64,000 nucleotides of DNA, from positions 1-64,000 of the forward strand of contig JAJYIR010000002.1 of assembly GCA_021789935.1 (NCBI GenBank), written 5' to 3'. The position numbers were made by a program, and so were the translations under genes. Every line of letters begins with the position of its first letter. Position 1 is the first letter of the stretch. The notes below the pieces were generated by a model. The model did not search any database. It was not told where the DNA came from and saw nothing but the letters and a program-made list of their open reading frames with translations. Below are positions 1 to 64,000 of this stretch, piece after piece. Origin of the DNA: Nitrospirota bacterium. Its GTDB lineage: Bacteria; Nitrospirota; Thermodesulfovibrionia; Thermodesulfovibrionales; JdFR-88.

Positions 1-64
1 GCGCCCAGGCGGTCAGCTTCGACTGCTCTTCAGGAGACAATATAATGGGTGGGGCTAAATGCAT
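1..64 (-). CDS. IS630-family transposase, N-terminal fragment cut by window edge
   Basis: The minus-strand frame opens at an ATG at 64 and stays open to the left edge, giving 21 residues that start MHLAPPIILSPEEQ. This resembles the N-terminus of many IS630/Tc1-mariner-type bacterial transposases, in which a short proline-rich start and a LS-x-EE/Q helix precede the helix-turn-helix. A good promoter (73-102) puts the transcription start almost on the ATG, so the message would be nearly leaderless. Only the first 5 to 10 percent of the protein is present, so the family call rests on a short match recalled from the family, not on catalytic residues. Confidence 0.5.
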   Translation of the reverse strand, partial: MHLAPPIILSPEEQSKLTAWA

Positions 65-72
65 TACGTAAT

Positions 73-102
73 ATCATAACTCTCGCACTAGCCAATTGTC
101 AA
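73..102 (-). promoter_or_regulatory. Sigma-70 promoter reading out of the left edge
   Basis: On the minus strand a perfect TTGACA (-35, positions 102-97) is followed after 18 bases by TATGAT (-10, positions 78-73). Transcription would start near 66, two bases before the transposase ATG. A 10-base palindrome, ATTACGTAAT (63-72), covers the predicted start and could be an operator or chance. Confidence 0.6.
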
Positions 103-122
103 GTTATTTATGACTCACTACA

Positions 123-407
123 CTAGCAGCCCTCTATCATTCTTCTTTCGGGGGCCGGCTTTACTCCCGTAACCACTCCATTGTTCACGGTGACCGCAGC
201 CTTCCCGGTCTTCACGCTCTTTATATTTACGGACTTTCCTACTTTCAGGACCTTGTCTTTACCGCCGGCGGGGCAGAAAGTGATTGTTTCCGTCTTTGTG
301 TTTACCACTTTAATGGTGCCCTGCATCGTAGAGGCCGCGGCAAACGCCATGGACATGATAGACAAAACAAAAACCAGAGTTGCTAGAATTACGACCGCCT
401 TTTTCAT
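123..407 (-). CDS. Small exported protein of unknown function
   Basis: A 94-residue protein with a classic signal peptide (MKKAVVILA followed by a hydrophobic run and AFAAA), so it is exported. The start at 407 is chosen because AAGGAGG lies 5 bases upstream; the longer frame to 461 has no ribosome site and would bury the signal peptide. The mature part is about 70 residues, rich in Thr, Val and Lys, with alternating hydrophobic residues suggesting a small beta structure, and one Cys in the middle plus a C-terminal Cys (ends MIEGC). The stop codon lies at the edge of the suspected insertion element, so the last residues may have been altered by the insertion. No family recognised. Confidence 0.6.
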   Translation of the reverse strand: MKKAVVILATLVFVLSIMSMAFAAASTMQGTIKVVNTKTETITFCPAGGKDKVLKVGKSVNIKSVKTGKAAVTVNNGVVTGVKPAPERRMIEGC

Positions 408-554
408 CTCATCCTCCTTAGAGTTAATTTTAAAAAAAAACCGTCCCTTGTAAATCTTCATCCCACAAGCGGTAATTCTTGATTAATAATCTACCACAAT
501 TGGAAGATTTTTTAAACTTTCAATTGTGCTCTGAACGGCCGGTGGGCAATCGAG

Positions 555-588
555 AAAAGGGGCCGTGATAAAACGGCCCCCTTTTTTT
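555..588. terminator. Bidirectional Rho-independent terminator after glnA
   Basis: An 8-base stem GGGGCCGT/ACGGCCCC (559-566 and 573-580) is flanked by A-rich sequence on the left and seven T on the right, so it can end transcripts in both directions. It lies directly after the glnA stop codon and about 150 bases before the 123-407 gene. Confidence 0.75.
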
Positions 589-605
589 AGCAAAAACCGG
601 AGAAC

Positions 606-2018
606 TTAAATGTCGTAGTAGAGGAAAAACTCGTAAGGATGGGGCCTGAGCCGGAGTGCGTCCACCTCGTTTTTCTTCTTATATGCCATCCAGGTCTCAA
701 GCGCGTCTTCCGTAAACACGCCGCCTTTAAGAAGGAATTTATGGTCCTTTTCCAGGTTGCCAAGCGCCACTTCGAGCGAACCAGGCATCTGGGGCACCTT
801 GGCGAGTTCGGCAGCCGAAAGCTCAAAGATGTCCTTGTCAAGCGAGGCGCCCGGCTCTATCTTGTTCTCTATGCCGTCAAGCCCAGCCATGAGCATGGCG
901 GAAAAAGCGAGATACGGGTTGCAGGAGGGGTCCGGGAACCTCACCTCTACCCTCTTGGCTTTGGGTGAATCCGAGTACATGGGTATCCTTACGGAGGCAG
1001 ACCTGTTCCTTGCCGAGTAGGCCAGGTTGACCGGCGCCTCATACCCCGGCACAAGCCTCTTGTAGGAGTTTGTGGTCGGGTTGGTAAGGGCCGCCAGGGC
1101 CGGGGCATGCTTCAATATGCCACCTATGTAGTGGAGCGCCATTTTGCTCAAACCCGCATATTCCTTGCCGGCAAAGAGGGGCTTGTCTCCCTTCCAGAGG
1201 CTCTGGTGAACGTGCATGCCGGAGCCGTTGTCTCCGAATATGGGCTTTGGCATGAAAGTGGCGGTCTTTCCGTTCCTGACCGCGACATTTTTGATTATGT
1301 ATTTAAAGAGCATCAGGTTGTCGGCCATGTTTACCAGGGGAGAAAAACGCATGTCGATCTCGCCCTGCCCCGCAGTGGCAACCTCATGGTGCTGCGCCTC
1401 CACGTGTATGCCGCACTGCTGCATCACGGCGACCATCTCCGCCCTCAGGTCTTCCTGGCTGTCAGTCGGCGGGACGGGGAAATAGCCTTCCTTGTGCCTG
1501 GGCTTGTATCCCAGGTTGGGGCATTCCTCCCTGCCGGAATTCCAGATGCCTTCGATGGAATCTATGAAATAATACCCGCTGTGGGCGTTCTGGTCGAACC
1601 GGATGTCATCAAAGATAAAGAATTCGGCTTCGGGCCCGAAATAGGCCGTATCGGCGATGCCGGTGGACTTCAGGTACTGTTCCGCTTTCTTGGCTACGTA
1701 CCTGGGGTCTCTTGTGTAAGGCTCCTTCGTAACAGGGTCTATAATGTTGCAGACCATGCTCAGAGTGGGATATTTTCTGAACGGGTCAAGTATGGCGGTT
1801 GAGGGGTCCGGAACGATGAGCATATCGGAGGCGTGTATCGCCTGCCATCCCCTTATCGAGGAGCCGTCAAACCCAAGACCGTTAGTGAAGCTCTTCTCAT
1901 CAATTTCGCTGATCGGCACGGAAAAGTGCTGCCAGATACCGGGAAAATCAATGAATTTGAGGTCAACCAGCATGACCTTGTTCTTTTTCGCAAAATCCAG
2001 GACTTCCTTTGGCGTCAT
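606..2018 (-). CDS. glnA: Glutamine synthetase type I
   Basis: Full-length 470-residue GSI-beta enzyme that makes glutamine from glutamate, ammonia and ATP in the cytoplasm. Visible motifs are the FDGSSIRGW loop near residue 50, the metal-binding GPEAEFF segment, the ATP-site [17 protein letters not shown] and the glutamate-site [15 protein letters not shown]. The start at 2018 has GGAGG just upstream. The tyrosine that is adenylylated in enteric and related enzymes (within DKNLYDL in E. coli) is phenylalanine here: the segment reads [12 protein letters not shown], with F398 encoded by TTT at 825-827 on the minus strand. Covalent control by adenylylation therefore looks impossible at this site. 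The gene has its own sigma-70 promoter and a palindrome over the start of transcription. Confidence 0.97.
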
Positions 2019-2088
2019 GTTTTTTTCTTCCTCCAGATCATTTTGAATGTCAGGCGATAAAAGTGCCCGTTTTTAATGCTTTTGTTAT

Positions 2089-2104
2089 CGGCAATAGATT
2101 GCCG
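2089..2104. promoter_or_regulatory. Palindromic operator or leader hairpin at the glnA promoter
   Basis: A perfect inverted repeat CGGCAAT-AG-ATTGCCG begins 5 bases downstream of the glnA -10 box and covers the predicted start of transcription near 2102. The position suits a repressor; a short 5'-leader hairpin is the alternative. Confidence 0.5.
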
Positions 2105-2108
2105 ACCT

Positions 2109-2138
2109 AGTATAGAAAATGCCTTTTGAGAGTGTCAA
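2109..2138 (-). promoter_or_regulatory. Sigma-70 promoter of glnA
   Basis: On the minus strand a perfect TTGACA (2138-2133) and TATACT (2114-2109) are separated by 18 bases, about 85 to 90 bases upstream of the glnA start codon. No sigma-54 motif was seen, so glnA control here differs from the NtrC-type promoter of enterics. Confidence 0.75.
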
Positions 2139-2226
2139 GCTGAAAATGGGCAAATAAATCTGGAAAAACCGCATCCGAGGCCCGGGAAGTGCCTGCAAAC
2201 GGCCCCTGCCGGCGCTGCAGTCCTCG

Positions 2227-3258
2227 TCACTTGTATCTTACGCGCCCGGAGCCCCTGGCCGTCTTGCCTATAAGGAACGAATCATACCCCGCTTTTTTGA
2301 GGGAGGCAAGCGCCTTCCCAGCCTCCTCCGGAGCGGTTATTACGACAAACCCTATACCCATGTTAAAGGTCCGTTTCATCTCAGCGTCCGGGACATCTCC
2401 GGATCTTTGTATCAGCCTGAAGACCGGCGGGACCGGCCATGAGTCTTCCTCCACAACCGCGTCTATGTTTGCGGGCAGTATCCTGTTGAGATTGCCCGGC
2501 ATCCCGCCTCCGGTTATATGGGCCATTCCCTTTACCGTGACCTTTCCGGCAAGGGCTTTATAAGCCTTCACATATATCTTTGTAGGCGTAAGCAGTTCAG
2601 CGGCGACGCTGCGTCCGGCCAGCTCGGGCGGCCTTGCGCCAAGGGTAAATCCGGCGGCCTCCAGCAGGGCTTTTCTTGCAAGCGAATAGCCGTTTGAATG
2701 GAGCCCCGAGGAGGCAAGCCCTATCATGGCATCCCCCGGTTTGATGGAAGAGCCGTCTATGATTCCGCTTTTCTCCACGACGCCCACCGCAAAGCCGGCC
2801 AGGTCGTATTCCCCATCCTTGTAGAAATCCGGCAACTCCGCCGTTTCTCCGCCGGTAAGGGCGCAACCCGCCTGCCTGCACCCCTTTGCGATGCCGCCGA
2901 TCACCCTTGAGGCCTTTAGGGCGTCAAGCTTCCCGGTGGCGAAGTAGTCAAGGAAAAAAAGCGGCTCTGCGCCCGATGTAAGGATGTCGTTTACGCACAT
3001 GGCGACCAGGTCTATGCCGACTGTCCCGTGCCGTCCGGTCAGAAAGGCTATCTTGAGCTTGGTGCCCACTCCGTCCGTGCCGCTAACGAGCACAGGCTCT
3101 TTATATTTTCCGGTATCCAGGCTGAAGAGAGCCCCGAACAGGCCTATCCCCTTCAGCACTTCCTTTCTGCCGGTCTTTTTGGCCATAGGGGAGATAAGCT
3201 CCACGAGCCTTTCACCCTCTTTTATATCGACTCCCGCTTTTTTATAAGTCAGACCCAA
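2227..3258 (-). CDS. purM: Phosphoribosylformylglycinamidine cyclo-ligase (AIR synthetase)
   Basis: Catalyses the ATP-dependent closure of FGAM to aminoimidazole ribotide in purine synthesis. Family motifs are clear: [44 protein letters not shown] and [14 protein letters not shown]. The frame stays open to 3543, but that extension is an A-rich intergenic stretch that translates into nonsense. The start chosen is a TTG at 3258, preceded by GGGAGG nine bases upstream and followed directly by the usual [12 protein letters not shown]-terminus. This gives 343 residues, the normal family length. It is divergent from surE and sits upstream of glnA on the same strand. Confidence 0.93.
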
Positions 3259-3445
3259 AACCTTAAAACCTCCCGCACAAGAAATTAAAATAAAATCAAA
3301 ACCAAAAAAGAGCAAAAACCAAAAAAGGCAAAAAAACAAAAAAATTCGAAAAACAAAAATCCAAATTATTTTGCACAAATAAAGCGGCGCGGGCAAGCAG
3401 TTTTTCTTTTGTTTCTTTTCACCTTTTTTTCTCGTCCCTTTCAAA
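3259..3445. other. A-rich low-complexity spacer between purM and surE
   Basis: The 187-base divergent spacer contains about 80 bases made of runs of 4 to 8 A separated by single C, G or GG. Similar CAAAAA-type tracts recur in other intergenic gaps of this window. A TACAAT hexamer (3450-3455) just before the surE start could be a -10 box, but no good -35 accompanies it. Confidence 0.6.
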
Positions 3446-4249
3446 ATGATACAATTGATAATGGGGGAAAGCAGGAAACTTATACTCGTCACGAATGACG
3501 ACGGGGTCCATGCCCCCGGCATAAAGGCCCTTTTGGAGCGCATGGAGGAAATAGGAGAGGCCGTCGTCGTGGCCCCGGACAGGGAACGTTCAGCGGTAAG
3601 CCATGCGCTTACGCTGCACAGGCCCCTCAGGGTGGAACAGCTTAAGGAAAACGTCTACAGCGTAAACGGCACACCTACGGACTGCGTGGCCATAGGGGCG
3701 CAAAAGATACTTCCCAGGAAACCGGACCTGATAGTGTCCGGCATAAACAGGGGGGCTAACCTTGGAGACGATGTGACATATTCGGGTACCGTGTCCGCCG
3801 CCATCGAAGGCACCATAACGGGCATAAATTCCCTGGCCTTCTCCCTCATGCTGGATTTCCCTTCCCGGGGCCCGGGTCCTCGCCATTATGAAACGGCGGG
3901 GGAATATGCGGCACTTCTGGCTTCTTTTGTTCTTGAAAACGGCCTCCCTTATGACACTCTTCTTAACGTAAACGTCCCCAACTCCCCGCGGAAGGATGTA
4001 AAAGGGGTGAGGTTCACTAGGCAGTCAAAACGTGTATACGACGGCTCCATACAGGAAACCATGTCCCCGTGGGGCGAGCTCTGTTACTGGATCGGCGGAG
4101 GCACGCCGATATGGGAGAGGGGTCCGGACACAGACATGGATACGGTTATGGGCGGATATGTGTCCGTAACGCCCATACACCTTGATTTCACGAACAGCCC
4201 GGCCATAGAGTGGCTTAAGGGCAAGTGGAATGGCCATGGGGATGGGTAG
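3446..4249 (+). CDS. surE: 5'/3'-nucleotidase SurE
   Basis: Cytoplasmic metal-dependent phosphatase of nucleoside monophosphates. The N-terminal [13 protein letters not shown] carries the metal-binding aspartate pair, and [18 protein letters not shown] is the second family signature. Length (267 residues from 3446, 262 from the second ATG at 3461) is normal. Neither start has a clear ribosome site. The ATG at 3461 gives a more usual N-terminus, and a possible -10 box just upstream could produce a nearly leaderless message. It is followed by pcm after 54 bases; surE and pcm are neighbours in many bacteria, both linked to survival in stationary phase. Confidence 0.93.
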
Positions 4250-4303
4250 CGGGACGTATCCGGGAGTCAGGCTGGAGCATGCGGCAAAAAAAACAGAGGC
4301 ACC

Positions 4304-4966
4304 TTGAATTCGATCCGCACGGGAAATAATGATGACTTAGCCGCTTTAAGACATCGCATGGTAGACACCCAGATAATCACTCGGGGAGTGAGGGACAAGC
4401 GGGTGCTGGATGCCATGCTAAAAGTCCCGCGGCACCTTTTCACTCCTGATGATCTTGCCGGAATGGCATACAGTGACATGGCACTGCCGTCCGCGGAAGA
4501 CCAGACAATCTCCCAGCCATATATGGTGGCCGTAATGACGGAGCTCCTTGAACTGAAAGGGGATGAAAAGGTGCTGGAGATAGGCACCGGATCCGGGTAC
4601 CAGACCGCCATTCTTGCCGAGCTGGCCGCCCGTGTCTATACGATCGAACGCCTTTCGCCGCTTGCCGGCATGGCAAAAAAGATATTGGGGGAGCTTGGCT
4701 ATACGAACATAGATTTCACGGTAGGAGACGGAACAAGGGGATGGCCGGATGCCGCCCCTTTCCAGGCAATCCTTGTGACCGCCGCCGCGCCAAAAGTCCC
4801 GCCGCCTCTTTTCGAACAGCTTGCCGAAGGCGGAAACATTGTAATACCGGTTGGATCAAAAGCTTCCCAGAGACTCATCAAAGGCAAAAAGCACAAGGGG
4901 AAGCTAATCCCCGAAGAGCACACCTTCTGCGCCTTCGTTCCCCTTCTTGGAGAGTACGGTTTTTAG
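4304..4966 (+). CDS. pcm: Protein-L-isoaspartate O-methyltransferase
   Basis: Uses S-adenosylmethionine to methylate isoaspartyl residues in damaged proteins, starting their repair. The SAM-binding motif VLEIGTGSGYQTAILAELA lies near residue 85, after the family segment TISQPYMVAVMTELL. The 220-residue length is typical. The start is a TTG at 4304 with AGAGG just upstream; the first ATG (4358) has no ribosome site and would cut the N-terminal helix. It follows surE in the same direction, probably in one transcript. A long GC-rich hairpin lies directly after the stop codon. Confidence 0.94.
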   Translation: MNSIRTGNNDDLAALRHRMVDTQIITRGVRDKRVLDAMLKVPRHLFTPDDLAGMAYSDMALPSAEDQTISQPYMVAVMTELLELKGDEKVLEIGTGSGYQTAILAELAARVYTIERLSPLAGMAKKILGELGYTNIDFTVGDGTRGWPDAAPFQAILVTAAAPKVPPPLFEQLAEGGNIVIPVGSKASQRLIKGKKHKGKLIPEEHTFCAFVPLLGEYGF

Positions 4967-5072
4967 GCCCTGACGCGGCTTTCCCCCGCGTTGACAGGGG
5001 GCCGGGTTTAATATAGCATTGGGCTGAAGAGACAAGCAGAAAAAAATCCGCGGCGAGGAGGTGTAAATATCC

Positions 5073-5252
5073 ATGCCAACCATTGTCGTCGACGAGGAGG
5101 AAAGGGAGGTACTTAAACACGCTCTGGAGATATATCTTTCCGACCTTAGGGAGGAGATATACAAGACCGAAAGCCACGAGACCAAACCCCCTCTGAAAAG
5201 AGAAGAGATAATTCTCAAGGAACTTTTGAAACGGGTGGGGACAAGCAACTAG
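5073..5252 (+). CDS. Small acidic hypothetical protein (59 residues)
   Basis: A 59-codon frame starts at an ATG with GAGGAGGT 10 bases upstream. The protein is highly charged and helical in character, beginning MPTIVVDEEEREVLKHALE and ending RVGTSN, with no Cys and no membrane segment. A weak promoter (TTGACA at 4991-4996, TATAGC at 5012-5017, 15-base spacing) precedes it, and an excellent terminator at 5313-5340 follows. That gives it the signals of an independent short gene. No function recognised. Confidence 0.65.
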   Translation: MPTIVVDEEEREVLKHALEIYLSDLREEIYKTESHETKPPLKREEIILKELLKRVGTSN

Positions 5253-5287
5253 TACTATTTTCACATCGGGCAACTGGCATTTTTACA

Positions 5288-6070
5288 TCAGGGATGTGTG
5301 AGCTGCACCCTCAAGACGGAAGAGCATCTTCCGTCTTTTTCGTTGATGTCCAGCACCAGGCCGGACAGCAGGACAGGGCCTGAAGGTATCTCGAACCGGG
5401 CGGGCATCTGTGTAAGAAACTTCTCCACGATCTGTTCTTTCCGCACACCGATAACGGATTCGGCGGGCCCGGTCATCCCGGCGTCGGTGATGTAGGCCGT
5501 GCCGCCGGGCAGCACCTTCTCATCGGCCGTCTGCACATGGGTATGAGTGCCAATAACCGCGCTGACCTTACCGTCCAGGTAATAACCCAGGGCGACCTTC
5601 TCCGATGTGGCCTCCGCGTGGAAATCCACTATTATGTTCGGCGTGCGCTCGCGAATGCGCTTCACCTCGGCCTCTGCCGTCCTGAAAGGGCAGTCAATGG
5701 CGGGCATGAAAACCCGGCCCTGGAGGTTAAGGACCGCTATGGTCCCGCCGCCGGGCAGATGGGTCACGATGCTTCCGAACCCGGGGACCCCGGGCGGAAA
5801 GTTAAGGGGCCTGAGCAATCTGTCTTCCTTTGAAATATAAGGGAGGATATCTTTTTTGTCCCAGATGTGATTGCCGCTGGTGATCACGCCGGCCCCGAAG
5901 GAGAACAGTTCTTTTGCGGTATCACCGGTTATGCCGAATCCGCCGGAGGCGTTTTCGCCATTTACGATGACAAAGTCTATCTTGTTTCTTTCGATAATCC
6001 TGGGCAGGAGGGCCTTAACTGCCGCGCGGCCCGGCCTGCCCACAATATCACCTACGAAAAGGACTTTCAA
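5288..6070 (-). CDS. ymdB: YmdB-family metallophosphoesterase
   Basis: Member of the YmdB family; the Bacillus protein hydrolyses 2',3'-cyclic nucleotides and affects RNA turnover, biofilm and motility. Two-metal motifs are present: VGDIVGRPG at the N-terminus, NGENASGG, SGNHIWDKKD, VDFHAEATSEK and IGTHTHVQTADE. Length (260) is typical. The start is TTG at 6070 with AAGG just upstream, 6 bases after the rny stop, so the two genes form the well-known rny-ymdB operon. Its last codons overlap a terminator that serves the opposite strand. Confidence 0.92.
   Translation of the reverse strand: MKVLFVGDIVGRPGRAAVKALLPRIIERNKIDFVIVNGENASGGFGITGDTAKELFSFGAGVITSGNHIWDKKDILPYISKEDRLLRPLNFPPGVPGFGSIVTHLPGGGTIAVLNLQGRVFMPAIDCPFRTAEAEVKRIRERTPNIIVDFHAEATSEKVALGYYLDGKVSAVIGTHTHVQTADEKVLPGGTAYITDAGMTGPAESVIGVRKEQIVEKFLTQMPARFEIPSGPVLLSGLVLDINEKDGRCSSVLRVQLTHP
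5313..5340 (+). terminator. Terminator for the 59-residue gene, lying inside the 3' end of ymdB
   Basis: A perfect 11-base stem (AAGACGGAAGA, loop GCA, TCTTCCGTCTT) runs into T residues on the plus strand. It follows the small plus-strand gene by 60 bases but is read as codons on the minus strand near the end of ymdB. Confidence 0.75.
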
Positions 6071-6076
6071 AGGGCC

Positions 6077-7624
6077 TTACTTTGCGTAATCCACGAACCT
6101 GTTTTCTCTTATCACGGTCACCTTGATCTGGCCCGGGTAGGACATCTCGGCCTCGATCTTCTTGGCCAGGTCCTTTGACAGCATCCAGGAGGCCTCGTCA
6201 GTGACTTCCTCGGGCTTCACTATTATACGGACTTCCCGCCCGGCCTGGATGGCGTAGCATTTTTCTACACCCTTGTAGGACATGGCCAGGTCTTCGAGCT
6301 TGCCAAGCCTTTTCAGGTAGTTTTCAATGCTTTCGCTCCTCACGCCGGGTCTGGCTGCCGATATGGCGTCCGCCGCGGCCACCAGCGCCGCCTCCACCGT
6401 TTTGGCCTCCCCGTCGTGATGGGACAAGATGGCGTCCACGACCAGCTCGGACTCGCCGTATTTTTTTGCCAGGTTGGCGCCGATTTCGGGGTGCGGGCCT
6501 TCAACCTCATGGTCAACGGCCTTGCCCAAATCATGCAGCAGCCCCGCCCTTTTCGCCAGTTTTACGTCAACACCCAGCTCGGCGGCCATGACCCCGGCGA
6601 AGTGGGCGACCTCGCGGGAGTGCTGAAGCACGTTCTGGCCGTATGATGTCCGGTATTTCAGCCTTCCGAGGAGTTTTATGACTTCGGGGTTTATACCTGA
6701 GAGACCAAGGTCGAATACGGCCTTTTCACCCTCCTCCCGGATGGTGTTTTCCACTTCCTTCCTGGTCTTTTCCACAATCTCCTCTATCCGGGCCGGATGG
6801 ATGCGGCCGTCGGCTATGAGTCTTTCAAGGGCAAGTCTTGCGACTTCCCTCCGGACTGGATTGAATGTGGAGAGGATTATGGTCTCGGGCGTGTCGTCGA
6901 CTATAAGGTCCACGCCGGTAGCGGCTTCGAGGGCCCGGATGTTCCTGCCTTCCCTCCCTATGATCCTGCCTTTCATATCGTCGCTTGGCAAGCTTACGGC
7001 GGAGACGGTGGCATCGGTAACGTAATCGCTCGCGTACCGCTGCACGGCAAGCCCTATTATCTCTTTTGCCTTTTTCTCCGCGGCCTCGCGCGCCTCATCC
7101 TCTATCTGTTTGGCGAACTTGGCGGACTCGAAACGCGAATCTTCTTCAACCCGCCTTAACAACTCGCCCTTTGCCTCTTCGGTGCTGAGACCGGATATCT
7201 GCTCCAAAAGCACCTTCTGCCTTGCAATCGCCTCGTCGATCTGCTTTTCCTTGCCCTGGAGACCGCGTTCCCTGGTCCCAAAGTCTTTTTCACGGCGGCC
7301 GAACTCATGCTCCCTGCGCTCCATTTGGTCCTGTTTTCTCTCCAGGGTCTCTTCCCTGGTCCTCAGCCTTTTTTCGAGGTGCTGGAGTTCACCCCTTCTG
7401 TCCTTGGATTCCTTCTCTAACTCGGTGCGGGCCTGGTAAAGGATGCCTTTTGCCTCGTAAGAGGCTTCCTTGCCTATCCTTTCGGCCTCATTTTTTGCCG
7501 CAGTGATAAGGTCTTCCGCTTCCTTCCTGATGTTTTCCGATTTGCGGTTCAGGGAGAACTTGTAAGCCAAGCCGATGACAACACCTACGACGACGGAAAT
7601 AATGACGTAGAGAGCCTGCTCCAT
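6077..7624 (-). CDS. rny: Ribonuclease Y
   Basis: Membrane-anchored endoribonuclease that starts mRNA decay. The 515 residues comprise an N-terminal transmembrane helix (about 4-20), a long Glu/Lys/Arg-rich coiled coil (about 25-200), a KH domain ([17 protein letters not shown]), and an HD domain with [10 protein letters not shown] and [18 protein letters not shown] start with GGAGGG upstream, preceded by a near-perfect hairpin (CTCCTATA/TATAGGGAG). ymdB follows after 6 bases. The presence of RNase Y suggests mRNA turnover may not depend on RNase E alone. Confidence 0.97.
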
Positions 7625-7804
7625 CTGAAACTCCCTCCTCTCCTATATGTATAGGGAGCCGGACGAATCAGCCATGGGAAGGTCCTTCAGTTTTTCAGCC
7701 GGGCTATCCGGCGGTTTTTTCCAGAGGGGAATTTTATTATTTTTTTTAGCATTTCGCTTTTAAAACGCAAAGTTCCCCCTCTATACCGAAGGCATTTTCA
7801 ACCA

Positions 7805-8016
7805 GAGCCATAAATAAAACCCGCCCTGCCGTGCAAGCAAACGCGTTATATCCACACGTTCCAAGTGGGTGCCCCAAGGGAGACATCAGGCTTTCTCCTC
7901 CAAGGAAGACTTGCTCACAGTACCCCCTCAATCCAGCTCCCTTAAAGATATAACTTGGTGGATTAACATCATCACTTGTCACGCACAGGGCAGGCTCCAA
8001 ATTTGTCCAACCCCTT
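7805..8016 (-). ncRNA. ssrS: Probable 6S RNA
   Basis: The 490-base gap between rny and dcd has no credible protein gene, but its minus strand looks like a 6S RNA. It contains the conserved-looking core GTGAGCAAGTC with TTGGAGGAG opposite CTCCCTTGG, a GGCACCCACTTGG strand, and long-range closing pairs (GCC-GCCC-GTGC near the 5' end with GCAC-GGGC-GG near the 3' end, and GGAGCC at 7998-7993 with GGCTC at 7809-7805). A promoter (8023-8052) puts the start near 8016, giving about 200 nt, the usual size. 6S RNA binds sigma-70 RNA polymerase in stationary phase. Identification is by recalled motif resemblance; exact ends are uncertain. Confidence 0.6.
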
Positions 8017-8022
8017 TATCCT

Positions 8023-8052
8023 TTTATATCAGAAAATGTCCTATTTTAGCAA
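8023..8052 (-). promoter_or_regulatory. Sigma-70 promoter of the putative 6S RNA
   Basis: Minus-strand TTGCTA (8052-8047), 18-base spacer, TATAAA (8028-8023), about 7 bases before the proposed RNA start. Confidence 0.5.
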
Positions 8053-8112
8053 TTAATAAATGTATAAGGCGGGCATTGTTTTTAAACTATTGTTTATGTT
8101 AATTTTGAATCC

Positions 8113-8697
8113 ATGGTAAAAAACGACCGTTGGATAAAGGAAATGGCTGAAAAGGGCATGATAGCGCCATTTGCAGACAGAATGCTTGTGAAAACAGGCA
8201 TTTCTTTCGGCCTCAGTTCCTATGGGTATGACATGCGGCTTTCTGATGAGTTCAAGGTTTTCAAACCTGCAACACGCAATCCGGGCACTGGAGCATCCGC
8301 CGACGGCGCGGAAAATGTCCTGGACCCAAAAAATTGCGGCCCGGAGTGTTTTGAGCTTTTGAACGGCCCAAGCTGCGTCGTTCCCTCCGGCTCTTTTGTT
8401 CTCGGCCGTTCCCTGGAATATTTCAGGCTGCCCAGGGACATTATTGTTTTAAGCACGGGGAAATCGACATATGCCAGATGCGGGGTGGTGGTAAACGTGA
8501 CACCGCTTGAACCGGAATGGGAGGGATATGTGACCATCTCCATATCAAACACGGGCCCCTTGCCCGTAAGGATCTACGCCGGGGAAGGGATCTCCCAGCT
8601 GTTGTTTCTGGGGGCGCAGGAGGCATGCCAGGTCTCCTATGCGGACAAAGCCGGGAAGTACCAGGCACAAAAAGGCATAACCCACTCCAAAGCGTAA
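8113..8697 (+). CDS. dcd: dCTP deaminase
   Basis: Converts dCTP to dUTP for thymidylate synthesis. The trimeric dUTPase-like fold is clear from GKSTYARCGVVVNVTPLEPEWEG (described here in parts: STYARCG carries the conserved Arg, TPLEPEWEG the catalytic Glu) and from SYGYDMRL and GEGISQLLF. Length 194 is standard. The GKSTYARCG form is that of the monofunctional deaminase. The start is ATG at 8113 without a strong ribosome site. pyrF follows after 12 bases, so a small pyrimidine operon is likely. Confidence 0.95.
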   Translation: MVKNDRWIKEMAEKGMIAPFADRMLVKTGISFGLSSYGYDMRLSDEFKVFKPATRNPGTGASADGAENVLDPKNCGPECFELLNGPSCVVPSGSFVLGRSLEYFRLPRDIIVLSTGKSTYARCGVVVNVTPLEPEWEGYVTISISNTGPLPVRIYAGEGISQLLFLGAQEACQVSYADKAGKYQAQKGITHSKA

Positions 8698-8709
8698 ATC
8701 AGATCAGAA

Positions 8710-9432
8710 ATGTCCGCAAAACAAAAACTCATCCTTGCCCTTGACGTAGAGGAAAAATCCCGGGCGCTGGAACTGGTTGACCGGTTCGGGGAACACATAG
8801 ACATCTTCAAGGTAGGGCTTGAGCTGTTCACCGCCCAAGGCCCGCCTGTGGTTAGGGAAATTCAGGACAGGGGCAAAAAGGTATTCCTGGACCTGAAATT
8901 CCATGACATTCCTAACACGGTGGCCAAAGCCGCACGCACCGCCGCACGCCTGGGGGTCTTCATGTTCAATGTCCATGCTTCCGCCGGGTCTGAGGCCATG
9001 CGCAGGGCACGTGATGAGGTGGTGGCCTTCAGCCTGAAGGAAGACCGTCCCAGGCCCATAGTTTTGGCCGTTACCGTGCTTACCAGCCAGAACGAGGAGG
9101 TGCTTAAAACTGAACTCGGGATACAGCACGGCTTAAGGACCCATGTGAAATATCTTGCCAGTCTTGCCAAACAGTCCGGATTGGACGGGGTGGTGGCAAG
9201 CGGACAGGAGGTCTTGATGATAAAAGGGCATCTGGGCGGCAAATTTCTTATTGTGGCCCCTGGCATCCGGCCTTCCACAGCTCCTCCGGACGACCAGAAG
9301 AGGACCATGTCTCCGGCGGAAGCCTTACGGGCGGGGGCCGATTTCATAGTGATAGGCCGGGCCGTTACCGGACAGGCGGACCCGGAAAAGGCGCTTGAGC
9401 AAATATGCCTGGACATAGCGCCGTACGGATAA
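8710..9432 (+). CDS. pyrF: Orotidine 5'-phosphate decarboxylase
   Basis: Last step of UMP synthesis. A TIM-barrel protein of 240 residues with the N-terminal LILALDVEEKSRALELV, the catalytic FLDLKFHDIPNTV (D-x-K-x-x-D charge network), NVHASAGSEAM, and the phosphate-binding VAPGIRPS and GRAVTGQADPE segments. It starts 12 bases after dcd. The next gene starts 44 bases downstream in the same direction with its own ribosome site. Confidence 0.96.
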   Translation: MSAKQKLILALDVEEKSRALELVDRFGEHIDIFKVGLELFTAQGPPVVREIQDRGKKVFLDLKFHDIPNTVAKAARTAARLGVFMFNVHASAGSEAMRRARDEVVAFSLKEDRPRPIVLAVTVLTSQNEEVLKTELGIQHGLRTHVKYLASLAKQSGLDGVVASGQEVLMIKGHLGGKFLIVAPGIRPSTAPPDDQKRTMSPAEALRAGADFIVIGRAVTGQADPEKALEQICLDIAPYG

Positions 9433-9476
9433 GCCGGAGTTTTTAACCGGAGCAGATTGATGGGAGGATCGGGGCA

Positions 9477-11021
9477 ATGGTTTTACCTTCCAAACCGGAT
9501 TTTCTTAAGGAAGTAAAAAAGGCGGCGGGGCACGACGGGGCCGTGGGGATGGCTGTGCCTCCTCTTTACCTGCAAATCCCTTATGTTTCCCCCCACCTGC
9601 TTTACCCGGCCTTTTCGGGGCGGGGCGGCGTTCTTTTTGAAAGCGCCAATATTACGCAAAAAAAAGAAAAAAACTCCTTTATCATCTTCGAACCTTACGC
9701 CTTTTTCCGGGCAAAAGACGGGTCAGTGGAGATGGAATGCGGGGGGAAAAGGGCAATATCGACAAAAAAAGACCCCCTTTCACGGCTGAAAGACTTCGTC
9801 AGCGCCTACAGGCAAAGACCCGAACCCGGGCTGCCTCCCTTTCAGGGCGGCGCGGCGGGGCTCATTTGTTATGATTACGCGAGGCATCTTGAAAAGGTCC
9901 CCGATAAAAAAGATGACCTTCTCCTTCCCGATATCTGCTTCGTAATGGCGGACCGCCTGCTGGCCTTCGACCATGCGGCCAAAAAGGCCTGGCTGATATT
10001 CTGCCCCGGGGCAAAGCAGTCGGGTTTGGGTTATGGCGATATCTCCGGCCTTGACTGGCCGGAGGTTTACGGCGATTGCGTGAAGGAGATGGAGCGTATC
10101 TTCGAAAAGATACTAAAACTGACAAGCCAGCCGGATGACTCCCCTGACGTCCGGCCCACCGGCAGCGACGCCGATGTCCGGCATGAGATGACAGAGAAGC
10201 GATACGCCTCGATGGTAAGCAGGGCCAAAGAATACATCTCGGCAGGCGATATCTTCCAAGCCAACCTTTCACTGAGGCTTCATGCGCCGCTGGGCGGCGC
10301 CACCCCATGGGAAATATACCTCCGTTTGCGGAGTATAAACCCTTCCCCCTTTGCGGCTTTTATGGATTTTGGAGATTTTTTCATAGCAGGGTCCTCGCCG
10401 GAAAGGCTCGTGAAGGTAAAAAACGGCATGATTGAGACACGCCCCATAGCAGGCACCAGACCCCGGGGAAAAGACGGCGGGGAGGACAGCGCACTGCGAA
10501 CCGAACTGCTCCTTAATGAAAAGGAAAAAGCGGAGCACATCATGCTCGTGGACCTTGAAAGAAACGACATAGGCAAAGTATCCGAATGGGGCAGCGTGGA
10601 CGTGGATGAGTTCATGACCACGGAGGATTATTCTCATGTAATGCATATAGTGTCCAATGTAAAAGGGAGGCTTGCCGCGGGAAAAGACATGTTCGACTGT
10701 CTCAGGGCTGTATTTCCCGGCGGCACCATTACCGGCGTCCCCAAGGTAAGGTGCATGGAGATAATAAACGAGTTGGAGCCTGTAAGGAGAGGGGCCTATA
10801 CCGGCTCAGCCGGGTATTTCGGTTTCTCCGGAGACATGGACATGAACATAATGATAAGGACTTTCCTGATAAAAAACGGCACTGCGTACATACAGGCGGG
10901 AGCGGGCATTGTGGCAGACTCCAGCCCCGAAAGAGAGTACCGGGAGAGTCTTAAAAAAGCGGAAGCCCTGCTTCTGGCTCTAAAACATCCCTTAAGCGGA
11001 CAACATTCGGATATAATATAG
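9477..11021 (+). CDS. pabB: Aminodeoxychorismate synthase component I-like (PabB/TrpE family)
   Basis: A 514-residue chorismate-binding enzyme, start ATG at 9477 with GGGAGGA upstream. The C-terminal chorismate-binding domain has ETRPIAGTRPRG, MLVDLERNDIGK, FPGGTITGVPKVRCMEII and a GSAGYFGFSG segment. FPGGTITG and YTGSAGY are PabB-like, so aminodeoxychorismate synthase (folate branch) is preferred. However, the PIKGT lysine that attacks chorismate in classical PabB is alanine (PIAGT), the state found in anthranilate synthase TrpE. No glutaminase partner (PabA/TrpG) or other trp gene is adjacent. The subfamily call is therefore moderate. Confidence 0.75.
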   Translation: MVLPSKPDFLKEVKKAAGHDGAVGMAVPPLYLQIPYVSPHLLYPAFSGRGGVLFESANITQKKEKNSFIIFEPYAFFRAKDGSVEMECGGKRAISTKKDPLSRLKDFVSAYRQRPEPGLPPFQGGAAGLICYDYARHLEKVPDKKDDLLLPDICFVMADRLLAFDHAAKKAWLIFCPGAKQSGLGYGDISGLDWPEVYGDCVKEMERIFEKILKLTSQPDDSPDVRPTGSDADVRHEMTEKRYASMVSRAKEYISAGDIFQANLSLRLHAPLGGATPWEIYLRLRSINPSPFAAFMDFGDFFIAGSSPERLVKVKNGMIETRPIAGTRPRGKDGGEDSALRTELLLNEKEKAEHIMLVDLERNDIGKVSEWGSVDVDEFMTTEDYSHVMHIVSNVKGRLAAGKDMFDCLRAVFPGGTITGVPKVRCMEIINELEPVRRGAYTGSAGYFGFSGDMDMNIMIRTFLIKNGTAYIQAGAGIVADSSPEREYRESLKKAEALLLALKHPLSGQHSDII

Positions 11022-11036
11022 CACCTGTGAAATGAA

Positions 11037-11912
11037 ATGAAAAAGGCCTTTTTTGTTTTTTTCGCCATTTTCCTTCTTGCCGCGGCCAGCTCGCCCGCTG
11101 CGGAAAAGACCATCCTCGTGGGGCTTGTCCCTGAAGAAAACATCTTCCGCCTTATGGAGCAATACCTTCCGCTGGCGCAATACATGGAAAAAAGGACCGG
11201 CATAAAAGTCCGGTTCACGGTACTGCCCCGGTACGGCGACGTCATAGACGAGTTCAACGCAAGACGGATGGACGGGGCATTTTTCAGCGCCTTCACGGGC
11301 TGCATCGCCCAGAAGAAACTGGGTGTTGAGCCCTTGGTGCGTCCGATAGGCCCGGGAGGGCTTGTGACGGCGCGAAGCGTTATTTTCGTCAGGAAAGACA
11401 GCGGGATACGATCTTTTCAGGGGTTGCGGGGAAAACGCGCGGTCTTTGTGGACAAGGCCGCCGCAAGCTACATTTACCTGCTGTACAAGCTGCGCCGTTT
11501 GGGAGTTAGGGATAGCGGCAAGTTTTTCAGCGGACATTATTTTACCGGCAACAATGAGGAGTCCATCTATGCGGTACTTAACGGCGGGGCGGACATGGGG
11601 CTCGCCAAAAGCCGTTACTTCGAAAAACTTTCCGCCCAGAACCCGCTGATCGCGGAGCGGCTTTTTATCCTGTACAGGTCCCGCAAAATGCCGGACATCA
11701 TATTCTGTTTAAGAAAAGGCTTCCCGCCAGCCACCAAGGCGCTCATTGAACGCACTCTTGTAAATATGAGATACGATCCTGAGGGCATCCAGGTGTTGAG
11801 GACCCTCCGGTATTCGGGTTTCGAAAAGGCGAAAGCCTCTGTTTTTGCCCCGGTTGAAAAGCTGGCCGCTGACGCCGGCATAAAGATTTCAGCGTTCCGG
11901 TACACAAGATGA
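11037..11912 (+). CDS. PhnD-like periplasmic substrate-binding protein
   Basis: A 291-residue exported protein with a clear signal peptide (MKKAFFVFFAIFLLAAASS). The rest follows the PhnD/PtxB type of phosphate, phosphite or phosphonate binding proteins: VGLVPEENIFRLMEQYLPLAQYMEK, then GIKVRFTVLPRYGDVIDEF, a QGLRGKRAVFVD hinge and a GGADMGLAKS segment. No ABC permease or ATPase is nearby. Instead its stop codon overlaps the start of a sensor kinase by 4 bases (ATGA), so it more likely presents a ligand to that kinase than feeds a transporter. The ligand is unknown. Confidence 0.8.
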   Translation: MKKAFFVFFAIFLLAAASSPAAEKTILVGLVPEENIFRLMEQYLPLAQYMEKRTGIKVRFTVLPRYGDVIDEFNARRMDGAFFSAFTGCIAQKKLGVEPLVRPIGPGGLVTARSVIFVRKDSGIRSFQGLRGKRAVFVDKAAASYIYLLYKLRRLGVRDSGKFFSGHYFTGNNEESIYAVLNGGADMGLAKSRYFEKLSAQNPLIAERLFILYRSRKMPDIIFCLRKGFPPATKALIERTLVNMRYDPEGIQVLRTLRYSGFEKAKASVFAPVEKLAADAGIKISAFRYTR

Positions 11913-13930
11913 AAAAAAGGCTTATATATTCCCTTTTCCTCCTCTTCACGCTCTTCACCCTTGGCTCAACGCTCACGATCCTTTACATATACCGGACGAC
12001 TTTCAGCCTGCGCACACTTATTGCGCTTCACAGGGTGGAGATAATAAGGCAAAACCTTGTCATCAGCGTGCAGACCGTCCAGACAGATATCTACACCATC
12101 GGTACGGCTTCAAATACGGGCGTCGATGAGATTGTCAGGAACGTGATTCACCTGGACAGATCAGTCGATATTTGCCTTGGCTGCCATCATACCCCGCAGA
12201 TGACCGCACGCCTCACCCAGATGGACCAGCTCACGGAAAACTACAAGGACGCCCTGAGCAACCTCATAACCACCTCCGCAAGCCCGGGACAGACAGAAAG
12301 GCTCCGAACTGCCGCAATAGGGATTGGCAGCACATTGCTGAGAAAATCCCGGCAGATGGCCCTCATCGCAAACAACCGGCTGAACTTCGAGACACTTGAC
12401 GTAATGCAGCAGATAGGCAACTCCAGGATAATCCTCCTGGTCACGCTCGTGCTTTCATTTTGCATCGCCCTTGTCATAGCAGTTATGATGACAAGACAGA
12501 TAACCGGGCCCGTAAACGCGCTGGTGGGGGCCACCAGGCACATAAAATCCGGCGAACTGGGCTACATTATACCTTTCAAGGGTAAGGGCGAGTTTGGCGA
12601 GCTTATTGATTCCTTCAATGACATGAGTCTTACCCTGAAAGACTCAAACGGGAAGATATTGCAGTATCTCCACAACCTGTCAAATCTTTACAGCATTACC
12701 ATAACCTTCCATTCCGTCTCCTCCATGACCGGCATCTTCAAGGAGCTTTCAGAGGGCGTCAGGGACCTCACCGAGGCCCAGCAAAGCGGGATACTCCTCA
12801 GAGACGAGGATGGGACATTTTTCAGCCACATGTACCCTGCCTGGGGCATCACGGAGGAAAATGCAAAGACGATGAGGGTAGAATCCACGGTGATGGATGA
12901 CCTCTATCACTCCTCAATGAGGAGGCCCCTTATCCTCAACGAGGACATACAAAGGTCCCCCACGGCAGAGATCGACGCGCATCTGGGTGTGCGCAACGTC
13001 ATGTTCGTCTGGGTGGGTCACAAAGGGGACCCCATGGGCGTAATGAGGGTGGCAAACAAGAAGAACGGGGATTTCACAGAGGAAGACGCAAGACTTATGG
13101 CGATCCTTGGTAACAGCTTTTTCGTGGCGCTTGAGAACGTACGCCTGTGGGAAAGCCTGAGGCTCCAGATGAAGGAACTCAAGGACACTCAGGAACAGCT
13201 TGTGCAAGCCGCCAAGTTCGCGGCCATCGGAGAGCTTGCCTCCAACGTGGCCCACGAGATAAACAACCCTCTTACAAGTATTCTGGGTTACGCGGAACTC
13301 ATGAGGGAGGACGAGGACATAAACAACATCCGGCGCGACCTGGACATAATCGAAAAAGAGTCCCTGAGGGCAAGGGACATAGTAAACAGCCTTCTGGAGT
13401 TTTCGCGCAAAAAACCCCTCAAAATGAGACTGGTGGACATAAACGCGGTCCTTGAAAGCGTGATTGAGCTAATAGGCGTCCAGGCCAAAGACTCGTTTAT
13501 CAGTATTGTCGCAGATTTTGGCGGCGTCCCGCCCATTAAAGGTGACGAGGACCAGCTTAAGCAGGTCTTCCTTAACCTGGCCAGCAACGCTGTTTTTGCC
13601 ATGGGGAAATCGGGGACCCTGGGCATAAGGACCTTCGTCCAGGGGGATTTTGCGAATATCCAGATATCGGACACGGGGAAGGGCATCCCGGAGGACATCA
13701 TGGGCCGCATATTCGAGCCGTTCTTCACCACTAAAAACGAGAAGGGCACCGGTCTTGGCCTGCCCATCAGCTATAAGATAGTGCAAAGCCACGACGGCTT
13801 TTTCGACGTTGAAAGCGAGGCGGGCAGAGGAAGCCGGTTTACGGTGAAGCTGCCGCTTGGGGACAAAACCGTGAAGGCAAAACCGGTTTCAATAAATCCT
13901 ACCGGAAACAACATGCCGGTGGAAAGCTAA
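11909..13930 (+). CDS. Membrane sensor histidine kinase with a periplasmic c-type haem motif
   Basis: A 673-residue kinase. Order: transmembrane helix (5-28), periplasmic domain of about 145 residues, second helix (174-194), HAMP (195-247), GAF (about 265-413), HisKA with H449 in NVAHEINNPLTS, and an HATPase domain with the N box LNLASNAVFAMG, DTGKGIPE and GTGLGLPI. The periplasmic domain contains CLGCH at residues 89-93 (12173-12187), the CxxCH signature for covalent haem c, with a further His next to it. This suggests sensing of redox state or of a gas through haem. It is coupled to the PhnD-like gene by a 4-base overlap. No response regulator is adjacent, so the partner is elsewhere. Confidence 0.92.
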   Translation: MKKRLIYSLFLLFTLFTLGSTLTILYIYRTTFSLRTLIALHRVEIIRQNLVISVQTVQTDIYTIGTASNTGVDEIVRNVIHLDRSVDICLGCHHTPQMTARLTQMDQLTENYKDALSNLITTSASPGQTERLRTAAIGIGSTLLRKSRQMALIANNRLNFETLDVMQQIGNSRIILLVTLVLSFCIALVIAVMMTRQITGPVNALVGATRHIKSGELGYIIPFKGKGEFGELIDSFNDMSLTLKDSNGKILQYLHNLSNLYSITITFHSVSSMTGIFKELSEGVRDLTEAQQSGILLRDEDGTFFSHMYPAWGITEENAKTMRVESTVMDDLYHSSMRRPLILNEDIQRSPTAEIDAHLGVRNVMFVWVGHKGDPMGVMRVANKKNGDFTEEDARLMAILGNSFFVALENVRLWESLRLQMKELKDTQEQLVQAAKFAAIGELASNVAHEINNPLTSILGYAELMREDEDINNIRRDLDIIEKESLRARDIVNSLLEFSRKKPLKMRLVDINAVLESVIELIGVQAKDSFISIVADFGGVPPIKGDEDQLKQVFLNLASNAVFAMGKSGTLGIRTFVQGDFANIQISDTGKGIPEDIMGRIFEPFFTTKNEKGTGLGLPISYKIVQSHDGFFDVESEAGRGSRFTVKLPLGDKTVKAKPVSINPTGNNMPVES

Positions 13931-14205
13931 ATTGATCGGCGCGGATACGGCCGCCCTGCGCCTGCCGTCCCCTTTTCTTCTTTTCCCCCTCTGATTTTTG
14001 CCTTGTCTTTTTTCTTAAATAGCGGAATCGATGGTCTTCGGAACGTACCCGATAGTGCCTTTTATGTCTATAACCGGCACGGTTCCTCTCCTCATGGAAA
14101 GGCTTTATTTCGCCGCAAGTCAGGTGATATTCACCTCTAAAGCGCAGTAATGCTGCCGAATCGGAAAAAATCGCGGCACCGGCCACAATAAACCTTTCTC
14201 CAACC

Positions 14206-14219
14206 ATGATGCGCATCAT
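14206..14219. promoter_or_regulatory. FNR/HcpR-like box upstream of hcp
   Basis: A perfect 14-base palindrome, ATGATGCGCATCAT, matches the FNR consensus TTGAT-N4-ATCAA at all but the outermost pair of positions. Its centre (14212.5) is about 41.5 bases upstream of the start predicted from the TATAGT -10 box, the standard class II activator position for CRP/FNR proteins. Confidence 0.55.
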
Positions 14220-14241
14220 ACTCAAACCGGAGTTTTAATTT

Positions 14242-14247
14242 TATAGT
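14242..14247 (+). promoter_or_regulatory. -10 box of the hcp promoter
   Basis: TATAGT, placing the start of transcription near 14254. No -35 consensus is present, as expected for an activator-dependent promoter with the palindrome at 14206-14219 in the -41.5 position. Confidence 0.45.
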
Positions 14248-14324
14248 TCTAATAGGCCAGTTGCATTTCCCCAAAAAAGGCAAAGGGATTTTTTAAAATT
14301 AGAAAATTCAAGGAGGTTTTTTCT

Positions 14325-15998
14325 ATGTTCTGTTACCAGTGCGAACAGGCGGCCAACTGCAAGGCATGCACAAAGACCGGCGTATGCGGCAAAAACGAGG
14401 ATGTGGCCGCTCTCCAGGACCTGCTTATCCATTCGCTGAAGGGCCTGTCGCTTTATGCGCAGGGAGGAAGAATTGCGGGCATAAACGATCATGAGGTCAA
14501 CGTCTTTACGGCAAAAGCCCTCTTCTCAACGCTTACAAACGTGGATTTTGACCCCGAACGCTTCATGGAACTGATCGCTAAATCCGTTCGGCTAAGGGAA
14601 GCCTTGAAGGAAAAAATATCGGCCGCCGGGGGAAAGAATGTTCATTGCTTTTCGGACCAAAGCACTTCGTTCACGCCCGCACCGGACCTGGCCGGACTCA
14701 TCCGGCAAGGCCAAAAAGTAATGGAGCAAGTGCCTGAGCACCGGCCCGGCCCGGACGTACAGTCCCTGCGGGACATTGTGCTTTTCGGCCTGAAAGGCCT
14801 TGCCGCCTATGCTGATCACGCCTCCATTTTGGGGCAGGAAGACGACTCCGTATTTGCCTTTATGCATCGGGCACTTGCCTCGATGACAAGGACGGACCTC
14901 GGGCTGGAAGACTGGCTAGGGCTTGCGATGAAATGCGGAGAAGCCAACCTCCGCGCAATGGAACTGCTCGATGCCGCAAATACCGGGGCGTATGGCCATC
15001 CAGTGCCTGTCAAAGTCCCCCTTGGTGCAAAAAAGGGCAAGGCGCTTCTGGTTTCAGGACACGACCTCAAGGACCTGGAGGAAATCCTCAGGCAGACCGA
15101 AGGGAAAGGCATCAATGTCTATACCCATGGCGAGATGCTCCCAACGCATGGATACCCGGGTCTGAAGCGGTACGCCCACCTTTACGGCCATTACGGGACC
15201 GCTTGGCAGAACCAGCAGAAGGAGTTCAGCCGGTTCCCCGGCGCGGTGGTCATGACCACGAACTGCCTGCAAAAACCCCTGGACTCTTACAAGGAAAATA
15301 TTTTCACCTGCGGCCTGACGGGCTGGCCGGACGTAAAGCACATAGCTGGCCGGGACTTTACGCCCGCAATCGATAAGGCCCTTGAGATGCCGGGCTTCGC
15401 AGCCGACGAAAAGGCCGGCGAGGTAATGACCGGGTTTGCGAGAAATGCCGTGCTGGGCGTAGCGGATAAGATAATAGAGGCGGTAAAGAGCAAACAGATA
15501 CGCCATTTCTTCCTGGTTGGCGGCTGCGACGGGGCGAAGCATGGAAGGAATTATTACACCAGGTTTGTGGAGAAAACACCGATGGACACCGTTGTTTTGA
15601 CCCTGGCCTGCGGCAAATTCAGGTTCTTCGATAAGGAGCTTGGGAGCATAGGCGGGATACCCCGGCTGCTGGATATTGGCCAGTGCAATGACGCCTACTC
15701 CGCCATCCAGATAGCCCTTGCCCTCTCGAAGGCCTTTGGCGTGGGCGTAAACGAGCTGCCTCTTTCGCTTGTCCTCTCGTGGTACGAGCAAAAGGCCGTG
15801 TCCATACTCCTGACGCTTTTATACCTGGGCATAAAAGACATACGCCTCGGGCCCACGCTTCCGGCGTTTATCACAAAAAACGTGCTGGATGTGCTGGTGA
15901 AAAATTTTGACATAAAACCCATAGCGGAAACACCCGAAGAAGACCTCAGGACCATACTGGGCGAGGACTGCTGCCGTCAGGAGGAGCCTGCGGCATAA
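14325..15998 (+). CDS. hcp: Hybrid cluster protein (hydroxylamine reductase / NO reductase)
   Basis: A 557-residue Hcp. The N-terminal cysteines C3, C6, C15 and C21 match those that hold the cubane [4Fe-4S] cluster in the Desulfovibrio protein. The hybrid cluster ligands are visible as VSGHDLKDLEE (His), YTHGEMLPTHGYPG (Glu), TTNCLQKP, VGGCDGAKHGRNYY, LTLACGKFRF and DIGQCNDAYSA (Cys), and NELPLSL...YEQKAV (Glu and Lys region). The start at 14325 has AAGGAGG 11 bases upstream. Hcp reduces hydroxylamine in vitro, and its in vivo role is nitric oxide detoxification or NO-dependent S-nitrosylation. No Hcr reductase gene is adjacent. The FNR-like box suggests induction under anoxia or nitrosative stress. 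Confidence 0.97.
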   Translation: MFCYQCEQAANCKACTKTGVCGKNEDVAALQDLLIHSLKGLSLYAQGGRIAGINDHEVNVFTAKALFSTLTNVDFDPERFMELIAKSVRLREALKEKISAAGGKNVHCFSDQSTSFTPAPDLAGLIRQGQKVMEQVPEHRPGPDVQSLRDIVLFGLKGLAAYADHASILGQEDDSVFAFMHRALASMTRTDLGLEDWLGLAMKCGEANLRAMELLDAANTGAYGHPVPVKVPLGAKKGKALLVSGHDLKDLEEILRQTEGKGINVYTHGEMLPTHGYPGLKRYAHLYGHYGTAWQNQQKEFSRFPGAVVMTTNCLQKPLDSYKENIFTCGLTGWPDVKHIAGRDFTPAIDKALEMPGFAADEKAGEVMTGFARNAVLGVADKIIEAVKSKQIRHFFLVGGCDGAKHGRNYYTRFVEKTPMDTVVLTLACGKFRFFDKELGSIGGIPRLLDIGQCNDAYSAIQIALALSKAFGVGVNELPLSLVLSWYEQKAVSILLTLLYLGIKDIRLGPTLPAFITKNVLDVLVKNFDIKPIAETPEEDLRTILGEDCCRQEEPAA

Positions 15999-16045
15999 AA
16001 AAAATAACGAAACCTCCCTTTCTTCAGGCGGGTTTCATGAAAAAC

Positions 16046-16073
16046 AAAAAGGCCCTTTCAAAGGGCCTTTTTG
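16046..16073. terminator. Bidirectional terminator between hcp and the ABC ATPase gene
   Basis: A perfect stem AAAAAGGCCCTTT, loop C, AAAGGGCCTTTTT lies between two converging genes, with A and T runs suiting both directions. Confidence 0.85.
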
Positions 16074-16108
16074 TTTTCTCTGTTTTTGTTTTCTTTAAGC
16101 CTGGATCG

Positions 16109-16879
16109 CTATTTTATCTCCAGCCATGCGCGGTTGTTCCGCCAGCGGAGGGCAACCGGCAGGCCGAAAAAGGAGGAAAGATTTTTAGCGGTCAGGACGC
16201 TTGCCTTGTTGCCTGCGGAATGGACTTCCCCCGCTTTCAGAAGAAGGACGTGCGTAAAGACCGGCAATACCTCCTCTATGTGATGGGTCACGTAGATCAG
16301 GGAAGGAGACGGGCCTGTCCCAAGCGCCTGAACGCCGGAGAGGAAATCCTCCCTTGAAAAGATATCCAGTCCTGTGCATGGCTCATCCATTATGAGGAGT
16401 TTCGGAGCCGGCGCCATGGCGCGCGCGATAAGCACCTTTTGCTTCTCTCCCTGCGAGAGTGTGCCATACCTCTGGGAGGCCAGCTGCAGGCATTTCAGAC
16501 TTTCAAGGGCTTTCAGCGATATGGCTGTGTCCTTCTTCCGCGGCAGATCGTACAGCCCGATGGTGCTGAAAAGCCCGCTTAACACTATTTCAAGGGCGGT
16601 TTCCCCATCGTAGAATTTCCCCTGGAGGGAAGAGCTTATGAAGCCTATGCTTTTTCGAAGGCGGCGCCAGTCATAGGCGCCGTAGCGCCTGCCGAGGACG
16701 CGCATCCCGCCCGACGAAAGCGGGACATACCCGTTTACCAGGTTAAGCAGGCTCGTCTTGCCTGATCCGTTCAGGCCCATAACAGCCCAGTGTTCGCCGG
16801 GCCTCACCGTCCAGTCTATCGCGCGCAGGACCTGCCTGTCTTCAATACAGCAGGAGGCGGCCTTTAATTCTATTATCAC
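16109..16879 (-). CDS. ABC transporter ATP-binding protein
   Basis: A 256-residue ATPase with Walker A GLNGSGKTSLL, Q-loop area FISSSLQ, signature LSQGEKQKVLIARAM, Walker B LLIMDEPCTGLD and switch histidine in YVTHHIEEVLP. The overall form (start MIIELKAASCCI, GYVPLSSGGMRVLGRRYG, and the EEVLP end) resembles the stand-alone ModF/YlmA-type ATPases. No permease or binding protein gene is adjacent, so its transported substrate, if any, cannot be read from context. GTG start at 16879 with AAGG upstream; it lies 91 bases after asd on the same strand. Confidence 0.88.
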   Translation of the reverse strand: MIIELKAASCCIEDRQVLRAIDWTVRPGEHWAVMGLNGSGKTSLLNLVNGYVPLSSGGMRVLGRRYGAYDWRRLRKSIGFISSSLQGKFYDGETALEIVLSGLFSTIGLYDLPRKKDTAISLKALESLKCLQLASQRYGTLSQGEKQKVLIARAMAPAPKLLIMDEPCTGLDIFSREDFLSGVQALGTGPSPSLIYVTHHIEEVLPVFTHVLLLKAGEVHSAGNKASVLTAKNLSSFFGLPVALRWRNNRAWLEIK

Positions 16880-16970
16880 CGGATTATTACCTTGCAGGAT
16901 GCGGCCTCTCTTGCGGGACCGTCATCAGATGGGATAAACAAAAAAAACAAATAAAAACCAAAAGTGGTCC

Positions 16971-17990
16971 TTATGCCATCTCCACAAGCTTTTCCGCAAT
17001 CTGCACGGCGTTCAGGGCCGCGCCCTTCCTGAGGTTGTCAGAGGCGAGCCAGAGATTCAGTCCGTTTTCAATCGATTCGTCCTCTCTTATCCGGCCAACG
17101 AACGTCTCATCCTTACCGGCCGCATACAGGGGAACGGGGTAGATATTTTTCTCAGGGGCGTCATAGACCACTACGCCGGGCGCGACCGACAGCACAGCCC
17201 TCGCCTCGCTGGCGGAAAGCTTCTTTTCAGTCTCTATGTTCACGCTTTCCGAGTGCCCCCTGAAAACGGGCACGCGGACGGTAGTGGCGGTGACCCTTAT
17301 GGAAGAGTCCCCCATTATCTTTTTTGTCTCGTTCACCATCTTCATCTCTTCCTTGGTGTAGCCGTTTTCAAGGAACTTGTCTATATGAGGCAGGACGTTA
17401 AAGGCTATCTGGTGCGGATAGACCTTGCATGTGATCTCCTTGAAGCCCAGCAGGCCCGCCGTCTGCTGAAGCAGTTCGTCCATTGCCTTCTTGCCCGTGC
17501 CGGAGACTGCCTGTAAGGTTGTCACGACGACTCTTTTTATACGCGCCGCGTCATGCAAGGGTTTCAGGACCACCACCATCCCTATGGTTGAGCAGTTGGG
17601 GTTTGCTATTATACCCTTGTGCCACTTCAGGTCCTGGGGGTTTACCTCCGGCACCACGAGGGGCACCTCCGGGTCCATACGCCACTGGCTGGAGTTGTCC
17701 ACCACCACGCATCCGCTTTTCGCGGCGATTGGCGCCCATGTGGCGGACCTTTCCCCGCCTGCCGAAAAAAGGGCTATATCTATACCTTTGAAGGAATCCT
17801 CCTTCAGGGTGTCGATCTCCACCTCGTCTCCCCTGAAAGGAAGGCTTGTCCCAATAGAGCGCTCGGAGGCGAAAAGGCGCAGCTCTTTGACCGGGAACTT
17901 CCTTTCCTCGAGTACGGAGATCATCTCATTGCCGACGGCCCCCGTCGCTCCTACTACGGCCACTACGTATTTATCTTTTCTCTTAAGCAT
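16971..17990 (-). CDS. asd: Aspartate-semialdehyde dehydrogenase
   Basis: Makes aspartate semialdehyde, the branch point to lysine/diaminopimelate, threonine and methionine. The nucleotide-binding VVGATGAVGNEM is at residue 13, the catalytic cysteine is in IANPNCSTIGM, the next signature is LQAVSGTGKKAMDEL, and the substrate-site VRVPVFRGHSESVN follows. The 339-residue length is standard. ATG start; the upstream 200 bases are AT-rich and contain no other gene. Confidence 0.96.
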   Translation of the reverse strand: MLKRKDKYVVAVVGATGAVGNEMISVLEERKFPVKELRLFASERSIGTSLPFRGDEVEIDTLKEDSFKGIDIALFSAGGERSATWAPIAAKSGCVVVDNSSQWRMDPEVPLVVPEVNPQDLKWHKGIIANPNCSTIGMVVVLKPLHDAARIKRVVVTTLQAVSGTGKKAMDELLQQTAGLLGFKEITCKVYPHQIAFNVLPHIDKFLENGYTKEEMKMVNETKKIMGDSSIRVTATTVRVPVFRGHSESVNIETEKKLSASEARAVLSVAPGVVVYDAPEKNIYPVPLYAAGKDETFVGRIREDESIENGLNLWLASDNLRKGAALNAVQIAEKLVEMA

Positions 17991-18193
17991 TTTTTTCTTT
18001 CTTTCCTTTTAAGGTCCCCCTTCTTTTTAGACATCAGGGCGGCTCCTTGAGCGGTTTTTGTTTTTTTTACTTTTTATAAAAATCTTTCGATATCAGGCCA
18101 TAAAAAACCCCAACTTTATATTAGCGAAACCTTGGCGCAGTATTCAAGAGGGTTTCAAGTTAAACCTTCAAAAGAGGGGGGCGGGGAAAGGCG

Positions 18194-20200
18194 CTATTCT
18201 TTTACTTTTATTACTTTACCCAATACCCGGTTGAGATCCTCCACAAGGAAAGGTTTAGCCAGCACATCCCTGAAGCCATAATCACCAAACCGGGCCATCA
18301 CAGGGTCGTTGTAATTGCCGGTGGCCGCTATGGCCCTGACCCCGGGGTCCATATCTTTCAGCCGCCGGACCGTTTCCTTTCCGTCAGGCCCGCTGGAGAC
18401 CACCAGATCCAGGATGACCGCGTCATACGGGCTGCCCGTGCCCGCCTTCAAGGCGTCTCTGTACATTTCAATAGCGGCGTCACCGTCTTTCGCCAGGTCC
18501 ACAGCATATCCGCATTGTTCAAGCATGCGGGCTATTACCACGCGCACCCCCTCCTCGTCGTCCATAAGGAGTATCCTTCCTCTTTCGTAAACGGGGTTGA
18601 ATCTGTCTTCTTCCTGCCGTTCGTCTTTTGCCCCGGTCTTCAAATCCGGCAGCGCCGGGAGGTACAGCTTGAAGGTCCTGCCCTGCCGCCCCGCTTCCGT
18701 GATGATGCATCCGCCATGTTTTTTGACTATGGAATAGGCGATGGCAAGCCCGAAACCCTGATTTTTAACCCCCGCGGCAAAAAAAGGGTCTAATACCCCA
18801 GGCGAGTCCACGCCGGGGACAAAGGGACCGGAGTCTTCAAAAGATATCCTTACATAATTGCCTTCCGAAAGCGGCGGCAGTTCGCCAGCCTTAACGCTCA
18901 CGTTCCCGGCGGTCACCATTACGGGTCTGCCCCCGGGCATGGCCTGATGAGCGTTCATAAGCATGTTATTTATTGCCTGCATCATCTGCCCCTCGCCGGC
19001 CATTATGGGCCAAAGGCCGCCGGGCATCGAAAGCTCAAATTTGTTGGGCGTGGAGGCAGCTGACAGCGAAACGGCATCTCTTAAGAGTCCCTCAACCCCA
19101 AGTGCTTTTTTGGCCATCTCTCCGGCTTTTGAAAAGGCCAGAATCTGGTTGGCGAGGTTTCTGCCCTTTATCGAGGCCTTCTCCGCCTCATCCAGGATGT
19201 CCTTCATTTCTCCGGTAACCGGGTAGAGCCTGGAAAGCGCTATGTTGCCTATAATCATGGTCAGTATATTGTTGAATTCATGGGCAATGCCCCCGGCCAG
19301 CGCCGCCAGTGATTCCAGGCGCTGGGCTTTTTGGAGTTCGGCCTCGATCAGCTGGCGGGAGGTAACATCCCTCATGATCATTACCAGACCCGCGATCTGC
19401 CCCGTGCTGTCGATAAGCGGGGACATATTGATTTCCATCCAGCCCCCGTTTTTGACGCACAGCTCGCCGGATTTGACAGTTACAACTGCGGCGCGGCCGG
19501 TCTGCAGAACCTCGGAGCCGATGCATCCCTCACAGGGTTTCTCTTTTCCTACGACTTCATGGCATTTCCGGCCGTTCAGCGGCACCGCACTTCCGTATAG
19601 TTCATCCATCACCCTGTTTGAGCGCAGAACGGTCAGTTCCCTGTCCGCTATGGCCACCGCATCCTGGATGCTCTCAAACACATTTACAAGGAACTCCTCT
19701 TCCGTCTTTATGGTTTCCTCGCGCTGCCTGCGTTCCGTTATGTCCCTTGCAATCCCCAGAACGCTGCCGATCGTACCCTCCTTGTCTCTCACAGGGATGA
19801 GCCGGGTTTCGAGGCATATCTTCCTTCCAAGGAAACTGATCATGTCTTCGACAAATAAAGGCTCCCCTGTCTGAAACACTCTCTGCAGGTTCATCCCCTG
19901 GAACTCGAATATGTCCAGCGGGAAAAGCTCCTCAAGCTTCCTGCCCTTGATGTCCTCCGGGAGTTTTCCCAGAAACCCGGCAGCAAAATCGTTGACGAAC
20001 CTGACGCGCCCGTCGTCCCCCACAATAAAGACAATGTCCTGGCACAATTCCGCAACAGCGCGGTAATGGCTTTCCCTTTCCATGAGGGACTCTATTATTT
20101 TTTTGAACTTATCCTGGGACTCCTCGGACTCGGCGAGCTTCTGTTCCAGATCATAGGTTTCATCCGCGGACGGCCCGCGTTTAATATCTTTTTCTTCCAA
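18194..20200 (-). CDS. Cytoplasmic hybrid histidine kinase (PAS-PAS-HisKA-HATPase-REC)
   Basis: A 668-residue soluble kinase without membrane helices. After a charged coiled-coil start come two PAS domains (about 45-170 and 180-300), the second with a CHEV...PCEGCIGS cysteine set often seen in such PAS domains. HisKA follows with GGIAHEFNNILTMIIGN, then an HATPase domain with NNMLMNAHQAMPGG and GFGLAIAYSIVKKHGG, and a C-terminal receiver (ILLMDDEEGVR, VILDLVV, VLAKPF). The G1 box is weak (FEDSGPFVPG instead of DxGxG), so kinase activity could be low. The start is TTG at 20200 with GAGGA upstream, 15 bases after phoH, suggesting co-transcription. The signal and output partner are unknown. Confidence 0.9.
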   Translation of the reverse strand: MEEKDIKRGPSADETYDLEQKLAESEESQDKFKKIIESLMERESHYRAVAELCQDIVFIVGDDGRVRFVNDFAAGFLGKLPEDIKGRKLEELFPLDIFEFQGMNLQRVFQTGEPLFVEDMISFLGRKICLETRLIPVRDKEGTIGSVLGIARDITERRQREETIKTEEEFLVNVFESIQDAVAIADRELTVLRSNRVMDELYGSAVPLNGRKCHEVVGKEKPCEGCIGSEVLQTGRAAVVTVKSGELCVKNGGWMEINMSPLIDSTGQIAGLVMIMRDVTSRQLIEAELQKAQRLESLAALAGGIAHEFNNILTMIIGNIALSRLYPVTGEMKDILDEAEKASIKGRNLANQILAFSKAGEMAKKALGVEGLLRDAVSLSAASTPNKFELSMPGGLWPIMAGEGQMMQAINNMLMNAHQAMPGGRPVMVTAGNVSVKAGELPPLSEGNYVRISFEDSGPFVPGVDSPGVLDPFFAAGVKNQGFGLAIAYSIVKKHGGCIITEAGRQGRTFKLYLPALPDLKTGAKDERQEEDRFNPVYERGRILLMDDEEGVRVVIARMLEQCGYAVDLAKDGDAAIEMYRDALKAGTGSPYDAVILDLVVSSGPDGKETVRRLKDMDPGVRAIAATGNYNDPVMARFGDYGFRDVLAKPFLVEDLNRVLGKVIKVKE

Positions 20201-20215
20201 TGCAGGGATCCTCGG

Positions 20216-21466
20216 TCAAAGCAGTTCAGCCGCTTTTTCGGCAAGGGCGCTTCTTGCGCTCTTCGTAAGATTCAGATAACAGAAAAATTCCTCATTTATG
20301 AACCTGCTTATCAGATACGCCAGCCCGTTGCTGTCGGAGTCCAGGTAAGGGGTGTCTATCTGTTCCAGATCTCCTGTGAACACCACCTTTGTTCCCTCTC
20401 CAGCCCTGGTGAGTATGGTCTTTATGTCCAGGGGCCTCAAGTTCTGCGCCTCGTCTATTATCATGTACCTGCCAGGAAGGCTCCTGCCCCTTATGTACGT
20501 AAGGGGCTCAATGTGCACGGCATCGGATTCCACCAGGTAGCTGGAACTGCGGTATTTGAACACATGACGGTCGTCCTTTTTTTCCTGAGGCGTCCCGACT
20601 ATCACGTCCAGGTTGTCAAAGATGGGCTGCATCCAGGGGCGGAGCTTTTCCTCCACATCCCCGGGCAAGAAACCCAAATCCTGCCCCAGCGGCACGACGG
20701 GCCTTGCAACCAGCACCTGCTCATAATGGCCCTTCTCCCTCTGGTGAATCCCGGCGGCAAGGGCAAGCAGGGTTTTGCCGGTCCCCGCGCGACCCGTCAG
20801 GGCCAACACCTGGACGTCTCCGTACGTAAGGGCATCTATGGCACATTCCTGGTCCGTGTTTTTCGGCACTATGCCGGAGACGGCGCGCTGCCTTTTGATG
20901 GCCATCTGGTTGTCACGTCCCCAGAGCCTGAAGATCGAGCCGCCCTCCATCTGGTATCTTACCGACTGTATGGCCTGCGCCCGGGGGTCTCCGGGGCCTG
21001 AGACATGGCCGTATTCCCTGGCGGCTGCCGTCTTGTCGTGCTTGTAATCCTGGGCCTCGACTCCCTGGGCCTCGGATTTGATCCTTACAGCCGTGTCTTT
21101 TGACACGACAACCACCGGCGTGCCGTTTGACATCTCTTTCAGATCAAGGGCCGTTTTTATTATCTTGTCGTCCGATGAAAGCTGTTTGCCGCCCGGTCCG
21201 TGGGCGTGGTCTTCTTTCAGGGCTATCTTCAGCGAGCCGCCGCCGGGGGTTTTTACGTCCCTGGCCAGGTTACCCCTGGCCCTGAGGCCGTCTATCACCC
21301 TCAGGGCCTCCCTTGATGAATAGCTCACCGACCCGTGGCCCCGCTTCAACCCGTCCAGTTCCTCTATGACGGTTATGGGAATTATGATCTCGTTGTCCTC
21401 GAATTTCTCAGGCGCGTGCGGGTCGTGGATCAGAACGCTTGTGTCGATGACATATATTTTCTGCAC
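20216..21466 (-). CDS. phoH: PIN domain-PhoH family ATPase
   Basis: A 416-residue protein with an N-terminal PIN nuclease-like domain (YVIDTSVLIHDP, VIEELDGLK, acidic DTAVRIK region) fused to a PhoH-type P-loop ATPase (VLALTGRAGTGKTLLALAAG, YMIIDEAQNLRPL, FTGDLEQID). PIN-PhoH proteins have been shown in other bacteria to combine RNA unwinding and cleavage. The start is GTG at 21466 with GGAG upstream. It is followed by a sensor kinase gene 15 bases later. Confidence 0.92.
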   Translation of the reverse strand: MQKIYVIDTSVLIHDPHAPEKFEDNEIIIPITVIEELDGLKRGHGSVSYSSREALRVIDGLRARGNLARDVKTPGGGSLKIALKEDHAHGPGGKQLSSDDKIIKTALDLKEMSNGTPVVVVSKDTAVRIKSEAQGVEAQDYKHDKTAAAREYGHVSGPGDPRAQAIQSVRYQMEGGSIFRLWGRDNQMAIKRQRAVSGIVPKNTDQECAIDALTYGDVQVLALTGRAGTGKTLLALAAGIHQREKGHYEQVLVARPVVPLGQDLGFLPGDVEEKLRPWMQPIFDNLDVIVGTPQEKKDDRHVFKYRSSSYLVESDAVHIEPLTYIRGRSLPGRYMIIDEAQNLRPLDIKTILTRAGEGTKVVFTGDLEQIDTPYLDSDSNGLAYLISRFINEEFFCYLNLTKSARSALAEKAAELL

Positions 21467-21528
21467 TTTGGCTCCTTTTTAATGTTTTAAAAAAATGGTC
21501 CGGCAAAAAACAAAAACAAGTTTTTTCC

Positions 21529-23103
21529 CTACCCCTCTTCTTTAAGCAGTTTGTACTCTATGCTGTCCACAAGCGCCTGGTAGGAGGCATCTATTATGTT
21601 TTCGGAGACGCCCACCGTCCCCCATTTCATCTTCCCGTCGCCGGACTCTATAAGCACGCGCACCTTGGCCGCCGTACCCTTGCCGGCGGCGATCACCCTC
21701 ACCTTGTAGTCGTGGAGCTTTACGGGCTTCAGTTCCGGGTAGAATTTTTCGAGCGCCTTCCTCAGCGCGTTATCGAGAGCGTTTACCGGGCCGTCGCCGG
21801 TGGCCGCCGTATGCTCGATGCTGCCGTCCACGTCCACCATTATAGTGGCCTCATTGATAGGGACCTCGCCTCCGCTTCGTTTTTCAACGATCACCCTGAA
21901 GCCGATGAGCTCGAAAAAACTCCTGTGGAGCCCCAACGCCTTTTTCATTAAAAGCTCGAAAGAGGCCTCGGCCGCCTCGTATTGGTAGCCGCGGTTTTCA
22001 AGGTCTTTCAAATTTTTAACTATGTCCCCGAGCAGCGGCGAATGTTCGCCCATCTCCAGGCCGAACTCTTTTGCCTTCTTTATTATGTTGCTTTTCCCGG
22101 ACAGGTCCGAGACAAGCACCCGCCTGGAATTGCCGACGAGCTCCGGACTTATGTGCTCGTAAGTGCCGGGGTGCTTCATGACGGCGCTCACGTGCACCCC
22201 TGCCTTGTGGGCAAAGGCGCTGTCTCCTACAAAAGGCTGGTGCCCGAAATGCCTCAGGTTGGCTATCTCCGTTACGAACCGGGAGACCTCCCGGAGTTTT
22301 GACAGTTCCTCGTCCGTGACGCACTGGACACCCATCTTCAGCTTCAGGCCTGGGACAACGGAACAGAGGTTCGCGTTGCCGCACCGTTCCCCATAGCCGT
22401 TGATAGTGCCATGCACCTGGACCGCGCCCAGGCCGGCGGCGATAAGTGAATTGGCCACGGCGCACTCCGAATCGTTATGGGCATGGATGCCGAAAGGTTT
22501 TTTTATGTTTTTCTGCTTTTTGACCTCTTTGATGATATGCATAAGCGCGTCCGGCAGCGTTCCGCCGTTGGTGTCGCAAAGCACAAGGCAGTCCGCGCCC
22601 CCCTGTGCGGCGGCTTCAAGGCATTTAAGCGCATATTCGGGGTCCGCCTTGTATCCGTCAAAAAAATGCTCCGCATCGAAAAAAACCTGCCCGATGCTCT
22701 CCTTAAGATAAGAAACGGAATCGCGTATGATCCTGAGGTTTTCCTCCAGGGGAATGCGAAGGGCCTCCCGGACATGGAAATCCCACGTCTTGCCGAAAAT
22801 GGTGGCGGCCTTTACCCCTGAACTGGCTATGTGCCGGAGGCTCTGGTCGTCTGCGGCCCTGTGCCCCGGTCTTTGGGTGCTGCCAAAAGCAACCACGCGG
22901 GCTTTTTTGAGATCAAGCGCCTTTACCTTTTCAAAATACTCAGAGTCCTTCGGATTGCTTGCCGGCCATCCGCCCTCAATATAATCAACGCCAAGCTCGT
23001 CCAACTTTTCGGTTATTCTAAGTTTGTCGTCTACGGAGAAGGAGATGTCTTCCGCCTGTGATCCGTCCCTCAAGGTCGTGTCATATATATATACCCGCCC
23101 CAT
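21529..23103 (-). CDS. cimA: (R)-citramalate synthase
   Basis: Condenses pyruvate and acetyl-CoA to citramalate, the threonine-independent route to isoleucine. The 524 residues fit the long CimA subgroup: [23 protein letters not shown] at the start (split here as TTLRDGSQ plus AEDISFS), [47 protein letters not shown], and a C-terminal LeuA-type allosteric domain after residue 390 that would bind isoleucine. It is divergent from the aminotransferase-serA run; the 140-base gap is AT-rich and holds both promoters. Confidence 0.94.
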
Positions 23104-23243
23104 AGGAAATAATTTAACACATTTAATAATTTAAATATCCCGTTCCGGCCCTTCCTGACACCTTCTTGACCTATCCATATCCACTGTGTTAATTTTTATG
23201 GCTTAACAGGAAAAATTTTTAATAGCGGAGGTCGCTCAAAAAA

Positions 23244-24395
23244 ATGCTTAAGCGCTATTTACTGGCCCCGGGGCCTACGCCTGTCCCGCCGGAGGTCCTT
23301 CTCCGGATGGCCATGCCGATAATACATCACAGGGCACCAGACTTCACACCTATCTTCGAGTCGGCAAAAAACAGGCTCAAATGGCTCTACCAGACGAACA
23401 ATGACACTCTCATTCTTACTTCAAGCGGCACTGGGGCGATGACGGCCTCGGTCAACAACTTCTTCAACCAGGGAGAGCACGTCATCGTTGTAAACGGCGG
23501 CAAGTTCGGAGAGCGGTGGACAAAGATATGCCAGGCATACGGCCTTTCGGTAACTGAAGTGACCGTCCCGTGGGGGCAGGCTGTCAATCCGGCAAATGTG
23601 GCCGGGGCCCTGGAGAAAGACCCGTCCGTTAAAGCGGTGTTCATGCAGGCGGTCGAGACCTCAACCGGCGTATACCATGATGTCGAGGCTGTGGGGGCCG
23701 TCGTAAAAAATAAAAAAGACGTGCTCTTCATAGTGGATGCTATAAGCGCCCTCGTCGCCCATGACCTGAAGACCGACGCCTGGGGCGTAGACCTCATGAT
23801 CGGCGGCTCACAGAAGGGGCTCATGCTCCCGCCGGGTCTTGCCTTCCTGAGTGTCTCCGCAAAGGCCTGGGAAAAGGCCGAGAGCTCGAAAATGCCGCAC
23901 TTCTACTTCAACCTGAAGAAAGAGCGCGACGGCCTCAAAAAAAATCAGACCAATTTCACTCCCGCCGTATCCCTCATCGTAGGGCTCGACGCAGCCTTGG
24001 GGATGCTGGAGGAAGAGGGCTTAGGCGCGGTATTTGCCCGCCACGCGAGGCTGGCCAATGCCATGAGGCAGGCGGTTGCCGCAATGGGGTTGCAGACATA
24101 CCCCGAGCATTCTCCCAGCAACTCCGTAACGGCAATAAAGGCCCCTGACGGAGTGGACGGGCAGGAGATATACAAGACCCTGAGGGAAAGATATGGGGTT
24201 ACGGCGGCCGGTGGCCAGGACAAGCTCAAGGGAAAGGTCTTCCGCATCGCCCACCTGGGTTATGCAGGGACTTTTGATGTAATCACGGCTGTCTCCGCGA
24301 TAGAGATGACCCTTAGAGGCATGGGACACCCCATAAAGCTTGGCAGCGGGGTGGGCGCGGCCGAGGAGATACTCGTGGAGAAAAGGACATCATAA
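23244..24395 (+). CDS. Class V aminotransferase (serine-glyoxylate/phosphoserine type)
   Basis: A 383-residue PLP enzyme of the alanine-glyoxylate/serine-pyruvate family. Signatures are LLAPGPTPVPPEV and PIIHHRAPDF at the start, SSGTGAMTASV, the aspartate in FIVDAISALVAHD, and the PLP lysine in GGSQKGLMLPPGLA. GGAGGT precedes the ATG. It lies 3 bases before serA, so the pair probably makes serine: SerA oxidises 3-phosphoglycerate and this enzyme transaminates the product. That role in place of classical SerC is inference from order. A possible promoter lies at 23166-23194 (TTGACC, 17-base spacer, TTAATT). Confidence 0.9.
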   Translation: MLKRYLLAPGPTPVPPEVLLRMAMPIIHHRAPDFTPIFESAKNRLKWLYQTNNDTLILTSSGTGAMTASVNNFFNQGEHVIVVNGGKFGERWTKICQAYGLSVTEVTVPWGQAVNPANVAGALEKDPSVKAVFMQAVETSTGVYHDVEAVGAVVKNKKDVLFIVDAISALVAHDLKTDAWGVDLMIGGSQKGLMLPPGLAFLSVSAKAWEKAESSKMPHFYFNLKKERDGLKKNQTNFTPAVSLIVGLDAALGMLEEEGLGAVFARHARLANAMRQAVAAMGLQTYPEHSPSNSVTAIKAPDGVDGQEIYKTLRERYGVTAAGGQDKLKGKVFRIAHLGYAGTFDVITAVSAIEMTLRGMGHPIKLGSGVGAAEEILVEKRTS

Positions 24396-24398
24396 ATA

Positions 24399-27265
<2,867 letters not shown>

Positions 27266-27323
27266 GGGGGGAGCTGTTTTCAAGACCCGGGTCTTAAACG
27301 TTTTTCTGAACGGTTTCTTCCCG

Positions 27324-27980
27324 GTGCTCTGCCCCCAGTGCGGCATGCCGTCGGACAGCCCTCGTCATGCCCCTCTCTGCCTCGATTGCTGGCAGAAAAT
27401 ATCCGCCTATAATGGTCCTTCCTGCGCCGTGTGCGGCGAACCGCTGGCCTCATGGCATGGCACTGTCTGCGGGGAATGCATGAAGGACAGGCCGGCCTTC
27501 ACAAAGGCCTACGCATACGGACTGTTCGATGGCCCGCTCAAGGAAGCCATCCACAGCTATAAATTTTCCTCGACACGGAGGCTCGCAGCCCCACTTGCAG
27601 CCCTGCTCTGCTCCCTTGGGCTGCCGCCCGCTGACGCAGTCACCGCTGTTCCCCTGTCGAAAAGAAGGATGCTGGAGCGGGGGTTCAACCAGAGCATGCT
27701 TATAGGCAGGGAGGTGGCCCGGAAGACCGGGGCCAGGCTCCTTCCGCACGCGCTGAAAAAGGTTAAGGACACGCCCGCCCAGGCAGGCTTGAACCGGAAA
27801 GAGCGCATCCTGAACCTGAAGGGGGCCTTCATATGCGGAGACTGCGTCTCCGGCAAAACAGTCCTTCTTGTGGACGATGTCATTACAACAGGGGCGACCG
27901 CCAGGGAGTGCTCAAAGGCCCTTGTCGCGGCCGGGGCCAGGGAAGTCTATATCGCGGCGCTTGCCCGCACCAAAAAATAG
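27324..27980 (+). CDS. comF: ComF-family phosphoribosyltransferase
   Basis: Two N-terminal four-cysteine zinc-ribbon-like units (CPQCGMP...CLDCW and CAVCGEPL...CGEC) lead into a type I phosphoribosyltransferase domain with the PRPP loop VLLVDDVITTGATARE. ComF proteins act in DNA uptake in competent bacteria; elsewhere the role is less clear. The only canonical in-frame start is GTG at 27324, which places the first cysteine at residue 3. The frame remains open upstream and would add the usual hydrophobic ComF start (VFLNGFFPVLC), and a strong GGGGGGAG lies at about 27266-27274 before it. The true start may therefore be a non-standard codon near 27280. Confidence 0.85.
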   Translation: MLCPQCGMPSDSPRHAPLCLDCWQKISAYNGPSCAVCGEPLASWHGTVCGECMKDRPAFTKAYAYGLFDGPLKEAIHSYKFSSTRRLAAPLAALLCSLGLPPADAVTAVPLSKRRMLERGFNQSMLIGREVARKTGARLLPHALKKVKDTPAQAGLNRKERILNLKGAFICGDCVSGKTVLLVDDVITTGATARECSKALVAAGAREVYIAALARTKK

Positions 27981-28133
27981 CCGGGTGCAAAAATGCAAAA
28001 CAGAGCGGACCTCGACATCTCAAACCGGATAAGAAAAAACCGCGCGCAGAGGTTTTGCATCCGTAACAGCTCAAAAAATAGAAAAAGGCCTTAAAACTTT
28101 ACATTTAACACAAAAATAAATTATCTTGTTAGG

Positions 28134-28790
28134 ATGATTGATTTGCACACGCATACTCTTTTGAGCGACGGGGAGCTGCTTCCCTTCGAACTTGTAAGGC
28201 GGGCCGCCGCCGCCGGTTACAAGGCCCTGGGGATAACAGACCATGTGGACATTTCCAATATGGACCACGTCATTCCGAGGGTTGTGAAGGCTGTGCGGAA
28301 ACTGAAGGGGCTCGTTCCTATAGAGATAGTGCCGGGGGCCGAGATAACACACGCACCGCCGGAGCTTATCGGGGAAATGGTCAAAGAGGCAAGGGAGCTA
28401 GGCGCCTGTATTGTCGTGGTCCACGGAGAAACCCTTGCCGAGCCGGTCCTGGAAGGCACCAACCGCGCCGCTATTGAGGCGGGAGCAGATATACTGGCCC
28501 ATCCCGGCCTTATAAGCATCGAAGATATCCTCTATGCGAATGAAAAATCCGTGGCCCTGGAGATCACTTCCAGAAAAGGCCACTCGCTCTCAAACGGCCA
28601 TGTGGCCCATATGGCCATAAAGTTCGGCGCGCAGATTGTCATTAACACGGATTCCCACAGCCCTGGCGACCTTATATCCAGAGACCAGGCCGAAAAGGTC
28701 CTGATGGGGGCCGGCATCGGCAGGGAACGCGTGCACCTTGTTTTTGAAACATCCAGAAATATATTAGAAAAGGCCCTTAGGAGGATCTGA
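28134..28790 (+). CDS. PHP-domain phosphoesterase (histidinol phosphatase family)
   Basis: A 218-residue PHP-domain metal hydrolase with the four PHP motifs: IDLHTHTLLSDGE, LGITDHVDIS, VPGAEITH plus VVVHGET, and ILAHPGLIS, closing with VINTDSHSPGDL. The family contains histidinol phosphatases and other phosphoesterases; without other his genes nearby, the substrate is open. Its stop codon overlaps the start of the TPR gene (TGATG), so the two are translated together. Confidence 0.85.
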   Translation: MIDLHTHTLLSDGELLPFELVRRAAAAGYKALGITDHVDISNMDHVIPRVVKAVRKLKGLVPIEIVPGAEITHAPPELIGEMVKEARELGACIVVVHGETLAEPVLEGTNRAAIEAGADILAHPGLISIEDILYANEKSVALEITSRKGHSLSNGHVAHMAIKFGAQIVINTDSHSPGDLISRDQAEKVLMGAGIGRERVHLVFETSRNILEKALRRI

Positions 28791-29554
28791 TGCCCCGCAC
28801 AATAAAAAGGAGAGCACCAAAAGAAACAAAAACCGAAGGAATCGCCGTTTACAATGAGCTCAGGGAGTCCATAGCCAAGCGTCAGAAAACGGTGCTTTCC
28901 GTGTCCATTGCTGTCCTTGCGGTGATAGCTATAGCGGCGGGCATATATTTCTATCACAACAGTATGGTAAACAGGGCAAACGATTATAACGCACAGGGAT
29001 ACGCCCTGTATTACGGACTCTCGCCGCAAACCCCGGCGTCAGCCCCGCAGAGGTACACGACCGCTCTTTCTCTTTTCCAGAAGGCCTATGCGTCCAGAAA
29101 ATCGGCCTATTCCCTTTACTACATAGGAGCGTCCCAGTACGCGCTCGGACAGTATGGCCAGGCAATTGATACCCTCAAGCAGGTTTACACCAATTATTCA
29201 GGGGATGCGCAGTTCGTACCATTGAGCCTTTATAAGTCTGCGATGGCATCCCTCATACTTGGCAAAAACGAAGACGCCATAAAATATCTGTCCATGATGG
29301 AGAGCTCTCAGTTTAATTCTCTGAAGGACATGGCCTACTATGAAGACGCCAGGATACTGGAGTCCATGGGAAGAAAAGACGAGGCAAGCAGGAAGATAGA
29401 CGAACTTATCCGGCTGTTCCCGGAATCACCTTACGCCCAGGACCTGAAGGCCCAGCGTGCAGCTTCCGAAACGCCCGCGGCACCCGCCGGAAAATCCGCT
29501 ACCGCTGGCAAACCGGAAAGCACCGGCAAATCCGCGAAACCGGCATCCAAATAG
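28790..29554 (+). CDS. Membrane-anchored TPR protein
   Basis: A 254-residue protein: a basic cytoplasmic N-terminus of about 35 residues, one transmembrane helix (VLSVSIAVLAVIAIAAGIYF), then TPR-like helical pairs (about 60-210) such as SAYSLYYIGASQYALGQY and DMAYYEDARILESMGRK. It ends in a low-complexity Ala/Pro/Lys/Ser tail. Topology is like YfgM and similar periplasmic TPR proteins that work near the Sec translocon or envelope assembly factors. GGAGG lies 5 bases before the ATG. The function is not known. Confidence 0.8.
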   Translation: MPRTIKRRAPKETKTEGIAVYNELRESIAKRQKTVLSVSIAVLAVIAIAAGIYFYHNSMVNRANDYNAQGYALYYGLSPQTPASAPQRYTTALSLFQKAYASRKSAYSLYYIGASQYALGQYGQAIDTLKQVYTNYSGDAQFVPLSLYKSAMASLILGKNEDAIKYLSMMESSQFNSLKDMAYYEDARILESMGRKDEASRKIDELIRLFPESPYAQDLKAQRAASETPAAPAGKSATAGKPESTGKSAKPASK

Positions 29555-29873
29555 CAGTCTGAGGCTTTTTTAAAGGCGTCCGCGCATCGGTCGCGCACAC
29601 GTCTGCCTGCGCCAGGCACGATAGTACGGCATGCCGCACCCTTGCGTCATGCCCGAAGTATCAATCGGCTATTTTGACTTCGCCCTTTTCGTTTATAGAG
29701 ATACCCTCCTTCGCGGGAATGACACACACAAGAGACTTTTTACTTTTTGATTTTGGGGGAAATGTTTTTCAGCAGGTATGGCGGCATTGCGGCTTGCGGA
29801 AAAAGAAAAAAACAAAAAAACAAAAATTAACGGCGAGGGCGGAACACGAAAAGGTTTGTCTCCGCCGGTTTTT
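29555..29873. other. Intergenic region with hairpins and a repeat-like fragment
   Basis: The 319 bases between the converging TPR and mltD genes contain no gene. They hold a perfect hairpin TGCCTG-CGC-CAGGCA (29604-29618), a short CGGCATGCCG palindrome, the segment CCTTCGCGGGAATGACA near 29708-29724 that resembles a widespread dispersed repeat of environmental genomes, and another A-rich CAAAAA tract near 29800-29827. No clear T-tailed terminator was found. Confidence 0.5.
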
Positions 29874-30953
29874 TTATCTGCTGGCCACCAGGCAGGATGA
29901 ATTGTCAGGCGGAAGCAGTATCTTCTGCCCTGCCCTTATGTACCTGCCCCTGATCTGGTTTAGCCCTTTTATTAGCTCAACGGGAATCCTGAACCTCCTT
30001 GCGATACTGAGCAGGGAGGCCCTGCGCCTTGCCGTATAGACCCTCATTGGAAGCCTCTCCTCCGGAGTGAGCCTGTCCAGCTTGGCAAGAAACGGCATCA
30101 GGGTGTGTTTGGGTATCCTCAAAATATAGCTTTTAACGTCCAGAGGGGTGCACCACCTGGTAAGTTCGGGGTTCAGCGCTTTTATATCCTTCAGGCTTAC
30201 ACCCGCGCACCTGGCCGCCACAGTGAGATCCAGGGGCTGCCATAGTACGACCTCGTCATAAGAGAATGTAGTCTGGGGGACCACATTGGCAAACCCGTGG
30301 CTTCCCGGATCGAGAGCGATGGTCCTGGCGGCCAGGAACTTGGGGACATAGTTTTTTGTCTCATCCGCGATCCTCTTTGTGAAGTAGAGGTCCCAGAAGC
30401 TGTTGCCGCCGGTTTTTTCAAGGGCGCGCTTTATGGCACCCTCACCCGCGTTATAGGCCGCCATGGCAAGCCCCCAGGAGCCGAACATGTTGTGCAGGTC
30501 CTTCAGGTACATGGCAGCCGCCATTGTGGATTTCACCGGGTCGCGCCTTTCATCCATCCACCAGTTTACCTTGAGCCCGTACCGCTTGGCCGTAGATGCA
30601 ATGAACTGCCATGGGCCAACGGCCTTGGCGCGCGAGTCCGCGTAGGGGCTGAACCCGCTCTCTATCATGGAAAGAAACACGATATCCCCGGGTATATTGT
30701 TCTCAGACATTATCTGCCTCATGACGGACAAGTATTTCGGGGCCCGGCTCAGCCACAGGGCGAAGGGCTTCTTAAGGTCCTCCGAAAAAAACTGCATGTA
30801 TTTTGCCACCGCTTTTCCGGCAACGGGACTGTCCTCGAGATTGGAGATGAAATGGCTGTCCTTTCCCGCCCACGCAAAGCGGGAAAAGACAATAGTGATG
30901 AGCGTCACAACAAGCAAAAAGCAATTTATTGTGCGCTTTTTTCCCATGGCCAT
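29874..30953 (-). CDS. mltD: Lytic transglycosylase with LysM domain (MltD-like)
   Basis: A 359-residue exported murein hydrolase. After the signal peptide, the SLT domain shows the catalytic FLSMIESGFSPYADS, AVGPWQFIASTAKRYGL and LAMAAYNAGEGAI. A linker is followed by one C-terminal LysM-like peptidoglycan-binding unit (residues about 310-350, ending AGQKILLPP). MltD proteins usually have two or more LysM units, so this is a short form. ATG at 30953 or 30947, neither with a good ribosome site. Divergent from bamA. Confidence 0.88.
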   Translation of the reverse strand: MAMGKKRTINCFLLVVTLITIVFSRFAWAGKDSHFISNLEDSPVAGKAVAKYMQFFSEDLKKPFALWLSRAPKYLSVMRQIMSENNIPGDIVFLSMIESGFSPYADSRAKAVGPWQFIASTAKRYGLKVNWWMDERRDPVKSTMAAAMYLKDLHNMFGSWGLAMAAYNAGEGAIKRALEKTGGNSFWDLYFTKRIADETKNYVPKFLAARTIALDPGSHGFANVVPQTTFSYDEVVLWQPLDLTVAARCAGVSLKDIKALNPELTRWCTPLDVKSYILRIPKHTLMPFLAKLDRLTPEERLPMRVYTARRRASLLSIARRFRIPVELIKGLNQIRGRYIRAGQKILLPPDNSSCLVASR

Positions 30954-31080
30954 TATTTCATCCCATCCGCATGGGGCTTGTCAAGCGGATTCACGCGGGC
31001 TTTTTTCTGGCTTCCTTCTCTTGTTTACAGGGGTGGCCCGCAGGCGTTATACTACAAGCTTAAAAAAACAGAGGAGGCTT

Positions 31081-33330
31081 ATGTCCGTTAAGGGGAAACT
31101 TGGGTTAGTCGCGCTCGTTTGCCTTTTATTATCTCTTTGGGCAGCAGCCGCCTGGGGCGCGCAGCCTATCGTGGCAGGCATAGTGATAAAAGGCCTCAGA
31201 AGGATTGAGGAAGGCGTCGTACGGAGGCAGATATCACAGCAGTCCGGCCAGCCTCTTTCCCAGAAGAAGATCAGCCAGGACATCAAGAACATTTACGCCA
31301 CCGGCTATTTCGAGGACGTTAAGGTGGAGGGGCTCCCTTTCGAGGGGGGCATAAAGCTGATCTATGTGGTTGTCGAGAAACCCACCATCTCCAGGGTCGA
31401 GATCTACGGCAACAAAGAGGTAAAGCTCGCCGACATAAAAAAGCAGATCGGCATATCCACGGGTTCCGTGGCCGATACCGTCCTGATAAACGACAACGCC
31501 CTGAAGATAAAGGCCTATTACGAGTCTGAGGGCTTCAGCCTCACCGAGGTGGTGCCGGTGCTGAGGACGGTCGGCGGGAACCGCGTAAACCTCACCTATG
31601 TAATAAAAGAGGGCCCGAAGATCAAAATAAAGGAAATAAGGTTTGAGGGAAACAAGGCCCTCACCAGCGGCCAGATAAAAAAAGTGCTGAAGAGCAAACC
31701 GCGGTGGCTTTTCTCCTTCCTCTCAAAAAGCGGCTATTACAAAAAAGACGACCTCCTGACTGACAGCGACCGCATCAGGGACCTCTATTACGACCGCGGG
31801 TACATACAGGCCGTGGTCTCCGCACCCGAAACCACTTTGACCCCGGACAAGAAATGGGCCTCCATTACGTACAAAATAACCGAGGGAGACCAGTTCAGGA
31901 TATCCGGCATAAGCATCAAGGGCAACAAGGTAGTTAGCACCAAAGAGATCGAGGGGATGCTCAAGTCCAAAACCGGGGAACCGGTCAGCCGGAGGCTCGT
32001 GCAGGAGGATGTAGTAGACCTCACGGAACGGTATTCCGAGCACGGCTACGCGCTTGCCGTCATAAACCCGGACCTGGTGCCCGATACCAAGAAAAAAACC
32101 GTTTATATCACATACCAGATAGACGAAGGGTCCCTCTATCACGTGGGCAAGATCGAGATATCGGGGAACCAGAAGACCAGGGACTGGGTAATAAGGAGGG
32201 AAGTGCTCCTCAATGAGGGGGACATCTTCAACAGCAGTCTCCTCAGAAAAAGTTATGAAAACCTCAACAACCTGAATTTTTTCAGCAGTGTCACCATGAA
32301 CCCGCGGCCGGTCCCCACGAGCAAACTGGTGGACCTGGATGTAAACGTAAAAGAAAAGCCGACAGGTTCTTTAAGTATAGGCGGCGGGTACAGTTCCGTG
32401 GACAAGCTTATAGGCATGGTCAACGTATCCCAGGGCAACCTGGGCGGCAGGGGCCAGTATTTGAAATTAAGCGGAGAGTTAGGCGGACTTTCCAGCTTCT
32501 ATGAGCTCACCTTCAAGGAGCCTTGGCTGTTTGGCCACCGCCTTTCCCTGTCAACCTCCATTTACAAGCAGAATCAGGACTATCTTGATTACACCAGGCA
32601 GGCCACCGGCTTTGACATAAGCATGAGCAGGCCCGTAGCAGAAAACACGTGGCTAAGCCTTGATTACAGGCTTGAAAACGCTCAGATAACGGGGATTTTG
32701 ACTACCGCCTCTCCGGTGATACAGGACCAGGCCGGCACCAAGCTTACCAGCAGCATTACCCCCGGCATAGTAAGGGACACCAGGGACAACTACCTGATGC
32801 CTCACAGGGGTTCAAGAAACAGCCTCTATGTGACCTTTGCGGGCATCGGCGGCGACAACAAATTTCTCAAGGTGGTGGGCGAGTCAGGATGGTTTTTCCC
32901 CATATCGAGCAGGACCACGCTGTCGCTCCACGGCATACTGGGATACGGCACCGGCCTTTTCGGCCAGGAGATGCCGCTTTATGAGAGGTTTTACGTCGGC
33001 GGCATATATACTGTAAGAGGCCTGGGATACGGGGACGCCGGCCCGAAAGACGTAAACGGAGAACCCATCGGCGGATTAAATGAGCTTGTGGGTAACGTGG
33101 ATTACATCTATCCGCTGCTTACTGCAATAAAGCTGTATGGAGACGTCTTTTTTGACGCCGGTTCAGCCTATGATACCACCCTGCCAAAGGATATCAGGTA
33201 CACGGCGGGCACAGGGATCAGGTGGATTTCACCGGTTGGCCCGATAAGGATAGAATGGGGATGGGATCTAAACAAGAAACCGGATGAGAAATCAAACAGG
33301 GTGGATTTCACCTTCGGTACTTTCTTCTAA
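31081..33330 (+). CDS. bamA: Outer membrane protein assembly factor BamA
   Basis: Core of the complex that inserts beta-barrel proteins into the outer membrane. The start at 31081 has GAGGAGG upstream and leads into a signal peptide ending AAAWGAQP; the frame is open upstream but overlaps mltD and is not credible. The 749 residues contain five POTRA repeats (about 27-430, for example ISRVEIYGNKEVKLADIKKQI and KIKEIRFEGNKALTSGQIKK, each quoted in part) and the C-terminal barrel with the VRGLGYGD loop signature and a final aromatic (TFGTFF). It begins the envelope/lipid A run bamA-skp-lpxD-fabZ-lpxA-lpxI. Confidence 0.96.
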   Translation: MSVKGKLGLVALVCLLLSLWAAAAWGAQPIVAGIVIKGLRRIEEGVVRRQISQQSGQPLSQKKISQDIKNIYATGYFEDVKVEGLPFEGGIKLIYVVVEKPTISRVEIYGNKEVKLADIKKQIGISTGSVADTVLINDNALKIKAYYESEGFSLTEVVPVLRTVGGNRVNLTYVIKEGPKIKIKEIRFEGNKALTSGQIKKVLKSKPRWLFSFLSKSGYYKKDDLLTDSDRIRDLYYDRGYIQAVVSAPETTLTPDKKWASITYKITEGDQFRISGISIKGNKVVSTKEIEGMLKSKTGEPVSRRLVQEDVVDLTERYSEHGYALAVINPDLVPDTKKKTVYITYQIDEGSLYHVGKIEISGNQKTRDWVIRREVLLNEGDIFNSSLLRKSYENLNNLNFFSSVTMNPRPVPTSKLVDLDVNVKEKPTGSLSIGGGYSSVDKLIGMVNVSQGNLGGRGQYLKLSGELGGLSSFYELTFKEPWLFGHRLSLSTSIYKQNQDYLDYTRQATGFDISMSRPVAENTWLSLDYRLENAQITGILTTASPVIQDQAGTKLTSSITPGIVRDTRDNYLMPHRGSRNSLYVTFAGIGGDNKFLKVVGESGWFFPISSRTTLSLHGILGYGTGLFGQEMPLYERFYVGGIYTVRGLGYGDAGPKDVNGEPIGGLNELVGNVDYIYPLLTAIKLYGDVFFDAGSAYDTTLPKDIRYTAGTGIRWISPVGPIRIEWGWDLNKKPDEKSNRVDFTFGTFF

Positions 33331-33414
33331 TAAACAGGCGGGCTTCTAACAACAGATGGGCTTTTAGTTTAAAAACAGCGAGCGGCGGAACAAAAGTAAA
33401 ACCGGTTGGCCGGT

Positions 33415-33420
33415 TATAAT
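33415..33420 (+). promoter_or_regulatory. -10 box of a possible skp promoter
   Basis: A consensus TATAAT lies between bamA and skp, directly after the inverted repeat ACCGG-TTGG-CCGGT (33401-33414). No good -35 is present, so an activator acting at the repeat, or chance, are both possible. Confidence 0.4.
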
Positions 33421-33443
33421 AAATGAAGAAAAATTCCTTACAA

Positions 33444-33465
33444 CGGGCTTCCTTAAGGAAGCCCG
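33444..33465. repeat. Perfect 22-base palindrome in the skp leader
   Basis: Two 11-base arms (CGGGCTTCCTT and its exact complement) meet without a loop base, followed by A-rich sequence and then the skp ribosome site. It lacks a T tail, so it is not an ordinary terminator. It could form a leader hairpin or cruciform, or bind a dimeric protein. Confidence 0.7.
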
Positions 33466-33511
33466 ATAAAAAAACACCATGGAATATGGACCGATTAAAC
33501 AAGGAGGAACA

Positions 33512-34066
33512 ATGAAAAAGGCAATACTTATGGCGGCGGCGATGCTTCTTCTTGCCGCGCAACTGGCGGGGGCACAGACCGTCAAAACCGGTTCGAAAAC
33601 AGCGACCAAAATAGGTTATGTGGACCTTCAGCGGGCCCTTAATGACTCCAACGAGGGCCAGGCCGCAAAGACCGAACTTCAGGCTGTGATGAAGGGCATG
33701 CAGGCCGATATAGACAAAAAGATAGCGGAACGGGACAAACTGAAGGCCGAGCTCGAAAAGCAGTCCTCCGTTCTCTCTCCGAAGGCGAAGAAGCAGAAAG
33801 AAGCGGCCCTTGAAAAATTGACCGCCGAGACGCAGCAGATGATAACCCAGTCCAACACGGAGATGCAGCAAAAGCAGCGGGAAAAAGAGGTCGTCATCCT
33901 CAAGAAAATAAAGAACGCGATAGAACAAATAGGCAAGAGCGAACACTATCTCGTAATACTCCCCGCCGACGTCATACTGTACCCTGGCGGCACAAAAGAG
34001 ATCACCGACGAGGTCATACAGCGCGTGAATCAAGCATCCCCGTCGCCGGCGCCGTCGGGCAAATAA
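33512..34066 (+). CDS. skp: OmpH/Skp-family periplasmic chaperone
   Basis: A 184-residue exported protein. The start at 33512 has AAGGAGG 5 bases upstream and opens a signal peptide ending QLAGA. The mature part begins with KIGYVDLQRALNDSNEGQ, the OmpH/Skp signature, then a long charged helical hairpin (about 55-145) that forms the tentacles of the Skp trimer, and a C-terminal LPADVILYPGG strand. Skp holds unfolded outer-membrane proteins on the way to BamA, consistent with its place after bamA. Confidence 0.9.
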   Translation: MKKAILMAAAMLLLAAQLAGAQTVKTGSKTATKIGYVDLQRALNDSNEGQAAKTELQAVMKGMQADIDKKIAERDKLKAELEKQSSVLSPKAKKQKEAALEKLTAETQQMITQSNTEMQQKQREKEVVILKKIKNAIEQIGKSEHYLVILPADVILYPGGTKEITDEVIQRVNQASPSPAPSGK

Positions 34067-34103
34067 ATGAGCCGGGCAATTAAAAATTGCTCTTACGTCT
34101 CTG

Positions 34104-35141
34104 ATGAAACTCTCTGAGATAGCCCGTCTTCTGGGCGGCAGGCTGCACGGAGACCCCGATGCGGAGATAACCGGGGTCTCCGGAATTGAAGATGCCCGCC
34201 CCGGGGACATAACCTATCTGCTCAAGCCATCTCTTCAGGAGCAGGCGGAGGGCTCTGCCGCTGCCTGCGTAATAGTAAAAGAGGCTTTTTTACCCGGATT
34301 TAAAAAAAACCAGCTTGCGGTGGATGACCCGCAGCTGGCCTTCGTCCGTCTGCTGGAGCATTTCCACGCCGCCGGACGCCCGCCAGCCGGCATAAGCGAT
34401 CTGGCTTTTATATCAGGCGGGGCGGAGGTGGACAGCCAGGCCACGGTGCTGCCCTTTGTTTTCATAGGGGAGGGCGCCCGTATCGGCGCGGGGAGCCTGC
34501 TTTATCCCGGGGTTTCCGTGGGCGCGGGCTCAAAAATCGGACGGGACTGCACTCTACACCCCAACGTGACCGTGCGCGAGGGCGTTACCATCGGGGACAG
34601 GGTGGGCATCCATGCCGGAAGCGTAATAGGGTCCGATGGTTTTGGCTACATCATGCGTGAGGGCAGGCACATTAAAATTCCCCAGGTTGGCGGAGTTGTG
34701 ATAGAGGACGATGTGGAGATCGGCGCCTGCGCAACCATCGACCGCGCAACAACTGGCAACACGGTCATAGGCAGGGGCGCAAAGATAGACAACCTGGTGC
34801 AGATAGCCCATAACGTAAAGATAGGGGCCGGGTGCATAATAGTTGCCCAGGCCGGGATAGCCGGAAGTTCCACTCTCGGCAACTACGTTATTGTGGCGGG
34901 GCAAGCCGGCATAGCAGACCATGTCCGGATCGAAGACGGCTCCGTGGTTGGGGCCAATTCAGGCGTTATGCCCAATACAAGGCTTTCAAAGGGGGCTTAT
35001 GCCGGCTCCCCAGTGCTGCCGCACAGGCAGTGGCTTAAGGCAATGTCTCTTACAGCCAGGCTGCCCGAGATGAACAAGGCCATGCAGGACCTTGAAAAAA
35101 GGTTATCGGAACTTGAAAGGAGGTTTTTGCGCGAGGAATGA
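34104..35141 (+). CDS. lpxD: UDP-3-O-acylglucosamine N-acyltransferase
   Basis: Third step of lipid A synthesis: transfers a hydroxyacyl chain from acyl carrier protein to UDP-3-O-acylglucosamine. The N-terminal uridine-binding domain ([19 protein letters not shown]) is followed by a left-handed beta-helix of hexapeptide repeats. The catalytic histidine lies in [12 protein letters not shown], and a C-terminal helix ([12 protein letters not shown]) is present. Length 345. Overlaps fabZ by 4 bases. Confidence 0.96.
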
Positions 35142-35569
35142 TAAACGTCAGAGAGATCGAGGCCATCCTTCCCCACAGGTTTCCTTTTTTACTTGTTGAC
35201 AGGATAACGGAGCTGGATCCTGGTGAAAAGGCCGTTGGCATAAAGAACGCAACCATCAACGAGCATTTTTTCGCCGGCCATTTCCCCGGCAATCCCATTA
35301 TGCCGGGCGTGCTCATAATAGAGGCCCTCGCTCAGACGGCCGGGGTGCTTGCATTCAAGTCCGGCATGCAGGGCAAGGCGGTATATTTCATGAGCATTGA
35401 TAAGGTGAAATTCAGAAAACCGGTGGTGCCGGGAGACCAGATACACCTGGAGGTAAAGGTCCTCCAGCAGAGGGACAAAGTCTGGAAATTCGCCGGACGT
35501 GCGATGGTAGACGCCAAGGTAGCGGCGGAGGCCGAGTTCACCGCCATGGTGACAGACAGGGAGATCTGA
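35138..35569 (+). CDS. fabZ: 3-hydroxyacyl-[acyl-carrier-protein] dehydratase
   Basis: Hot-dog fold dehydratase of fatty acid elongation, 143 residues. The catalytic His is in [17 protein letters not shown] and the Glu in [11 protein letters not shown]; the N-terminal [14 protein letters not shown] is also typical. Its start overlaps the lpxD stop (ATGA), and lpxA follows after 4 bases. This order is conserved widely because FabZ and LpxA/LpxD compete for hydroxyacyl-ACP. Confidence 0.97.
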
Positions 35570-35573
35570 AAAA

Positions 35574-36371
35574 ATGGAAATCCATCCTACGGCCTTAGTG
35601 CATGAAAAGGCGTCAGTCGCCAGGGACGTGCAGATCGGCCCCTATTGCATCATAGGCGAAGGTGCCAAGATAGGGCGCGGAGTAAAACTTCTGAACAATG
35701 TCGTTATAGAAGGGGACGCGGAGATCGGCCAGGGCTCCACCATCTATCCCTTTGCCGTCATCGGGCTGCCCCCGCAGGACATGAAGTACGGGGGAGAAAA
35801 AACCGGCGTGAGAATTGGAAGCGGCAACATTATCAGGGAATACGCCAGCATCCACAGGGGGTCGGTCGGAGCGGAGGGGGTCACCATCCTGGGTGACAAT
35901 AATTACATAATGGCCTATTCCCACATAGCCCATGACTGCAGAATTGGAAGCAACGTCGTGATGGCCAACTCCGTTACCATGGCCGGCCATGTTCAGGTGG
36001 ACGATAACGCAATACTTGGCGGCGTCATTGCCATACACCAGTTTACCCGCATAGGCGCTTTTTCCATGACCGGGGGATTCAGCGGCATAGGGCAGGACAT
36101 ACCTCCTTATACCATCGCATCCGGAGCCAGGGCAAAGCTCTACGGGCTCAACCTGGTAGGCCTTAAGAGACACGGCTTCTCCAAGGAGACCATAGCCGAC
36201 CTCTCCAAGGCGTACAAGATACTCTTCAGGAGCAAGTATACGCTGAAGGAAGCGATTAAAAAAGTGCAGGAGGACATCCCAAAAACCCCGGAGCTTGAGC
36301 GCCTGATGGAGTTCGTAAAAACTTCAAAACGCGGCATCTGCCGTCCGACGGCGGCCAAAACCCCGTTTTAG
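35574..36371 (+). CDS. lpxA: UDP-N-acetylglucosamine acyltransferase
   Basis: First step of lipid A synthesis. Left-handed beta-helix from residue 2 (HPTALVHEKASVARDVQIG and onward), the signature PPQDMKYGGEKTGVRIG, the catalytic histidine within IMAYSHIAHDC, and the GLNLVGLKRHGFS segment leading to the C-terminal helices. Length 265 is standard. It lies between fabZ and lpxI with spacings of 4 and 1 bases. Confidence 0.97.
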   Translation: MEIHPTALVHEKASVARDVQIGPYCIIGEGAKIGRGVKLLNNVVIEGDAEIGQGSTIYPFAVIGLPPQDMKYGGEKTGVRIGSGNIIREYASIHRGSVGAEGVTILGDNNYIMAYSHIAHDCRIGSNVVMANSVTMAGHVQVDDNAILGGVIAIHQFTRIGAFSMTGGFSGIGQDIPPYTIASGARAKLYGLNLVGLKRHGFSKETIADLSKAYKILFRSKYTLKEAIKKVQEDIPKTPELERLMEFVKTSKRGICRPTAAKTPF

Positions 36372-36372
36372 A

Positions 36373-37197
36373 ATGACGAAGACCGTAGGGCTTATAGCGG
36401 GCATGGGCAAGCTGCCCCGCCTCATAGCAAAAGACGCCAGGGAGCGAGGCTACAGGGTTGTGGCCGTCGGGCTTGATCCGGTAGCTGACGATGAGAAGCT
36501 TGAGGGCGCAGTGGACGTCCTTGAGAGGATAAACGTGGGCAAGTTGGACAAGGTTATCAAAACCCTGAAGCGAAACGGAGTGGCCGAGGCCGTAATGGCG
36601 GGGAAGGTGCCAAAGGAGCTTTTATACAAAAGCCGCATCACCCCCGACCTAAGGGCGATAAAGATCCTCATGACACTTAAGGACAGAAGCGACGACACCC
36701 TTATGCTGGCCATTACGGGCGAACTGGGAAAAGACGGGATCAGGCTTCTTGAGACGACCGCCTTCTGCTCGGGCCTGCTTGCCCCGGAAGGCGGCATCAC
36801 CAAAAAACAACCCACAAAAGCCCAGTGGAAGGACATAGAGTGGGGATACGCAATGGCAAAAGAGATAGGCCGGCTGGACATCGGGCAGACTGTTGTGGTC
36901 AAGAACCGGGCGGTAATGGCTGTGGAAGCCATAGAAGGCACGGACAAGGCTATTAAGAGAGGCGGGAAACTGGCCGGAGGAGGGGCAGTCGTAGTCAAGA
37001 CGGCAAAACCCGGACAGGACATGCGCTTTGATGTGCCGGCAGTGGGCCTGAGCACTGTGCAGGCAATGATCGAGGCGGAGGCGGCCGTGCTGGTGCTGGA
37101 AGCCGGGGCGACCCTTATCCTTGAAAAAGAGAAAGCCGTGAAACAAGCCGATGATGCCGGGATAGCCATCGTGGGCTATTCCCCTCACCGCAAGTAA
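36373..37197 (+). CDS. lpxI: UDP-2,3-diacylglucosamine diphosphatase LpxI
   Basis: Hydrolyses UDP-2,3-diacylglucosamine to lipid X and UMP, replacing LpxH in many alpha- and deltaproteobacteria and related phyla. The 274 residues match LpxI (formerly DUF1009): GLIAGMGKLPRLIAKDAR at the start, VGKLDKVIKTLKRNGV, RSDDTLMLAITGELGKDGI, and the C-terminal RFDVPAVGLSTVQAM with a catalytic-region AIEGTDKAI. It follows lpxA by one base. lpxB is not in the window; a convergent gene follows. Confidence 0.94.
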   Translation: MTKTVGLIAGMGKLPRLIAKDARERGYRVVAVGLDPVADDEKLEGAVDVLERINVGKLDKVIKTLKRNGVAEAVMAGKVPKELLYKSRITPDLRAIKILMTLKDRSDDTLMLAITGELGKDGIRLLETTAFCSGLLAPEGGITKKQPTKAQWKDIEWGYAMAKEIGRLDIGQTVVVKNRAVMAVEAIEGTDKAIKRGGKLAGGGAVVVKTAKPGQDMRFDVPAVGLSTVQAMIEAEAAVLVLEAGATLILEKEKAVKQADDAGIAIVGYSPHRK

Positions 37198-37393
37198 GCT
37201 TCAGGGCCGCCTCAAATAGGACTCATGGTTAAAGACGAACCCGCCCTCCCCTGAAACCAAATGTCCCGCTTTTTACCTTATTTGCCTTAATTGTAAAAAG
37301 GTACTTTTTGGAATAGAGCGCCCTGCCTGGTTAGATTTCTACCAAGATAAGATTAGCCTTATGGAAAGCGGGTTTTCAGGGTTTTTTCTTTTT

Positions 37394-38734
37394 CTATTCA
37401 GGAAATATCACTTCGTGGATGAGCTTTCTTTTAAGGGGCTCCCTGTCGCCGATCTCAATGCCTGAAAGAAACACCTCCTCGGCCTCCTTCAGTCTTGAAG
37501 GGTCATTCGTGTGGAGCGTGGCAAAAGGGGTTTCCGCGTTTACGGCGTCTCCCGGTTTTTTGCCTATGATGATCCCAGCTGCCGGATCTATATCATCATT
37601 CGTCCCCCTGCCCGCGCCCAGGAGCATCGAGGCCTGGCCTACCGCAAAGGCATCCATCCTCGTGATATAGCCTTTCCATGGAGAAATAACAGGCTTTATA
37701 TGCCCTGCAGCGGGCAGAAGGGCCGGATTGAGCACGGCATCCGCGTTGCCATGTTGAGCATCGACACACTCAATCAATTTGGCGAACGCGTCTCCGTGGT
37801 CTATATAATCCCATATCTCGTCCTTATACCGTTTAAGCAGGTTCTCTCCAAGCCTCTGGGGAACGGTCTCCTCGCTTACCACATCGGCAAGGTGCAGCAT
37901 CCAGGCCGCGAGGGTCATGGTTATCTCCATAAGGTCCGGGGCGAAATTGCCTTTAAGGGCCGATATGCACTCCTTGAGTTCCAAGGCGTTGCCGACCGAG
38001 CGTCCAAGCGGGACGTCCATGTCCGTCACAAGGGCAATGGTCGTTACTCCCATGGAAGTGCCGATCCTGACCATCAGGTTGGCAAGTTCCCTTGCCTCCT
38101 CAAGCCCCTTCGTCAAGGCCCCTGAGCCCGTCTTTACATCAAGGACGAGCGCGTCAATCCCCTCCGACAGCTTTTTGCTCATTATGCTTGCGGCTATAAG
38201 CGGAATGGACTCCACGGTGGACGTAGCGTCCCGAAGCGCGTAAATTTTCTTGTCCGCAGGGTTTATCTGATCAGTCTGTCCGTTTATGAAGAACCCGGCC
38301 GTCTTAAGGCACTCTGCAAGCTCCTCTGTCCCTAAATCCGTCCTGAACCCCGGGATGGAAGAGAGTTTATCTATCGTCCCCCCTGTATGTCCCAGCCCTC
38401 TCCCCGCTATTGAAGGCATCTTCAGTCCCATTGCGGCCATAAGCGGGGCAAGAATTATCAGTGTCTTGTCCCCCACCCCTCCGGTCGAATGCTTGTCTAT
38501 CTTCACACCCTGAATGCTGCCAGTTTCAAGCTTCACCCCGGAGGAGACCATGGCGCTCGTGAGGGCAACGGTTTCCTCGGCGCTCATCCCGTTGCAGTAT
38601 ACGGCCATGAGTAACGCGGACAACTGGTAATCGGGTACCTGGCCTTTAATGCTCCCTTCGATGAGAAACGCAATCTCGGGGCCGGAAAGCGCCCCCCCGT
38701 TTCTCTTTTTCCTTATAATATCCACAGCTCTCAT
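37394..38734 (-). CDS. pdp: Pyrimidine-nucleoside (thymidine) phosphorylase
   Basis: Cleaves thymidine and uridine to base and (deoxy)ribose-1-phosphate in nucleoside salvage. The phosphate- and substrate-binding signatures are KHSTGGVGDKTLI, SIAGRGLGHTGGTIDKL, LYALRDATSTVESIPL-type ALRDATSTVESIPLI, and SKKLSEGIDALVLDVK followed by GSGA. Length 446. pdp is used because the residues match the broad Firmicutes-type enzyme; deoA would be an equal choice. It stands alone, converging with lpxI. Confidence 0.92.
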   Translation of the reverse strand: MRAVDIIRKKRNGGALSGPEIAFLIEGSIKGQVPDYQLSALLMAVYCNGMSAEETVALTSAMVSSGVKLETGSIQGVKIDKHSTGGVGDKTLIILAPLMAAMGLKMPSIAGRGLGHTGGTIDKLSSIPGFRTDLGTEELAECLKTAGFFINGQTDQINPADKKIYALRDATSTVESIPLIAASIMSKKLSEGIDALVLDVKTGSGALTKGLEEARELANLMVRIGTSMGVTTIALVTDMDVPLGRSVGNALELKECISALKGNFAPDLMEITMTLAAWMLHLADVVSEETVPQRLGENLLKRYKDEIWDYIDHGDAFAKLIECVDAQHGNADAVLNPALLPAAGHIKPVISPWKGYITRMDAFAVGQASMLLGAGRGTNDDIDPAAGIIIGKKPGDAVNAETPFATLHTNDPSRLKEAEEVFLSGIEIGDREPLKRKLIHEVIFPE

Positions 38735-38946
38735 GAAGCACTAGTTTAGTTTAAAAAACAAAAAAGGGTCAATTATCAAAAATCTGTTAAAATATGTCAT
38801 GTCACTAAAGGGTTTTAATTGCCATATCTCCGCCGGACCCATGCCGGACCTGCCAGGCGCGAAGAAAGCCGTTCAAAAGAGATCTGTATTTTTTGTGCTT
38901 TAGGTCTCTTTGCCCCTTGAGGAGGAAGCGGAAAAAAAACAAAAAC

Positions 38947-40044
38947 ATGAAAAAGCAGTTTTCATTTTTCCTGGCCGTTTCCATGGCGATGCTGGTGCTC
39001 TATGTCATCTTCCAGTTTGCGATACCCGCAAACCCTGCCAAAGGGCCCGAAGAGATCTGGATCGCCCCGGGCACCACATTCAGGCAGGCCGCGGAGATGC
39101 TTAAGCAAAAAGGATATATAGGCGATGCCGGGCTTTTTGTACTGGTCGCGAGACTCACGGGGGCCGACAAGAGCCTCAGGGCCGGTTATTATGACCTGAA
39201 CGGCGGAATGCAGCCCTGGTTCATATTCCAGATGCTCAAAAACGGCAGGATGCTCAAAAACCTGGTAACCATAGTGGAAGGCGACAGCCTGCTTGAAGTC
39301 AAACAGAAGCTCTTGGAAAAAAATATCATGAGCGCGGCGGATTTTGACCGTCTTGCCACGGACAAGGCATTCCTGGCCAAATTGCACATAGACGCCCCTT
39401 CGCTTGAAGGATATTTGTATCCGGCCACGTATTCGTTCCCAAAGGGGGACCCGCCGGAACTGGTATTTACTACAATGGTGGACCGCCTTATGCAGGAATA
39501 CAACGGGCCGCTCCAGGCGAGAGCCCAGGAGGAGGGCCTTAACCTCAATAGCGTCCTAACCATGGCGTCCATCGTGGAGAGAGAGGCGGTAAAAGATTCA
39601 GAAAGGCCTGTCATAGCGGCTGTCTTCTACAACAGGCTGAAAATGGGGATGCCCCTGCAGTCCGATCCCACGGCGGTTTACGGGATCAAACCGTTTTGCG
39701 AAGGCGTGACCAGCGAGGACTTAAAGAGCTGCACAAAATATAACACTTACAAGATAAAAGGGCTTCCCCCGGGGCCCATTGACTCTCCAGGCGTGAAGTC
39801 TATAAAAGCGGCCCTCTACCCCGCGAAGGTTCATTATCTTTATTTCGAGTCTAACTATGACGGCACGCACACATTCTCTGACACATACCAGCAGCACGAG
39901 ATAGCCATACTGAACGCGAGGGCGGAGCTCAAGGAAAAACAGGACGCACTGATAAATGGGGAAGACGCAACGACGACAACAAAAATAAAAGAGGCGGCCG
40001 ATGGGAAAGCATCAGATGGAAACCAGGCAGATAAGAATAGGTAA
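38947..40044 (+). CDS. mltG: Endolytic transglycosylase MltG
   Basis: Inner-membrane lytic transglycosylase that ends nascent glycan strands. From ATG at 38947: one N-terminal membrane helix, a LysM-like region (IWIAPGTTFRQAAEMLKQ), and the YceG catalytic domain with LEGYLYPATYSFPKG, the catalytic Glu in MASIVEREAV, and RPVIAAVFYNRLKMGMPLQSD. The ribosome site is weak (GAGGAGG lies more than 20 bases away, with an A-rich tract between), so an upstream GTG at 38893 cannot be excluded. Its 3' end overlaps ispG by 44 bases. Confidence 0.92.
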   Translation: MKKQFSFFLAVSMAMLVLYVIFQFAIPANPAKGPEEIWIAPGTTFRQAAEMLKQKGYIGDAGLFVLVARLTGADKSLRAGYYDLNGGMQPWFIFQMLKNGRMLKNLVTIVEGDSLLEVKQKLLEKNIMSAADFDRLATDKAFLAKLHIDAPSLEGYLYPATYSFPKGDPPELVFTTMVDRLMQEYNGPLQARAQEEGLNLNSVLTMASIVEREAVKDSERPVIAAVFYNRLKMGMPLQSDPTAVYGIKPFCEGVTSEDLKSCTKYNTYKIKGLPPGPIDSPGVKSIKAALYPAKVHYLYFESNYDGTHTFSDTYQQHEIAILNARAELKEKQDALINGEDATTTTKIKEAADGKASDGNQADKNR

Positions 40045-41068
40045 GGTACCCGTGGGGGGCGGAAGCCCGGTGTCCGTCCAGTCCATGACCAAGACGGACA
40101 CAAGAGACGCTGGCGCCACGCTGAAGCAGATCCGCGCATTGGCAAAGGCGGGTTGCGATATTATCAGGGTAGCCGTGCCGGATATGGAGGCCGCAAAGGC
40201 CCTGGGCTCAATAAAGGCAAAATCGCCGCTGCCCGTTGTCGCGGACATTCATTTTGACTGGAGACTGGCCCTGGAGGCCCTGGATCAAGGGGTTGACGGA
40301 CTCAGGATAAATCCCGGGAACATCGGGGCCGGATGGAAACTTAAAGAGGTGGTGCTGGCGCTTAAGGACAGGGAGATACCCGTCCGGGTGGGCGTGAACG
40401 CGGGCTCACTTGAAAAGGGCCTGCTTGCCAAATACGGGCGTCCCTCCGCCGAGGCGCTGGTTGAAAGCGCGCTTAAGGAGATATCACTGCTTGAAGGGCT
40501 TGGCTTCCATCTTATAAAGGTCTCTCTTAAGGCCTCGAACGTGCCCACAACGGTTGATGCCTACAGGCTTTTCTCTAAAAAATCGGATTACCCCCTGCAC
40601 ATAGGCATATCGGAAGCCGGTCCACCTTCGGTTGGGACAGTGAAAAGCGCGGTAGGCCTTGGCGTGCTGCTGTCCGAGGGCATAGGGGACACCATGCGTG
40701 TATCGCTTACCGGAGACCCTGTCAATGAGGTGCGTGTGGCCTCGCAGATACTGGAGAGCCTGGGGCTCAAGCAGCCGGGGGTGGAAATAGTCTCCTGTCC
40801 CACATGCGGACGCACGACCATAGATATCGAAAAGCTCGCAACAATGGCGGAGAAAAAACTGCGGGGGCTCAGGCTTCCGCGGCCTGTAAAGGTTGCGGTC
40901 ATGGGCTGCGTGGTAAACGGGCCGGGAGAGGCCAAGGAGGCCGATTTCGGCATCACCGGCTCAAAGGGAATGGGAATGCTTTTTAAAAAGGGAAAGCTCT
41001 TGAGGACCGTTAAAGAAGAGGACCTCCTGAAGGAACTCATTAAGGAGATCAGCGGATGGAAACCATAA
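40001..41068 (+). CDS. ispG: 4-hydroxy-3-methylbut-2-enyl diphosphate synthase
   Basis: Penultimate step of the MEP isoprenoid pathway, an iron-sulfur enzyme. Recognised by VQSMTKTDTRDAGATLKQI, VADIHFDWRLAL, GLRINPGNIG-like LRINPGNIGAG, the cluster cysteines in SCPTCGRT and AVMGCVVNGPGEA, and the conserved Glu between them. The 355-residue length is the usual short bacterial form. The start at 40001 (GAGG 6 bases upstream) lies inside the end of mltG; a second ATG at 40016 also overlaps. panC starts before this gene ends. Confidence 0.96.
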   Translation: MGKHQMETRQIRIGKVPVGGGSPVSVQSMTKTDTRDAGATLKQIRALAKAGCDIIRVAVPDMEAAKALGSIKAKSPLPVVADIHFDWRLALEALDQGVDGLRINPGNIGAGWKLKEVVLALKDREIPVRVGVNAGSLEKGLLAKYGRPSAEALVESALKEISLLEGLGFHLIKVSLKASNVPTTVDAYRLFSKKSDYPLHIGISEAGPPSVGTVKSAVGLGVLLSEGIGDTMRVSLTGDPVNEVRVASQILESLGLKQPGVEIVSCPTCGRTTIDIEKLATMAEKKLRGLRLPRPVKVAVMGCVVNGPGEAKEADFGITGSKGMGMLFKKGKLLRTVKEEDLLKELIKEISGWKP

Positions 41069-41910
41069 GGCAGCCCCGCGTAATGCGGGAGATCGCCATA
41101 AAGGAAAAAAAGAACGGGAAATCTATAGGGTTTGTGCCTACAATGGGCGCCTTGCACGAGGGGCACATGTCCCTGGTGAGGACGGCAAGGGCGGAAAACG
41201 ACATCGTCGTTGCAAGCATATTCGTAAACCCTACCCAGTTTTCCCCAGGGGAGGATTTCGCCTGCTATCCAAGGTCCCTGAGCGATGATCTGGAGAAACT
41301 GGAAGGCCTGGCCGATTTCGTGTTCCTGCCGGAGAAAGAAAACATGTATCCGCCGGATTTCTCCACCAGGGTTGAAGTAGAAGGGCTGTCCGAAAATATG
41401 TGCGGACGGTTCAGGCCCGGTCATTTCCGGGGCGTTGCAACCGTGGTGCTGAAACTCTTTAATATGGTCCAGCCGTCGAGGGCCTATTTCGGACAGAAGG
41501 ATTATCAGCAGTCCGCCGTCATCAAAAAGCTTGTCCGGGACCTGGACCTTACCCTGGAGGTGCTCGTCTGCCCTACGGTCAGAGAGTCCGACGGGCTTGC
41601 GCTCAGCTCAAGGAACTCTTACCTGCAGCCGGAGGAAAGGAACGCGGCTCCGGCCCTTTACCGGGCACTTCAGTCTGGGGCAAAGGCACTAAAGGATGGG
41701 CAGAGGGATGCGGGTCTGGTCGGCGGGATCATGCGTCAATCGCTCTCTGAAGAGCCGCTCGTCAGGCAGGTGCAGTACATAGCCGCATTCGATGCCGATA
41801 CGTTGGAAGAACTTGAAATCATTAAAAAAAACAGCGTGGTTCTGGCCGGAGCAGTGATCGTGGGCACGACCAGACTTATAGACAACCTTCTGGTAAATGA
41901 TTTAAAATAA
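41056..41910 (+). CDS. panC: Pantothenate synthetase
   Basis: Joins pantoate and beta-alanine with ATP hydrolysis to AMP. Signatures are the ATP-binding PTMGALHEGHMSLVRTAR, VNPTQFSPGEDF, the RFRPGHFRGVATVVLKLF region, FGQKDYQQSAVI, and the KMSKS-like ALSSRNSYL. Length 284. It overlaps ispG by 13 bases, so mltG-ispG-panC are translated as one unit. panB and panD are not nearby. Confidence 0.96.
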   Translation: METIRQPRVMREIAIKEKKNGKSIGFVPTMGALHEGHMSLVRTARAENDIVVASIFVNPTQFSPGEDFACYPRSLSDDLEKLEGLADFVFLPEKENMYPPDFSTRVEVEGLSENMCGRFRPGHFRGVATVVLKLFNMVQPSRAYFGQKDYQQSAVIKKLVRDLDLTLEVLVCPTVRESDGLALSSRNSYLQPEERNAAPALYRALQSGAKALKDGQRDAGLVGGIMRQSLSEEPLVRQVQYIAAFDADTLEELEIIKKNSVVLAGAVIVGTTRLIDNLLVNDLK

Positions 41911-41935
41911 GTCCAAAGGGAAAAAATAAACAAAA

Positions 41936-42274
41936 ATGTTAAACAGGGTCCATATACAGATATTAGACAATCCGGCAAACTGGATTCCGGCGGCGGATTC
42001 CGGCTTCGGCGAGCAGGAGCAAAACCAGCTGATAGCCAACGAACTGAGGAATGATCTTAATTATAACTACCCCTCTGTTACAAGCGTTGAATATATAGAC
42101 CTCTTCAATGACGACGAGGAAGGTTTCTCCGAAATAAGGGAACTGCTGAACCAGGGCATAATAACCGCGCCCATTGTGCTTATAAACGGGGTACCAAAAA
42201 TCCATGGGGGCATACCCTCGACGCTCATAAAGGTGGAAGTGGAGAAGATAATCTCCTCCGGCCCATTGCACTGA
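41936..42274 (+). CDS. Thioredoxin-fold protein without cysteines (YuzD-like)
   Basis: A 112-residue cytoplasmic protein. Its layout (beta-alpha start, helix with LIANELRNDL, strand SVEYIDLF, helix, then TAPIVLINGVPKIHGGIPS with a cis-proline site) looks like the thioredoxin-like YuzD family. The YuzD-type proteins I recall carry a CxxC or similar cysteine near the N-terminus. Here that region reads LDNPANWIPAAD and the whole protein has no cysteine, so a redox role is excluded. It starts 25 bases after panC following an A-rich tract, with no clear ribosome site. Family assignment is tentative. Confidence 0.65.
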   Translation: MLNRVHIQILDNPANWIPAADSGFGEQEQNQLIANELRNDLNYNYPSVTSVEYIDLFNDDEEGFSEIRELLNQGIITAPIVLINGVPKIHGGIPSTLIKVEVEKIISSGPLH

Positions 42275-42442
42275 AAAACAAAAAACCGCTCCAGCAAATT
42301 TTGCCGGCCGGCCTGCTCAGACTGCGGATTTTTCCCGGCAAAAAGTCTTGTGCCTCACATAAATGGAGAACGGCCCGGTTTTCCCGGATTTCCCGTAAGA
42401 TTTTTAAAAAAACAGGGGCGCCATACGCAGAGGTGAGATGAA

Positions 42443-42625
42443 ATGGCAATAGAAGCGAAGATTGAAGGCAACAAGCTCATTATTACATGCGATCTGGATG
42501 AGCCCACACCAAGCGCATCAGGCAAAACCCTCGTGGTGGCCAGCACACGAGGGAACATGAAGACATCTGTCTCGATAGACGGGAAACCGTTGATCATCGG
42601 CTTAAACGCTTATATTTACAAATAA
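42443..42625 (+). CDS. Small conserved protein of unknown function (60 residues)
   Basis: A 60-residue protein starting MAIEAKIEGNKLIIT, with a central TPSASGKTLVVASTRGN and a C-terminal GKPLIIGLNAYIYK. I recall near-identical short proteins, often phage- or plasmid-associated, with the same PSASGKTLVVAST core, but no function. GAGGTGAG precedes the ATG. Alternating hydrophobic residues suggest an all-beta fold. A strong GC hairpin follows the stop codon. Confidence 0.75.
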   Translation: MAIEAKIEGNKLIITCDLDEPTPSASGKTLVVASTRGNMKTSVSIDGKPLIIGLNAYIYK

Positions 42626-42633
42626 GATAAAGC

Positions 42634-42664
42634 GGGCAGGGGCAAAAAAGCAAAAACCCCGCCC
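42634..42664. terminator. GC-rich hairpin with A-rich loop between converging genes
   Basis: GGGCAGGGG and CCCCGCCC pair around a loop of 14 bases made of A runs. It lacks a T tail on the plus strand; on the minus strand the T runs are in the loop. Its place between a plus-strand and a minus-strand gene supports a terminator role. Confidence 0.45.
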
Positions 42665-42731
42665 GGCAATTTACAGCGGCGCCAGGTTTTCGGAATGAGG
42701 GCAAACAATGCCCCCAAGTTTACTTGTTTTT

Positions 42732-43097
42732 TTACTCCAGGCTTTCGTAACTTGCGTAATCGAATGATGGGGTGCAGATCGCATAAAATACCAGGTCTTT
42801 TTCCCCGGTGTTGGAGATTTGCTGGGCGGTACCGGCCGGGATGTATACGACATCACCGGGTTTGACTTCCTGTCCCGGCATATCGCCTACCTTCACCCTT
42901 CCGGTGCCTTCCGTTATCAGGTATCTTTCCACTATCCCGCGCAGCCTGTGTGCTTTGGTGGTAACGCCCGGCAGAACGCGCGCGCGCGCGATTGAAGCGG
43001 CCCGGTCCGCTTCCGTGTTCCAGGACTCAAGTATGTAACATCCCTCAGGAGTTAAGAATTCCCTGTTGGAATCGGCGTGAGATATCTGCGGCCCCAT
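42732..43097 (-). CDS. Cupin-domain protein
   Basis: A 121-residue single-domain cupin. The conserved barrel motifs are present: VTTKAHRLRGIVERYLITEGTGRVKVG (quoted in part: AHRLRGIVERYLITEG) carrying the metal-site His and Glu, and GDVVYIPAGTAQQISNTGEKDL. The second-motif His of many cupins is not seen at its usual place (TAQQI), so metal binding may be altered. It starts 21 bases after the CNNM gene on the same strand and may be the last gene of that transcript. Substrate unknown. Confidence 0.85.
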   Translation of the reverse strand: MGPQISHADSNREFLTPEGCYILESWNTEADRAASIARARVLPGVTTKAHRLRGIVERYLITEGTGRVKVGDMPGQEVKPGDVVYIPAGTAQQISNTGEKDLVFYAICTPSFDYASYESLE

Positions 43098-43118
43098 TCA
43101 TGGCTCCTATTGTACGGG

Positions 43119-44369
43119 CTAAAGCTTCGTTATCTTGAGCCTTGATATCTTCCTCTCCTCCATCTCGAGGATGAGGAAGCGGAGGTTCTGATATCTTATT
43201 TGTTCGCCCACCTTTGGAAGTCTGCCGAACAGCCCGAACACGAACCCGCCTATGGTGTGGAACTCCGCCGATTTCATATCGGCCCCCACAAGCTCGTTTA
43301 TCTCATCCATGCCAGTCTGGCCCGAGACTATAAAAGTCCGCTCATCTATTATCTCGATCTCCCGTTCGGCCTCAATCTCCTCAAACTCATCCTGAAGGCC
43401 CCCCACGATCTCCTCCATGATGTCCTCAAACGTGATAAGCCCGTCCGTGCCGCCATATTCGTCTATAACTATGGCTATCTGGAACTTCTTTTTCTGCATC
43501 TCATCCAGAAGTTCCGAAAGCATCTTGTTTTCCGGAACGAAGTAGGTTTCCCGCATGATCTCAGTCATCAGGGTATTTTCATTCACCGTGCCTTCAGCCA
43601 TCTTTATAAGAATGTCTTTTATATACAGAATTCCTGAAATATCGTCGATGCTTTCGCCTATGACAGGATAGCGTGAATAGCCCTCTTCCTTCACCAGGGC
43701 CATGGCCTCTGAAATGGAGGCGGTGCTCGGTATGGATACGATCTCGGTCCTGGGAACCATGACCTCCGAAACCATCATGTCCCCGAATTCAAAAACCCTG
43801 TGCAGGAGCTCCTTCTCTTCCTCCTCCAGTGTGCCGGCCTCTTCACCGACGGTTATCGCGGCCTTTATCTCATCCACGGTCAGATATGAAGGCAGGGGCT
43901 CCTGTTTTATCCCGATCACGTTCAGAAAACGGCTGAAGAACCACACCAGCGGACTGATGAGCTTCATATATATCTGCACCGGCTTTGCCAGAGAGAGGGC
44001 GAATTCGTCCGCATGGGCCAGCGCCATTGTCTTGGGTGTGAGCTCTCCGAACACCACGGTAAGAAATGTCATGATGACGGTGGAGATTATCACGCCCTTG
44101 GTGCCAAGCATCTTTACGGCCACCAGAGTGCCAAGGGCCGTGGCGAATATGGTAAGCATGTTGGCGGAAACGATGACGGCGCTGAAAAGCCGGTCCGGAT
44201 GGTCCAGGATCTTTTTAAGGACAGTGGCCCGCCTGTCGTTCTTCTCAACCAGGCTCCTTATTTTGTAGCGGTTTGCGGATATGAAAGAGGCCTCCACGCT
44301 GGAGAGCGCGGCCAAGGCGAGAATTGAAAAAATTATAAGGAATATTTCAAGTATACCGGGAGGTTCCAT
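43119..44369 (-). CDS. CNNM/CorC-family membrane protein with CBS domains
   Basis: A 416-residue protein of the hemolysin C/CorB-YfjD type. An N-terminal DUF21 domain has about four membrane segments (LEIFLIIFSILALAALSSVEASF, split here; GVIISTVIMTFLTVVFGEL), with the family GELTPKT motif. A pair of CBS domains follows (about 200-320, VMVPRTEIVSIP, YSRYPVIGES), then FQIAIVIDEYGGTDGLIT and a C-terminal CorC_HlyC transporter-associated domain. The family is linked to magnesium or cobalt efflux. It lies 13 bases after the isocitrate dehydrogenase-like gene. Confidence 0.92.
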   Translation of the reverse strand: MEPPGILEIFLIIFSILALAALSSVEASFISANRYKIRSLVEKNDRRATVLKKILDHPDRLFSAVIVSANMLTIFATALGTLVAVKMLGTKGVIISTVIMTFLTVVFGELTPKTMALAHADEFALSLAKPVQIYMKLISPLVWFFSRFLNVIGIKQEPLPSYLTVDEIKAAITVGEEAGTLEEEEKELLHRVFEFGDMMVSEVMVPRTEIVSIPSTASISEAMALVKEEGYSRYPVIGESIDDISGILYIKDILIKMAEGTVNENTLMTEIMRETYFVPENKMLSELLDEMQKKKFQIAIVIDEYGGTDGLITFEDIMEEIVGGLQDEFEEIEAEREIEIIDERTFIVSGQTGMDEINELVGADMKSAEFHTIGGFVFGLFGRLPKVGEQIRYQNLRFLILEMEERKISRLKITKL

Positions 44370-44382
44370 TAAATCAAAAGAG

Positions 44383-45465
44383 TCAGTTGGCCTTCATCTT
44401 CTCGATGACGGCGTGTGCGACATCAGTGGTAGAGGCGGCGGTGGGATCATCAGGTGAAGGTTTCATGTCGTATGTTACGTGTCTGCCTTCCTCTATGACT
44501 CCGGCGATCGCCTTGCCGAGCCTTTCAGCCGCGCCATGTTCCCCAAGGTAATTCAGCATCATGACACCTGATAGCATCATAGCAAAGGGATTCATTTTGT
44601 TCAATCCCTTATACTTGGGGGCGCTGCCGTGAGTCGGCTCGAAAACGGCATATCCTTCCCCGATATTTGCGCCGGGGGCAAGCCCGAGCCCGCCTATAAG
44701 CCCGGCCCCGAGGTCAGAAATGATGTCGCCATAGAGATTGGGCAGGACAAGGACGTCATAGAGTTCCGGTTTCTGCACAAGCTGCATGCACATATTGTCT
44801 ATTATCCGGTCTTCAAACCCGATGCCGGGATAGTCTGCGGCCACGGCCCTTGCAACCTCAAGGAAAAGCCCGTCCGAAAATTTCATTATGTTTGCCTTGT
44901 GGACGGCTGTGACCTTTTTCCTCCCGTTTTTACGGGCGTAATCGAAGGCAAAACGGACTATGCGCTCACTCCCGAAAACCGATATGGGCTTTATGCTTAT
45001 GCCGGAATCCTCCCTGATATTTTTCCCTGAAAGCTCGTGGATGGTATCGATCAGGCGAAGGGCCTCCGGGGTGGATTTCTGGAACTCTATCCCGGCGTAC
45101 AGGTCTTCGGTGTTCTCCCGGACTATGACCAGGTCTATATTTCCATATATGGATTTGGCCCCCCTGAAGGTCTTGCAGGGCCTCAGGCAGGCATAGAGAT
45201 CCATGGCCTGGCGGAGCTGGACGTTTATGCTTCTGAACCCCTTGCCCACCGGCGTGGTGACAGGTCCCTTTATGGCCACCCTGTTTTTCTTTATGGAATC
45301 TATGACCCTTTGCGGCAGAGGGTTGCCTTCTTTTTCATACACGTCCTCTCCCGCATCCTGGAAATCCCACTCGAAGCCCACCCCGGTGGCCTCAAGCACC
45401 AAACGTGTGGCTTCCGACAGCTCCGGCCCGACTCCGTCTCCAGGGATGAACGTTACTTTATGCAT
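44383..45465 (-). CDS. NAD-dependent isocitrate dehydrogenase-like enzyme
   Basis: A 360-residue member of the isocitrate/isopropylmalate/homoisocitrate dehydrogenase family. Signatures are [14 protein letters not shown], the substrate arginines in [58 protein letters not shown] and the NAD-site [22 protein letters not shown] fits isocitrate or homoisocitrate enzymes rather than LeuB. It follows the citrate/homocitrate synthase-like gene by 38 bases, so the two probably act in one pathway: either (Re)-citrate synthesis then isocitrate oxidation, or a homocitrate route. No aconitase gene is in the window. Confidence 0.88.
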
Positions 45466-45503
45466 AGATGGGATCTCCGATTTTTGGCATTTCCGCCTGT
45501 TTT

Positions 45504-46742
45504 TTATAAAATGACCGCGAGGATCTTCCTGACGATATCAGGATGAGTAGCCAGGAAGCGAAGCTCATCGTCGGTCAGAGGTTTTTGTGTATGAAGGTTC
45601 GCATACTGCACAAACTCAAGGACCTGCCGGGCCTCGGCATCGTCCTTGAAGCTGATGCCAAGCTTGTCGTAGACGTGCCTGAAACCCTTGATCCCGCCGT
45701 AAGCGCCCGTGGTAATGACCCGCCCGGTTTCGGTAATCATGGGCTCGCCCCGCCCCACGTCCTCGGGGTCATAGAGCTCGTAATTTCTCCTGTCCTTCAG
45801 TGCGCCGTCGGCGTGAATGCCTGATTCATGCGCGAAGGCGTTGGCGCCCACCCCGGGCTGGTTTATCGGTATCGGGAGCCCGAAGGCATAAGAGGCGTAT
45901 CTGGCTATCTTCCATGCCTTTTTGAGGTTTATATGCTCGTCCAGATGGGCCCGCTCCTTCAGGGCCTGGGAATATGTGAGAGCAAGCACGGTAGAGACCA
46001 GGTCGCAGTTGCCGCAGCGCTCGCCATAGCCGTTCACAGTGGTGTTTATATAAGCGTCCACTCCACCGTCCACAGCCCCCTGGGCCCCGGCCACGGAAAC
46101 GGCCTCGGCCATGCCCAGATCATTGTGGCAGTGCATCTCTATGTCCATCTTACCCGCAAGGGCAAGGGCCTTTATCCTGTCATAGCTCGTGATCGGGTCG
46201 TCAAGCCCTAGGGTATCGCAGTACCGGAACCTGTCCGCCCCGGCCTCTTTCCCCGCGTGCACGAACTCCACAAGCTTCTGGATGTCCGTCCTGGACCCGT
46301 CCTCCGCGTTTATTCCGACCGTTTCGGCGCCAAGAGACTTGGCCGCCCTGATCGACTTCTGAAGGGAGCCGATTATCTCGCTCCACCCCCTTTTGCCCTG
46401 GAACTTGCCTTGTATCATGATGTCCGAAGTGGACATGGAAAGGTTTACGTGCTTAAGGCCGGGGCAGTTCTTGAACGTCAGTTCCACGTCCTCCGGGATG
46501 GCCCGGCACCACCCTTCAAGATGGAGCCTCTTTATGACGCCGCGCCTTGCAAGCTCCAGGTTGGCGTTTATGTAGCCCACCTCGTGCTTGAGCGTAGGGA
46601 AGCCGACCTCGCTCTGGAAAAGACCCATCTCATCCAGGTAGAGATTGAGCATCGTTTTAGACAATTTCGGCAAGAGGATCCGCGATGTCTGGACCCCGTC
46701 CCTGTTTGTTACGTCGATAAGATAAACCTTGTGATCCGCCAT
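45504..46742 (-). CDS. Homocitrate/(Re)-citrate synthase-like enzyme
   Basis: A 412-residue protein of the isopropylmalate/homocitrate synthase superfamily. Motifs: [15 protein letters not shown] at the start, where most family members have D-T-T-L-R-D-G-x-[48 protein letters not shown]; and [17 protein letters not shown] with the catalytic region. It lacks the LeuA-type regulatory domain. The unusual DVTNRDGVQ and the partner isocitrate dehydrogenase suggest an anaerobe-type (Re)-citrate synthase; homocitrate synthase is the alternative, and no nif or lysine genes are nearby. Confidence 0.8.
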
Positions 46743-46869
46743 ATTTTTACTCCACCTGAAGTTTTTAGTCCTATATTATACACGGAATGGCCCCGGACTT
46801 TTCAATTGCCGGCCACTGTTTCATGCTGTCAGAATCGAATCGAGGCTTTTCGGTGTGCTAAAATCCAAA

Positions 46870-48849
46870 ATGGCTTCTTTCTTTTTCGATCTTGTTTTCC
46901 CCATGAAACTAAAACCTCTTACCTACAGCAAGCCCGAAGGAATGGGCACCCTCCTTCCCGGCATGATAGTGGAGGCGGAGCTTAAAAAAACAACGAGGCG
47001 TGCCATAGTGATCGGGGCAAGAAACGCCAAAGACCTTCCGGACAGAGGCTTTCCGGCAGGCAGCATAAAGGCCGTCAAATCGGTTGTGGCCGGGTGCCCG
47101 GCCCTGAGCTCGCCTCTGCTTGAATTGATCAGGTGGATGGCGGGGTATTACATGGTGCCCGAAGGCTCCGTGCTTAAAGTGATGTGGGGCGGGGAAATCT
47201 TCGACGAGCCCACCCCCGGGAGGAAAAAAGGGCCCAAAAAAACAAAGGAGATGCGCCTGCCGGACACGCACGCAGAACTGTCCGGGGCAGAGCATACGCC
47301 CCGCCTCCCGGCTTGGGACCATTTTGCAGGCGGACTGGAAAAGCTTAAACAAACCTGCGGATACGGGGCGTTTCTCCTTCACGCCGGCGCCCCGCAAGAG
47401 ATGGAATTTGTCCTTGCCGCCGCCCGGGATGAAAAAGGGGTGATCGTCACATGCCCGGAGAGGTCTGGTTTAGGCCAATACGAGGCCGCATTCAGGCCCG
47501 TTTTCGGGGAGAGGCTTTGCGTTTTGCACGGGGGGCTCAGCCCTGCGCAAAGGAGGCTCGCCTATGCCCGGATACTTAAAGGGGAAGCGGACGTAGTGCT
47601 GGGCACCCGGGTGGCGCTTTTCGCCCCGCTCAAAAAAGCCTCCCTGATAGCCTTTACCGGCGAGGAGAATAAAAACTACAAAAACCAGGAAGACGTCAGG
47701 TACGGGGGCAGGGAGGTGGCCGTAATGAGGGCCTGGCTGGAGAAGGCCCGCGTGCTTCTGTCCTCAGATTGCCCGTCCGCGGAATCCTATATGAACACGC
47801 TGAAAGGCAAATACGGATACATCCGTTTCGAAAAAGAGAGACCCGGGATCAGGGTGCTTAAAGATGCCAGGGGAAAACAGGGCAGCCAATCGCTCAATGG
47901 GTCCAGGCTAATCGATAAATCTGTAGGGGACGCGCTTTCCCGCGCGCTCCAAAAAGGCAAAAGCGTTCTGGTTCTTGCAAACAGGCCGGGGCATTCCGTG
48001 CCCTATTGCGAGGAATGCGGCCACTTTGAGAGGTGCCCTTCCTGCGGCACGGCCCTTGTTTTTCATAAGGAGGGCGCACTCTGCTGCCACTACTGCGGTT
48101 TTTCCCGGAAATCCGCGCCGGAGACATGCGGCAGGTGCGGGAGCCACTCTTTAAAACCTTTGGGCGCGGGTATCGAAAGGCTTGAGGAAGAGATAAAAAT
48201 GCTCCTCCCCACGGCGGCCCTAAGGATAGAAAGCGGACGGAAAGAAACTGAAGAGACGCAGGAAAGCGCCGTCATCTTCCTTGGGACTAAAAAAATCTCG
48301 AAAAACACCGGGACTTACGGGGCCGCCGCCGCTGCCCTCATACATCCGGAGTCGGCGTTTTTCCAGCCAGGCTTCAGGGCAAGGGAAAGGCTGTTTGCGG
48401 AAATAAACCACCTGGCCGGGAGGCTTTCACCGGGTGGGACCCTGTTCATACAGACAAAAACTCCGGAGTTGTTCCAGACCATGAAAAACCTTGACTACGA
48501 AGCTTTTATGAAAACAGAGCTTGAAGAGAGAAAGGCCCTTGGATACCCTCCCTTCTCCAAACTCGCCCATATCGCCATTAAAAAGGAAGGGAAAGGGGAC
48601 ATATCCATCCCGAAAACCGGCCTTAATATCTCAGGGGGAGGGAATCCGCAGGGGTCCATCGCCGGGCGGGACCCCGCCGGCAATAACGTGGAAATCCTGG
48701 GGCCGGTGCAGAAAAAAGATGAAAGAGGGGGGGAATTCTATTCCATCTTGATAAAGGCCCCTTCGGCCCAAGAGCTTAAAAAGGCGATCGCGGGCGTGCT
48801 TAAATCGATCAAGGAGGGAAAGATCACCGTGGACATAGACCCGGCATAA
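46870..48849 (+). CDS. priA: PriA-like primosomal protein with degenerate helicase motifs
   Basis: Replication-restart protein. From ATG at 46870 (659 residues): an N-terminal 3'-DNA-binding domain (FFDLVFPMKLKPLTYS), a helicase-type core, and the eight-cysteine zinc region CEECG...CPSCG...CHYC...CGRCG, then the C-terminal domain ending DIDPA. Segments such as GTRVALFAPL and RYGGREVAVMRA align with PriA. But Walker A (G-x-TGSGKT in PriA) reads HAGAPQEMEF at about 171-180, the DEAH-type box reads TGEEN (263-267), and the GRAGR arginine motif is GRLSPGG. ATP hydrolysis is therefore unlikely. A GTG start at 46855 is possible. Divergent from the citrate synthase-like gene. Confidence 0.88.
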   Translation: MASFFFDLVFPMKLKPLTYSKPEGMGTLLPGMIVEAELKKTTRRAIVIGARNAKDLPDRGFPAGSIKAVKSVVAGCPALSSPLLELIRWMAGYYMVPEGSVLKVMWGGEIFDEPTPGRKKGPKKTKEMRLPDTHAELSGAEHTPRLPAWDHFAGGLEKLKQTCGYGAFLLHAGAPQEMEFVLAAARDEKGVIVTCPERSGLGQYEAAFRPVFGERLCVLHGGLSPAQRRLAYARILKGEADVVLGTRVALFAPLKKASLIAFTGEENKNYKNQEDVRYGGREVAVMRAWLEKARVLLSSDCPSAESYMNTLKGKYGYIRFEKERPGIRVLKDARGKQGSQSLNGSRLIDKSVGDALSRALQKGKSVLVLANRPGHSVPYCEECGHFERCPSCGTALVFHKEGALCCHYCGFSRKSAPETCGRCGSHSLKPLGAGIERLEEEIKMLLPTAALRIESGRKETEETQESAVIFLGTKKISKNTGTYGAAAAALIHPESAFFQPGFRARERLFAEINHLAGRLSPGGTLFIQTKTPELFQTMKNLDYEAFMKTELEERKALGYPPFSKLAHIAIKKEGKGDISIPKTGLNISGGGNPQGSIAGRDPAGNNVEILGPVQKKDERGGEFYSILIKAPSAQELKKAIAGVLKSIKEGKITVDIDPA

Positions 48850-48921
48850 ATTGAAGCCTTCAGGCAGTTGCGGCTTTCACTCTCTGCGGCCCTTTTCACT
48901 TTTCCGCCGCTGCAAGCCCGC

Positions 48922-48942
48922 TGCCACCCGATGGCATTTTTT
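48922..48942 (+). terminator. Probable terminator after priA
   Basis: Short stem TGCCA/TGGCA followed by six T, between the converging priA and ribF genes. The stem is only 5 bases, so strength is uncertain. Confidence 0.4.
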
Positions 48943-48980
48943 ATAATATGCAGACTTATGGGGAAGCTAATTTAAATCAG

Positions 48981-49934
48981 TTAAATGAGCTTTATGTTTC
49001 TTGCCGAACCAAGGACCCGTTTCGCTTCCAGAACGTCTTCCTTGATGGCGGCCTTCAGGGCCTCCGGGGAGGAGAATTTCTTTTCGTCCCTGATCCTTTT
49101 TACAAAATACACCGCAAGATTTTCGCCCACGATGTCCCTTTTGAAATCCATTATAAAGACCTCCGGGGAAAGCCTTCCGCCGTTAAAGGTAGGGTTCGTG
49201 CCTATGTTCATGACCCCGTCGTACACCTTTCCAAGGAGCCTTGTCTTTACCGCGTAAACCCCTTCTTTGGGGATAAGCTCATGCGGAGACATGACATTGG
49301 CAGTGGGATAGCCAAGGAGCCTGGAACCCCGTCCGGCGCCCTTTTCCACGGTGCCCTCTATCATGTATACCCGCCCCAAAAGGAGGGCCGCTTCATACAC
49401 CCTGCCCTTCTCCAGAAGGCCCCTGATGCGGCTGCTGCTTACGACCTGGCCCTTCATCCGCACGTTCCTGACCACAGCGAGCTTAAAACCGTATTTCTTT
49501 CCCCTCCTCCGAAGCAGGTCCGTGGTGCCCTTTTTTGCACGCCCGAAGGCATAATTATGGCCCACCACTATCCAGACAGGATGCAGCTTCTCCACGAGCA
49601 CCTTTTGTATGAAGTCATCCGGCTCAAGGCCCGCAAATTCCCGGTTAAAATTCACAAGAAGCAGCCTCTCTATACCCAAATGCCCCATAATGCGGGCCTT
49701 CTCCTCCCACGGGGTCATAAGGCTTGGGGCCCTTTCAGGCGAGAGGACCTTTACGGGATGCGGGTGAAAGCTCATGGCCATGGAAGTACCCCCGATGGAT
49801 TTGGCCGCATCTACGACCTTCTCCATTATCCTTTGGTGCCCGATATGGATCCCGTCAAAATTCCCGATGGTTAGGACCAGGTTAGGCCAGGTCTTTTTGA
49901 TCCCCTCAAGTCCGTTTATTATTTTTATGCCCAC
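48981..49934 (-). CDS. ribF: Bifunctional riboflavin kinase/FAD synthetase
   Basis: Makes FMN and FAD. The N-terminal FAD synthetase domain shows LTIGNFDGIHIGHQRIM, FHPHPVKVL, VVGHNYAFGRAKKG and VSSSRIRGLLEKG. The C-terminal riboflavin kinase domain shows LLGYPTANVMSP, GVYAVKTRLL and MNIGTNPTFNGG. Length 317 is typical. GTG start at 49934. coaE lies 18 bases upstream on the same strand, so the two cofactor genes are probably co-transcribed. Confidence 0.96.
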   Translation of the reverse strand: MGIKIINGLEGIKKTWPNLVLTIGNFDGIHIGHQRIMEKVVDAAKSIGGTSMAMSFHPHPVKVLSPERAPSLMTPWEEKARIMGHLGIERLLLVNFNREFAGLEPDDFIQKVLVEKLHPVWIVVGHNYAFGRAKKGTTDLLRRRGKKYGFKLAVVRNVRMKGQVVSSSRIRGLLEKGRVYEAALLLGRVYMIEGTVEKGAGRGSRLLGYPTANVMSPHELIPKEGVYAVKTRLLGKVYDGVMNIGTNPTFNGGRLSPEVFIMDFKRDIVGENLAVYFVKRIRDEKKFSSPEALKAAIKEDVLEAKRVLGSARNIKLI

Positions 49935-49952
49935 TGTATTGTTTTTTTATTT

Positions 49953-50540
49953 TTATGCGACCGTTTGGGCAAGCTCCTCAAATATGCGTCTCGCCTGCCA
50001 CATTGTCTCTTCTATAGAACCCTGGTTATTAATAACATAATCGGCCCTCGCAATCTTTTCCAGAAGCGGCATCTGCACGGAAAGTCTCTGTCTTGCGCTT
50101 TCCGGGGATACGCCCTGGACCGTAAGGCGGGCCAGAGCGGTTTTTTCATCCACATAAACGGCTATCACCTTGTCGAACATGCACTCATACCCCTTCTCAT
50201 ACAAGAGCGGTATCTCAATAAAAGCTATGTGGGCCTGGGAGTTTTCCGCAAGCGCCTTCTCTATATTCCGTATCGTCATGGGGTGGATGATACCCTCGAC
50301 GGAGGCCCGCACCGACGGTTCTGAAAATATCAGGCCGGCCAGTTTTTTCTTGGAGAGTTTCCCCTCTTCAAAAACGCCGCTGCCCGCGGCCTTCTCTATC
50401 ATTTCAAGCACTTTCCGGTCCTCAAGCAGCCCTGCCACTACCCGGTCCGCGTCTATGCAAAAGGCGCCCATCTCCCTGAAAACGGAGAGCACCCGGCTCT
50501 TCCCGCTGCCGTAATTTCCGGTCAGTGCCACTTTGACCAT
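49953..50540 (-). CDS. coaE: Dephospho-CoA kinase
   Basis: Last step of coenzyme A synthesis. A 195-residue P-loop kinase with VALTGNYGSGKSRVLSVF, CIDADRVV, the FIEIPLLYEKGYECMFDKVI segment (quoted in parts as IEIPLLYEKG and FDKVIAVYVD), and the lid R-x-x-x-Q region ESARQRLSVQMP. The family usually has G-G-x-GSGKS; the second G is N here, which is tolerated in other homologues. ATG at 50540; followed by ribF. Confidence 0.95.
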   Translation of the reverse strand: MVKVALTGNYGSGKSRVLSVFREMGAFCIDADRVVAGLLEDRKVLEMIEKAAGSGVFEEGKLSKKKLAGLIFSEPSVRASVEGIIHPMTIRNIEKALAENSQAHIAFIEIPLLYEKGYECMFDKVIAVYVDEKTALARLTVQGVSPESARQRLSVQMPLLEKIARADYVINNQGSIEETMWQARRIFEELAQTVA

Positions 50541-50698
50541 AGGTTATTATACAAAAAACACCGGGTCCCGGACGGTAAAAGCCATTGAAAGTCTTGAAAA
50601 TTAAAAGACTATCCTATATCTTAAAAGGTAAGAAACCCCTGTTTTCCACAACAGCAACACACAAAAAACGGAAAAATCTCTCAAGAAGGAGGATTTTT

Positions 50699-51976
50699 AT
50701 GGGTATAAAAGAAATGGACATAAAGCTAAAAGAATTTGTGACCGGTAAAGCCATGGATGCCAGGGCCGGGGCAAGGGACCTCCTAAGGGCGGGGACGGAC
50801 AAGAAAAACCTCCTTCTGATAAAGATGGCCCGCGCCCTCCTGTCCGGCACGGAAGAGCTGATAAAGGAAAACGCCAGGGACCTGGAGGCCGCACGCGGCA
50901 AGGGGCTCTCGAAGGCGATGACAGACAGGCTTACGCTAAACGAAAAGCGTATTAAGGAAATGGCCTGCGGTCTGGAAGAGGTGGCGGCGCTGCCGGACCC
51001 GGTGGGAGAGGTGCTCCATTTAAGACAGAGACCAAACGGCATGCAGGTGGGCAGGATGCGCGTGCCCATAGGCGTGATAGGGATCATCTACGAGGCCAGG
51101 CCGAACGTCACCGCGGACGCCACCGCCCTTTGCCTGAAGGCAGGCAACGCGGTGGTCCTGAGGGGCGGCTCCGAGGCCATAAACTCCAACAGGGCCATCG
51201 TCAGCATCCTCAGGCAGGAGGCAAAAAAAGAGGGTTTTCACGAAGGAATAATTAATTTCATAGATATCCCCGAACGGGAAGCCGTCATCGAGATGCTCAA
51301 GCTGGAAGGGCTTATAGACCTGATCATTCCCCGGGGCGGGGAAGGCCTTATAAGGGCCGTCGTGGAAAATTCGAGGATCCCCGTGCTTAAGCACTACAAG
51401 GGGGTCTGCCATGTTTTTGTGGACAGGGATGCCGACCCGCTAATGGCCCGCGAGATATGCCTTAACGCCAAGGTGCAGCGCCCCGGCACCTGCAACGCTA
51501 TGGAGACCATGCTTGTGGATGAGGAAATAGCCCAGGGCTTTCTGCCTGTTGTGCTTAAAGCCATGGAAGAAAAAGGCGTTGCGGTAAAAGGTGACAAAAA
51601 GACGATGGACATCTACCCCGGCGCGCAGGAGGCAAGCGAGGAGGACTATTACAAAGAATACCTGGACCTGATCCTGAACGTGCGGGTTGTGGCGGGAATG
51701 GATGAGGCCATGGAGCACATAGCCAAATATGGGTCCTCCCACTCGGATTCGATCGTAACAATGAACTACGAAAAGGCGATGAGATTTTTAAGGGAGGTGG
51801 ACTCCGCTGCCGTCTTCGTGAACGCCTCCACCAGGCTTAATGACGGGGGGCAGTTCGGCCTTGGCGCCGAGATAGGCATCTCCACCGACAAGATACATGC
51901 CAGGGGGCCCATGGGGCTTGAGGAGCTGACCTGCACTAAATTCATAGTCCTTGGAAGCGGGCAGATAAGACAGTAA
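50699..51976 (+). CDS. proA: Gamma-glutamyl phosphate reductase
   Basis: Second step of proline synthesis, reducing glutamyl phosphate to the semialdehyde with NADPH. The start at 50699 follows AAGGAGG; the frame is open to 50585, but that part is intergenic. The 425 residues show VGVIGIIYEARPNVTADA-type IGVIGIIYEARPNVT, LRGGSEAINSNRA, LIIPRGGEGLI, HYKGVCHVFVD and the catalytic cysteine in QRPGTCNAMETMLVDE. proB is not adjacent. Confidence 0.96.
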   Translation: MGIKEMDIKLKEFVTGKAMDARAGARDLLRAGTDKKNLLLIKMARALLSGTEELIKENARDLEAARGKGLSKAMTDRLTLNEKRIKEMACGLEEVAALPDPVGEVLHLRQRPNGMQVGRMRVPIGVIGIIYEARPNVTADATALCLKAGNAVVLRGGSEAINSNRAIVSILRQEAKKEGFHEGIINFIDIPEREAVIEMLKLEGLIDLIIPRGGEGLIRAVVENSRIPVLKHYKGVCHVFVDRDADPLMAREICLNAKVQRPGTCNAMETMLVDEEIAQGFLPVVLKAMEEKGVAVKGDKKTMDIYPGAQEASEEDYYKEYLDLILNVRVVAGMDEAMEHIAKYGSSHSDSIVTMNYEKAMRFLREVDSAAVFVNASTRLNDGGQFGLGAEIGISTDKIHARGPMGLEELTCTKFIVLGSGQIRQ

Positions 51977-52055
51977 AGAACATGGCAAAATAAAACAATA
52001 AAACATTTAAAACTCAAGGGTCTGTCTGAAAAAATGAGGAGGTAACCGGGTTTTT

Positions 52056-52790
52056 ATGCTTATCGAGCGCGAACTTAAACGCTACAACCGCCAGATGCTC
52101 ATGGAGGGCTGGGGGGAAGAGACACAAAAGAAACTGAAAAACTCAACTGTGTTCATAGCGGGGGCCGGAGGGCTTGGCTCGCCTGTGGCCATCTACCTGG
52201 CGGTGGCGGGTATCGGCCATATAAGGATATGCGATTTCGATTCCCCGGACTGGTCCAACCTGAACCGGCAGGTGCTTCACAGCCCCTCAAGGATAGGCAT
52301 TAACAAAGCGGTCTCCGGAAAGATGACCTTAAACGAGCTTAACCCGGATGTGGAGATAACGGCATTTACGGAAAAGATAACCGGCGAATCGGTGGACGAG
52401 CTGGCGGGAAAGGCGGACATCATATTGGACTGCATGGACAACTTCCCCACCAGGTATGTCCTCAACGAGTGCGCCATGAAAAAAGGCATCCCCCTCGTCT
52501 TTGGAAGCATCTGGGGAATGGAAGGCAGGCTGAGCTTCATAAAAGCGCCGGAGACCCCATGTCTCAGGTGCATTTACCCGGAAGCGCCGCCTTCCGAGGT
52601 GTTCCCGGTGGTTGGAGCCACTCCCGGGGTCATAGGCTCCCTGCAGGTGCTGGAGGCGCTGAAATACCTCACCGGCATCGGCGAAAACCATAAAGGCAAG
52701 CTTCTCGTATGGAACGGATACAAAATGGAGTTCAAAAGCTATAAAGCCTACAAGGACCCAGAATGCGCCTCATGCGGTAAGAATGGATAA
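52056..52790 (+). CDS. ThiF/MoeB/HesA-family adenylating enzyme
   Basis: A 244-residue E1-like enzyme that adenylates the C-terminal glycine of a small sulfur-carrier protein. Signatures are RYNRQMLMEGWGEETQKKL, the ATP site FIAGAGGLGSPVAIYLAVAG, DFDSPDWSNLNRQVLH, DCMDNFPTRYVLNE and two CxxC zinc pairs (CLRC and CASC). In ThiF and MoeB these feed sulfur into thiamin or molybdopterin. No ThiS, MoaD or thi gene is adjacent, so the partner is unknown. The stop codon lies within the first copy of a 75-base tandem repeat. GAGGAGGT lies 14 bases before the ATG. Confidence 0.9.
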   Translation: MLIERELKRYNRQMLMEGWGEETQKKLKNSTVFIAGAGGLGSPVAIYLAVAGIGHIRICDFDSPDWSNLNRQVLHSPSRIGINKAVSGKMTLNELNPDVEITAFTEKITGESVDELAGKADIILDCMDNFPTRYVLNECAMKKGIPLVFGSIWGMEGRLSFIKAPETPCLRCIYPEAPPSEVFPVVGATPGVIGSLQVLEALKYLTGIGENHKGKLLVWNGYKMEFKSYKAYKDPECASCGKNG

Positions 52791-52932
52791 CGAGCGTAAA
52801 GCTAGCGGATCTGAATGAATAAAAAAATCCCTGCATTCGAGACCCAAGGGGTCTACAATGGATAACGAGCGCAAAGCGGGCGAATCCGGCAAATCAAGGG
52901 AGCCCTTACATTCGATCCCCGCAGGGAGTACA
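52783..52932 (+). repeat. Two imperfect tandem copies of a 75-base unit before bioA
   Basis: Copy 1 (52783-52857) and copy 2 (52858-52932) both start ATGGATAACGAGCG, share AAAGC, GCG, ATC, CCCT and CATTCGA blocks at the same positions, and end in a small hairpin (GACCC-aag-GGGTC; ATCCCC-gca-GGGAGT). Copy 1 contains the thiF-like stop codon and a 11-codon frame; copy 2 holds a 26-codon frame (52858-52938) with the same MDNERKA start whose TGA overlaps the bioA GTG. The second hairpin also supplies the bioA ribosome site. Confidence 0.75.
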
Positions 52933-52934
52933 CA

Positions 52935-54410
52935 GTGACCTCTTTCAACTCTTCGCCTTCGGGCGATAAGAAGTCCCCAAGCGATAAAATGTCCAGTGGT
53001 AATAAGATCTCTCTGGGCGGCAGGATAAAGGGCCTGGAGGCCATAGACAAGGCCCACGTCTGGCACCCTTTCACGCAGATGAAGGACTGGGCGCAGGGCG
53101 ATCCGCTCATAATCACGGAGGCCAGGGACTGCTTCATAAAAGACATCCGGGGCAGATGGTATCTTGACGGTGTGTCCTCATTATGGGTGAATACTCTCGG
53201 CCATAGAAAAAAAGAGATAAACGCGGCCATCACCGCCCAGCTTGCGAAGGCCGCGCATACGACCCTCCTCGGGCTGGCAAACGAGGCATCCATAGAGCTT
53301 GCCGGCAGGCTTGCCGCGCTGATGGAGAAAAGCTTCGCCCCATTTTCAGCGCCGCCGGACAAAAAAAACAAAAAACTGACGCGGATATTCTATTCCGATA
53401 ACGGGTCTACCGCGGTAGAGGTAGGCCTCAAGATGGCTTTCCAGTACTGGAGGCACAAGGGGGAGAGAGGCAGATCCCTCTTCGTGTCGCTTGAAAACGG
53501 CTATCATGGGGACACGATAGGTGCGGTCAGCGTCGGAGGGGTGGAGATGTTCCACGATGTTTTCAGGCCGCTTCTGTTTGACACCCTGAAAGCTCCCTCC
53601 CCATATTGCTACAGATGCGGACTGGGGCTCGAATATCCGGCGTGCGGCCTGGCCTGCACCGGCCCGCTGGAGGATTTCTTTAAGACCCGGGGGCAAGAGA
53701 TAGCGGCATTCGTGCTTGAGCCAATGGTGCAGGCCGCAGGCGGCATGATCATCTTCCCAGACGGCTATTTAAAAAAGGTAAAAGAGCTTTGCGAGAAATA
53801 CGGCGTCCTTTTAATAGCGGACGAGGTGGCGACAGGGTTTGGAAGGACCGGCAGAATGTTCGCCTGCGAGCATGAGGGCGTTGTTCCGGACATACTGTGC
53901 CTTTCAAAGGGAATAACCGGCGGATATATGCCTCTTGCCGTCACCATAACCAATGACGAGGTTTACGGGGCCTTCCTGGGCGGGTACGAGGAACTGAAGA
54001 CTTTTTTCCACGGGCATTCCTACACCGGCAACCCTCTTGCCTGCAGCGCGGCCCTGGCAGTGCTGGAGATATTCGAGAATGAAAAAGTGATCGACGGGCT
54101 CTCCCCCAAAATCACCCTGCTGCAGGAAAGACTTAAAGAAATAGGCGCCCATGCGCGCGTTGGCCAGGCAAAGAGCCTGGGGCTTATGGGCAGGATTGAG
54201 CTGGTTGAGGACAAACCCCACGGGACGCCTTACCCCTGGGAAGAGAAAATGGGCTGGAAGGTGGCGCTTCGGGCGCTTGAAAAAGGGCTGTTCATCCGCC
54301 CCCTCGGCAATGTTATGGTCCTGATGCCGCCGCTTTCCATAAGCCTTGAGAACCTGGACCGGATGATGGATATGGTCCATTGTTCCATCTGCGGCGCGTT
54401 CGGCGGATAG
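52935..54410 (+). CDS. bioA: Adenosylmethionine-8-amino-7-oxononanoate aminotransferase
   Basis: Biotin pathway enzyme that transfers an amino group from S-adenosylmethionine to KAPA. Signatures: AHVWHPFTQMKDW, YLDGVSSLWVNTLGH, DNGSTAVEVGLKMAFQYW, LLIADEVATGFGRTG and the PLP lysine in CLSKGITGGYMPLAV. The start is GTG at 52935 with GGGAG 6 bases upstream. It gives 491 residues, about 35 more than usual at the N-terminus. That extension (residues 9-32) is made of four six-residue repeats. An internal ATG at 52989 would still leave part of it. No other bio gene is adjacent. Confidence 0.93.
   Translation: MTSFNSSPSGDKKSPSDKMSSGNKISLGGRIKGLEAIDKAHVWHPFTQMKDWAQGDPLIITEARDCFIKDIRGRWYLDGVSSLWVNTLGHRKKEINAAITAQLAKAAHTTLLGLANEASIELAGRLAALMEKSFAPFSAPPDKKNKKLTRIFYSDNGSTAVEVGLKMAFQYWRHKGERGRSLFVSLENGYHGDTIGAVSVGGVEMFHDVFRPLLFDTLKAPSPYCYRCGLGLEYPACGLACTGPLEDFFKTRGQEIAAFVLEPMVQAAGGMIIFPDGYLKKVKELCEKYGVLLIADEVATGFGRTGRMFACEHEGVVPDILCLSKGITGGYMPLAVTITNDEVYGAFLGGYEELKTFFHGHSYTGNPLACSAALAVLEIFENEKVIDGLSPKITLLQERLKEIGAHARVGQAKSLGLMGRIELVEDKPHGTPYPWEEKMGWKVALRALEKGLFIRPLGNVMVLMPPLSISLENLDRMMDMVHCSICGAFGG
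52959..53030 (+). repeat. Four degenerate 18-base repeats at the start of bioA
   Basis: Read as codons the units are SGDKKS, PSDKMS, SGNKIS and LGGRIK. At DNA level units 1 to 3 share the core GCGATAAGA/GCGATAAAA/GGTAATAAGA followed by TCC or TCT. The array forms the extra N-terminus of BioA and lies 26 bases after the 75-base tandem repeat. Confidence 0.65.
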
Positions 54411-54423
54411 AAAAAAGACCATG

Positions 54424-54462
54424 GGGAAGCCGCTTAAAGATAAAGCGTTCCCTTTGTTTTTT
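54424..54462 (+). terminator. Terminator after bioA
   Basis: Stem GGGAA-gc-CGCTT with AAGCG-TTCCC, followed by a T-rich run interrupted by one G, 14 bases after the bioA stop codon. Confidence 0.6.
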
Positions 54463-54472
54463 GTGCGTTCTA

Positions 54473-54501
54473 TTCACATGATTTCCGTATGGCGGTATAA
54501 T
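54473..54501 (+). promoter_or_regulatory. Sigma-70 promoter of the aldolase gene
   Basis: TTCACA (54473-54478), 17-base spacer, perfect TATAAT (54496-54501). The start near 54508 leaves a 5' leader of about 92 bases rich in A and T runs. Confidence 0.7.
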
Positions 54502-54599
54502 GTTTAGATATTCACGGCTTTATTGTCAAAAAAAATTTTTCCCGTAAAACTTTTTTTAAAGACTGGCAGGAAAAAATTTTCCTTAAGGAGGGGTTTGCG

Positions 54600-55934
54600 A
54601 TGAAGCACTTTAGTGATGTTGTGGAAACAAAAGGCACTGTGACTCTTAAAGACAGGGCTGCGTTCATTGAAAATCTGGACGGTTATCTTTACGAGGCTGT
54701 ATTCGAGCCCAATGCGGAGCGGAAGATCGCCCTTTTGACGGCCATAAAAGAGGCCGCGAAAGCGGAGGGCGTTATACCCTGCTCGATACATGATTTCTAT
54801 ATGGAGATGGGCAGAAATTACGCGGGCTTCACCGTGCCGGCCATCAACATAAGGGGGCTGACATACGACGTGGCGAGGGCGATATTCAGAAAGGCGCTTG
54901 AGCACAAGGTGGGCGCGTTCATATTCGAGATAGCCCGCTCGGAGATAGGCTACACCAAGCAGAGGCCGCTTGAGTACTCTACGGTAGTGCTGGCGGCCGC
55001 CCTGAAGGAAGGGTACAAGGGGCCTGTTTTCATCCAGGGGGACCATTTCCAGTTCTCGCTCAAGAACTACCAGAAGGGAAAAGAAGGCGAGACGGAGTAC
55101 ATCAGAGGGTTGATAAAAGAGGCAATCGACGCCGAGTTCTATAACATAGACATCGACGCTTCTACCCTGGTAGACCTCTCCAGGCCCACCGTCAAGGAAC
55201 AGCAGAGGCCCAATTTCGAGCACACCGCCATGCTGGCCGAGTTTATCAGGAGCAATGAGCCCGCGGGCATCCATGTTTCCATCGGCGGCGAGATAGGTGA
55301 GATAGGCGGCAAAAACAGCACCGCGGATGAGCTTTCCGCATACCTTGAGGGGTTCAACGAGAGCTTTAAAGGCACCGATGGCCTCAGCAAACTGAGCGTG
55401 CAGACCGGCACTTCCCACGGAGGCGTTGTGCTGCCTGACGGTTCACTTGCCAAGGTGAAGATAGATTTCGAGACCCTGAAGGTGCTCTCCGATCTGGCAC
55501 GAAAAAAATACACTCTGTCCGGCTGCGTACAGCACGGGGCCTCCACCCTCCCAGAAGAGGCTTTTGACATGTTTCCCAAAACCGGCACGGTAGAGGTGCA
55601 TCTGGCCACCGGTTTTCAGAACATAATCTACGACAGCAAACACCTGCCGCAAGACTTCAAAAAAGAAGTCTACCAGTTCATAAAAACCGAGTACGCCGCG
55701 GAGAAGAAGGAGAGCGAGACGGAGGACCAGTTCATCTACAAGACAAGAAAGAAGGGTTTTGGCCCGCTCAAACAGAAATGGTGGGACTTGCCTGCCGGGA
55801 TACGGACGGAGATAATGAAAGAGATAGAGGCGAAGTTCGAGCTCCTTTTCGACAAGCTCAAGGTAAAAAACAGCATGGATATTGTGAATAGAAACATCAA
55901 GCCGGTCGCGGTCAAAAAGGAAGTTTTGCTTTAG
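54600..55934 (+). CDS. Class II fructose-bisphosphate aldolase-like enzyme
   Basis: A 444-residue class II (zinc) aldolase. The metal and substrate motifs are recognisable: IQGDHFQFSLKNY (His), IDASTLVD, SIGGEIGEIGGKNSTADE (Glu and the glycine loop), VQTGTSHGGVVLPDGS (His), and LSGCVQHGASTLPEEAF (His and phosphate site). It is about 100 residues longer than common class II enzymes, with an extended C-terminal helical part, and belongs to a divergent subgroup. The likely role is triose/fructose bisphosphate interconversion in glycolysis or gluconeogenesis, but a related sugar phosphate is possible. AAGGAGG precedes the ATG; it stands alone with its own promoter and terminator. Confidence 0.85.
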   Translation: MKHFSDVVETKGTVTLKDRAAFIENLDGYLYEAVFEPNAERKIALLTAIKEAAKAEGVIPCSIHDFYMEMGRNYAGFTVPAINIRGLTYDVARAIFRKALEHKVGAFIFEIARSEIGYTKQRPLEYSTVVLAAALKEGYKGPVFIQGDHFQFSLKNYQKGKEGETEYIRGLIKEAIDAEFYNIDIDASTLVDLSRPTVKEQQRPNFEHTAMLAEFIRSNEPAGIHVSIGGEIGEIGGKNSTADELSAYLEGFNESFKGTDGLSKLSVQTGTSHGGVVLPDGSLAKVKIDFETLKVLSDLARKKYTLSGCVQHGASTLPEEAFDMFPKTGTVEVHLATGFQNIIYDSKHLPQDFKKEVYQFIKTEYAAEKKESETEDQFIYKTRKKGFGPLKQKWWDLPAGIRTEIMKEIEAKFELLFDKLKVKNSMDIVNRNIKPVAVKKEVLL

Positions 55935-55967
55935 GCCCATCTGATAGCGGGGAAAAATGCGGGGAGC

Positions 55968-56010
55968 CCGGAAGGAGGAAAAACAAAAAACCTTCCGGTC
56001 TCTCCTTTTT
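55968..56010 (+). terminator. Terminator after the aldolase gene
   Basis: Stem CCGGAAGG/CCTTCCGG around an A-rich loop, then TCTCC and five T. Confidence 0.7.
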
Positions 56011-56016
56011 AATGCC

Positions 56017-56051
56017 AAAAAAAGCCGGGAGGGCCTTGCGGCCCTGCCGGC
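56017..56051 (-). terminator. Strong terminator closing the sulfur-gene operon
   Basis: On the minus strand the stem GCCGG-c-AGGGCC, loop GCAA, GGCCCT-c-CCGGC is followed by seven T, 50 bases after the porin stop codon. Confidence 0.85.
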
Positions 56052-56100
56052 AGTCAACCAGGGGTTGGGAATCCAATGAGGCTTTGTTTTATTCTATAAT

Positions 56101-57297
56101 CTAGAACCTGTACTGAAGCATTGCCGTCACGGTGTTAAAGCTCTGTGAGTCCTGGTTTACCTCCTGACTGAAATCCGTCCTTGAGTACTGCACGGTCACC
56201 CTCAGGTTCTCCCCGTCTATCAGGTAGTTCACACCCGCGCCCGTCCAGGTCAGGTCCTGATTAAATACGTTAAACAGGTCAGCGTACCTCCATTTCTCAT
56301 AGCGCACGAAGGGCTGCACCTGCCCGGGGCCTATTCTGCCCGGCAGAAGATAGGCGGCCTTGACATACCAGCCATTCTTTTCGCCATCCTGGCCTATACT
56401 GTTGGGGTCCGGGTTGCTGCCCTCGTATGCGCCATCGAAGTCTGTCTTGAGATAGGCGCCGGAGAGGGTGACCGCGGAGGTCCCGTTTGTAAGCGGGTAT
56501 TCCATGAAGGCGTCCGCCGTCCATGCGTAATAGTTTTTTGACCCGGTGTGCGCGATGGTGTCCGAGTACACGGCACCGGGCTCAAACTGGCCGCCCACGC
56601 CGAAAGTCAGCACTTTCTTTTTCCCGAGGTATGTGCCTTTGTACCCATAGGCATACTCCGGGTCCCAGAGGGAGACGTGGAACCTGGCCGTGTACATAAG
56701 GCTGCTTTGCGGCGCGCCATTGCCGTCATTTCCCTTTGAGACCTCCACACGGTACTGGCTTTTGATGTTTGGCAGATTTCCCCAGAACACAACGCCCGTA
56801 TCCCTGCTGTGTTTCAGGGTGTAGATGAAAAGCGAACGGTCCAAAGTGAGCGGCACAAAACAGTCCTCAAGGTTTTCCCTTGTGAGCTGTATCTTCTGTT
56901 TGCCGGCATAAATCCTGAATTCGTTGCTGAAATCCGCCATAAAGTATGCGTCCAGCACGGAAAAATCGGTGCCCGGACTGTCGCTCACGACAAGGTCGTC
57001 GACGTTTCTTTCCCCTACGTACTCCAGTTGCACCATTGCTCCGTACTTGTCTGTGCCGTGCACCTGGACCGTAAGCCTGTTTCTTCTGAAAAACAAATCT
57101 GTGGAATCTCCCTGCCCGCTGGTGCCCGAGCCCTTGTCTCTCCATACGCCGTAAAGCTGGCCCTGCAGGGCGAACTTTATGAAAGCCCCCTGGTCGCCGA
57201 TAACGATGGGAGGCAGCGCATGGGCGCTGCCGGCCGCAAGAAAGAACGAGACTGCAAGTAGCGCAATCAATAACACAGTTTTTTTCGCACCCTTCAT
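56101..57297 (-). CDS. Outer-membrane porin, phosphate-selective O/P type
   Basis: A 398-residue exported beta-barrel. The start at 57297 follows GGAGGAAGG; the frame is open to 57375 but that part overlaps the rhodanese gene. A signal peptide ends GSAHALPP. The mature protein opens with FIKFALQGQLYGVWRD, then FFRRNRLTVQVHG, and alternating amphipathic strands to a C-terminal aromatic (MLQYRF), the usual barrel end. This is the form of the OprP/OprO-like porins. As the last gene of the operon it would let the small substrate of the pathway cross the outer membrane; its selectivity cannot be read from sequence. Confidence 0.85.
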   Translation of the reverse strand: MKGAKKTVLLIALLAVSFFLAAGSAHALPPIVIGDQGAFIKFALQGQLYGVWRDKGSGTSGQGDSTDLFFRRNRLTVQVHGTDKYGAMVQLEYVGERNVDDLVVSDSPGTDFSVLDAYFMADFSNEFRIYAGKQKIQLTRENLEDCFVPLTLDRSLFIYTLKHSRDTGVVFWGNLPNIKSQYRVEVSKGNDGNGAPQSSLMYTARFHVSLWDPEYAYGYKGTYLGKKKVLTFGVGGQFEPGAVYSDTIAHTGSKNYYAWTADAFMEYPLTNGTSAVTLSGAYLKTDFDGAYEGSNPDPNSIGQDGEKNGWYVKAAYLLPGRIGPGQVQPFVRYEKWRYADLFNVFNQDLTWTGAGVNYLIDGENLRVTVQYSRTDFSQEVNQDSQSFNTVTAMLQYRF

Positions 57298-57368
57298 GAC
57301 TGACCTTCCTCCTGCCCCTTTTAAAGACGGGGCTTTGTTTTTTTTGGGCGCAAGTTTCTCTTTTTTCG

Positions 57369-58703
57369 TTAACATCCTATGTTGCCTCCTCCACCGCTAC
57401 CGCTGCCGCCGCTGCCGCCGGAGAAGTATGCGCTGTCCTGCTCGTTTATCCTGTTCAAGTCGGTATCGAAGGAGTTGACAGGATAGGTCCCGTTGTCGGT
57501 ACCATCTTCGATATTCGCGCAGCTGGTGCCTGGAGGGTTGAAAGTGAGATTTGCCGTGCGCTGGGCCGTATCCGTCCTCCATGGGGAGTTCGGGTCCAGA
57601 GGGCCGCAGTTGGCGGTCGATGCCAGCATGCCCCATTGACTCCAGGAGCCGTCATAGTTTTCGACGTTCCAGCCCAGGACGGAGTCGATCGCCACAAAGG
57701 CCCCCGCTGCTATGACCCCCGTGCGGCAGTGCACGATAATAGTTTCCGAAGAGTTGATCCCGTTTGCGGCAAGCATCGAGGCCATGTCCGAGGCAGAGAG
57801 GAAGACCTTGTAGGTCTGGCTGGTGCCGGTCACAGTCTTGTAGAAAAAATTGGAATTTACAGCGATGGCGCCCTTGATGTGGCCTTCAAAAGCCACATAT
57901 GTCTTGGCAGCCTTCCCCGGCCCGCTGGGCCACACTCCAGGGGTCTGGTCCGCATCCCCGCTGTAAGAGGATTTAACATCGTAGCCGTCGCCGTCCTGGC
58001 CTCTTGCGTCTATCACGGCGGTATTAGTGTCCTTGCCGTCCGCAAAGTTTATCATGCCCGCCAGGGAGGCCCGGAGATCGCCCCTGAAAGAGGCATTGTC
58101 CTTGACGCTGTATGTGGAAGCAGTAATGGCCGGTGAGGCCGCGGTTGTCAGTCCGTACTGGTCCGCGTAGGCGGCGTCAAGACCGTTAAGGATCTTGAGT
58201 CTGTCCTTGGAAAATCCCCAGTAGCGGAATGTCCAGTAAGCCCTGCCAACGGTCCAGTATGGAGAAACGCTCTTTGCAGTCGGATCCGAACTTGTAAATA
58301 CAATGGTCGTATTCTGGTCAATCCCGTATTTCTGAACAAGGGCGTCCATCGTGGGGCCGTCGAGGACCATATTGACGTCCGTAAGAACCCCTTCGTTGCG
58401 GTTTTCATAAAGGCTGTTCGAGTCCACCCACTGGGCGCCTGGAATATGGCCGGCCGAGTAGTCTGCCGAGGTGCCAAGGTCAAGGATTACCACCTTGTTG
58501 TACCCCGTCCCGTTCACCTGCCCGCCATCAACCCAGCTCTTGACGGTCGCGGCGTCCACCACAACCCCCGTAGAGGCAGAGGACGGTGGATTGTAGCTTG
58601 ATGTCCCCCCCCCTCCGCCGCAACCCTGAAACGTAAGAGCAAGAGCAGAGACCAGCGCCAGAAAAAGGAGCAGGCCCGTCTTTCTCCCCGGTTGTCTAAT
58701 CAT
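57369..58703 (-). CDS. Exported tandem-rhodanese lipoprotein with a C-terminal cysteine
   Basis: A 444-residue sulfurtransferase. The start at 58703 has GGGGAGG upstream. The signal peptide ends LTFQGC followed by glycines, a probable lipobox. Two rhodanese domains follow: the first (YSAGHIPGAQW) has no cysteine at its active-site loop (VFTSSDPTAKS), and the second has C326 in IIVHCRTGV. After the folded part comes a long linker and a flexible Gly/Ser tail ending NIGC, so the last residue is cysteine. Such a tail suits a mobile persulfide carrier, which is inference. It lies between tusA and the porin gene. Confidence 0.87.
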   Translation of the reverse strand: MIRQPGRKTGLLLFLALVSALALTFQGCGGGGGTSSYNPPSSASTGVVVDAATVKSWVDGGQVNGTGYNKVVILDLGTSADYSAGHIPGAQWVDSNSLYENRNEGVLTDVNMVLDGPTMDALVQKYGIDQNTTIVFTSSDPTAKSVSPYWTVGRAYWTFRYWGFSKDRLKILNGLDAAYADQYGLTTAASPAITASTYSVKDNASFRGDLRASLAGMINFADGKDTNTAVIDARGQDGDGYDVKSSYSGDADQTPGVWPSGPGKAAKTYVAFEGHIKGAIAVNSNFFYKTVTGTSQTYKVFLSASDMASMLAANGINSSETIIVHCRTGVIAAGAFVAIDSVLGWNVENYDGSWSQWGMLASTANCGPLDPNSPWRTDTAQRTANLTFNPPGTSCANIEDGTDNGTYPVNSFDTDLNRINEQDSAYFSGGSGGSGSGGGGNIGC

Positions 58704-58773
58704 CGAGTTACCTCCCCAAGTATTTTGTGAAATGGTTTCATTTTTTATTTTTTTCAAACCTTTCCCCCCCGGA

Positions 58774-59034
58774 TCACTTCTGTATCAAAAAAATAAACTC
58801 ACCTCCTTCGTCCCTCTGGGACAGAAGCTTGTATCCGGCCCTTTCGCATAGTGATGGAATGGAGTGTTTGACGCTGCTGTCGTTTGCCCTGATCTCAAGC
58901 GTCTCCCCCGCGCACATGGTTTTCAGCATGCTCATCGTCATAACCATGGGCCTGGGGCATACCAGCCCCTTTACGTCCAGTCTCTTGTTGACCGAGGCGG
59001 TATCCCCGCCTGTCTTCTCCGTACCGGTACTCAT
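58774..59034 (-). CDS. tusA: TusA-family sulfur carrier protein
   Basis: An 86-residue cytoplasmic protein with the family core LDVKGLVCPRPMVMTMSML; the cysteine of the CPxP motif carries persulfide. The C-terminal half (SIPSLCERAGYKLLSQ) is standard. AGGAGG lies 4 bases before the ATG. It sits directly after a YeeE/YedE transporter gene. In other bacteria YeeE and the TusA-like YeeD work together in thiosulfate uptake, so this protein probably accepts sulfur delivered by that transporter. Confidence 0.93.
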   Translation of the reverse strand: MSTGTEKTGGDTASVNKRLDVKGLVCPRPMVMTMSMLKTMCAGETLEIRANDSSVKHSIPSLCERAGYKLLSQRDEGGEFIFLIQK

Positions 59035-59084
59035 ATTTCCTCCTGAAAAGTATTTTTAGTGTTTTGAGTCGATACACCGCCGGT

Positions 59085-60488
59085 TCAGCCTTCCATGTAT
59101 TTCTTGAACGTCCTTCCGCTGAACCACGTCATCATCAGTGCCCATAAAACGATTACCCCTATCACCAGCGCCACCGCCAGAGGATAGCTGTGCAGAATGT
59201 GGGGCAGATACACGTCCCTTATGTTGTGGGAGCCGTAAGGGGCAAAGTAGTGTTTGAACCACGCCGCGTCCCTCATCGGGAACAGCCACGAGGAAACGCA
59301 TATGAGGGTCAGAAGACCGATCCATATCTTTACCTGTCCCTCAGCGGTCCTCCACAGGCTGTCGCTGACGCAGGCCCCGTTTAGAGCCATGCCAATGCCA
59401 AAGAGGGCACCCCCGAGCACCACGCCTATTCCAGCCGGGCTGACAGCAAAAATTTCGGCATATGCCAGATTCGGATTGGCTGCGGCTAGCAGCTTCATGG
59501 GCAGGAAACCCAGTACCAGCAGGATGTATAAAAAGGCTATCGCCCTGGACATGTCCGCAAACCCGGAAAGAAAGGGCTCGCGGTAGGCATGGGCAAAGCA
59601 TATACCGCCCCGCTGCATGGCAAAACCAGTAAGAGTGGCCGCGGCAAATGAAAGGGCAAGGGCGGGATAGCCCATGTTGCCGAACCTGAAGAGGACGAAG
59701 ACCATAACCAGCATCAGCCCCACGGCAAGGTGCGGCTGGTATTTGATGGCGCCCGTCTCACCTCCGTCGGCAGTCTCGGGAAGCCTGGGCCATATGGTCC
59801 GCGTCTTTTCAAAGTGCATGAGCGGCCTGTAGCCCGCCCCGTCAGTGAAGGCAAGGCTCATCGCTATTCGTCGTTTTTCAAGCCATACGATTATCTTCGC
59901 CCCGAAATAGGAGCCAATGCTCATTCCGGCAACCATGAGCAGGGCCTGAACACCCATGGCGCCCATGTTCGTGGTGCTGGCCAGCGGACAGCCGAACATG
60001 AAGATCGTTCCAAAACCCATCAGTATGCCGCCGCTGACTGCAAGGCCGTACTCGCTCTTGTCGAGCGGGACCTTAAGCGAAAACTCCTTGGCCAGAAGGG
60101 CCGCCATAAGCCCTCCGAAGAGTATGCCGAGCATGGTCCCCACTGTGGGCTCAAGAATAGGGTTCGGAAGCTGTCTGAAAAAGTTGATGGTGCCATCAGG
60201 CCAGATATAGCCGCTGAACGGATAGTGCGGCAGCCCTATCTTCCCAAGAAGGCTGTTTATCAGCCCCCCCAGTTCCTTAAGCCCCAGGAAGGTGCCCAAA
60301 GGTTTTGCCTGATCATAGGGGTTTGCCCCGCTCACGGTCCTTGCCAGCGACCATGTCGCGACCCCGTAGGCCATGATGCCCGAGATCGCCATGAAAAGGG
60401 CCGCGAGCCAGAGGGGCCACTTCTCCCTGAAGAATTTCTTGTACCAGGCCCTGAACCAGCCCATTACTCCAAATTCAAAGTCATCCAT
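59085..60488 (-). CDS. YeeE/YedE-family sulfur transporter, long form
   Basis: A 467-residue inner-membrane protein with about 10 to 12 helices. The family's conserved cysteine-glycine elements are present: FGTIFMFGCPLAST, MQRGGICFAHAYRE and GMALNGACVSDSLWR. The first two come from the two internal repeats. The protein is over 100 residues longer than the structurally studied thiosulfate transporter, with an amphipathic N-terminus (GWFRAWYKKFFREKWPLW), an inserted periplasmic loop (about 60-105) and a cytoplasmic loop near 220-255. In the known homologue, thiosulfate is passed along cysteines. AAGGAAGG precedes the ATG; tusA follows 50 bases later. Confidence 0.9.
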   Translation of the reverse strand: MDDFEFGVMGWFRAWYKKFFREKWPLWLAALFMAISGIMAYGVATWSLARTVSGANPYDQAKPLGTFLGLKELGGLINSLLGKIGLPHYPFSGYIWPDGTINFFRQLPNPILEPTVGTMLGILFGGLMAALLAKEFSLKVPLDKSEYGLAVSGGILMGFGTIFMFGCPLASTTNMGAMGVQALLMVAGMSIGSYFGAKIIVWLEKRRIAMSLAFTDGAGYRPLMHFEKTRTIWPRLPETADGGETGAIKYQPHLAVGLMLVMVFVLFRFGNMGYPALALSFAAATLTGFAMQRGGICFAHAYREPFLSGFADMSRAIAFLYILLVLGFLPMKLLAAANPNLAYAEIFAVSPAGIGVVLGGALFGIGMALNGACVSDSLWRTAEGQVKIWIGLLTLICVSSWLFPMRDAAWFKHYFAPYGSHNIRDVYLPHILHSYPLAVALVIGVIVLWALMMTWFSGRTFKKYMEG

Positions 60489-60508
60489 TTTTCCTTAACC
60501 TTCCTTTC

Positions 60509-61000
60509 CTAGCATCCGCCCACGCCGGCCGGAAGGAGCATGAACTGTATTATTCCCCTGCCCATTTCCTTCTTCGTCTTTGCGTCCACCATTACAACCA
60601 GCATGTTGAACTTACCAAGAGGCATGCCTGGCGGGCATTGGAATTCGGCCTTCGCCTGGCCCATTCCGTTTTTAATGGTGACTTGCTTTGGAATGATACT
60701 TATCCCCATCTGGACATATTCCTTCGGGATGCCGAACATCACCTGGCGGCCTTCCGCGTTTTTCACGGTAAACTCAAAACGCAGCGTGGTTGCCCTGCCC
60801 AAGGCTATCTGGGCCCTCGTGACACCTGGCCTGTTTGCATGCCAGGCAAATTGCGCGGTCTGCGTTACGTCAGCAAATGCAACCGAGGTGCTTTTTTGGC
60901 CGCCATTGCCGGACACTGTCACTCCAAAGGCAATGATCAGACATGAAACCAGATACATCAAAACCCTGAAACCGGGTTTTGCCTGTTTTTGTTTACGCAT
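60509..61000 (-). CDS. Exported Ig-like protein ending in VGGC
   Basis: A 163-residue protein with a signal peptide or N-terminal anchor (about 11-42) and an Ig-like beta-sandwich. It contains two cysteines after the signal: C122 in FQCPPGMPLGKFN and C163 as the very last residue (AGVGGC). It is a paralogue of the neighbouring upstream protein: both share GMPLG(K/R) followed by two strands and a LLP/ILP turn before the terminal cysteines. The tail recalls SoxY, whose C-terminal GGCGG cysteine carries sulfur intermediates on an Ig-like domain. Homology to SoxY is not claimed; similarity of design is inference. GGGAGGT precedes the ATG, which overlaps the upstream gene by 8 bases. Confidence 0.75.
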   Translation of the reverse strand: MRKQKQAKPGFRVLMYLVSCLIIAFGVTVSGNGGQKSTSVAFADVTQTAQFAWHANRPGVTRAQIALGRATTLRFEFTVKNAEGRQVMFGIPKEYVQMGISIIPKQVTIKNGMGQAKAEFQCPPGMPLGKFNMLVVMVDAKTKKEMGRGIIQFMLLPAGVGGC

Positions 61001-61523
61001 TTTTGTACCTCCCAGTGTTTTTTGCTTTATTGTCCAATCCTTTGCCTAAAAAACCGTTTTCTCTTTGATTTGTACGGCACATACATGCCGCCCCCGGCAG
61101 GATGATATAAGGTATCGTGACAGAGCATATCTTTGCGCCTCTGACCGCGTCGAGCACCTGGACCACAAGATCATGCCGTCCGAGGGGCATGCCGTCCAGT
61201 ATGTTGAATGACAGGCGGGATGAGGCAACGCCGTCTTTGACCTTTGCCGTTTCCTCAAGCAGGGTTATGCCTTTTACCTTGTCCCTGTCTGAAATGAGGA
61301 ACCTGACCTCAGACACGCTTCCGCCCACCCTAAAGGAGAAAGGGATAACCTTTGGCCTCTCTTCTGTCACCAGCAGAGGGCCGGAAGCCGGCGCTATGAT
61401 GCCGCAGGTGTTTTTTTCTTCCGCACCCTGCACGTGGGAAGACATGGCGGGCAATGCCGGAAGCAGGGACGCCAGTATAACCATTGCCGGAACGATGGCT
61501 CTTTTCATCAGCAGACCGGTCAT
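60993..61523 (-). CDS. Exported Ig-like protein with C-terminal CMC motif
   Basis: A 176-residue protein with a signal peptide (MKRAIVPAMVILASLLPALPA from the second Met at 61508; the first Met at 61523 is also possible). The mature part has strands typical of an Ig-like fold, C40 near the start, C133 in AKICSVTIPY, and C147/C149 in ILPGAACMC. At the position where its paralogue stops (VGGC), this protein continues for 27 polar residues that overlap the next ribosome site. The pair resembles the tandem arrangement of SoxY and SoxZ. Substrate unknown; sulfur carriage is inferred from the operon. Confidence 0.72.
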   Translation of the reverse strand: MTGLLMKRAIVPAMVILASLLPALPAMSSHVQGAEEKNTCGIIAPASGPLLVTEERPKVIPFSFRVGGSVSEVRFLISDRDKVKGITLLEETAKVKDGVASSRLSFNILDGMPLGRHDLVVQVLDAVRGAKICSVTIPYIILPGAACMCRTNQRENGFLGKGLDNKAKNTGRYKNA

Positions 61524-61580
61524 CTCAGTCCCTTTTTCCCATGGCAGCTTTTGATTTTTGCATCAAGTCTCTCTCCCATT

Positions 61581-61766
61581 TCAGAACACCAGGCTGTTAG
61601 ACTGGTTTTTAAGGTCATCAGGGGCCTTGGTTTGGATTTTACTTTTGGCCAGCGTCTTTAGAGACCCATCCCAGGGCGGCAACATGAACCCCAAGGCAAG
61701 ATAGGCAATTATTATCGCAACCCATAGCCACGGCAGGGTCAACCCCGCCTTCACTTCACCGCTCAT
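61581..61766 (-). CDS. Small single-span membrane protein (61 residues)
   Basis: One strong hydrophobic helix (LPWLWVAIIIAYLALGFML) is flanked by a short acidic start and a basic, polar C-terminal tail. AAGGAGGT lies 6 bases before the ATG, which overlaps the archaemetzincin stop codon (TGATG), so it is translated with it. No family recognised. In this operon it could be an accessory subunit of the long YeeE-type transporter. Confidence 0.7.
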   Translation of the reverse strand: MSGEVKAGLTLPWLWVAIIIAYLALGFMLPPWDGSLKTLAKSKIQTKAPDDLKNQSNSLVF

Positions 61767-62374
61767 CAGCAGACCTCCTTTCTTTTATGAACATCGGATT
61801 TCAATCGCATCGAAAGCTCTTTGCCGCATCTCTCGCAGAACCCGCTGTCCTTATAGTCCGTATCGGTCAGATTGAATGAAAAGAACATTACGCACCTGTG
61901 GTCCTTGCAGTGGCGGAGCCCATAGGAATGTCCCAGTTCGTGTATCGCCGTCTTGGAGGCCCGCCGGGCGATCTTGGCGGGGGCTTCCCCTTTCCTGCCC
62001 AGATGGTAAAGCGACATGACGGACACGCGGGACTCGGGATCGGTAAAGCCAAATACGTGATTGACGCCGGGATGGGAAAGCCCCGTGTCCACTACGCCAA
62101 GGACCCTATCAAAGGCCCTGCGCAGAGGCGCCAGTTGCCTGATAAGATCGGATGCCGGCACCTGCCCGCCCGGGCCGGAAAAACCGGCCCAGCCCTCACC
62201 CTCTTCACCCTTGACCAGCAGCGCCTCCTCGCCAAACGCGCTTTGAACGGCAATCTTCATAATGTCGAGGACCCCCATGCTTATCCCCGCAGCCGGGACA
62301 AGGGCGATGCCGCATTTTTCTTTGGGGATATCTTTCATTCCAGGGAAGGTCTCTTCCAAAACTGTCTGCCTCAA
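61766..62374 (-). CDS. amzA: Archaemetzincin-like metalloprotease
   Basis: The zinc-protease signature is complete: TAIHELGHSYGLRHC (HExxHxxGxxH plus C), then CVMFFS with the Met-turn and a second C-x-x-C (FCERCGKEL), as in archaemetzincins. The start chosen is TTG at 62374 with GGAGGGGG upstream, giving 202 residues; an ATG at 62392 is also downstream of the predicted sigma-54 start site. The frame is open to 62539, but that part lies upstream of the promoter. The protein has no signal peptide in the chosen form and is probably cytoplasmic. Why a protease leads a sulfur operon is unknown. Confidence 0.88.
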   Translation of the reverse strand: MRQTVLEETFPGMKDIPKEKCGIALVPAAGISMGVLDIMKIAVQSAFGEEALLVKGEEGEGWAGFSGPGGQVPASDLIRQLAPLRRAFDRVLGVVDTGLSHPGVNHVFGFTDPESRVSVMSLYHLGRKGEAPAKIARRASKTAIHELGHSYGLRHCKDHRCVMFFSFNLTDTDYKDSGFCERCGKELSMRLKSDVHKRKEVC

Positions 62375-62432
62375 ATTTCCCCCTCCAGCCATCCTTTGAG
62401 ATTTTTTGCGGATCGGGCTTTTCATTGGATAA

Positions 62433-62448
62433 AGCAAGAGAAGTGCCA
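62433..62448 (-). promoter_or_regulatory. Sigma-54 (-24/-12) promoter of the sulfur operon
   Basis: The minus strand reads TGGCACTTCTCTTGCT, an exact TGGCAC-N5-TTGCT match to the RpoN consensus. Transcription would start near 62422, about 30 to 50 bases before the amzA start codon. A sigma-54 activator gene lies directly upstream and an inverted repeat sits about 110 bases upstream of the start site. Confidence 0.85.
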
Positions 62449-62510
62449 GAAGGTGCGAAAGAGCCTGTGATACATAAGGAGGGGAATATCTGATAGCGCC
62501 CTGGTACAAA

Positions 62511-62551
62511 ATACATTTCAAAATGAAAAGATTTTTCATTTTGAAATGTAT
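62511..62551. promoter_or_regulatory. Long inverted repeat, likely upstream activator site
   Basis: Two perfect 19-base arms flank a 3-base centre (62530-62532). Each arm is itself built from TTTCA and TGAAA half-sites three bases apart, so the element contains four half-sites. Its centre is about 109 bases upstream of the predicted sigma-54 start, a normal distance for an enhancer bound by an activator. It also follows the regulator stop codon by 52 bases and could act as a weak terminator, though the stem is AT-rich. Confidence 0.7.
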
Positions 62552-62603
62552 CTTTTTGCCTGCCGGGTGATGAGGACTGGGAAAGACGGGAGGGAAAAAC
62601 CTT

Positions 62604-63947
62604 TTATTCGAGGTTCAGCTTTTTAAGTTTTCTCCACAGGGTCGTAATGCTTATGCCCAGCGCCTGGGCCGCCTTTGCCTTCTGACCGTCGTATGCGCTC
62701 AGGGCTTTCTGGATGAGGACTTTTTCCGAATCTTCGAGTTTAAAAACGCCCGTGCGCGCGAAAGGAACGGACTCGTGGTTCCTTTTAAGTATTTCCTTTT
62801 GAAGGGACCTTGCGGTTATCTCGCTGCTCCCTTCGATAACTACCGCGTGCTCTATGCAGTTTTCAAGTTCCCTGACGTTTCCCGGCCACTGATACTCTGC
62901 AAGCGCCGCTATGGCTTCCGGGGAGATGGAATTTATTTCTTTAGAGAACCTGCTGCGGTACTTTGCAAGGAAATGGCGGGCCAGATACGGGATGTCGTCC
63001 CTCCGTTCCCTCAGCGGCGGGATCGCAAGCGAAATAATGTTAAGCCGGTAAAAAAGGTCTTTTCTGAATCTGCCTTCCTCCACGTCTTTGGCAAGGTTCG
63101 TGTTGCAGGCGGTTATCACGCGCACATTTACGGATACAGGTTCAGTGCCCCCCACTTTCATAAAACTGCCTTCCTGCAATACCCTGAGCAATTTGATCTG
63201 GAGGGAGGGGGACGCGTTGTTCAGCTCGTCGAGAAATATTGTGCCCCGGTCCGCCGCTTCGAAAAGCCCTTTTTTTCTGGCGGACGCACCGGTGAAAGAG
63301 CCCTTTTCATATCCGAAAAGCTCCGCCTCTATGAGCGTTTCCGGCAAAGCCCCGCAATTGACGGGCAGGAATTTTTCTTTGGCCCTCGGGCTGAGCCTGT
63401 GAATGAGCCTGGCGATCATCTCCTTGCCGGTTCCGGTCTCCCCCTGTATGAGCACCGTAGTGTCCAGCGGGGCCACCTTTCCGACCATTTTTTTAAGCTC
63501 CGATACCGCCCGGCTTGAGCCAACGAACTCGTAATCAGCGTCACTTTCCAGCCCTGCGGAAAGCCTCAAGTTTTCGTCGACAAGCCTGCGGTACTCCGCC
63601 GCCCTCTTTACCGTGAACAGAAGGACGTCGGGCTCGAAGGGTTTTTGTATGTAGTCATAGGCGCCCTCCTTCATCGCCCCAACGGCGGAATCAACCGTGG
63701 CAAAACCCGTTATCATCACAACGGGGGTGAAGGGGCTTAGCTCCTTCGCACAGGCAAGGACTTCCATGCCGTCCGAGTCCGGCATCCTGAGGTCCGTCAG
63801 GATGACGTCGAAATCCTGCTCCCTTATACGGGGTATGGCCTCCATGCCGTTTTGGCTCTCGGTAACGCTGTAACCCTGCTTCTCAAGAAGTTCCCTGATG
63901 AGGCCCCTCATCCTGAAATCGTCTTCGACTACAAGGACCCTGAACAA
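62604..63947 (-). CDS. Sigma-54-dependent response regulator (NtrC family)
   Basis: A 447-residue activator. The receiver domain has the acidic pair at 9-10, phosphorylated D52 (LTDLRMPDSDG), T80 and K102 (QKPF). The AAA+ domain has Walker A GETGTGKE (169-176), the sigma-54 loop GSFTGA (216-221, GAFTGA in most) and the FLDELNN Walker B. A C-terminal Fis-type helix-turn-helix (KAKAAQALGISITTLWRKL) binds DNA. The start is TTG at 63947 with GGAGG 4 bases upstream. It lies just upstream of a sigma-54 promoter with a palindromic enhancer, so it most likely controls that operon. A cognate kinase may lie beyond the right edge. Confidence 0.95.
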   Translation of the reverse strand: MFRVLVVEDDFRMRGLIRELLEKQGYSVTESQNGMEAIPRIREQDFDVILTDLRMPDSDGMEVLACAKELSPFTPVVMITGFATVDSAVGAMKEGAYDYIQKPFEPDVLLFTVKRAAEYRRLVDENLRLSAGLESDADYEFVGSSRAVSELKKMVGKVAPLDTTVLIQGETGTGKEMIARLIHRLSPRAKEKFLPVNCGALPETLIEAELFGYEKGSFTGASARKKGLFEAADRGTIFLDELNNASPSLQIKLLRVLQEGSFMKVGGTEPVSVNVRVITACNTNLAKDVEEGRFRKDLFYRLNIISLAIPPLRERRDDIPYLARHFLAKYRSRFSKEINSISPEAIAALAEYQWPGNVRELENCIEHAVVIEGSSEITARSLQKEILKRNHESVPFARTGVFKLEDSEKVLIQKALSAYDGQKAKAAQALGISITTLWRKLKKLNLE

Positions 63948-64000
63948 ATATCCTCCTTTCCGTTCCGGCCTTTCACGCCTGCCGGCGCCGGGAGACAGAC

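Follow-up and report, generated by a model that had tools for sequence, protein, structure and literature searches.

Conserved C-terminal cysteines in a YeeE/TusA and ExtH/ExtI operon of Nitrospirota, and a candidate sulfane-sulfur relay across the cell envelope

Several described systems bear on sulfur import through YeeE-family proteins. The YeeE-like protein SoxT1A imports sulfur, with SoxYZ as its proposed source; its neighbours are a membrane protein of 56 aa and a DsbA-like protein whose C-terminus bears a CxxC (PMC11582611). The structure of YeeE-YeeD presents a line of cysteines (PMC11073785). In the YTD cluster, YedE, TusA and DsrE occur together with conserved hypothetical proteins, which are DsrEFH type II (PMC13293266). 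A further term of comparison is offered by Geobacter sulfurreducens, in which selenite and tellurite are reduced normally only if ExtI is present (PMC5877670) and ExtH is a rhodanese-family lipoprotein (PMC6148476); selenoprotein rhodaneses are also already known (PMC13188914). The route of sulfane sulfur from the outer membrane through YeeE/TusA to Dsr is an open question in both sulfate reducers and sulfur disproportionators. The operon described here is a candidate for the whole chain and includes dedicated exported proteins bearing a single terminal thiol; it would also connect a sulfur import module with the Ext proteins, which are known from work on selenite/tellurite and metals.

The operon lies in a stretch of 64,000 nucleotides (GCA_021789935.1, contig JAJYIR010000002.1, positions 1 to 64,000), the whole of which is called the window below. 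On the minus strand, from 62.5 down to 56.1 kb, an archaemetzincin-like gene and a gene for a 61-aa membrane peptide are followed by genes for two exported Ig-like proteins (P3 and P2), YeeE/YedE, TusA, an ExtH-type rhodanese lipoprotein and an ExtI-type porin, in that order (Table 1). extI adjoins extH, and the two genes overlap. Translation of ExtH more probably begins at an ATG at residue 19 than at the TTG. The sampled homologues are from Nitrospirota, and one broader scan gave three Nitrospirae MAGs.

Table 1. Features of the window, with small exported proteins of other genomes in the last row.
Feature	Position	Strand	Evidence
ExtJ-like small exported protein, ends MIEGC, terminal Cys codon 126-128	123..461	(-)	NF040942 end-to-end, 39 bits (cut-off 52.5)
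ExtI-type outer-membrane porin	56101..57375	(-)	NF040900, 435 bits (cut-off 150); Porin_O_P
ExtH-type rhodanese lipoprotein; lipobox Cys46, catalytic Cys344 (codon 57726-57728), terminal Cys462 (codon 57372-57374)	57369..58757	(-)	NF040901, 287 bits (curated cut-off 200); conserved Cys columns; tree
TusA sulfurtransferase, CPRP motif	58774..59034	(-)	PF01206, 73.6 bits
YeeE/YedE family membrane protein (Sulf_transp)	59085..60488	(-)	PF04143, 109 bits
P2, exported Ig-like protein; ends VGGC, terminal Cys codon 60512-60514	60509..61000	(-)	ORF; homologues; AlphaFold
P3, exported Ig-like protein; CMC codons 61077-61085	60993..61523	(-)	ORF; P2 homology; CxC alignment
61-aa single-helix membrane peptide upstream of P3/P2	61581..61766	(-)	conserved in 10 loci
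Archaemetzincin-like gene, terminal KEVC	61766..62539	(-)	negative control
Sigma-54-type response regulator, neighbour kept in most loci	62604..63947	(-)	type read from sequence
Linker proteins ending in CxC	L098 9686-9970; L105 6564-6929; L108 6812-7210; L109 8415-8630; L113 9087-9389; L198 7074-7346; L199 3732-4118		

The preliminary description had drawn attention to cysteines at or near the C-terminus of three exported proteins of this operon (NIGC in ExtH, VGGC in P2 and CMC in P3), and both their location and their sequence proved right. P2 of the window ends in LLPAGVGGC, and VGGC is the end of 17/17 distinct homologues with an intact end, from about ten genera (G004/G007, which are one contig, and G027/G065, which are near-identical contigs, were not counted as independent). 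The terminal cysteine is written with both TGC and TGT and is followed by any of the three stop codons; in most homologues it is the sole cysteine of the mature protein. The AlphaFold model of P2 is an Ig-like beta-sandwich (residues 61-157, pLDDT about 85) with a C-terminal tail of low confidence, and a Foldseek search with this model returned generic Ig/MSP/PapD-like folds only. The P2 profile gave no match in the PDB, no P2 was found in plasmids, and neither P2 nor P3 matched a Pfam or NCBIfam family. A third Ig-like paralogue (L107, L115, L116 and L117), seen in G027/G065, ends in PAGGD and carries no terminal cysteine.

In P3 of the window the cysteines are near the end and not at it, LLPGAACMC being followed by 27 further residues. 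The CxC is nonetheless invariant in the 10 aligned P3 sequences and present in all P3-type proteins that we read. It is exactly C-terminal (ECLC or KCSC) in six aligned P3 from outside the close relatives of the window, as well as in G268 (ECMC) and G288 (KCSC), whereas in the closest relatives about 20-30 residues follow it, reaching into or towards the start of P2. In G288 the P3-like protein ending in KCSC (L158 611-1084) lies outside any YeeE/TusA cluster, with neighbours that look Fur-like and rubrerythrin-like by eye. P2 and P3 match each other in hhalign (99.9%) and are paralogues, so that the terminal cysteine has two independent origins in the operon, not three.

The ExtH protein of the window ends in GGSGGSGSGGGGNIGC. 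In one clade of ExtH, 15 of 16 members end in GC although the Gly/Ser/Pro-rich tail before it varies in length and sequence, the lone exception (G211) having lost its tail. P2 and this clade keep cysteine as the last residue while the tail changes, and, G211 apart, their homologues neither lack it nor end at variable positions. An AlphaFold model of ExtH, built from 4 sequences, reached a mean pLDDT of 34.5, too low to inform on the geometry of the tail.

The background rate of such ends was estimated over 382 kb of this genome from ORFs that do not overlap and are 100 aa or longer, a count in which P2 is masked by a longer antisense ORF. Only 3/339 ORFs (0.9%) end in cysteine and none ends in CxC; the three are ExtH, the ExtJ-like gene and the archaemetzincin-like gene. 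The KEVC end of the last is kept within the genus only, and we rejected it as a fourth example because its cysteine is not conserved. The earlier claim of three independent examples, unlikely by chance, thus holds as to chance, given this background and the conservation, but must be reduced to two on account of the P2/P3 paralogy. Could the terminal cysteine codons be accidental, for instance a by-product of their overlapping the start codon that follows? In the window, the sequence ATGTTAA lies between extH and extI, so that the last cysteine codon of extH shares bases with an ATG in the extI frame. However, extI has a better start further in, with a Shine-Dalgarno-like GGAGGAAGG ahead of it, and ExtH homologues retain the cysteine, encoded within GGCTGT or GGCTGC, where the overlap is absent; these homologues rule out start-codon overlap as the origin of the cysteine. 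P2 has no such overlap and uses both TGC and TGT, and the non-conserved KEVC is what chance looks like. We therefore regard an accidental origin as very improbable. On the sequences, the observation of terminal cysteines is confirmed, conservation being what decides it.

Cysteines 167, 297, 373 and 397 of YeeE are invariant in 16/16 sequences, and the CPRP motif of TusA is present in 15/15 YeeE-linked homologues. Wherever the flanking sequence is long enough to tell, P2 lies within a YeeE-TusA cluster; these loci span about ten genera. Its rhodanese partner switches, some families having ExtH and others a periplasmic two-domain rhodanese, while P2, YeeE and TusA stay constant; the family f12 has P2 homologues with YeeE/TusA and without ExtH/ExtI. 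dsrA scores above cut-off in 19/20 genomes tested (17 P2 carriers and three relatives without P2), including 16/17 P2 carriers, and is missing only from the carrier G027. A genuine SoxY gene (PF13501) lies about 50 kb from the operon in the same genome, with SoxA- and SoxB-like genes recognised by eye. The YeeE cysteines, the TusA CPRP, a rhodanese whose catalytic cysteine is intact and dsrA together support a sulfur setting, as judged from sequence.

The catalytic site of ExtH provides a further indication. We found an in-frame UGA exactly at the catalytic cysteine of the second rhodanese domain in five ExtH genes from four genera (L040 in G005, L048 and L056 in G055, L049 in G048, and L157 in G268). 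A tRNA-Sec with anticodon tca is present in all four of these genomes and absent from G000, G002 and G070, in which ExtH has cysteine and only tRNA-Ser was found. Downstream of the UGA codons, potential SECIS elements, assessed by folding energy, have z-scores from -1.0 to -2.4; for selenocysteine at the catalytic position the tRNA-Sec evidence is the stronger. Selenocysteine in these relatives would support an active chalcogen-transfer site in ExtH.

We propose, at about even chances, that the operon encodes a relay of sulfane sulfur, possibly of selenium, across the envelope, with the terminal cysteines of P2 and P3 serving as its carrier thiols. The proposal draws on the order and families of the genes, on the invariant terminal cysteines and their occurrence together with YeeE/TusA, and on dsrA elsewhere in these genomes. 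In the order and direction that we infer, sulfur would enter through the ExtI porin or be processed beside it, and the ExtH lipoprotein would load it at Cys344 (selenocysteine in some relatives). P3 (with its CxC) and P2 (with its VGGC), both of them Ig-like domains whose end is short and flexible, would then ferry a persulfide or thiosulfonate to YeeE, a hand-over that parallels the proposed transfer from SoxYZ to SoxT1A (PMC11582611). YeeE, via its conserved cysteines, would pass the sulfur to the cysteine of the TusA CPRP motif in the cytoplasm, and from TusA it would go onward toward the Dsr pathway. The ExtH tail may serve as a last acceptor arm or as a docking end only. Several points count against such a relay: P2 has no detectable SoxY homology and its model retrieves generic folds, the sister clade of ExtH ends in GY, GC ends occur on proteins outside the operon, one P2 paralogue ends in GGD, and ExtI of Geobacter is linked to selenite and tellurite.

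This last link leads to a chemical alternative: rather than carrying sulfane sulfur, the terminal thiols could act on selenite, tellurite or metals at the outer envelope, by binding or reducing them, within an Ext-type module for detoxification or respiration. The ExtH and ExtI families take their names from selenite/tellurite reduction in Geobacter (PMC5877670; PMC6148476), and CxC is a common metal-binding form. Moreover, in GY-type ExtH loci the gene of a small exported protein that ends in CxC often lies between extH and extI. This low-complexity protein (Table 1) was found in seven GY-type genomes and ends mostly in ECxC; in an eighth GY-type genome (G048) an exported protein of Ig/Hydin-like look, lying beyond extI, ends in LLCYC (L111 3527-3964). 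However, we saw no multihaem cytochrome genes beside the operon, YeeE and TusA indicate sulfur import, and the P2 homologues of f12 co-occur with YeeE/TusA where ExtH/ExtI are absent. We consider this alternative unlikely.

A different question is raised by the distribution of the GC end itself. In the sister clade of ExtH, 11/12 members end in PGY or GGY and one in GGYGS, and the GC and GY types are separated by one clean split in the tree (support 100/100). The ExtJ-like family shows the same pair of ends across Nitrospirota, GC in 25 sequences and GY in 2; in one set of relatives of the ExtJ-like protein of the window, GC is the end of 15/15. The protein of the window lies 57 kb from the operon, beside a glutamine synthetase-like gene; although it falls below the ExtJ cut-off (NF040942), its homologues L245 and L242 exceed this threshold, at 78 and 57 bits. 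The end (K)nAIEGC is moreover common to SoxA/TsdA-type cytochromes and a Lys/Asp-repeat protein. A pattern search for [IVM]EGC ends gave a modest excess over a reversed-pattern control, many of the matches not being real protein ends. Small exported CxxCH proteins (L308, L309, L316, L317, L321, L325, L327, L328 and L332) have an IEGC end, mostly after a basic stretch of the KKKKAIEGC type; L308, the one scanned, matches SoxA/TsdA-type cytochrome c.

Since tyrosine is unable to carry sulfur, some of the end signal, at least, may be a recognition tag; that a tyrosine occupies this position in two families of separate origin suggests, from sequence, recognition of the C-terminus. The terminal GC or GY could then be a tag shared by several unrelated exported proteins and not itself a sulfur carrier, read by a common receptor such as a PDZ-type domain, or a disulfide tether grouping the tagged proteins. 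The same GC/GY dichotomy in ExtH (15 GC against 12 GY-type) and in the ExtJ-like family (25 against 2) speaks for this, as do the cytochromes and the repeat protein with (K)nAIEGC ends. On the other hand, P2 never ends in GY, P3 and the small linker proteins end in CxC and not in GC, and the receptor is putative. Several tagged families are also linked to sulfur (the rhodanese and the SoxA/TsdA type), a tag and sulfur chemistry not being exclusive. We hold a tag of this kind to be a serious alternative, if less probable than not. For ExtH, either the carrier thiol or the tag may hold, and the reading as a sulfur arm is weaker and indeed doubtful, given the GY of the sister clade and the GC of unrelated exported proteins encoded elsewhere than in the operon; for P2 a carrier is favoured, because it never ends in GY.

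More broadly, many Nitrospirota may mark unrelated exported proteins with a GC end replaceable by GY, and the marked set may comprise the rhodanese, the ExtJ-like protein, the SoxA/TsdA-type cytochrome, Ig-like carriers and repeat proteins; we put forward both suggestions tentatively and with some doubt. If true, the end would group sulfur- or selenium-handling proteins on a common envelope partner, or represent a general thiol handle. We know of no signal that matches a C-terminal GC or GY, and found no description of a recurrent C-terminal Gly-Cys end.

How, then, does the operon compare with known systems? The preliminary description had likened the tails to sulfur swinging arms such as that of SoxY, and the sulfur setting agrees with this, whereas P2 is not detectably SoxY and the ExtH tail is doubtful as an arm. 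The SoxY family (PF13501) matches neither P2 nor nine of its homologues and finds one other gene in the genome, a profile-profile comparison by hhalign shows no similarity, and Foldseek was equally negative, so we rejected P2 as a SoxY. Like P2, SoxY(Z) is exported and consists of one Ig-like domain, with a Gly-rich end that follows the last strand and bears a cysteine, and in some organisms it is found with YeeE-like transporters; unlike it, P2 ends in VGGC and not in GGCGG (as SoxY of relatives does), and its neighbours are P3 and YeeE, with no adjacent soxZ. P2 would thus be SoxY-like at most by analogy. The same applies to DsrC, the family having no Pfam match in P2, P3 or ExtH.

With the YTD cluster, the operon shares a YedE/YeeE beside TusA and an occurrence in sulfate-reducing or disproportionating Nitrospirota. 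However, it contains no DsrE, and we rejected P2 and P3 as the conserved hypotheticals of that cluster, these being DsrEFH type II (PMC13293266). Some f12 relatives have proteins of DsrE-like look, by eye only and without an NCBIfam match.

As in the Ext cluster of Geobacter (ExtH, ExtI, ExtJ), ExtH and ExtI are adjacent in the window and score above their NCBIfam cut-offs. Unlike there, the ExtJ-like gene sits away from the ExtH/ExtI operon, and by eye the ORFs downstream of extI (52000-56100) include neither ExtJ nor an ExtKL cytochrome; in place of the ExtK-S cytochromes, the operon has P3, P2, YeeE and TusA. With SoxT and TsuA-TsuB (YeeE-YeeD), finally, it shares a YeeE-family channel, conserved cysteines and a TusA-family acceptor, and the small membrane peptide nearby recalls the one beside soxT1A. 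TsuA scores lie far below the family cut-offs, and the operon differs from these systems in its two dedicated exported Ig-like proteins and its outer-membrane rhodanese/porin pair.
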